A stretch of 35,574 bases of DNA. Origin: Candidatus Atribacteria bacterium (GTDB lineage: Bacteria > Atribacterota > Phoenicimicrobiia > Phoenicimicrobiales > Stramentimicrobiaceae). Location: positions 1-35,574 of the forward strand of contig JAKQEP010000161.1 in the NCBI GenBank assembly GCA_029556475.1. Reading direction: 5' to 3'. Shown in pieces: positions 1-35,574 of this stretch. The notes beneath the pieces were generated by a model that saw only the letters and a list, made by a program, of their open reading frames with translations, had not been told where the DNA came from and made no database searches. How positions within the stretch are numbered: position 1 is the stretch's first letter; every line of letters begins with the position of its first letter. Made by a program: the position numbers and the translations under genes.

Positions 1-132
1 CAGGCTACGATTTCGCTATTGCTTCTTCTCTCCCACGCCTTGCGGTGTGAGACTTGCAAGTCGCTCTGGGGTTCGTCGGCAACTACGCCCCTTGTGGACT
101 TTCACCACAGATTGACGGCATGCCCGTCATAC
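1..132 (-). ncRNA. 5' end (domain I) of a probable class C (IIC) group II intron; remainder lies left of the window
   Basis: Minus strand starts GTATGACGGGCATGCCGTCAATCTGTGGTGAAAGTCCAC..., closely resembling the remembered IIC 5' pattern GUGYGnCCGGCAUG...GGUGaAAGUCC...CGCAAGG..., and it begins 2 nt after the T-tract of a terminator hairpin. Confidence 0.7.
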
Positions 133-134
133 AT

Positions 135-175
135 AAAAAAAACCTTACTTTATTTATTATAAAGTAAGGTTTTTT
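135..175 (-). terminator. Rho-independent terminator (stem is AT-flanked and symmetrical, so may work in both directions)
   Basis: Perfect 17-bp inverted repeat AAAAAACCTTACTTTAT (137-153) / ATAAAGTAAGGTTTTTT (159-175), 5-nt loop; T8 tract on minus strand; downstream of the minus-strand tRNA. Confidence 0.85.
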
Positions 176-322
176 AGCCTACCTGATTCTACCAAATTTA
201 TTTTTTTTATCCTGAGTAATAATTTATCTGTTCTGTCTTCCATTTTTCATTTTCATATCTATATATTTGAAATAATATTTTTAAAATAAATACGGTTTAT
301 ATTTATGCCAGAAAAAATAAAG

Positions 323-398
323 TGGTGGGCCCACCCGGTTTCGAACCAGGGACCGGCCGGTTATGAGCCGGCTGCTCTACCAGCTGAGCTATGGGCCC
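323..398 (-). tRNA. tRNA with CAU anticodon (elongator Met or Ile2), CCA encoded
   Basis: Minus strand GGGCCCATAGCTCAGCTGGTAGAGCAGCCGGCTCATAACCGGCCGGTCCCTGGTTCGAAACCGGGTGGGCCCACCA: 7-bp acceptor, D-arm, anticodon loop CTCATAA, TTCGAAA T-loop. Confidence 0.95.
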
Positions 399-494
399 CG
401 CTAAATTTATCCTTTAAAAGTATATCAGATATTAACATAAAGTCAAGAAATTATCCAGTGTTAAAAATATGAATCTATAAACATTTGACCTGTT

Positions 495-1538
495 TTATAA
501 ATTTAGGTATTCACCTCTCAATTGTCCGCAGGCAGCTTCAATATCCTGGCCTTTGGAATATCTAATTGTTACCGGAATATGACATTTTTTCAAGGTCCGC
601 TGAAAGTATAATACAACATTGTCTTTTGAAGGAATAAGTCTGGTTTGCTTGAAAACAGGATTATAGATGATAAGATTAACCTTCGCCTTTGGTTGAAAAT
701 CGGAAATCAAATGACATAGTTTTTTTGCCTGTTCCTGTGAATCGTTTATACCTTTTAACATCATATACTCAAAAGTAATCTGACGTTTTTTCTTCTTAAC
801 ATAGTCTCTACAGGCAGGTATCAGCTTTTTTAAAGGGTATCTCTTATTAACTGGCATCAGTAAATTCCGTATACTGTCTTCGGCAGCATGCAGGGATAAC
901 GAGAGTTCTACCTGAAGGGGGTTTTGAGCAAATTTTTTAATTTTAGGAATGATTCCGCAGGTAGAAATGGTTATTTTCCGGGTACCAATGTTTATACCCT
1001 GTTTCTCATTGATTATCTCAATGGATTTCATTAGCTGTTCATAATTATCAAAAGGTTCTCCCATACCCATAAAAACAATATTGCTGATATGTTCGCTACT
1101 AATTTTTTCAATAGCTAACAGCTGGCTTATAATTTCTCCGGCTGTCAGATTTCTTTTAAACCCTTCTTTCCCACTGGCGCAAAAAAGACAATGCCATAAA
1201 CAACCCACCTGAGTAGATAAGCAGACAGTATTTCTTTTTCTATCTTTAATTAAAACACTCTCAATAATATGCTTATCACCCAACCGAAAAAGAAATTTTT
1301 GGGAGCCGTCCCGGGATTCCATTTTTTTTATGCATTGAAGACTATTCGGCTGAAAGAGGGAACTTAATCGGGTTATAAAATTATGGGGTATATTGCTCAT
1401 TTCACTGAAACTGCTCACTTTTTTTTGGTATACCCAGTGAAATATTTGCCCTGTCCTATAAGATGGGAATCCTTGTTCGGTAATTATCTTTTCCAGTTCT
1501 TGATAGGATAATTCTTTAATATCAATCTTTTCAGCCAT
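495..1538 (-). CDS. rlmN: 23S rRNA (adenine-2503-C2)-methyltransferase, RlmN family radical SAM
   Basis: CxxxCxxC radical-SAM motif (GCLWHCLFCASG), MGMGEPFDN; RBS-like GGGAG before ATG. Confidence 0.93.
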   Translation of the reverse strand: MAEKIDIKELSYQELEKIITEQGFPSYRTGQIFHWVYQKKVSSFSEMSNIPHNFITRLSSLFQPNSLQCIKKMESRDGSQKFLFRLGDKHIIESVLIKDRKRNTVCLSTQVGCLWHCLFCASGKEGFKRNLTAGEIISQLLAIEKISSEHISNIVFMGMGEPFDNYEQLMKSIEIINEKQGINIGTRKITISTCGIIPKIKKFAQNPLQVELSLSLHAAEDSIRNLLMPVNKRYPLKKLIPACRDYVKKKKRQITFEYMMLKGINDSQEQAKKLCHLISDFQPKAKVNLIIYNPVFKQTRLIPSKDNVVLYFQRTLKKCHIPVTIRYSKGQDIEAACGQLRGEYLNL

Positions 1539-1739
1539 TATTATTATCTCCCACTTTTCAACAATGCATTCTAAAAAGTTCTCTCACATATTCTTTATTG
1601 CTAACCATCATTATTCTGCCACCCACACCTTACTAATCAAGTACTTTCCACTTAATTACATACAATATCAAATCACATCTATTTATTAAAAAATCTTTTT
1701 TATACGCTATAAAAATATTCCAATAAATATTTGGTCAAA

Positions 1740-2438
1740 TCAAACATTTTTTCTGGGACCAAATATAGCAGTGCCAATTCTTACCACATTGGCACCTTCT
1801 TCAATAGCAATATGATAAGAATCAGTCATCCCCATGGAAAGATACTTCATATCTACCTGCTTCAATCTCATTTTTGCCAGTAGGTCAAATATATTTTTTG
1901 CCCTGTAAAAATCCTGCCGGTACTGTTCGGGATTTGCCCCAAAAGCTCCCATAGTCATTAGCCCCACCAGCCGGATATGAGCAAGCTGAGCAATGTCATA
2001 TGCTAATTGTTGCAGATACTCTTCCAGCCTTTCATGTTCATCCGGTTTTATTCCGTATTTGCTTTTTTCACTACCGATATTGATCTCTAACAATATGGGA
2101 ATAAACTCTTTGCCAGATTTTATTATCCGTTTATCGATTTCCTTTGCCAGTTCCAGAGAATCAACAGTCTGAATAATATCAAAGAGGGGCAGCGCTTTAT
2201 TAATCTTATTCTTCTGCAGCGGACCAATCATATGCCAGCTTACTCTTTGCGCTAAATCACCTCTTACTGCTTTCTTTGCAGCCTCGGCTTCCTGAACATA
2301 GTTCTGGCCAATATCAGTAGCACCTGCTTCAATCACTTCCTCAATCTCGGCAGGTGTTCTACCCTTAGTTGCAACTACTATTCGGACCTCAGATGGAATT
2401 TCCTCTCTTATTTTTTGGTAATTTTCGCTAATTGTCAT
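1740..2438 (-). CDS. YggS/ProsC family PLP homeostasis protein
   Basis: VVATKGRTPAEIEEVIEAGATDIGQNYVQEA...WHMIGPLQKNKINKAL...LSMGMTDSYHIAIEEGANVVRIGTAIFG; internal ATG at 2438 preceded by AGGTGG preferred over the tracked start at 2480. Confidence 0.92.
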   Translation of the reverse strand: MTISENYQKIREEIPSEVRIVVATKGRTPAEIEEVIEAGATDIGQNYVQEAEAAKKAVRGDLAQRVSWHMIGPLQKNKINKALPLFDIIQTVDSLELAKEIDKRIIKSGKEFIPILLEINIGSEKSKYGIKPDEHERLEEYLQQLAYDIAQLAHIRLVGLMTMGAFGANPEQYRQDFYRAKNIFDLLAKMRLKQVDMKYLSMGMTDSYHIAIEEGANVVRIGTAIFGPRKNV

Positions 2439-2568
2439 TATAACCACCTGCTTCCAAAAATAAACAATTTTTTTAATCATTAATAATAATTATAATACCA
2501 ATTTAGAAGGAAAATATACAGGGGAAAAGAGATATTAGCAGTTGCCAATTACTTACTTTTTAATAATT

Positions 2569-3006
2569 TTAATCTTTTTCTGGCCCCAGCACTCTGGTTA
2601 CAATGTGTTCCAGACGATTTTGTTCTTTCTCAGTAATGAATTTTCTCTTCCTGGGGGTTTTGTCATAATTAACAATCTTTACCGGTTTTTTTATTGAAGG
2701 TAATTTATGAACAGATACATTCTTTTGGAAGGTAGTATTAATGGGTTTTTCCGGCCTGGATTTATGTACTTTTTTAACTGCCTCTGTTTCTGTTTTTTTA
2801 GTGATGCGGCGGTCGAAAGAAGTTCCTTCAAGTAAGCTTCTAAACAGTAAGGCATTGGGAAAATAAGTCCCTTTTTCTGGTGGATCTTTCTCCTTGCCTT
2901 TGGTAAAACTCCCTTCCCATTCAGTAGCAATTTCTAATTGCTCTAATTCTTTTTGCCCTTTTCCATTATCTGGATAGTTTTCTATTTTTTTGTGGAATAG
3001 ATTCAT
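2569..3006 (-). CDS. Hypothetical Lys-rich 145-aa protein, downstream of a c-di-GMP riboswitch
   Basis: Complete ORF starting ~35 nt after the riboswitch; no recognised domain, signal peptide or TM segment by eye. Confidence 0.75.
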   Translation of the reverse strand: MNLFHKKIENYPDNGKGQKELEQLEIATEWEGSFTKGKEKDPPEKGTYFPNALLFRSLLEGTSFDRRITKKTETEAVKKVHKSRPEKPINTTFQKNVSVHKLPSIKKPVKIVNYDKTPRKRKFITEKEQNRLEHIVTRVLGPEKD

Positions 3007-3040
3007 TTTTATCTCTATATTTTTATAATTAAAAATAAAA

Positions 3041-3124
3041 ATAAAGTCGGCAACCCGGCTGTCATGGCTTTAAGCTTTAGACCCATGGTTTTGCGTCCTA
3101 CCCTTTAGGATAGTTTGCCTTTAT
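3041..3124 (-). promoter_or_regulatory. Cyclic-di-GMP-I (GEMM-I) riboswitch aptamer
   Basis: Minus strand ATAAAGGCAAACTATCCTAAAGGGTAGGACGCAAAACCATGGGTCTAAAGCTTAAAGCCATGACAGCCGGGTTGCCGACTTTAT: GGCAAAC, GGACGCAAA, GGTCTAAA receptor, P3 CATGG/CCATG, CGGGTTGCCGA, outer ATAAAG/CTTTAT pairing. Confidence 0.93.
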
Positions 3125-3230
3125 CAACTTATTATTTCAAAATATTATTATTTTCTTCTCTATATATATTATTCCCTATTTTTTATTTTTTAGACAAATA
3201 TTTAAAAGATGTTGCCTTCTTTTCATTAAT

Positions 3231-5627
3231 TTATTCAGTTTCCCATAATAGAGCAATATTGATTCCAAAAATATCGCTCTTTTTAGGCTTGATACTGATG
3301 GTCTCAATAGTATAATTATCAATATCAAATTTGCCAGACATATTCTCAATACTCTGCTTTAGCTCGTCTTCCAATTTTTGAATATTCTCACTGAGAGCAT
3401 CTATCTTTTTCTTTGCCAGCTCCACATCCTTTTTTTCCTTTAAAATTCTGCTGGCCCTGCCTAAACCGGTTACACCTGTATTTAAAGTACCTACTTTAGT
3501 TCTGCCCAACAAGGCACCAAGAACACTGGAACCCAAAGATAAAGCACTCTGAGTTGTAATAGCCTTAACATCTGCCTCTTCTTTTTCTAATTTCTCCTGC
3601 AATCTGACAAAGTCTTTTTCTAATTTTTCTTCTTTTTTGGAATATTGTTCGGTGAGTTTCTCCACCATTTTATCCTTCTCTGCCCTGATAAGGTCTAAAA
3701 CCCTGGATTTAAAATCAGCTATATCTTCACCTGGAGTTGATAAAACCTTAAATTCTTTAGAGCTAAAGAGTTCTATTCTGGTATTATCATAAAGGTAATT
3801 TTTAAACTTTTCTTCCAAAGCACTGGTATCCTTCATCTTTTCTAAAAAAGAGGGTAACAGAACAAAGCGGGCTCTTTCCAGAGGCTTATCATCATAAATA
3901 CTTATATCATCTTCATTGGGAAGCGCTTCTTTAATATTGAGCTCTACTGTATCCTGGAAGAGAGGAATTTTTAAATAAATATCTTCTTTCTGGTCAATTT
4001 TTTTAGGCTCATTATAAAACCTGACCTTGCCGTTCAAAATTATACTGGGTTTGTAGATAACCTCTTCACTAAAAGGTGGATGATGTAAGAAATATTGTCT
4101 TATCTTATCGGATAGAAATGGTTTTGTCTCGCTTACTGCTGACTTTTTGCCCCTGATATCCTCTTGAAATCCAGTTATATCTTCTGGCTCAGAAACTGCC
4201 ATTTCTTGCTTGTCCTGCATCAACTCTTTAATCTCCCGCACAGAGAGGGGACCTCTCAAATAGGACAAAACCCACCTAGTCTCAAAAAGTGGAAGATAAT
4301 CCATATGAGCGCTCTTTAAAAGAAAGGTCCTCTTTTTCATATTAGCCAGCAAGTTTTCTATCTCGCCCTTATCTAGTGCGTCAGTTGCATTTTTAGCCAG
4401 ACCATCTATTACTTTATCTCTATCCTGCCTGGTTTGTAGCCTGCCCAAAAACCAACTTCCCACATTGGACAGCCCTTTATAATCAAGGTCAATTGGATTC
4501 TGAGTGGCCAGCACCACTCCTATACCATAAGCTCTGGCCTGTTTTAACAGAATCAGCATAGGCTGTTTGGAAGGTGGATTGGAAGTTGCTGGGAAAAAAC
4601 CAAAAATCTCATCCATATAGAGTAAGGTTCGAAGTGAAGAGGCTCCCGTTTGTTGTCTCATCCAGCTGATATATTTATTCAAAAAGAGGGTCACAAAAAA
4701 CATCTGTTGATTAGAATCTAAATGGGCTAGGGAAAGAATACTGACTCTGGGTTTTCCGTTTTCAGTGTATAAAAGATCTTGAATATCTAAATTTTTCCCC
4801 TCTAACCAGGTAGAAAAACCGGGGCTGGACAGAATGTTATTTAAAAGCATAGCCAGGTTAAATCTTTCCTTTTGTGGATAAAAACTATTTAGACTTAAGA
4901 CACCTATCTTCTCAAAAGGAGGATTGGTAATATAACCAATTAATTGTTCTAAGGTAAGATTAATATTTTTCTTCCAGAAATAGGAGAACAATGCTGCTAA
5001 GAGAATATATTCTTTACTGGTTAGGACATCTGCTCTGACATTGAGCAGGGAAAGAAGTCCCATGACCGTTGAATTAATCATAGCAGAATAGGTATCCGGA
5101 TCATCCATAACATCTTCAGAAGGTGCTTCAAAACTGCTTAATACTGATATAGGAATACCCGCCATACTACCGGGTGTATAGATGGTAAAATCTGCACTAT
5201 TCCTATAAAGGCTAATTCTGCTCTTATCCTGGTGAAAGCCTCTTAACCCTTTCTCCCAGTTACCTGCTACCTCCTCAGCATAGACATCGGGCTTCATACC
5301 CTTGCTCTCGGCTTCTAAGGGATCTATCCACCGTTGAAAATCTGACGGCTTTAATTCTGGAAAAGCAAGAAGAAGGTTACCCATATCTCCTTTGGGATCA
5401 ATTATAATGGAAGGAATTTTATCAATGGCGGCTTCTTCAATTATAGCTATTCCCAATCCGGTTTTGCCACTGCCGGTCATACCGATTATGGCAGCATGTG
5501 TAGTAAAATCTTTGGATTTATAAAGAAAGGGAGCCTCATCAGTTTTAAATGTTAAAGTTTTAGGATCAATCTCTTTTCCTAAATAAAACAAACCTAATTT
5601 TTCATATAAAGAAATATAGTCTTCCAT
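3231..5627 (-). CDS. HerA/FtsK-superfamily ATPase with C-terminal coiled coil
   Basis: Walker A GMTGSGKTG, DPKGDMGNLL, Walker B-like TLLYMDEIFGFFP, VVLATQNPIDLDYKGLSN; long charged coiled coil at C-terminus. Confidence 0.85.
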   Translation of the reverse strand: MEDYISLYEKLGLFYLGKEIDPKTLTFKTDEAPFLYKSKDFTTHAAIIGMTGSGKTGLGIAIIEEAAIDKIPSIIIDPKGDMGNLLLAFPELKPSDFQRWIDPLEAESKGMKPDVYAEEVAGNWEKGLRGFHQDKSRISLYRNSADFTIYTPGSMAGIPISVLSSFEAPSEDVMDDPDTYSAMINSTVMGLLSLLNVRADVLTSKEYILLAALFSYFWKKNINLTLEQLIGYITNPPFEKIGVLSLNSFYPQKERFNLAMLLNNILSSPGFSTWLEGKNLDIQDLLYTENGKPRVSILSLAHLDSNQQMFFVTLFLNKYISWMRQQTGASSLRTLLYMDEIFGFFPATSNPPSKQPMLILLKQARAYGIGVVLATQNPIDLDYKGLSNVGSWFLGRLQTRQDRDKVIDGLAKNATDALDKGEIENLLANMKKRTFLLKSAHMDYLPLFETRWVLSYLRGPLSVREIKELMQDKQEMAVSEPEDITGFQEDIRGKKSAVSETKPFLSDKIRQYFLHHPPFSEEVIYKPSIILNGKVRFYNEPKKIDQKEDIYLKIPLFQDTVELNIKEALPNEDDISIYDDKPLERARFVLLPSFLEKMKDTSALEEKFKNYLYDNTRIELFSSKEFKVLSTPGEDIADFKSRVLDLIRAEKDKMVEKLTEQYSKKEEKLEKDFVRLQEKLEKEEADVKAITTQSALSLGSSVLGALLGRTKVGTLNTGVTGLGRASRILKEKKDVELAKKKIDALSENIQKLEDELKQSIENMSGKFDIDNYTIETISIKPKKSDIFGINIALLWETE

Positions 5628-5926
5628 TTTTTCCTCCTCACCCTATTTTATGGGGACGATTCTATTGACAAAATTTAATAAATGAATTTAATATTTGTCA
5701 GTAAAACTGTCTTATGTTTTTTATTATATCAGTAAATATCTTACCTGTATATTATAACAAATTTATTAGAATAAGTGTTTTGTTTATGTATTTTGTTGCT
5801 TATGATGGACAACTGATCTCGATAATCTTACAATTACCCTAATTTTGTGATAAGATATAAAAAAACAGCACTTAATTTATTACTCAAAGACTTGGAATAG
5901 GCAATATTAATAAGGAGGCATTAATA

Positions 5927-6511
5927 ATGTATAATAGAAAAAAAACTAAAATAAGCAGTATATTAATAAATGGATTATTAGTAACACTCTTTCTGCTCCT
6001 TTTAACAGGAGTTGCGTTTTCAACAGAGGAGGCGCCTCAAATATTAATAACTTCAATTGGTCAGAGTCCGGATGCCAGAATGATAAATGTATTATTATCA
6101 CGATACCAGATTTCAGCTGCCTATGAACAGCTTGCCACACCTGAAATGGTAAAAAATTTCAAGATGATTATCGCAGTAGTTGGTGGTAGTTCTAAAGGAC
6201 TGGGGGCCGCTGGAATAGATAAAGAACAGGAATTATCCAGATCAAAAGCTCTGATTAAGGAGGTCAAAGAACTGAAAGTTAACCTTCTGGTAATGCATAT
6301 TGGTGGAGAAGCTCGGAGGGGTGCCCTTTCTGATGCTTTTTTAGATGCTGTGGTTCCTTATGCTGATCATTTAATTATTGTGGAATCCGGAAATCCTGAT
6401 GGCTATTTTAATAAAATGAGTGAGGAGTACAAGATTCCACTACAATCTGTGGAGAAGATTGCTGAAAGCGGTGAGTTAGTAAAGGATTATATTGAAAAAA
6501 ATTTAGAATAG
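5927..6511 (+). CDS. Secreted/membrane-anchored DUF6305-like protein
   Basis: N-terminal hydrophobic signal (ILINGLLVTLFLLLLTGVAFS), then QILITSIGQSPDARMINVLLSR...; family name is from memory. Confidence 0.65.
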   Translation: MYNRKKTKISSILINGLLVTLFLLLLTGVAFSTEEAPQILITSIGQSPDARMINVLLSRYQISAAYEQLATPEMVKNFKMIIAVVGGSSKGLGAAGIDKEQELSRSKALIKEVKELKVNLLVMHIGGEARRGALSDAFLDAVVPYADHLIIVESGNPDGYFNKMSEEYKIPLQSVEKIAESGELVKDYIEKNLE

Positions 6512-6527
6512 AGGTCAGGAAAAATTC

Positions 6528-6553
6528 AGCCACGGATAAACCCGTGGCTTTTT
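6528..6553 (+). terminator. Rho-independent terminator, possibly bidirectional between convergent genes
   Basis: AGCCACGG (6528-6535) / CCGTGGCT (6542-6549) followed by TTTTT; A-rich on the other flank. Confidence 0.8.
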
Positions 6554-6587
6554 ATCCACTTTTTAAATTTTGTTCATCCTATAATTA

Positions 6588-7712
6588 TTATTTTACGGGC
6601 TGAAGATAATTGCCATAACCATATTGTAACAATTCCTGGTAAGATGGTATTCCATAATATTCCACCGTTTCATCAGGAAATAAAAGGCTCATATTTTCGA
6701 CCAGTACTCCAATAGCAGTGAGATGTCTTCCTACCCTTTCCTCAATGGGATGCCCCTTCTCATCATATGGTACATATAACCTTCCCAGCTCAGCAGCTTT
6801 TACATACATTTTATCTTTGCCGGTCAAGACCAGGGCCTCATCTGTTCTTCCCCTTATTCTTCCCTGGCTGGCATTTGCCGATTCCATCAAAATAGCCATA
6901 GTATCACTATAATCTCCCCATTCTCTATGAGTTAATCCCCTAAAAGAGGGCGGGGATATTTCCAGATTGTAATCCAGATCCTCCATTTGTAAATCCAAAA
7001 CGGCAATACTGGCTAAATCTATAGCCCTTTCATGGGCAACAATAGCATTTATAACCGGATATTCGGGTGAAGCTTCATGTAAATCTATTGATAAATCGCA
7101 TTCTTCCTTTTTAATAACTTCCAAAATGCCATAACAGATTTTTTCGGTATAATTACCCTCAGGATCTCCGGGATAACCACGATTTAAATTTCGCGTCTCT
7201 GAACCGGAAAGTGATTGACCAAACTGATTGATATATATATCCGGGTCAGGCCACTGATGAATAGGGTTAGTAGCCCTAGAACCATATCTGAACTCCCTTC
7301 TGCCATAAGGTGTATTAAAATGAATCTTTCGAGGTGAACCTTCCTGCGGGTCATTATGGGAGTAACCGCTAAGATTGGCTTGCTGTATTACAATCATTCT
7401 ACCCTTAGTTACCACCGCATTTTCAATTAATAGCACCACAGAAAGCATGCCGGATGGTTCATTGGGATGTGTTCCTCCTAACACAAAAACGGTACCTCCC
7501 GGTTCATTACTTTCTAAAAAATAGATATCAGTATCACAGTACTTTCCCCTTAATTCAGGATAGTAATCACTTAATTTAGCCATTCTGGTTACCCCACTCC
7601 CGGCTACGATAAAATCAGACTTCCATTGGTCAACAAATTCCAGAGCAGACAATATGATAACAATGGCAGTTAGAATTAATATATAGATAGCAATTTTTTG
7701 ATTCTTTTTCAT
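6588..7712 (-). CDS. Membrane-anchored succinylglutamate desuccinylase/aspartoacylase-like (M14 superfamily) deacylase
   Basis: N-terminal TM segment; zinc-site-like GGTHPNEPSG and DLHEASPEY; internal ATG (MKKNQK) likely start, tracked start at 7736. Confidence 0.78.
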   Translation of the reverse strand: MKKNQKIAIYILILTAIVIILSALEFVDQWKSDFIVAGSGVTRMAKLSDYYPELRGKYCDTDIYFLESNEPGGTVFVLGGTHPNEPSGMLSVVLLIENAVVTKGRMIVIQQANLSGYSHNDPQEGSPRKIHFNTPYGRREFRYGSRATNPIHQWPDPDIYINQFGQSLSGSETRNLNRGYPGDPEGNYTEKICYGILEVIKKEECDLSIDLHEASPEYPVINAIVAHERAIDLASIAVLDLQMEDLDYNLEISPPSFRGLTHREWGDYSDTMAILMESANASQGRIRGRTDEALVLTGKDKMYVKAAELGRLYVPYDEKGHPIEERVGRHLTAIGVLVENMSLLFPDETVEYYGIPSYQELLQYGYGNYLQPVK

Positions 7713-7770
7713 AGGCAAAACCTCTTTTTCTGGCACTAATTACTGACAAAATATACATTTTTTTAAAATG

Positions 7771-7923
7771 TTATTTTATCATAAACAATCTCAGGATAAA
7801 GGGAATAATGACCAGGGAGCTGGTAAGTTGATTCCAGAAATCACTCTCTTTAAACATATCCTGCACGATTAAGACTGTTAGAAATAAAATGATTAAACGA
7901 TAAATTAAGGTAATGATACTCAA
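7771..7923 (-). CDS. Untracked 50-aa small membrane protein, TTG start
   Basis: Minus strand AGGGAGAGAAGAAAAA-TTG; translation MSIITLIYRLIILFLTVLIVQDMFKESDFWNQLTSSLVIIPFILRLFMIK*; sits between permease and deacylase genes. Confidence 0.6.
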   Translation of the reverse strand: MSIITLIYRLIILFLTVLIVQDMFKESDFWNQLTSSLVIIPFILRLFMIK

Positions 7924-7949
7924 TTTTTCTTCTCTCCCTATTCAATAAA

Positions 7950-9251
7950 CTATAGCAAGATCTTTGCCAGAGTATTGGCAAAAATTATAACTACTATACT
8001 CCAGGCAGCAGTGATTACAGCCGGTATCAAGCAATATTTTAGTACCTTAAAGTAGTTCTTTTCTCCCACTACCTGTGCGGCAAATATTCCGGCTAAAGCA
8101 GTCGGCGGCACCAGGTCACCTAAAGCTGACAATTGGGATAAAGCCGCCACTGTAATTACCGGATTGCTCTCCAGTAAAGCCAGGGCAAATGGCACACCTA
8201 AGACCGATGCTGAACCATAAGCAGATACTGCTCCAAAAGCTGGTATACTAACCGCTATCCCGAGATAAAGTAAATAGGCAGGCAGGCTTAGACAATTAAT
8301 GACAATATAACCTCTCACCCCGGTCAGGGTCATAACCTGTATAAACATTCCTACTCCAACTAAAATACCCAAAACTGGTAAGGCATCATGGACTGCTTCC
8401 TGAGCTATTTTTAAAAAGTTAAATTTTTTGCCAGAAAATAGACCCACCAGTGCGGAAATCAAAAAGTATATGGGCATTCCCAGGGTGGGGAACAGTTTGG
8501 GCAAGAAGGTCTCCCTTATCATAAGGATAAAAAGGATTATAATGGGTAAGAATAACCATATCCCAAAATCTGAAAGATAAGAAGTGGGAAGATCATCTTT
8601 TATCTTCTCATAATTAAATACTTTAAGATATTTTTTCCCTAAAAAAAGGCTGGTGAATATAATCAAGGGAATGGTAAGTAATAACAGGGGCAGGGTAAAC
8701 CCGATATAGGGTAGGTCAATTCCTCCTCCTATTATCAAAGCATTAACATTGACCGGTGGAGCTGCCTCTCCAAAAACCGCAGCCATTGCCACTACTGCGG
8801 CGGTTATTTCTTTTGGAAAACCAATATATATCAATACCGGTGAAACCAGAACACCACCAGTTAAAACAGCTGCTGTAGAAGAGCCGGTAATCATTCCGGG
8901 AAATACCACAATAAAGGATAAGCCAATAATTAATAAAGCCGGTTTGGAATAATATTTTTCAATTAACCATCTGGTGACAGTATCCATCATACCATTGTAC
9001 TGTACAACCTTCATAAAAATCATTGCAGTTGAAATTACCAGAATTGTGTTAAGATAATTGAGCCCTCCTTCCACCAGATGTCTGATGGGGATACCAAATC
9101 CTGCTACCAGGCAACCGGAAATAGCAGATAGCGCCATGGCTACCCCTACCGGCAGTTTAAACCTGAAACAGCTTACTGCAAACACACCTACCATTACCAC
9201 AAAATAAAGCAATTCAATACTAAGCAATATACCCCTCCTTTCTTCTCTCAA
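7950..9251 (-). CDS. TRAP-type DctM-like large permease / ion-transporter superfamily protein
   Basis: Multi-TM protein with GMITGSSTAAVLTGGVLVSPVLI and FGEAAPPVNVNALIIGGGID; start codon uncertain. Confidence 0.7.
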   Translation of the reverse strand: MREERRGILLSIELLYFVVMVGVFAVSCFRFKLPVGVAMALSAISGCLVAGFGIPIRHLVEGGLNYLNTILVISTAMIFMKVVQYNGMMDTVTRWLIEKYYSKPALLIIGLSFIVVFPGMITGSSTAAVLTGGVLVSPVLIYIGFPKEITAAVVAMAAVFGEAAPPVNVNALIIGGGIDLPYIGFTLPLLLLTIPLIIFTSLFLGKKYLKVFNYEKIKDDLPTSYLSDFGIWLFLPIIILFILMIRETFLPKLFPTLGMPIYFLISALVGLFSGKKFNFLKIAQEAVHDALPVLGILVGVGMFIQVMTLTGVRGYIVINCLSLPAYLLYLGIAVSIPAFGAVSAYGSASVLGVPFALALLESNPVITVAALSQLSALGDLVPPTALAGIFAAQVVGEKNYFKVLKYCLIPAVITAAWSIVVIIFANTLAKILL

Positions 9252-9259
9252 ATCTGTTC

Positions 9260-9317
9260 AGGGACGGTCCTTTGACATCTTTTTATCTTGTCTAAAAGAT
9301 GTCAAAGGACCGTCCCT
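9260..9317. repeat. 24-bp-arm palindromic intergenic element, GGGACGGTCCTTTGACATC type
   Basis: AGGGACGGTCCTTTGACATCTTTT (9260-9283) is the exact reverse complement of AAAAGATGTCAAAGGACCGTCCCT (9294-9317). Confidence 0.9.
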
Positions 9318-9328
9318 TAGCAGCTTTT

Positions 9329-11032
9329 TTAGTAGCCGATAGCTATTCCATCACGACGCGAATCACCACCACCAAAGAGTACACCATTTTTCAATAAAAT
9401 GCCCTGAGCTCCACCAAAATAAAGATCATGGGTTCCCTTCACATCTACTTGATTACCCAGTAATCTTAATGCTTCAATAGTTAATAGAGGTATGCGGTCT
9501 TCTACAAAAATAGGCATCGCTTTTCCTGCCGAAGAATAGGCATGAATACGGGGCGCTTCAATAGCTTCATCCATTCCCATATTAAAATCAATAACATTAG
9601 AGATTATCTGTGCCATAGCTGTGAAGATTCTGGTTGCACCCGGAGAGCCTAGAACCATAAATACCTCGCCATCTTTTTCCATTATTGTGGGCGACATACT
9701 GGAGAGAGGTGTTTTACCTGGTTCAGGAGCATTGGGAGAAGTTGGACTGGTAGAAAAATCATCCATTTCATTATTCATAATAATCCCCACCCCGGGAACA
9801 ATCAGTCCTGAACCGAAGAAATAATTGATAGTCTGGGATAAAGCCACTGCATTACCTTCGGCATCAATGACCGAAAGATGACTGGTACTTTGATGTTCAA
9901 ATAGGCCTGGTTCACCGGCAGGAATTTCTAATTTTGGGTTAGATACATCAATCAGTTCAGCCAGAGATTTTGCGTATTCTTTTGAAGTGAGTCCTTCAAG
10001 AGGAATATCTTTAGCAAATGCCGGGTCAGCCATAAATTTTGCTCTATCGGCAAAAGCCATTTTCATAGCTTCTGACAAAACTGAGATATGAGTCGGTCCC
10101 AGATAATTCATTTCCGCGATATCAAAGTTTTCCATTATATTCAGGATTTGAATAAGATGAGTGCCACCAGAGCTGGGGGGAGGCATGGAATAGATATCAT
10201 ATCCCCGATAGCTGCCACTAACTGGTTTATGTCTGAATACTTTATAATCTTTTAAATCTTGAAGAGTGAGTATGCCACCTGCAGCTTGAACAGCATCAAC
10301 TATTTTCTGACCCAATTCACCACCATAAAAATGCTCAATTCCTTTATCAAGTATCTCCCGATAAGTCTTTGCCAGATCTTTTTGTATTAATATATCTCCT
10401 GTTTCCAGAGGAACTCCATCCTTAAGATAGGCAATAGCAAAAGGATCATTCCAGTCAACTAATTTATCATAATTATCCTTAATCATATCTCTAAAAGTAT
10501 CTGTTATTTCAAACCCATTTTCCATATACTCTATAGCAGGAGCCATAACCTCTTTTAAGGTCATAGTGCCATATTCGTCGAGAGCAGTTTTAAGTCCAAG
10601 CAAGGTTCCGGGAACACCGCTTGCCAATCCACTCAATTGAGTCCATTTCTCTTCTTTGGCCTGTTCAGAGGCAAACATATCCTTAGTTGAAGCCGCCGGT
10701 GCACGTTCCCGGTAGTCTAAGATTATAATCTCTCCGGTCCTGGCAAAACGGATTACCATAAAACCGCCCCCGCCAATTCCAGAGGCATTCGGCTCAACTG
10801 CATTTAAGGCAAAAGCAGTAGCAATAGCAGCATCTATGGCATTACCACCTTGTTTTAATATCCTTACACCAGCTTCCGCTGCTAGAGGATGAGCAGCAGC
10901 TACCATGCCATGGGCGGCAATAGCATCCTGCGGGGTATGCTTGTCTAAAGCAAGTGAAGTTAATGGAATCATTGAAAGAATTAACAAAAGAGTGCAGCAA
11001 AATGTAATAATATTTTTAAAACTTTTTTTCAT
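9329..11032 (-). CDS. ggt: Secreted gamma-glutamyltransferase
   Basis: Signal peptide; AHGMVAAAHPLAAEAGVRILKQGGNAIDAAIATAFALNAVEP; catalytic region TSHLSVIDAEGNAVALSQTIN; GVGIIMNNEMDDFS; GSPGATRIFTA. Confidence 0.95.
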   Translation of the reverse strand: MKKSFKNIITFCCTLLLILSMIPLTSLALDKHTPQDAIAAHGMVAAAHPLAAEAGVRILKQGGNAIDAAIATAFALNAVEPNASGIGGGGFMVIRFARTGEIIILDYRERAPAASTKDMFASEQAKEEKWTQLSGLASGVPGTLLGLKTALDEYGTMTLKEVMAPAIEYMENGFEITDTFRDMIKDNYDKLVDWNDPFAIAYLKDGVPLETGDILIQKDLAKTYREILDKGIEHFYGGELGQKIVDAVQAAGGILTLQDLKDYKVFRHKPVSGSYRGYDIYSMPPPSSGGTHLIQILNIMENFDIAEMNYLGPTHISVLSEAMKMAFADRAKFMADPAFAKDIPLEGLTSKEYAKSLAELIDVSNPKLEIPAGEPGLFEHQSTSHLSVIDAEGNAVALSQTINYFFGSGLIVPGVGIIMNNEMDDFSTSPTSPNAPEPGKTPLSSMSPTIMEKDGEVFMVLGSPGATRIFTAMAQIISNVIDFNMGMDEAIEAPRIHAYSSAGKAMPIFVEDRIPLLTIEALRLLGNQVDVKGTHDLYFGGAQGILLKNGVLFGGGDSRRDGIAIGY

Positions 11033-11615
11033 TTTTTCTCCTTCCTTTTATATCTAAGAATTTATTAATGTATTACTATTTTTTCACCTCCAGTCTCTAT
11101 TTATTTATCAATACTTTACTTTGTTCATTATTCGGGCATTACAAATAAAAGCAAATTTTTTTACTTAACTATTTAGAGTAACTTAATTGGTATTGAGCAT
11201 TGAATCGTACAAAAGTGAAATTGTTGTTGGCTATCAAAATAAATCGGGAATTTAACTCCTCTTTATTTTTAGTAGTGCAGTTGTTTTTATAATACCTTCC
11301 CTATGTGGTACAGAGAATAGAAAATATTGGGTACTGAAAATACTTCTATATTATATATTTTAATTAAATACTATCATATTGATGCTTCTTAAGCAATGTT
11401 TTTAAATTATTTTGATGACTAATAAGAATTGAATCTAAAACAGGCTATGGCAGAGATAGGAGCATTGACTTGATTGTTATAATAATAAATAGATATTAAG
11501 GAAGATGAGAAAAAGCTAATCTACCATTAAACTTAAGATGTAAAAAAAATGATTTTGTTACCGGTTAATAATTCTGGTTATGTAAATAATATTTCATATA
11601 ATAGGCTGGTAGCTA

Positions 11616-12491
11616 ATGAGCAACCACATGCCCAAAACAAGAGAAGATTTGAAAAAGGAATTGGTAAGACTAAAAAAAGATAATCTGAAAAAGTCAGATG
11701 GTATTCCTATAATATCCATTTCCCAGGTCAAAAAAACAGCCCAAACTTTTAACTTATCTCCCAAAGAGGTAGAGATAGCGGCTTTGGAAGAAAGAATAAT
11801 CCCCACTCGATATAGGCGGAATTTTAATACCGTTAGCTTTGCAGAACAGATTACTTTTCTCAAATCAAAAGTAACTGTTGCCGGTTGTGGCGGATTGGGA
11901 GGAAACATTATAGAATTGTTAGCCAGATTGGGAATAGGAAGTATCATAGCAATTGATGGAGATGTATTTCAAGAAAGTAATCTAAATAGACAAGCATTAT
12001 GCAATGAGGATAGTTTCGGAACAGGAAAAGCAGTAACAGCCATATCAAGGATAAAGCACATAAATTCCAGCATAGATGCCCATTCCTATTCCCAATTTTT
12101 TGATATCCACAATCTTGCTACTTTCATTGGGGATACTGATGTGGTAATCGATGCCCTTGATAATATTCCCTCTCGCTTTCTTTTAGAAAAAGTCTGTAAA
12201 GAATTAAAAATCCCCCTTATTCATGGCGCCATCAATGGATTACAGGGGCAAGCATCTACCATCTTCCCTGAAGATAAGGGATTGGTTGCAATTTATGGTC
12301 CGGAAGATAAATACCATAAGCAGTTTACAGATAATCAGGTTAGTGTACTTTCAGTCACTCCGGCAATGATAGCGTCAATACAGGTTGCAGAGGTCTTGAA
12401 AGTTTTACTGAAGAGAGGGAAGCCTTTACAAAACAAATTGCTCCTAATCAATTTGGAGGAAAATGATTTCAATATAGTTGACATTCTGTAA
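11616..12491 (+). CDS. ThiF/MoeB/HesA-family E1-like adenylyltransferase
   Basis: VAGCGGLGGNIIELLARLGIGSIIAIDGDVFQESNLNRQ; VIDALDNIPSRFLL; ~80-aa N-terminal extension. Confidence 0.9.
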   Translation: MSNHMPKTREDLKKELVRLKKDNLKKSDGIPIISISQVKKTAQTFNLSPKEVEIAALEERIIPTRYRRNFNTVSFAEQITFLKSKVTVAGCGGLGGNIIELLARLGIGSIIAIDGDVFQESNLNRQALCNEDSFGTGKAVTAISRIKHINSSIDAHSYSQFFDIHNLATFIGDTDVVIDALDNIPSRFLLEKVCKELKIPLIHGAINGLQGQASTIFPEDKGLVAIYGPEDKYHKQFTDNQVSVLSVTPAMIASIQVAEVLKVLLKRGKPLQNKLLLINLEENDFNIVDIL

Positions 12492-12692
12492 ATCCTTTTT
12501 CTAAGACACCTTCCATGGATAGTCACGATAATTTAAATAATTAATTATATCAATTATCAGATTTTACACTATATAACATCTGTGGTTGATAAATATTATA
12601 GATATAAATGAATGAAATTGCAGAATAGTCGTTGGTCGTTGGTATTTAGCATTTAGTTAAAATACAATGCAAAGAGGTCTGATAAGGTCGTA

Positions 12693-12753
12693 GATTCGCA
12701 ATGACGAAGAAGGTTGTCATTACGAGTGACCGTAGGGAGCGAAGCAATCTCAT
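12693..12753. repeat. REP/MITE-like GTCATTGCGAG...GCAATCTC repeat (head-to-head pair)
   Basis: GATTCGCAATGACgaagaaggttGTCATTACGAGTGACCGTAGGGAGCGAAGCAATCTC; CGCAATGAC is near-inverted to GTCATTACG. Confidence 0.75.
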
Positions 12754-13036
12754 CCACTACCACCCACATCTTTTCTTCTTATTCTTTCATTTCTGCCAAC
12801 ACTCTTTTTATTTGTATTTTCTTTGTTTTTACCAAAATCCAAAAACTATTAACTAAAAACTTCCCTCATTTATTCCCGTATTTAACAGAGAACCGTCCCC
12901 TGTAAAGACAATTCAATTCAACTATAGTATATTTTATGTTATAATTTGTGAAATAAGACCAATTAACATACCTTAAAAAATCCTTAGAAGAGAATAAAAA
13001 AAATGGGTAATGAAATAATAAAGCAGATTCATAGAT

Positions 13037-13492
13037 ATGTCTTTTAAAGTAGAAAGAAAAAAGATAATTCAATTATTAAAAGATTACTTTTCAAGGAATT
13101 CATCTTTATACCATATCGAGATAGCTTTTCTTTATGGCTCCTGGTCAAAGGGATTTCCACATAAAGAATCTGATATTGATTTAGCCCTTCTTTTTTCCTC
13201 ACCTTCTCAAAATGAAGATATCCTATTTGATTCTATTAATAATATTAGTTATGATTTAAGTTTAAAAATTGGTAAAGAAGTAAATATTATTGATATTAAA
13301 GAAGATTTTCCTTATCCTATGCTTTATTACAATGCTATAATCTATGGTATACCCATATACGTTAAAAATAATGAGCTTCTTATTGATTTAAGATTAGAGG
13401 CAATTAGACAGATGGAAGATTTTAAGGTCTTCGGGATACCCTGGCAGCAAGAAGTAGCTCAAAAAATCCTAAAGGAGATGACACATGCTTGA
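13037..13492 (+). CDS. MntA-like minimal nucleotidyltransferase (antitoxin)
   Basis: FLYGSWSKGFPHKESDIDLAL matches GSX10DXD; overlaps downstream HEPN gene by 8 nt. Confidence 0.87.
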   Translation: MSFKVERKKIIQLLKDYFSRNSSLYHIEIAFLYGSWSKGFPHKESDIDLALLFSSPSQNEDILFDSINNISYDLSLKIGKEVNIIDIKEDFPYPMLYYNAIIYGIPIYVKNNELLIDLRLEAIRQMEDFKVFGIPWQQEVAQKILKEMTHA

Positions 13493-13913
13493 GTTTAATT
13501 GTGCTAAAGGAAGGATTGCTGATTCTTTACGATTTATTGCTATTGAAATGAAAGAATTTGAAGATGATTACTCTTCTAAAAGCTGGAAAGAATATAAAGA
13601 AGATCGTAAATTACAAAAATTAATGGATAGAACAGTTGAAAATATATTTACTGCCCTTATTGAAATATGTGGTACTCTTCTATCAAGGCAAGGTATAGCA
13701 GCCGAAAGTTATTCTCAAATACTGAGTGAATGCAGTAAAAAGTTAGGATTCACTGAAGACGAGCAAGCAGTGTTTGGGAAAATTGCTGTACAAAGAAATA
13801 GGTTAGCACACAGATATCTCAATTTTAGATGGCAATCAATAAATATGTTTATAAAGAACAAGTCACTTATTTTAAGCTTGCTGAATAAAATTTCTGAAGA
13901 GTCTAAAGAATAA
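13485..13913 (+). CDS. HepT-like HEPN toxin (DUF86 type)
   Basis: QRNRLAHRYLNF matches RX4HXY; paired with MNT gene. Confidence 0.87.
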   Translation: MLEFNCAKGRIADSLRFIAIEMKEFEDDYSSKSWKEYKEDRKLQKLMDRTVENIFTALIEICGTLLSRQGIAAESYSQILSECSKKLGFTEDEQAVFGKIAVQRNRLAHRYLNFRWQSINMFIKNKSLILSLLNKISEESKE

Positions 13914-13922
13914 ACTTTAACA

Positions 13923-14010
13923 AATTACCTAATTACCTAATTAACTAATTAGCTAATTAACTAATTACCTAATTAGCTAATTGATTAATTGGTTAATTTG
14001 CTAATTCATT
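13923..14010. repeat. 8-bp tandem repeat array, consensus AATTANCT, ~11 units
   Basis: AATTACCT AATTACCT AATTAACT AATTAGCT AATTAACT AATTACCT AATTAGCT AATTGATT AATTGGTT AATTTGCT AATTCATT. Confidence 0.9.
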
Positions 14011-15723
14011 TTCGATTTTACCAAAAACGACTGACTTGACCTTTGCCAATTTTTCTTCTGCCTCTGCCCTAGTTTTCCCAAGTAAAGACATATAAATTTT
14101 AATTTTTGGCTCAGTACCGGAAGGCCTTATGGCATACCAGGAACCATCAGTAAAGAAGCATTTCAAAACATCAGATTTAGGAAGATCTATTATTTCTTCT
14201 TTTTGCCTCTCAAAATCATACTGCAAAGATAACAGGTAATCAATCTTACGGGATATTGTCATTCCTGAAATCCGAGGAAACTCCTTTCGAAAAGAAGCCA
14301 TTATCATCTCCATCTTCTGCTCTCCTTCCAATCCTTCCAGAAAGATGGAATCTAAATATTCCAGAAAATATCCATGCCGTTCATATAAGCTCTGCAAAAC
14401 ATCAAGTAAAGTCAGACCTCTTTTCTTGTAAAAAGCAGCCATCTCCACTATCAGCATAGCACTTATCACAGCATCCTTATCCCGCACAAAATTACCGGTA
14501 AGATATCCGATGCTCTCCTCATATCCGAATAAAAATATCCCACCTTCCTGTTCTAACTCTTCTGCTTTATTACAGATAAATTTAAACCCGGTCAGGGTAT
14601 CATAAGTTGGAATATGGTAATGTTCTGCAATAACTCTGCCCATTTCTGAGGTGACTATGGTTTTAATCACAAACCCTTTTTGGGGCAATTTACCTTTTTC
14701 CTGGCGCCTTTTTAGAATATAATCCAAAAGTAAAGCACCTGTCTGGTTGCCATTTAAAAATATATAGTTGTTTTTTTTGTTTAAAACTGCTATAGCAATC
14801 CGGTCACAATCGGGGTCAGTTGCTATTAAAATTTCTGCTCCAACCTTTTTACCCAGTCCAACCGCTCTTTCAAATGCTTCCGGATTTTCCGGATTAGGTG
14901 ATTTCACAGTAGAAAACCGGGCATCCGGTTGCGCCTGCTCTTCATCAACAAATACATTTTTAAAACCCCTATCCTTTAAAATCGTTCTTACTGGAATATT
15001 CCCGGTTCCATGTAAGGGGGTATATACAACTTTTATCTCTTCATCTATCTCTTCATCCTTACTCAATGACAATGTTTTAACCTTCTCGTAATAAACCCGG
15101 TCAAATACTTCCCCCAGTATTTTGCATAATTTTCTTTCTTTGGCTTCTTCCAGAGAAATCAACTTAACTTTTGAATAATTTTCTATTTTACTTATCTCTG
15201 CTATAATCTCATCAGCAATCTCCGGCAATATCTGTGCACCATTTTCAGCATATACTTTATAGCCATTATAGTCAGGGGGGTTATGACTGGCGGTAATAAC
15301 AATGCCGGCCGCTGCCCCAATCATCTTAACCGCAAAAGATAATTCAGGTGTGGGTCGTATATCATCAAAAAGATAAGTTTTTATTCCATTGGCTGTTAAA
15401 ACCTGTGCTGCCTGCTCAGTAAACTCACGCGACATCTTCCTGGGGTCATGGGCAATCACTACACCTTTTTCCTGCGTTTTTTCTACTTTTTGCAGCAGAT
15501 AATTAGCCAGTCCTTGAGTGGTCTGTCCCACTGTGTAGATATTCATACGGTTGGCACCGATAGCAATCTTACCCCTTATTCCTCCAGTACCAAAATCAAG
15601 GTCTTTGTAAAAACGGTCTAAAATCTCCTCTTCATTTCCAGCTATGGAACGCAGTTCTTCCTTGTCTTCCTCTTTTAGATATGAGCTATCAAGCCATTGT
15701 CTATATTTTTTCTGATAATCCAA
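13993..15723 (-). CDS. Phosphoglucomutase/phosphomannomutase (alpha-D-phosphohexomutase)
   Basis: Catalytic-Ser loop TASHNPPDYNGYK, metal site ATDPDCDRIA, GYEESIG, RPSGTEPKIKIY. Confidence 0.93.
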   Translation of the reverse strand: MDYQKKYRQWLDSSYLKEEDKEELRSIAGNEEEILDRFYKDLDFGTGGIRGKIAIGANRMNIYTVGQTTQGLANYLLQKVEKTQEKGVVIAHDPRKMSREFTEQAAQVLTANGIKTYLFDDIRPTPELSFAVKMIGAAAGIVITASHNPPDYNGYKVYAENGAQILPEIADEIIAEISKIENYSKVKLISLEEAKERKLCKILGEVFDRVYYEKVKTLSLSKDEEIDEEIKVVYTPLHGTGNIPVRTILKDRGFKNVFVDEEQAQPDARFSTVKSPNPENPEAFERAVGLGKKVGAEILIATDPDCDRIAIAVLNKKNNYIFLNGNQTGALLLDYILKRRQEKGKLPQKGFVIKTIVTSEMGRVIAEHYHIPTYDTLTGFKFICNKAEELEQEGGIFLFGYEESIGYLTGNFVRDKDAVISAMLIVEMAAFYKKRGLTLLDVLQSLYERHGYFLEYLDSIFLEGLEGEQKMEMIMASFRKEFPRISGMTISRKIDYLLSLQYDFERQKEEIIDLPKSDVLKCFFTDGSWYAIRPSGTEPKIKIYMSLLGKTRAEAEEKLAKVKSVVFGKIENELAN

Positions 15724-15755
15724 AATAAGCCCCTCCTGATACTTTAGTTATCATT

Positions 15756-16910
15756 TTATGAAATAAATTCGCTCACCAGATCCTCTAAATAAAAAGAGAA
15801 TAACTTTCCAGCATCCAGTAAAATTTGAGGTTTTCGAAAAGCTTCTCTGAATAATTTGGAATGATGGTCATAATCAACCATCATTTCAATAAAATCAGAA
15901 TTCTTCCTGAATATTTTAAATACCTCTCTCCTCTGCTCATAGTTCAGATTTTCGTAAATTTTACGGGCTTTCATGCCAAATCTAATCTCCGGACCAAACT
16001 TTTTCTTCCATCTACTGTCATACTGCTCCAATTTTCCTTCCCTAATACAATCAGCCAGAATACGAGCAGACTGTAAACCAAAAGAGAGGCCTCCTCCAGT
16101 CAAAGGTTTTACCTGGCAGGCGGCATCACCAACTAGCGCAATCTGATTATTATAAGTGGGTAAAAGCCCGAGGGGGATTCTACCGGGAATGATATCTATA
16201 ATCTTCCCTTTAATTCCTTCCTTTCTTGTAAAATTATCTAAGATATCTTTATTCTGATTATGAATTACTCCAATTCTTATAATGTAGCTATCTTCTTTTA
16301 TCATCCAGATAAAAAAGTGGATATCACTATTAAAGAAAACCTTAATTGAATCTTGTGCCATCTCTGGAGCTGAGTTATGCAATCTTATCCTGTATTGCAT
16401 ACCTGTATAATAGTTTATCCCGATATTGGCAATACTGCCTTTTTTGCCATAATTCTGTAAAAGGAATTTGCGAACCATAGAACCGGCACCATCTGCGCCA
16501 ATTAATAGGTCTGCTTCATATTCCTTCCCCTGTTCAGTCCTTACTTTATAACGATTATTATTTTTCTCAATTGAGCAAATGCGTTCACCAAGATGTACAT
16601 CCAGGCCTTTACCTAAATCTGAATCGAATTTTTCTCTATCCAATACAGCTGCCACTCCGCTTTTGCAGATTGAAAACTCCCCTTCCCATGGGGTGTTAAT
16701 GGAAAATTCATTAATTATACTTTTTACTGCACCATCAGAAATAAGAGGTTGCAAAATAGTTAGTAAATCTGAGGAGATTATTCCAGCACAATGTACTGGT
16801 TTCCCAAGTGAGGCGTGTTCTTCCAGAAGAACCGAATGATAACCTCTTTCCTTTAATAACTGTGCAGTATAACATCCTACCGGACCTGCGCCAACAATCA
16901 ATATCCTCAT
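15756..16910 (-). CDS. Geranylgeranyl-reductase-family FAD-dependent oxidoreductase
   Basis: VGAGPVGCYTAQLLKERG; GKPVHCAGIIS; IGADGAGSMVRK; VGDAACQVKPLTGGGLSFGLQSAR. Confidence 0.82.
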   Translation of the reverse strand: MRILIVGAGPVGCYTAQLLKERGYHSVLLEEHASLGKPVHCAGIISSDLLTILQPLISDGAVKSIINEFSINTPWEGEFSICKSGVAAVLDREKFDSDLGKGLDVHLGERICSIEKNNNRYKVRTEQGKEYEADLLIGADGAGSMVRKFLLQNYGKKGSIANIGINYYTGMQYRIRLHNSAPEMAQDSIKVFFNSDIHFFIWMIKEDSYIIRIGVIHNQNKDILDNFTRKEGIKGKIIDIIPGRIPLGLLPTYNNQIALVGDAACQVKPLTGGGLSFGLQSARILADCIREGKLEQYDSRWKKKFGPEIRFGMKARKIYENLNYEQRREVFKIFRKNSDFIEMMVDYDHHSKLFREAFRKPQILLDAGKLFSFYLEDLVSEFIS

Positions 16911-17080
16911 TATAAAAATAACCTATTAACAGTTTTTATCATTTATTTACTTATTGATTATCTTTTATTATACATTTTATAATAGTATTTTTAAAGGAAA
17001 GAAGTTTACATTTTGCAGTGTTTTTTCTGAGAAGGTATTTATATGTAGTCTTGTAATATAATATTTTTTATTTTAGAGTG

Positions 17081-17149
17081 GGCAATCACATCCAATTCTA
17101 CCCACATAAATTTATTATTTTATTATTTAATACTACACCAACAATGAAT
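17081..17149. repeat. Left copy of 69-bp direct repeat
   Basis: GGCAATCACATCCAATTCTACCCACATAAATTTATTATTTTATTATTTAATACTACACCAACAATGAAT; 3 mismatches to 18655-18723. Confidence 0.95.
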
Positions 17150-17249
17150 GAGAATCTCATTGATTGATACACATGTAGGAACTATTAGTCTATATTATAT
17201 TTATATCTATACCGCTAAAATTATTACACGCATTTTTGGGTATTGGTAT

Positions 17250-17447
17250 TTAATTATCATTTACAGCTTTAATTACTTTTGCAATAATTTTTGGATGAAG
17301 GATTTTTCCTCTGTGAAATGGTACAACTACTCTTACATTTAATTTCTTAAATATCTTATGGCTTCCCTTGACTCTAAGGAGTTCAAATCCATTTTTTAAG
17401 AGTAGGCTCTCGGTTTCTTTGCTCGTTAGCCTTGACAATTTACCCAA
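17250..17447 (-). CDS. HicA-family toxin
   Basis: SRLTSKETESLLLKNGFELLRVKGSHKIFKKLNVRVVVPFHRGKIL: GSHxxF and VPFHxGK; overlaps upstream hicB by 8 nt. Confidence 0.87.
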   Translation of the reverse strand: MGKLSRLTSKETESLLLKNGFELLRVKGSHKIFKKLNVRVVVPFHRGKILHPKIIAKVIKAVNDN

Positions 17448-17670
17448 TTTTTACCTCTAAAGAAGTTGTTAAAATTTCTTTGCTTAAATATTTCTTTATT
17501 TCTTCTTCACTCAAAGTTTCTATATATAATTCAACTGCTTCTTTAATATTGCTCAGTACGTCTTCAAAGGTATTTCCTTGGCTTTGGCATCCTTCTAATT
17601 CTGGACAATAAGCATAATAACCGTTTTCATCTTTCTCTATCATAACGTTTACTTTATACAATTTACTCAT
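17440..17670 (-). CDS. HicB-family antitoxin (short form)
   Basis: EKDENGYYAYCPELEGCQSQGNTFEDVLSNIKEAVELYIE. Confidence 0.9.
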   Translation of the reverse strand: MSKLYKVNVMIEKDENGYYAYCPELEGCQSQGNTFEDVLSNIKEAVELYIETLSEEEIKKYLSKEILTTSLEVKIG

Positions 17671-17784
17671 ATACTATTATTCCTCTCAGTTGTTTTTCTT
17701 TAATTCGATGATGGAAGCAACCCTCTATGAATTATAACATAGAATGAATCAATATTTTTTTGTTTGTATTTTTCAAGTGTAGAA

Positions 17785-18008
17785 CTAAAACAGAAGCTTG
17801 GTATAAAGGTCTTCAACACTAATCTTAGCTTGCCGTAGAATAGACTTTAAAGTTTCGGGCTTTAGGTCTCTTTTTTCCTGGGAACGGTCACCAACAAATT
17901 ACCTTTCCTTAGTTGAAGATGGCTTCCTTTGCTCCTAACATCAATAAAACCAATTTTATGCAATATTCTTATTATTTCTCTGGGCTTAATAATTGGTAGC
18001 TTCGGCAT
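17785..18008 (-). pseudogene. HicA-family toxin, interrupted by a frameshift at an A6 run
   Basis: Frame 0: MPKLPIIKPREIIRILHKIGFIDVRSKGSHLQLRKGNLLVTVPRKKET*; -1 frame continues RDLKPETLKSILRQAKISVEDLYTKLLF*, the expected HicA C-terminus. Confidence 0.8.
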
Positions 18009-18285
18009 AGGTTTGAACTTTAAATTTAATATGCATTTTAAAGACATCTAAAATATCATTTGGTCTGGTATTTAGGGGATTATCGCTTTGTAAGACAGGA
18101 CGTATTAAAGGTAAATTACTTTCTATTGCGGTCTCTAAATAAAGTGTTACGGCTTCTAAAAGATTTTGTTTTGCATCTTCTTTGTTTTCACCTTGAGAAG
18201 CTACGTCCAGTTCCAAGCATAAAGAACTGTAGCCTCCTTCCTCTTTAATTACAATACCCGTAAATATAAAGGTAGGTTCACTCAA
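17986..18285 (-). CDS. HicB-family antitoxin, probable TTG start
   Basis: SEPTFIFTGIVIKEEGGYSSLCLELDVASQGENKEDAKQNLLEAVTLYLE; AAAGGAGAG 7 nt before TTG at 18285 (tracked ATG at 18321); overlaps hicA. Confidence 0.83.
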   Translation of the reverse strand: MSEPTFIFTGIVIKEEGGYSSLCLELDVASQGENKEDAKQNLLEAVTLYLETAIESNLPLIRPVLQSDNPLNTRPNDILDVFKMHIKFKVQTYAEATNY

Positions 18286-18612
18286 AATACTTCTCTCCTT
18301 TACAGCTTTGATTTTAATCAAATATGGGGACTACTACTAGGCTTGTTAAAATAAAATATTATATTAATTCTTTGTGTTAAAGTATAGCATATATGATTTA
18401 ATTTATCCTACTCATTCATTTGTCCCACATAGAAGCCATAATTATGCTTTATTCCTCATTTTTCATTTTGCCTTACCTATCTTGGTCATTGCATGGCAAC
18501 CTGTGAACTTTAGTCCGGGACTGACAAGGTGTTTTATATACTTGCTAGTACTTAGAAGGCATATTAAGTCATTTCTGGTCAGCAGTAAATGGCAATCACA
18601 TTCTCTATAACC

Positions 18613-18664
18613 CGTCTCCTTCCGTCATTGCGAGACATACTGGAAGTATGTCGTGGCAATCACA
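18613..18664. repeat. REP/MITE-like GTCATTGCGAG...GGCAATCACATCC repeat with small hairpin
   Basis: GTCATTGCGAGACATACTGGAAGTATGTCGTGGCAATCACATCC; ACATACT/AGTATGT stem; runs into the 69-bp repeat. Confidence 0.75.
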
Positions 18665-18723
18665 TCCAATTGTACCCATATAAATTTATTATTTTATTAT
18701 TTAATACTACACCAACAGTGAAT
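18655..18723. repeat. Right copy of 69-bp direct repeat
   Basis: GGCAATCACATCCAATTGTACCCATATAAATTTATTATTTTATTATTTAATACTACACCAACAGTGAAT. Confidence 0.95.
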
Positions 18724-18924
18724 TGCACTCTCATTCTTTGGCTATCATAGGAATTTCTGAAGAAGCTTTATACAGTGATTAGCATGCAATAATTCTGTAT
18801 TTATATATAAATTGCAACCTATATTCTGAAGCAGGAGAGGTACTTATGTGTTAATTAAACTTAATCAGTAAAAACTAATAACTGTCAATCAAAATCAATA
18901 TTCCAGCCTGTCCCGATACAATAA

Positions 18925-19887
18925 TTACAAATATACTAAAATAGCAAGAATACCAAAAATTGCCTCAATTCCGATTAAGGTTAGTACCAAATGTGTTTCT
19001 TTCATTCCACCGGATATCTTTAAAACCATATGGGATAGGCCTTTGGCCCCATCGTCCGGACAATATAGCTTTCCTTCTCTGCAAACCCCGAAGGTGTATG
19101 GAAATCTATGGGCTGCCTTAATAATAAAATCAATCACAAAAGGAATAATCAATATCACTCCTGCTGTTTCAAAATCCCCCACCATTACCGTCACCGCTAG
19201 AATTGTTCCTATGCTTAATGTCCCCACATCCCCAACCAATATTTTTGCTGGATACCAGTTATAGTACAGTGCAGCAAATAAAACTCCCAGGCAGGTCAAT
19301 GAGATAGCTAAAGCATTAACACTCCCCACAATATAGGCAATAATAGATACTGTCACCATACAAACTATTCCCAACCCCACTTCTAAACCATTAAACCCTG
19401 CCAGCATATTAAAGGCATTGGTAGCACCGGTAACTCCCAGAGGTACCAAGACCAGAGGATACCAGATTCCAAAATTTATAAAACCAATAAAAGGAATTTT
19501 TAAAATTCTATCACCAATCTCGATCGCTACTAAGGGTAAAGCTGCAAGCAAAGGCATAAAAGCCTTGATAATTTGTCTCATGGAGATAAGGTCATCAAAT
19601 ATTCCAATTAATGCCACTATTAACACGGTAGAAAGAGTAGCCAGCAGGGTAACAAGATAAACATCAGGTAAAAAACCAAAGAATATTTTAAGAAAAATAA
19701 TTAAGATAATCCCTCCGCAAAAACCGGCTACTATTACCAATCCACCCATTTCCGGTATCTCTTCCTGTATTTCACTATTCATATTCTTACCAGTAATTCC
19801 TGCTTTTTTTAAGCGTGGGATAACTACTGGAAAAGCTATAAAAGTAATCAAAAAAGAAAATAAAGCCACCAACCATATTAAAACCAT
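18925..19887 (-). CDS. Polyprenyl-phosphate GlcNAc-1-phosphate transferase, archaeal/eukaryal (Alg7/GPT)-like GT4-MraY family
   Basis: EEIPEMGGL, GIFDDLISMRQIIKA, NAFNMLAGFNGLEVGLG, YNWYPAKILVGDVGTLSIG; ~10 TM segments. Confidence 0.85.
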   Translation of the reverse strand: MVLIWLVALFSFLITFIAFPVVIPRLKKAGITGKNMNSEIQEEIPEMGGLVIVAGFCGGIILIIFLKIFFGFLPDVYLVTLLATLSTVLIVALIGIFDDLISMRQIIKAFMPLLAALPLVAIEIGDRILKIPFIGFINFGIWYPLVLVPLGVTGATNAFNMLAGFNGLEVGLGIVCMVTVSIIAYIVGSVNALAISLTCLGVLFAALYYNWYPAKILVGDVGTLSIGTILAVTVMVGDFETAGVILIIPFVIDFIIKAAHRFPYTFGVCREGKLYCPDDGAKGLSHMVLKISGGMKETHLVLTLIGIEAIFGILAILVYL

Positions 19888-19932
19888 TTTATTTACCTAC
19901 ATGCATATCTTCATATAAAACACATTCTCATT

Positions 19933-21324
19933 TCATTTTCTGCCATACTCATCATCAAATCTCACTATATCATCCTCCTCCAAATACTCACCCATCTGCA
20001 CCTCAATTATCTCCAGAACCGATTCTCCCACATTTTCTAACCTATGTTTTTGCCCGGCTTTAATATCAATACTTTCACCTTTATTTACCATCTTATGTTC
20101 ACCATCCAAAGTCACTTTAGCTTTCCCCCTTACCACAATCCAATGTTCACTTCTATGCTGATGTATCTGATAGCTTATCTTTTTTCCGGGATTTATCTTT
20201 AACCTTTTAACTTTAAAGGCATTCTTTTCCTCTTCAAGTATCTGATAGCTTCCCCAGGGGCGGTAATCCCATAAATGGTATTCAACTCTCAGGTCTTTTT
20301 TCCTTTTCAGCTCATCTACCACTTCTTTTACCTTTTGAGACTGCTCTTTCTTGCAAACCAGCAATGCATCCTTATTATCAACAATAATTACATCATCAAT
20401 ACCTATGGTAACTACCAATTTCCCCTCTTCAGAATAGACTAAATTATTACTACAGTCTACTAACAGATGTTCTTTGCCAACAATGTTGTTTTTTCCATCG
20501 CATTTGAATACTTCATAAAAAGTGTCAAAACTTCCTAAATCATTCCAACCAATATCAACAGGCACCACCACAACTCTTTTGCTCTTTTCCATTATTCCGT
20601 AATCTATGGAAGGCTTCCCTTCTATCTTACCAAAAGCTTCTTCCAGGTTTTTACTTCCCTCAAAAGCATTTAAAACCTCTGGAGTATACCTTACTGCCTC
20701 TTGCAAAAATATTTCACTATTAAACAAAAAGATCCCACTGTTCCAAAAATATCCATCTTTTATATACTCTATCGCAGTCTGATAATCAGGTTTTTCCTTA
20801 AATTCTTTTACTGAATAACCATTACCCTTTACTTCACCTGGTGAGATGTATCCATAACCGGTATTAGGATTAGCCGGTTTAATACCAAAAGTGACCAGCG
20901 AATCTCCGGTTAAATATTCAGAAGATTTAATTATTTCTGTAAATTCTATACTCTTTTCAATCAAATGATCAGAAGGGAACACCACAATAGACTCAGAAAG
21001 GCTATCTTTTCCCTTTTTTATGACCTCGTTAACTCCAGCAAAAATTGCCGGTAAAGTATTTTTAGCTTCCGGTTCAACCAATATATTCTTTTCAGGAAAT
21101 TTATATCCTAAATCTTCAATCTCTCCCATTACTAAAAATTTGTAGTCCTTATTGGTAATCACATAAATATCATTTAAACTAGCTAACCGGACACTGCGGT
21201 TAAAAGTCTCCTGAAACAAAGAAAATTCTCTACCCTGTAATTTAATAAATTGTTTGGGGAAACGTTCACGACTTAGAGGCCATAGTCTGGAACCAGCGCC
21301 ACCTGCCAGTATTATCACCTTCAT
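19933..21324 (-). CDS. manC: Mannose-1-phosphate guanylyltransferase / mannose-6-phosphate isomerase (bifunctional)
   Basis: MKVIILAGGAGSRLWPLSRERFPKQF; VFPSDHLI; C-terminal cupin RPWGSYQILEE...INPGKKISYQIHQHRSEHWIVV; start at internal ATG. Confidence 0.93.
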   Translation of the reverse strand: MKVIILAGGAGSRLWPLSRERFPKQFIKLQGREFSLFQETFNRSVRLASLNDIYVITNKDYKFLVMGEIEDLGYKFPEKNILVEPEAKNTLPAIFAGVNEVIKKGKDSLSESIVVFPSDHLIEKSIEFTEIIKSSEYLTGDSLVTFGIKPANPNTGYGYISPGEVKGNGYSVKEFKEKPDYQTAIEYIKDGYFWNSGIFLFNSEIFLQEAVRYTPEVLNAFEGSKNLEEAFGKIEGKPSIDYGIMEKSKRVVVVPVDIGWNDLGSFDTFYEVFKCDGKNNIVGKEHLLVDCSNNLVYSEEGKLVVTIGIDDVIIVDNKDALLVCKKEQSQKVKEVVDELKRKKDLRVEYHLWDYRPWGSYQILEEEKNAFKVKRLKINPGKKISYQIHQHRSEHWIVVRGKAKVTLDGEHKMVNKGESIDIKAGQKHRLENVGESVLEIIEVQMGEYLEEDDIVRFDDEYGRK

Positions 21325-21411
21325 CTGCTCACCTTCTTTCCATTTATTCTGAAAACAATGTAAAGATGTAAAAACGATTGGGTCAATATCCCAATTCCAA
21401 TTGTACATTAA

Positions 21412-22620
21412 CTAAATAGAGCTAATTTTTTCCTCAATCAGTTTAGAATATATTTTGTCTGTTCCTTTTACCATCCCTTCAATGGTCCATCTATTTTTTA
21501 CTACTTTTTTACTATTATCGCCATGCATTTTAAGCAATTCTGGTTTCCTCAAATAAATTGTAATTTTTTCTACCAACTGATTTATATTTTTGGGTTCAAC
21601 TAAAAACCCATTATAGCCATCCCGTATTATTTCTGGAATACCGTCTACATTAAAAGCGACCATGGGTATCCCTGTTGCAGCTGCCTGTACCAATACCCGG
21701 GGAAGACCTTCTCTGAAGGAAGTGTGTACTAAAAGATCTATAGTAGCAAGAATATTTGGAATATCATTACGATATCCTTTTAAAATAACACTTTTTTCTA
21801 ACCCCAATTTCTTGATATCCTGGTAAATATTATCTTTTTCTTCACCATCTCCAATAATCATCAAAATGATTCTTCTGCTTTTGTCTTTTTCCTGTTCCCT
21901 CAATATTTTAAAAGCTCTCAGTAGCAGGCTATGCCCTTTTAATAACTCGAGTCGACTTATATTCCCTATTACAAAATCATCTGGACCAATAGAGAATTCT
22001 TTTCTTATTGCTTCAATACCGGGTTCATTATCCTGAAAAAAATTACTTAGCTCCATTCCACTCCTAACCGTATAATACCTCTCGGCTTTACCAATTTTTT
22101 GTTTCAAATAATTTTGGGAAAGAATAGTGCTAACCGATATATGAGCATCGGTAAAAGAACCAGCCAATCTCTCTAAATACAAAAAAAGGATATTTAACCA
22201 TTTTGAAGAGAAGGCATCCAGAGCGCTCCCATGTAATCCATGTATAATAATGGGAACTCCGGTTATTTTGGCAGCTATCCTGCCTATAATGCCCGCTTTG
22301 GTACCATGGGTATGAACAATGTCATATCTATTCCTATAGAATATTTTAATAAGATTGATAAAAAGGGTTATATCATACCAGAAATTGAGATTACCAATAA
22401 ACCTTGATATTTGTATGACTTTAATCTTCTCTTTTTGGAATATCCTTTCATAATGGTTTCCAAACTCATCTCCCACTATTAAATCAATTTCATATTTAGC
22501 CTTATCCAGCCCTTGAATAGTATAACAGGTATTCTCTTCCGCCCCTCCAGTACCCATTCTGGCAATTAGATGGGCGAGCTTCACTCTTTTTATTGTACTT
22601 ATATCGTTTTTCCTCACCAT
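21412..22620 (-). CDS. GT4-family glycosyltransferase
   Basis: RMGTGGAEENT; HTHGTKAGIIGRIAAKITGVP; HTSFREGLPRVLVQAAATGIPMVAFNVDGIPEII. Confidence 0.9.
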   Translation of the reverse strand: MVRKNDISTIKRVKLAHLIARMGTGGAEENTCYTIQGLDKAKYEIDLIVGDEFGNHYERIFQKEKIKVIQISRFIGNLNFWYDITLFINLIKIFYRNRYDIVHTHGTKAGIIGRIAAKITGVPIIIHGLHGSALDAFSSKWLNILFLYLERLAGSFTDAHISVSTILSQNYLKQKIGKAERYYTVRSGMELSNFFQDNEPGIEAIRKEFSIGPDDFVIGNISRLELLKGHSLLLRAFKILREQEKDKSRRIILMIIGDGEEKDNIYQDIKKLGLEKSVILKGYRNDIPNILATIDLLVHTSFREGLPRVLVQAAATGIPMVAFNVDGIPEIIRDGYNGFLVEPKNINQLVEKITIYLRKPELLKMHGDNSKKVVKNRWTIEGMVKGTDKIYSKLIEEKISSI

Positions 22621-22648
22621 AAAATTACAAATTCAATAATTCATTACA

Positions 22649-23617
22649 TTATATTCTTATTTCTTTTATCCATTCCCAGTTTTCCCTCATCCAATTCACC
22701 GTCTTATCCATTCCAAACTCTAAATTAAAAACTGGCTTCCAGCCCAAATTATCAAAAGCTTTGCTGATATCGGCACAGGTTGATTCCATATCTTCGGGTA
22801 AAGAAGGAAGAAATTCTATTTCTGCTTTTTCCCCAACATATTTTTCAATAAATTGGACCAATTGAATTAAAGAAGATGGATTATTATTCCCAAGATTAAT
22901 TCTATGAAATCCTTCTAAGTCTAATGCCTTTACTGTTCCCTCGGCAATATCATCAATATAGGTAAAATCCCTCTTCTGCTGACCATCACCATATATCTGA
23001 ACTTTTTTCCCTTCCATAATCCATTTAATAAATCTAAAAACAACCATATCGGGACGACCGAATGGTCCATACACTGTAAAGTAACGCAGAACAACAACAT
23101 TAATCTGGTACAGATAGTGATAAGTGTAAGCCATTAACTCTGCAGACTTCTTGGTGGCAGCATAAGGCGAATAAAGAGTATCAGTTATAAATTCTTCTTG
23201 AAAAGGTTGTTTACAGCCAGAATATACTGATGAGGTAGAGGCAAGTACATAATGTTGTACATGATATTTTTTACAAAGCTCCAATAAATTCAAATTTCCC
23301 TCTATATTGGTTTTCTGATATGCTAATGGATTGTCTATACTCGCCCTGATACCAGCCCGGGCAGCTTCATTAATTATTCCTTTAAAGTCATATTTTTGAA
23401 ACAATGTTTCTAATGAATCATAATTTTCGATATCGACCTCAAAAAATCTAAAATTACCTAATCTTACTAAATTATCCAATCTCTTTTCTTTTAACCTGAC
23501 ATCATAATAATGATTGAGATTATCCAATCCTATTACCTGATATCCTTTATTTACAAGATATTCTGAAACCTTGCTTCCTATAAATCCTGCTGCCCCCGGT
23601 ACCATTATTATTTCCAT
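22649..23617 (-). CDS. NAD-dependent nucleotide-sugar epimerase (UDP-glucuronate/UDP-hexose epimerase-like SDR)
   Basis: PGAAGFIGSKVSEYLVNKG; YSPYAATKKSAE; RYFTVYGPFGRPDM; start at internal ATG. Confidence 0.85.
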   Translation of the reverse strand: MEIIMVPGAAGFIGSKVSEYLVNKGYQVIGLDNLNHYYDVRLKEKRLDNLVRLGNFRFFEVDIENYDSLETLFQKYDFKGIINEAARAGIRASIDNPLAYQKTNIEGNLNLLELCKKYHVQHYVLASTSSVYSGCKQPFQEEFITDTLYSPYAATKKSAELMAYTYHYLYQINVVVLRYFTVYGPFGRPDMVVFRFIKWIMEGKKVQIYGDGQQKRDFTYIDDIAEGTVKALDLEGFHRINLGNNNPSSLIQLVQFIEKYVGEKAEIEFLPSLPEDMESTCADISKAFDNLGWKPVFNLEFGMDKTVNWMRENWEWIKEIRI

Positions 23618-23726
23618 TTTTATACCTTTCGATTTATTCCTCAACTATATTATAAATAATTTTGCGAAGATTTCCTGCCTTAATATTTCCTTAAATTAAA
23701 CTATATTAACTATTATTCTAATTATT

Positions 23727-24695
23727 TTATAAGTAAATTTTTATAGCTAATATTGCGAAAAATCCTTCTATTATCATAAAAACAATAACTAAATTTCTTT
23801 CCGTAATTCCATTGAATATCCTCATAATCCATTGGGCAAACCCTACCGGACCACTTTCAGGACAATACAGTTTACCCCCTTTATATATGCCCCACCAATT
23901 TTCACTGGGAAATCTATTAAACGCTTTAAATAAAAAATCAATAAAATAAGGGATAATTAAAATAACACCGGCTGTTTGAAAGTTTCCAATTATTGCTACA
24001 CTGGCCAGGGTTGCCCCGATAGAAAGAGTCCCCACATCACCAATTAATACTTTAGCAGGATACCAGTTATACCTTAAAGTAGCCAGCATGGAACCGAGTA
24101 TGGGGAGCAATATAATGATAACTGTTATTTTTGATTTGATAATTGATAGAATTAAAAGGCTGATAAACATGACCAATCCCATTCCAATTTCCAGTCCATT
24201 AAAACCAGCCAGCATATTGACTGCATTTACTGCTCCCGTCATTCCCATTGGTAATAAGAATAATGTATAAAACAATCCAAAATCAATTTTACCGACAAAG
24301 GGTATTATCATAGTTGTGTGACCTGCCTCTAAAGCAATTAGGGGAAGAGATGCCAGTGCCGGTATGATTGCTTTGACAAGCTGAGGCATAGAAATTAAAT
24401 CATCAATAGTGCCAATAATTATTATAAATAGTTCTACTGATAAAACAGTCAAAATAGTAACCAGGGGTACTGAAGGAAATAGATTAAAAAAGGTTTTCAA
24501 AGCAATTACCAGAATAAGGCCCAGACCAAACCCCAGTACCATAATCAATCCACCCATTTCGGCAATACTTTCATTTTCAGGCTTATTCTGGTTTTTTCCA
24601 TAAATACCTGCTTTTTCTAATAAGGGAATGACCAGGGGTAGTGAAATAAAAACACTAATAAAGGAAGTAAAAAAAATTAATAGATAAATTAGCAT
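23727..24695 (-). CDS. Second archaeal/eukaryal-type polyprenyl-phosphate GlcNAc-1-P transferase, paralogue of 18925..19887
   Basis: AEMGGLIMVLGF, TIDDLISMPQLVKA, VNMLAGFNGLEIGMG, YNWYPAKVLIGDVGTLSIG, GKLYCPESG. Confidence 0.85.
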   Translation of the reverse strand: MLIYLLIFFTSFISVFISLPLVIPLLEKAGIYGKNQNKPENESIAEMGGLIMVLGFGLGLILVIALKTFFNLFPSVPLVTILTVLSVELFIIIIGTIDDLISMPQLVKAIIPALASLPLIALEAGHTTMIIPFVGKIDFGLFYTLFLLPMGMTGAVNAVNMLAGFNGLEIGMGLVMFISLLILSIIKSKITVIIILLPILGSMLATLRYNWYPAKVLIGDVGTLSIGATLASVAIIGNFQTAGVILIIPYFIDFLFKAFNRFPSENWWGIYKGGKLYCPESGPVGFAQWIMRIFNGITERNLVIVFMIIEGFFAILAIKIYL

Positions 24696-24710
24696 TTTTT
24701 TTTCTGATGG

Positions 24711-24891
24711 AGTTAGTCCACCAAATATCTCCTTTTGACATCTTATTGAAAATCCTTTTCCAGGACTTGATATTCTTCTTTTTCTAATTCAGCTATGTCG
24801 CCAACTTCTTCAGGTATTTCTTTATAACCTCTTATATATTTTTTAATCATATCTTCCTGGTTTTTACTTTCAAAAAAACATTTAATCATAC
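24711..24891 (-). pseudogene. Remnant of a MazE-type antitoxin plus the first ~10 codons of a MazF/PemK toxin
   Basis: KKYIRGYKEIPEEVGDIAELEKEEYQVLEKDFQ* (MazE-like C-terminus, frame broken at an A8 run) overlapping ATG of MSKGDIWWTN (MazF-like N-terminus), after which similarity stops. Confidence 0.55.
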
Positions 24892-25075
24892 CTTCTATTG
24901 GAGCGTTCCTATTATTATTTCTTTTCCTTTTTCATTTTCCAATTTTTTAAAACTATTTTCATCAATAGTGATAGTGAAACGAATACCAGTAATTCTTCCA
25001 GCCCATTTAAAAAATAATCTATAAATATTAAAATAAAAAGAAATATTTTATATTCAACTGTTATGCTATTGCTTG

Positions 25076-27312
<2,237 letters not shown>

Positions 27313-27333
27313 CTAACAATAGTAAAATTAGCC

Positions 27334-28386
27334 CTACCCAACCGTAAAATTATTCTCTGTCCAGTTAATACCCTTTTCTTTTAAAATCTTCTTACCTTCA
27401 CCAGGTGAATCCAATCCTGTCAATTCTAAATCACTATCAACCATTATCTTTACTAATTCTTTAAAAGAAATTCTGGGCTCCCATCCTAACACTCTCCTTG
27501 CCTTAGAGGCATCAGCTAATAATAGCTCTACTTCAGTTGGTCTAAAATATCTCGGATCTATCTCTACATATTCCTTCCAATCCAATCCAACATATTTAAA
27601 TACTTCTTCTAAAAAATCTTTCACAGAATGAGTCTCACCGGTTCCAATTACATAATCATCTGGCTTATCCTGTTGCAACATCATCCACATTGCCTCCACA
27701 TAATCAGGAGCATAGCCCCAGTCTCTCCTGGCTTCCAAATTACCCAGATAGAGCTTCTTATCCTTCCCGGCAAGAATCCTGGCCAATCCTCTGGTAATCT
27801 TTCGGGTAACAAAGGTCTCCCCTCTCCGGGGACTCTCATGGTTAAAAAGGATACCGTTACAGGCAAATAATTTATATCCTTCCCGGTAATTACGTACCAT
27901 CCAATAAGAATAAATTTTTGCTGCCGCATAAGGGCTTCTCGCCCTGAAGGGAGTATCTTCGTTTTGGGGAGCAGGAGCGTCTCCATACATCTCACTACTG
28001 GATGCCTGGTAAAACTTGCATTTCACCCCGCTTCTCCTTATTGCTTCTAAAATCCGGGTGGTTCCCAAACCGGTAATATCCCCGGTATACTCCGGCATAT
28101 CAAAACTCACCCGCACATGACTCTGTGCTCCTAAGTGATATATTTCATCTGGCTTAATATTATAAATAAGATTGGTAAGTTCTGAAGAGTCACTTAAATC
28201 TCCATAATGGAGCAACAATCTGACTCCACTTTTATGTGGGTCTTTATAGATATGGTCTATTCTACCGGTATTAAAAGTACTGGCACGTCTGATAATGCCG
28301 TGCACCTCATAACCTTTGGAAAGCAAAAATTCAGCTAAATAGCTTCCATCCTGCCCGGTAATCCCGGTAATAAGTGCCCTTTTCAT
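27334..28386 (-). CDS. gmd: GDP-mannose 4,6-dehydratase
   Basis: [72 protein letters not shown]. Confidence 0.96.
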
Positions 28387-28425
28387 AATCCTTCTCCCTT
28401 CAATTTTTGTTGTTCACTCAGATTT

Positions 28426-29535
28426 TTACACAGAATCATATACTTCTAATGTTTTTTTACAGGTATTTTCCCAGGTAAATTTCTTCACATTTTCTAATCC
28501 TTTTTTAATCAACTCTTTTCTGGTATTAAGATCTAACAAATTGTATAAAGATTTTTCTAAATCTTCAACATTATTGGGATTAAAGTAGATTGCTGCTTCT
28601 CCAGCAACTTCAGGTAAGCTTGATGTGTTAGAACATAATACAGGACACCCTGCTTTCATTGCTTCCAGTACCGGCATTCCAAATCCCTCATATAGGGAGG
28701 GATAAACAAATCCCGTGCAATGATTGTAAATGTAATTTAATTCTTCTTGATTTACATTGTTTAACTTTATAACGGTTTCGTTTATACCCAATTCATTAAT
28801 TATTCTATTCTCAATATCCGTAAAATTACCTCCACCGGCTACTAATAATTTTGGGCAATCGGGAACATTTTTTATTAACTTTGCATATGCTCTTAGCAAA
28901 GAGATAAAATTTTTGTAACCCTGCCTGTTTCCTAAATAAAAATAATATGAATTATAATAAATTTTTTGATTTTGTATTTTTAAAAAGGGTTTTTTATCAT
29001 TTACAACATAAAAATCATTGCTTACACCATGCCAGACAACCTGCTTTTTTTTACCCTTAAACTCAGGAAAATATTTCATCATATCATCCAAAGTATTTTT
29101 TGAAATCCCGATTATATAAACAGAGTTTTTTAAGGCAAAATATTTCTGCCGGTTATGTATAACCCTTCTTACATTATATTTTGATAAAAACTTTTCATAC
29201 ATAAAATCATGGACTGTAGTAATATTTTTTACATCATCCTGGGAGTAACGATAATAACTGGAGTGAAAGATATCAAAACCATATATTTTCTTTATTTTAT
29301 TAACTGGTAAATATCTTTTAATTCTAAGAGGTATCTTACTTTTATCATCAATACAACGATTTTCGGGTAGTGTTAACAATTTTCCATAGACATTTTTCTC
29401 TGCTTTGCTATCCATATAAAAAAAAATGCTATCTTCTTTCACAAATTTGTTTAATAGATTGAACCAGTAATTACTTATTCCTCCGATTTCCTGCAAACAA
29501 AATATTATATTATCTAATAAAATATTATTTTTCAT
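28426..29535 (-). CDS. GT4-family glycosyltransferase (mannosyltransferase-like)
   Basis: [63 protein letters not shown]. Confidence 0.9.
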
Positions 29536-29742
29536 TTATTAATTTTATCCAATTCCTTTATTAAAGGTGCAGCTAACCTTTGCTGCTCTACCTTTTAAAA
29601 AACTATGGATTTACTGTTAATATCTTCTTCCTTGTGATAAATAGCAACCTTTGTTGAAAAAGAATAAGGTTATCCTTCTAAGTAATAAGAATATTCAAGA
29701 AATAATTTAGGAAAGGAAAGCGTAGAAAAATTATATTTAGAT

Positions 29743-30576
29743 TTATTTTTCACTTTTAATACTATATTTTCGCTCTAATAAAATATTGTATATTCTTTTC
29801 GGTAAAATACTCTTTAAAAGAGATTTAACAAAATTCTCCATTAGTAAAGATAAATAATAAATATTGATTATTACAGATTCATTTGAATATTTTTTAACCG
29901 TTTTCCAGCGAGATAAAATACTACCAATTCTGTTAATATCAGATAAACCACCCGCCAATATTTCAGCAACTGGAAAATTTAGATAATAAAATTTATATCC
30001 CTTTAAATAACATCGATAAATAAATTCAAAGTCCCCGACAATTTTATTGTCAATATTAAACTTATATTCTTTAAAAACCTCAATATTGGTAAAAAGACTT
30101 TGATGAGAAAAGACCATTCCCTTCCAAAGTTCTTCAATCTTCCTGGCTTTTGCAATTCTTGAAAATCCACTGTTATAGGTAACTTTACAATCACCATATA
30201 TGAAATCAACAAAATAGTTTTTTTGATAAAAAATATTTTCCAATGTATTGCTTTTATAAAACCTATCACCTGAATTTAAAAATATTGTCCATTCACCTTT
30301 AGCCAACCCTGCACCCTTATTCATAGCATCATAGACACCTTTATCGGGCTCACTAATCAAAATACTAATATGTTCTTTATAATTCTGAATTATTTTTAAA
30401 GTGTTATCAGTTGAACCACCATCTACTATAATGTACTCATATTTTTTATATGTTTGATTTAAAACTGATTCAATAGTATCGGTAATAAACTTCTCGCTGT
30501 TATAGCAAACAGTAATTATCGAAACTAAGGGAAGTAAATTATCTGATATAGCTTCATTTTGTACTTTTTTATCCAT
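29743..30576 (-). CDS. GT2-family glycosyltransferase (WcaE-like)
   Basis: VSIITVCYNSEKFITDTIESVLNQTYKKYEYIIVDGGSTDNTLKII; SEPDKGVYDAMNKG. Confidence 0.88.
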   Translation of the reverse strand: MDKKVQNEAISDNLLPLVSIITVCYNSEKFITDTIESVLNQTYKKYEYIIVDGGSTDNTLKIIQNYKEHISILISEPDKGVYDAMNKGAGLAKGEWTIFLNSGDRFYKSNTLENIFYQKNYFVDFIYGDCKVTYNSGFSRIAKARKIEELWKGMVFSHQSLFTNIEVFKEYKFNIDNKIVGDFEFIYRCYLKGYKFYYLNFPVAEILAGGLSDINRIGSILSRWKTVKKYSNESVIINIYYLSLLMENFVKSLLKSILPKRIYNILLERKYSIKSEK

Positions 30577-30656
30577 AATTTAGCCTTGTCCTTGAGGTAC
30601 ATTAATTTAAATTACACTATATTTTGAATCTAACGAGAAGATTATTAGCAACAAAT

Positions 30657-31643
30657 TCATTTTATTTTCTGATAAATTTTAGACAATAAACAATATAGTT
30701 CCGGATAGATTTTAAATAGTAATAATGCAACATGCCTTTTTTTAAATCCGACATCTCTATAAACTTTTCCATCAATAAGAGAATAATAATTTTTAAACTC
30801 ATAAATCAGTTTCTTGAAATATTTTTTTTGTTTTTCTTTAGGAAGTGAGGCTTTTATTTCTTTATACAATCTCAATATATGCTCTACAATATATAGTGCT
30901 GCATATGAAGATAAATCTTCAAATCTTGTTCTATAGAAGTCATATACATCTTTACCAGATAAAATTATATCTAAGCTATCATCGCTAAAGGGTGAATTGA
31001 GTGCACTCCTTTTGTGCTTGACATAGTAATAATAACAACCTTCTATAGTTGCCTTTCTCTTAATTAAATAAGCGGCTATGGCATTTACCCAATAATCTTC
31101 ACCAAATCTATATATAGGAAATCTAATACTTTTAAATAAAGTTTTTCTATATAATTTATTTGCATTGGAATGTGTAGCATTCTTGCCTTGCAAAAAATCT
31201 TTACTACAATCATAATTTCCATTAATAATATTATTTTTTAGTGGGAAAGATAAAATAACCATGTATTGTTCATTAACTAAATTATAGCCGCACTCTATAA
31301 TATCGGAATCATTTTTTAGTGTTGCTTCGATTAATAGTCTATACATATCTTTGTGGATATAGTCATCGCTATCTACAAATCCGATATAATCTCCTGATGC
31401 TACATCCAAGCCGCTATTTCTGGCAGAAGAAACACCACCATTTTCTTTATCGATAATAATTATTCTTTCATCATTCTCAGCAAATTTATTGCAGATGTCG
31501 ATAGAATTATCAGTAGAACCATCGTTTACCAGAATTATTTCAAGATTTTTATAAGATTGGTTACGTATACTACTTATACATTTATGCAAATATTTTGCTG
31601 TATTGAAAATGGGAACAATCACTGATATTTTTAAATTTTTCAT
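30657..31643 (-). CDS. GT2-family glycosyltransferase
   Basis: ISVIVPIFNTAKYLHKCISSIRNQSYKNLEIILVNDGSTDNS; FVDSDDYI. Confidence 0.9.
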   Translation of the reverse strand: MKNLKISVIVPIFNTAKYLHKCISSIRNQSYKNLEIILVNDGSTDNSIDICNKFAENDERIIIIDKENGGVSSARNSGLDVASGDYIGFVDSDDYIHKDMYRLLIEATLKNDSDIIECGYNLVNEQYMVILSFPLKNNIINGNYDCSKDFLQGKNATHSNANKLYRKTLFKSIRFPIYRFGEDYWVNAIAAYLIKRKATIEGCYYYYVKHKRSALNSPFSDDSLDIILSGKDVYDFYRTRFEDLSSYAALYIVEHILRLYKEIKASLPKEKQKKYFKKLIYEFKNYYSLIDGKVYRDVGFKKRHVALLLFKIYPELYCLLSKIYQKIK

Positions 31644-31714
31644 TGTTATTCTTTTTAACCCTGGTACAGTATTTTAAATAATTCAATATTTTTATTATAA
31701 CAATTTATCTATTC

Positions 31715-32671
31715 TTAGTAATAAATGGTAATTCCTTCAATATTTCTTACTCTTCTTTTTAAGATTATTTTCTTATGGATTTTTGGATTTAAAAGAGAGA
31801 ATAACAAATGGAAGTAGTTACTTCTTTTAAATGGGATAAATTTTATAGAATTTAAAAAATATTTTCGGGCCTTATTTATTTCCCCATCTAGGGAATAAAG
31901 TACTCCTAAATGATTATAATGAAACCCAATTGCTTGGAAATTCTTTAACAAATCCAAATAATACTTTTTTAATATTATCTCTCTTGATAATATTTTGTTG
32001 TTTATGTTAGTTGAAATCTGATTTCCATGAATATAATATTTCGCTAAAGTTTCTTTCAAAAAATCAAATTTATAGTATTTTGCAATTCTAATCCACAAAT
32101 CCCAATCTTGACAGCTAAGTAGTGTTTCATCAAATAAACCTGCCTTTTCAAAACATATTTTTCTTATAAGAGGAGTTGGGCTTCCTAAAATGTTACTCTT
32201 TAGTATATTTTTATAGATGTCTCCTTTAAAAATAGGAATAATTTTACTTAATACTTCTCCATTTTGTTCTAATACTTCATAATAACCACTATAGACTAAC
32301 CCAATATTATCAGATAATTTTTTAAATACATTGATTTGTTTTTCCAATTTTTCAGGTAACCATTCGTCATCTGAATCCAGAAAGGCTATGTATTCCCCTC
32401 GGGAAGTTTTGATTCCGGTATTCCTGGCAGCAGAACCACCTTTATTTTTATCGTGTTTAAGGTAGATTATTCGATTATCTTTTTTTTGGAATTCTTTAAT
32501 TACATCATCGGTATTGTCTATAGAGCAATCATCTATTATTATTAATTCAAAGTCCTGATAGGTTTGATTTAATACACTCTCAATTGCTCGCCCTATCAGA
32601 TGAGCTCTATTATAAGTTGGTATTACTACACTTACTTTTGGATTTATTTTCATATTAGTATTTTTCCTCAA
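31715..32671 (-). CDS. GT2-family glycosyltransferase
   Basis: VSVVIPTYNRAHLIGRAIESVLNQTYQDFELIIIDDCSIDNT; AFLDSDDEWLP. Confidence 0.9.
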   Translation of the reverse strand: MRKNTNMKINPKVSVVIPTYNRAHLIGRAIESVLNQTYQDFELIIIDDCSIDNTDDVIKEFQKKDNRIIYLKHDKNKGGSAARNTGIKTSRGEYIAFLDSDDEWLPEKLEKQINVFKKLSDNIGLVYSGYYEVLEQNGEVLSKIIPIFKGDIYKNILKSNILGSPTPLIRKICFEKAGLFDETLLSCQDWDLWIRIAKYYKFDFLKETLAKYYIHGNQISTNINNKILSREIILKKYYLDLLKNFQAIGFHYNHLGVLYSLDGEINKARKYFLNSIKFIPFKRSNYFHLLFSLLNPKIHKKIILKRRVRNIEGITIYY

Positions 32672-32754
32672 CTGGAAAAATTAATTTTCAGAGTACTCTA
32701 CTTAATAAGAGTTTTTGTAAAATTTTTTAATTAAATATTGTAAATAAAAAATAC

Positions 32755-33837
32755 TTATTTATTCAATAAGTTATCATAGAGGGCATCCAGTTTTTTTATT
32801 ATTTTTTCTGATTCAAATTTTCTTTTTATTTTCATATATGCTTGATTTCCAATTTCTGGATAGTCCCAAGCTGTCTGTGTTTATTCATATAGACTGTCAA
32901 TATTATCGGGTTCAAATAAAAAACCATCTATTCCATCATCAATAATCTCTTTAGGCCCAGCATTGTTTGCTGCTACAATAGCTTTTTTGCAGCTCATTGC
33001 TTCTATTAAAGCTATTGAAAATGTTTCATTTTTACTTGTTAGTACAAACACTCTAGCTGCACTGAAAATATCTAATACTAATTTATTAGGCAATGGACCT
33101 AAGCAAAGTACATTTTTGGGGATTTCTATTTTTAGAAAATTAATGATATTTTCTCTAAATATGCCGTTACCAATCATAATAAATTTTTTATCTGGCATTT
33201 TTTTGGCTAACTCTATAAAAAGATCAGGTCTTTTATTACGTCTGATATCGCCTGGAAATACAATAAAATCATCATAAAAAATATATTTTTCTCGAAAATT
33301 ATTTGGATTAGCACATTCAATTTTTTTTATATCAATACTATTTGGAATATAAACTGATTCTATTCCAACCTTTTTTAAAAAACTTTGTTGCCATTTTGCT
33401 ACCGAAATAACTACATCAGATTTTTTACAAGAATTATACATAAGCTCATTTAATCTTTTTTTCATATCCCATTCTCTGCTAGTATAACAGTCTTCTTTAA
33501 AATATATTTGATGAACTGTATGAATATATTTTGCTTTTCTTTTAGCTGGTTTGAGAAAAACCTCTGGCCAATATGGGTGTCCATGAAGATGAACAATTTT
33601 TGAGTTTGGGAAAACAACTCTACTAATAGCAATTCCATATATATCTGAATAAAATATATTAAATTTTTTTAATAAGGAAACATAAAGATTTTTTATTCTA
33701 TTACTACTATAACGAACACATAATTTATTTGGAATAATTGGGTTAAAATGATATTTTGAAAAATTGATTATATTATTTATATGTTGCGGTACTCCACCAT
33801 ATTCACCAATTAAAGGACCAATAAATATTTTATTCAT
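32755..33837 (-). pseudogene. GT4-family glycosyltransferase with in-frame TAA at 32881-32883 (ORF track ends there)
   Basis: ...EIIDDGIDGFLFEPDNIDSLYE-TAA-TQTAWDYPEIGNQAYMKIKRKFESEKIIKKLDALYDNLLNK-TAA; post-stop peptide looks like a normal GT4 C-terminus. Confidence 0.75.
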
Positions 33838-33927
33838 TTTTTTAAATCCCTCTACATTTACAAAATTAGTATTTATTATTTTTAATTGACTTTAGTAATA
33901 ACTGTTGTTTAATTTTATTTAATTATT

Positions 33928-35166
33928 TTATGGTTCCGTAATATCTTTATAATATAATTCCTGATATATTTTTACTAGCTGATTATTTAAATCTTGAATA
34001 TTGTATTTTTTTTCAATAAATTCTCTTCCACATCTTCCCATAGCAGGCCATATTTCTGGGTGTTCAATTAGATATTCTAACTTTTCTACTAATGCGTTTA
34101 TATCTTTTTCGGGAACTAGAAAACCTGATTTGCCATTAATTACACCTTCAGGAATACCATTATGCAAAGTTGATATAACCGGTAAGCCCATTGCTTGAGC
34201 TTCTTGAATTACTAGTGCTTGGCCTTCTCGATCCTCGTTTTTTGCCGTTACACTTGGTAAAACAAAAATATGTGATTGTTGATAAATCTCTAAAACTTCA
34301 TCCTGGTCAACAACACCTAAGAATTTTACATATCTTTCGAGATTTAAGTTTTTAACTAATTCTTTTAATTCATATCTTAAAGGGCCATCACCAGCAATTA
34401 TGTATTTAATTCCTTTATTTTTATGAATTACTTTAGCTATAGCTTCAATTATATATTTATGTCCTTTTTTTTCAACTAACCTTCCTATAGTTAATATCTT
34501 TATAGAATCATTTTTTTTAATCTTCTTTGTAGAAAATTTAAACCTTTCAACCCGAAGCCCTACAGGTAGGATTACTATTTTCTTCTCATCGCAGCCAATG
34601 TTTATTAACTGATCCTTAGTAAAATTAGTGTTGGCAATAAAAAGATCTCCTTTTTTAAACAAATAATTATAAATATTTTTACCTTTTATTTTGGGATAAC
34701 TATTGGCATCATGCCCATGAAAACTGGTTACATATTTTCCTGGAATGCCTATTTCTTTAAGTTTTATTCCAATATTTCCATTTGGACCAAAATGACAGTG
34801 AATTATATCAAATTTTTTATTTAAAAAAGGAACTACAGAATATAATAAATTTAAAGAAAAAGCCTCCTTTCCATATTTAAATAAATTTAATGAATTTAAT
34901 ATTACCAAAGGAGATTTGTGAAAATTTTTAAATATTATAAATAGAGCTTTTATTATTCGCTCAAATTTATTATGTGGTAAGTTAAAGTAATGAACCTTTT
35001 CTATAAGGTCATAGTTATACACATCAGAATGAATTTTTTTATCTTTGGGATTAGATTTGGCAAATATCTCAACTTCATGTCCCAAATCTATAAGTCCGGT
35101 TATCTGATTAAGGATAAAAGTTTCTGATAATACTGGAAACCTACTTACAATAAATGCAATTTTCAT
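33928..35166 (-). CDS. GT4-family glycosyltransferase (colanic-acid WcaL/AmsK-like)
   Basis: FIVSRFPVLSETFILNQITGLIDLGHEVEIFA; HCHFGPNG; SFHGHDAN; EGQALVIQEAQAMGLPVISTLHNGIPEGV. Confidence 0.92.
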   Translation of the reverse strand: MKIAFIVSRFPVLSETFILNQITGLIDLGHEVEIFAKSNPKDKKIHSDVYNYDLIEKVHYFNLPHNKFERIIKALFIIFKNFHKSPLVILNSLNLFKYGKEAFSLNLLYSVVPFLNKKFDIIHCHFGPNGNIGIKLKEIGIPGKYVTSFHGHDANSYPKIKGKNIYNYLFKKGDLFIANTNFTKDQLINIGCDEKKIVILPVGLRVERFKFSTKKIKKNDSIKILTIGRLVEKKGHKYIIEAIAKVIHKNKGIKYIIAGDGPLRYELKELVKNLNLERYVKFLGVVDQDEVLEIYQQSHIFVLPSVTAKNEDREGQALVIQEAQAMGLPVISTLHNGIPEGVINGKSGFLVPEKDINALVEKLEYLIEHPEIWPAMGRCGREFIEKKYNIQDLNNQLVKIYQELYYKDITEP

Positions 35167-35438
35167 TTACTCATACCTTTAAAATAACTGTGTATTTTTT
35201 ACGAGTGATTCTATTCTTATACCTTAAATTTTTAATATAGATATTGTTTCAATTTTTGAATATTATTCACAATACTGCTATAATATAAATCATTTGTAAA
35301 TATTTTGATTTTCCATATTATGAATTCTTCAAAAGAAAACCAGTTTAAACTGTATACATATTTGTAAAATAATTTCTCTTGGAATATGTATATCCAGGAA
35401 ATCCAAGCACTTTCCCAGTATAATAAATTAATACTTAA

Positions 35439-35456
35439 TAGTGGCATATGCCACTA
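35439..35456. repeat. 18-bp perfect palindrome TAGTGGCATATGCCACTA
   Basis: Read directly; in the gap upstream of the 33928..35166 gene. Confidence 0.9.
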
Positions 35457-35481
35457 GGTCTCGTCTAATTATATATAAAAT

Positions 35482-35574
35482 TTAATCTTTTAACAATTGA
35501 TCTTTGACAATCTTAACATATTCACAAACTAAATTCTCAGATAATGAGGTGATGTAAGCTATCTCACCTATGCC
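35482..35574 (-). CDS. 3' end of a gene running off the right edge
   Basis: Open to the window edge: ...GIGEIAYITSLSENLVCEYVKIVKDQLLKD*; 30 codons only, no family call. Confidence 0.4.
   Translation of the reverse strand, partial: GIGEIAYITSLSENLVCEYVKIVKDQLLKD

Follow-up and report, generated by a model that had tools for sequence, protein, structure and literature searches.

A c-di-GMP-I riboswitch and a putative alternative-sigma-factor promoter precede an orphan gene in Atribacterota

The 145-aa orphan gene of the window (i.e. the whole stretch of 35,574 nucleotides of Candidatus Atribacteria DNA that was analysed) is preceded by a c-di-GMP-I riboswitch, which is proposed to constitute its 5' leader and to be transcribed from a promoter that is recognised by an alternative sigma factor resembling FliA or SigB/F/G. 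As the riboswitch leader would lie under such a promoter, expression of the orphan would need two inputs, namely activity of the sigma factor and a suitable concentration of c-di-GMP, with the aptamer most likely acting on translation by means of a hairpin over the ribosome-binding site. The encoded protein probably contributes to a programme of type IV pilus and cell-surface genes, in which it might act as a disordered adaptor in the cytosol. To the explanation as a whole, that is, an alternative-sigma promoter, a c-di-GMP-I leader and translational control of the orphan, we assign a probability of approximately 0.75 on the basis of sequence analysis. The relevant features, all on the minus strand, are as follows.

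3231 to 5627, minus strand: HerA/DUF87-like ATPase of 798 aa, the upstream neighbour (conserved synteny)
3170 to 3195, minus strand: promoter-like element GTCTAAA-N12-GGGAATA (-35 GTCTAA at 3195-3190; -10 GGGAAT at 3176-3171)
3126 to 3130, minus strand: P1 helix, 5' strand AAGTT (covariation)
3046 to 3129, minus strand: c-di-GMP-I (GEMM-I) riboswitch aptamer (RF01051, 81 bits, full length)
3044 to 3048, minus strand: P1 helix, 3' strand GACTT (covariation)
3002 to 3045, minus strand: putative expression platform, an A+U-rich hairpin of TTTATTTTTATTTTT with the ribosome-binding site and start codon AGAGATAAAAATG (predicted pairing)
2569 to 3006, minus strand: orphan 145-aa protein P0001, basic and mostly disordered (open reading frame, orthologue alignment, AlphaFold2)
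1740 to 2480, minus strand: yggS, PLP homeostasis protein, likely start at approximately 2438 (TIGR00044, 165 bits)
495 to 1538, minus strand: rlmN, 23S rRNA methyltransferase, downstream (TIGR00048, 403 bits)

The riboswitch is real and its membership of RF01051 is clear, while in other respects it is an ordinary example of the class. A cmscan search of the window matched model positions 1-87 to 3129-3046 on the minus strand at 81.0 bits (gathering score 35; E = 1.3e-14), and the core motifs listed by a first-pass annotation, which had called a GEMM-I element here, were all present; no second RNA-family match with an E of 1 or less was found between 2300 and 3400. The interval then given ends at 3124 and omits 5 nt of the match, which reaches 3129. 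Furthermore, the closing helix had been mistaken for ATAAAG/CTTTAT: among 54 parsed aptamers, GATAAAG is a conserved stretch that separates P1 from the core, while P1 itself is formed by 3130-3126 with 3048-3044 (AAGTT/GACTT), for which relatives display the compensating forms AAATT/GATTT, AAACT/GGTTT and AAACC/GGTTT. The P2 tetraloop is a non-GNRA UAAA in the window and GAAA in the aligned sequences of G001 and G005. The gene had been correctly placed downstream of the aptamer, although the distance, estimated at about 35 nt, was measured as 39 nt, and this leader position is kept in all four orthologous loci. The genome from which the window derives (G000; a 2.03-Mb draft of 173 contigs, 84% complete) harbours eight c-di-GMP-I aptamers and encodes six GGDEF proteins.

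The base that discriminates between c-di-GMP and cGAMP is G20 in Vc2, which is equivalent to G11 in Cd1 (PMC9262584). The base directly before CAAAC, on which the assignment to c-di-GMP had previously been based, corresponds to the paired G21; the true selectivity base (model position 11) lies one position further 5', at 3119 on the minus strand, and since this is likewise a G the assignment holds. The window thus lacks the A at position 20 that defines GEMM-Ib. It was considered whether the riboswitch might instead sense 3',3'-cGAMP, or both dinucleotides, since the orthologue in G002 carries A at this position (GATAAAAGCAAAC), the identity found in cGAMP-selective GEMM-Ib, and since the reverse change, A20G, in Gmet_0970 shifts selectivity to c-di-GMP (PMC6456294). 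However, G occupies the position in the window, in G001, in G005 and in 51 of the 54 parsed aptamers (of the remaining three, one has A, whereas two have letters that appear to result from misparsing), which renders sensing of cGAMP by the window riboswitch very improbable. The G002 aptamer (L011 / L048:7352-7435, plus strand; G002:C185) may have a ligand preference shifted towards cGAMP and, as it is one of four orthologous leaders, preference may differ among orthologues.

The orphan is a genuine coding gene under purifying selection, given that dN/dS amounts to 0.25 (G000-G001), 0.15 (G000-G002) and 0.29 (G001-G002) in the three closest pairs. It is present in four of 50 Atribacterota genomes (G000, G001, G002 and G005), and its orthologues share invariant stretches at the N-terminus (MN.F..K), the centre (LFR.L.EGTSFD.R) and the C-terminus (KFI), the window's protein bearing a central LFRRL.EGTSFDRR and a C-terminal KKFI helix. 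Its earlier description as basic and disordered, lacking a transmembrane segment or domain, agrees with a pI of 9.8, the absence of a hydrophobic segment and the absence of a significant domain match. AlphaFold2 predicted short helices without a fold (pLDDT 61, pTM 0.18), among which only the helix at residues 126-140 attained a pLDDT of about 82. Searches of Pfam, NCBIfam, PHROGs and PDB returned no significant relatives, and Pfam DUF2716 was rejected (E = 0.055, below cut-off and in one member only). A scan of genome contigs with the single protein yielded no matches, and an alignment-based scan yielded only two named ones, both in Candidatus Atribacteria MAGs (JAKPKS010000202.1 and JAFGSC010000285.1). 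Inspection of the homologues for GEMM leaders, as had been recommended, revealed an aptamer within approximately 45 nt 5' of the gene in four of four orthologues, and the pairing of orphan and aptamer is thus conserved. This pairing, together with the coding signal, supports the initial proposal that the 145-aa gene is a candidate regulon member; that it represents a new member of the c-di-GMP regulon appears well supported by the sequence comparison.

With respect to the mode of control, AUUUUUAUUU, located after P1, was predicted to pair with the GGAGAUAAAAAU region, where the start codon and the ribosome-binding site lie; this pairing was seen for G000 and in part of the folds obtained for G001 and G002. 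A transcription terminator was rejected as expression platform, no terminator-like hairpin having been found in 2300-3300, the interval between aptamer and gene included. Taken together, the lack of a terminator and the predicted hairpin make translational control the likeliest mode. Forcing P1 in the folding left exposure of the ribosome-binding site unchanged in the four orthologues and did not reproduce switching; as to the direction, there is only a slight lean towards an ON switch.

The promoter-like element, which the first-pass annotation had missed, is located upstream of the aptamer at a distance of approximately 40 nt. Promoters of the SigB/SigF/SigG type follow the pattern GTTTAA-N12-15-GGGTAT. 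The element resembles these, and is inferred to be a promoter with a predicted transcription start at approximately 3163-3160. GTCTAAA-N10-14-GGGAATA occurs seven times in the 2.03-Mb genome (and not at all in a reversed control), in six cases before c-di-GMP-I aptamers; the seventh site, on contig C59, precedes a gene whose product, judged from its sequence, is a small zinc-ribbon membrane protein. The only aptamer of this genome without the sigma-type motif (L043:4057-4140, minus strand; G000:C83) lies before the gene for a 91-aa protein that weakly matches the iron-dependent repressor dimerisation domain. When motif sites from 31 genomes were joined to the aptamer list, 65 GTC sites with a spacing of 12 or 13 nt were counted across 24 genomes of the order, of which 51 (27/38 in the window's family and 24/27 in the sister family) had an aptamer no more than 700 nt downstream, while no site with another spacing preceded an aptamer in the same genome set. 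In a best-match test, 30 of 47 leaders of the window's family matched at least 12 of the 14 motif positions, as compared to 0.5% of shuffled leaders, in which neighbouring bases were moved in blocks of two, so that dinucleotide content is only approximated. About one third of the aptamers in this family are without the motif, which counts against a shared-promoter reading.

These data also bear on the possibility that sigma-A transcribes the leader, in which case the element would be an A+T-rich sigma-70 promoter and GGGAAT would be kept for another cause, e.g. as an activator site. A weak sigma-70-type sequence, TTGTCT-N18-AATAAT (9/12 matches), does overlap the element; however, the strict spacing of 12 or 13 nt, with differently spaced sites never near aptamers, is at odds with such a promoter, as are the occurrence of the motif at pilin genes that adjoin sigma genes and the change of promoter class together with sigma gene class between families (both described below). 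We therefore give housekeeping transcription little chance, and an alternative-sigma promoter is the preferred reading of the element.

Two types of sigma factor are candidates for recognising this promoter. The first is encoded on contig C40 of the window's genome, and its best NCBIfam match is TIGR02980 at 89.4 of 234 bits; as this is below the curated cut-off, the protein is called only SigB/F/G-like. Its gene (L045:5306-6019, minus strand) lies behind an aptamer (6459-6553, minus strand) and a GTCTAAA-GGGAATA motif of its own; a GGDEF protein is encoded before it and a PAS-GAF-HD-domain protein after it, an arrangement that possibly constitutes a feed-forward loop. A sigma gene behind motif and GEMM-I was found in seven members of the window's family, namely G000, G001, G002, G004, G006, G007 and G008. 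The second candidate is a FliA-like sigma factor of a pilus locus, which in G000 scores 109.6 of 189.6 bits to TIGR02479, also below the curated cut-off. Genes for such factors adjoin pilC, DUF6982 proteins and pilins, to which G004 adds pilB and a prepilin peptidase. Type IV pilus loci with a FliA-like sigma factor and DUF6982-type proteins were observed at G004:C17 (L158), G002:C298 (L172), G008:C55 (L160) and G016:C20 (L173); the sigma factor is paired in three of them, and GTCTAAA-N12/13-GGGAATA is located before pilin genes or close by. The pilins follow motif sites in three genomes (G002, G004 and G016) and the motif together with an aptamer in three others (G010, G018 and G022). A FliA-like sigma factor was not recognised in some motif-bearing genomes (e.g. 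G012, G017, G020 and G023), perhaps due to incomplete assemblies.

Additionally, the sister families f4-f6 were compared. There, FliA scores over the TIGR02479 cut-off in five of six genomes, while in the sixth it is divided between contig ends, and TAAA-N15-GCCGATA (at most one mismatch) precedes 10 of 13 c-di-GMP-I aptamers, whereas the same test in the window's family identified none. These FliA-type promoter-aptamer pairs are located at L021, L023, L030, L031, L038, L161, L163-L165 and L167. Few of the exact FliA-motif sites in f4-f6 precede aptamers; the motif is therefore not riboswitch-specific, and the FliA regulon there is broader. Comparison of the FliA-type with the GGGAAT-type promoters thus indicates that promoter class and sigma class change together, whereas the association with riboswitches is retained. 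From these associations we infer that the GGGAAT promoter is read by the pilus-locus FliA-like sigma factor and/or the riboswitch-controlled C40 sigma factor.

Downstream of the orphan, the previous placement of yggS and rlmN on the same strand was borne out by their TIGR00044 and TIGR00048 matches. Given that each of the four orthologous loci has yggS after the orphan, and that in the orphan-less genomes G006 and G007 a c-di-GMP-I aptamer lies directly 5' of yggS (with a LolA-like gene next), it is conceivable that the riboswitch serves mainly yggS, with or without rlmN, and that the orphan is a later insertion of little consequence behind an old yggS leader. Conversely, G004, G008 and G009 lack both aptamer and orphan at this locus, where the herA-like gene is followed immediately by yggS and rlmN, and yggS can thus do without the riboswitch. 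Furthermore, purifying selection acts on the orphan, the leaders before yggS alone are long (156 nt in G006 and 87 nt in G007), and a clear sigma-type motif is restricted to loci with the orphan (14, 13, 13 and 12 of 14 positions in the orphan leaders against 10 and 9 in the yggS-only leaders). A riboswitch chiefly for yggS is consequently rather unlikely, and the orphan is preferred as its target. The locus variants indicate an optional cassette upstream of yggS that consists of the aptamer either alone or together with the orphan. In the window, yggS is possibly the second gene of the transcript; such co-regulation is plausible because of the GEMM-I elements directly before yggS in G006 and G007.

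Other targets of these riboswitches include lipoproteins, papain-like lipoproteins, pilins, and PAS and HD-domain sensors. Tandem c-di-GMP-I aptamers precede a papain-like (C39/C70) lipoprotein at L042:5741-5967 (minus strand; G000:C72), an arrangement repeated in G001 and G009. That most aptamers of the lineage follow the same promoter type suggests that one sigma factor and c-di-GMP jointly control pilus and surface genes; the orphan probably belongs to this programme by guilt by association. On a wider scale, a pilus-linked sigma factor and c-di-GMP-I riboswitches may form one two-input regulon in Atribacterota that takes in most surface genes under riboswitch control as well as a sigma gene, keeps the promoter-riboswitch pairing while the promoter class passes from FliA-type to GGGAAT-type between sister lineages, and counts the orphan as a new cytosolic component, a proposal that we consider evenly balanced. 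Its unusual part, i.e. one alternative-sigma-type promoter tied to many riboswitches of the order, has strong backing from the sequence statistics. Riboswitches are usually viewed as stand-alone regulators under housekeeping promoters, while here the motif predicts many of the order's aptamers, so that further c-di-GMP-linked genes may be found by promoter alone. The sigma gene behind the same pair of promoter and riboswitch offers a testable AND-gate and feed-forward design, and the locus offers a first functional handle on the orphan protein and on pilus and surface control in the poorly cultured Atribacterota.

A partial literature search found no report of c-di-GMP riboswitches in Atribacterota. 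The window aptamer is a typical member of RF01051 in its full-length match, the G at the G20 position, the tandem copies and the lipoprotein, pilus and sensor targets of its relatives, but differs in its orphan target, the UAAA loop of P2 and the alternative-sigma-type motif before many aptamers of the order. With regard to sigma factors, the motif resembles that of SigB/SigF/SigG, the C40 protein has TIGR02980 as its best NCBIfam match, and the pilus-locus protein matches the FliA/WhiG model TIGR02479, yet at 89 of 234 and 110 of 190 bits, respectively, they remain well under the cut-offs. Geobacter GEMM-Ib similarly comprises many GEMM-I leaders, some in tandem, before lipoprotein and pilus genes according to excerpts of PMC6456294 and PMC8835794, although these excerpts describe no shared alternative-sigma promoter and the window bears G rather than A at position 20. 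In the attack phase of Bdellovibrio bacteriovorus, surface proteins, chemotaxis and proteases are under the global control of a FliA-type sigma factor, and this programme also includes expression of merRNA, a c-di-GMP riboswitch RNA (PMC3627812). There, however, a single riboswitch resides in a non-coding RNA that is not listed with a FliA promoter (PMC3627812), whereas in Atribacterota many riboswitch-controlled genes, including a sigma gene, share a sigma-type motif.
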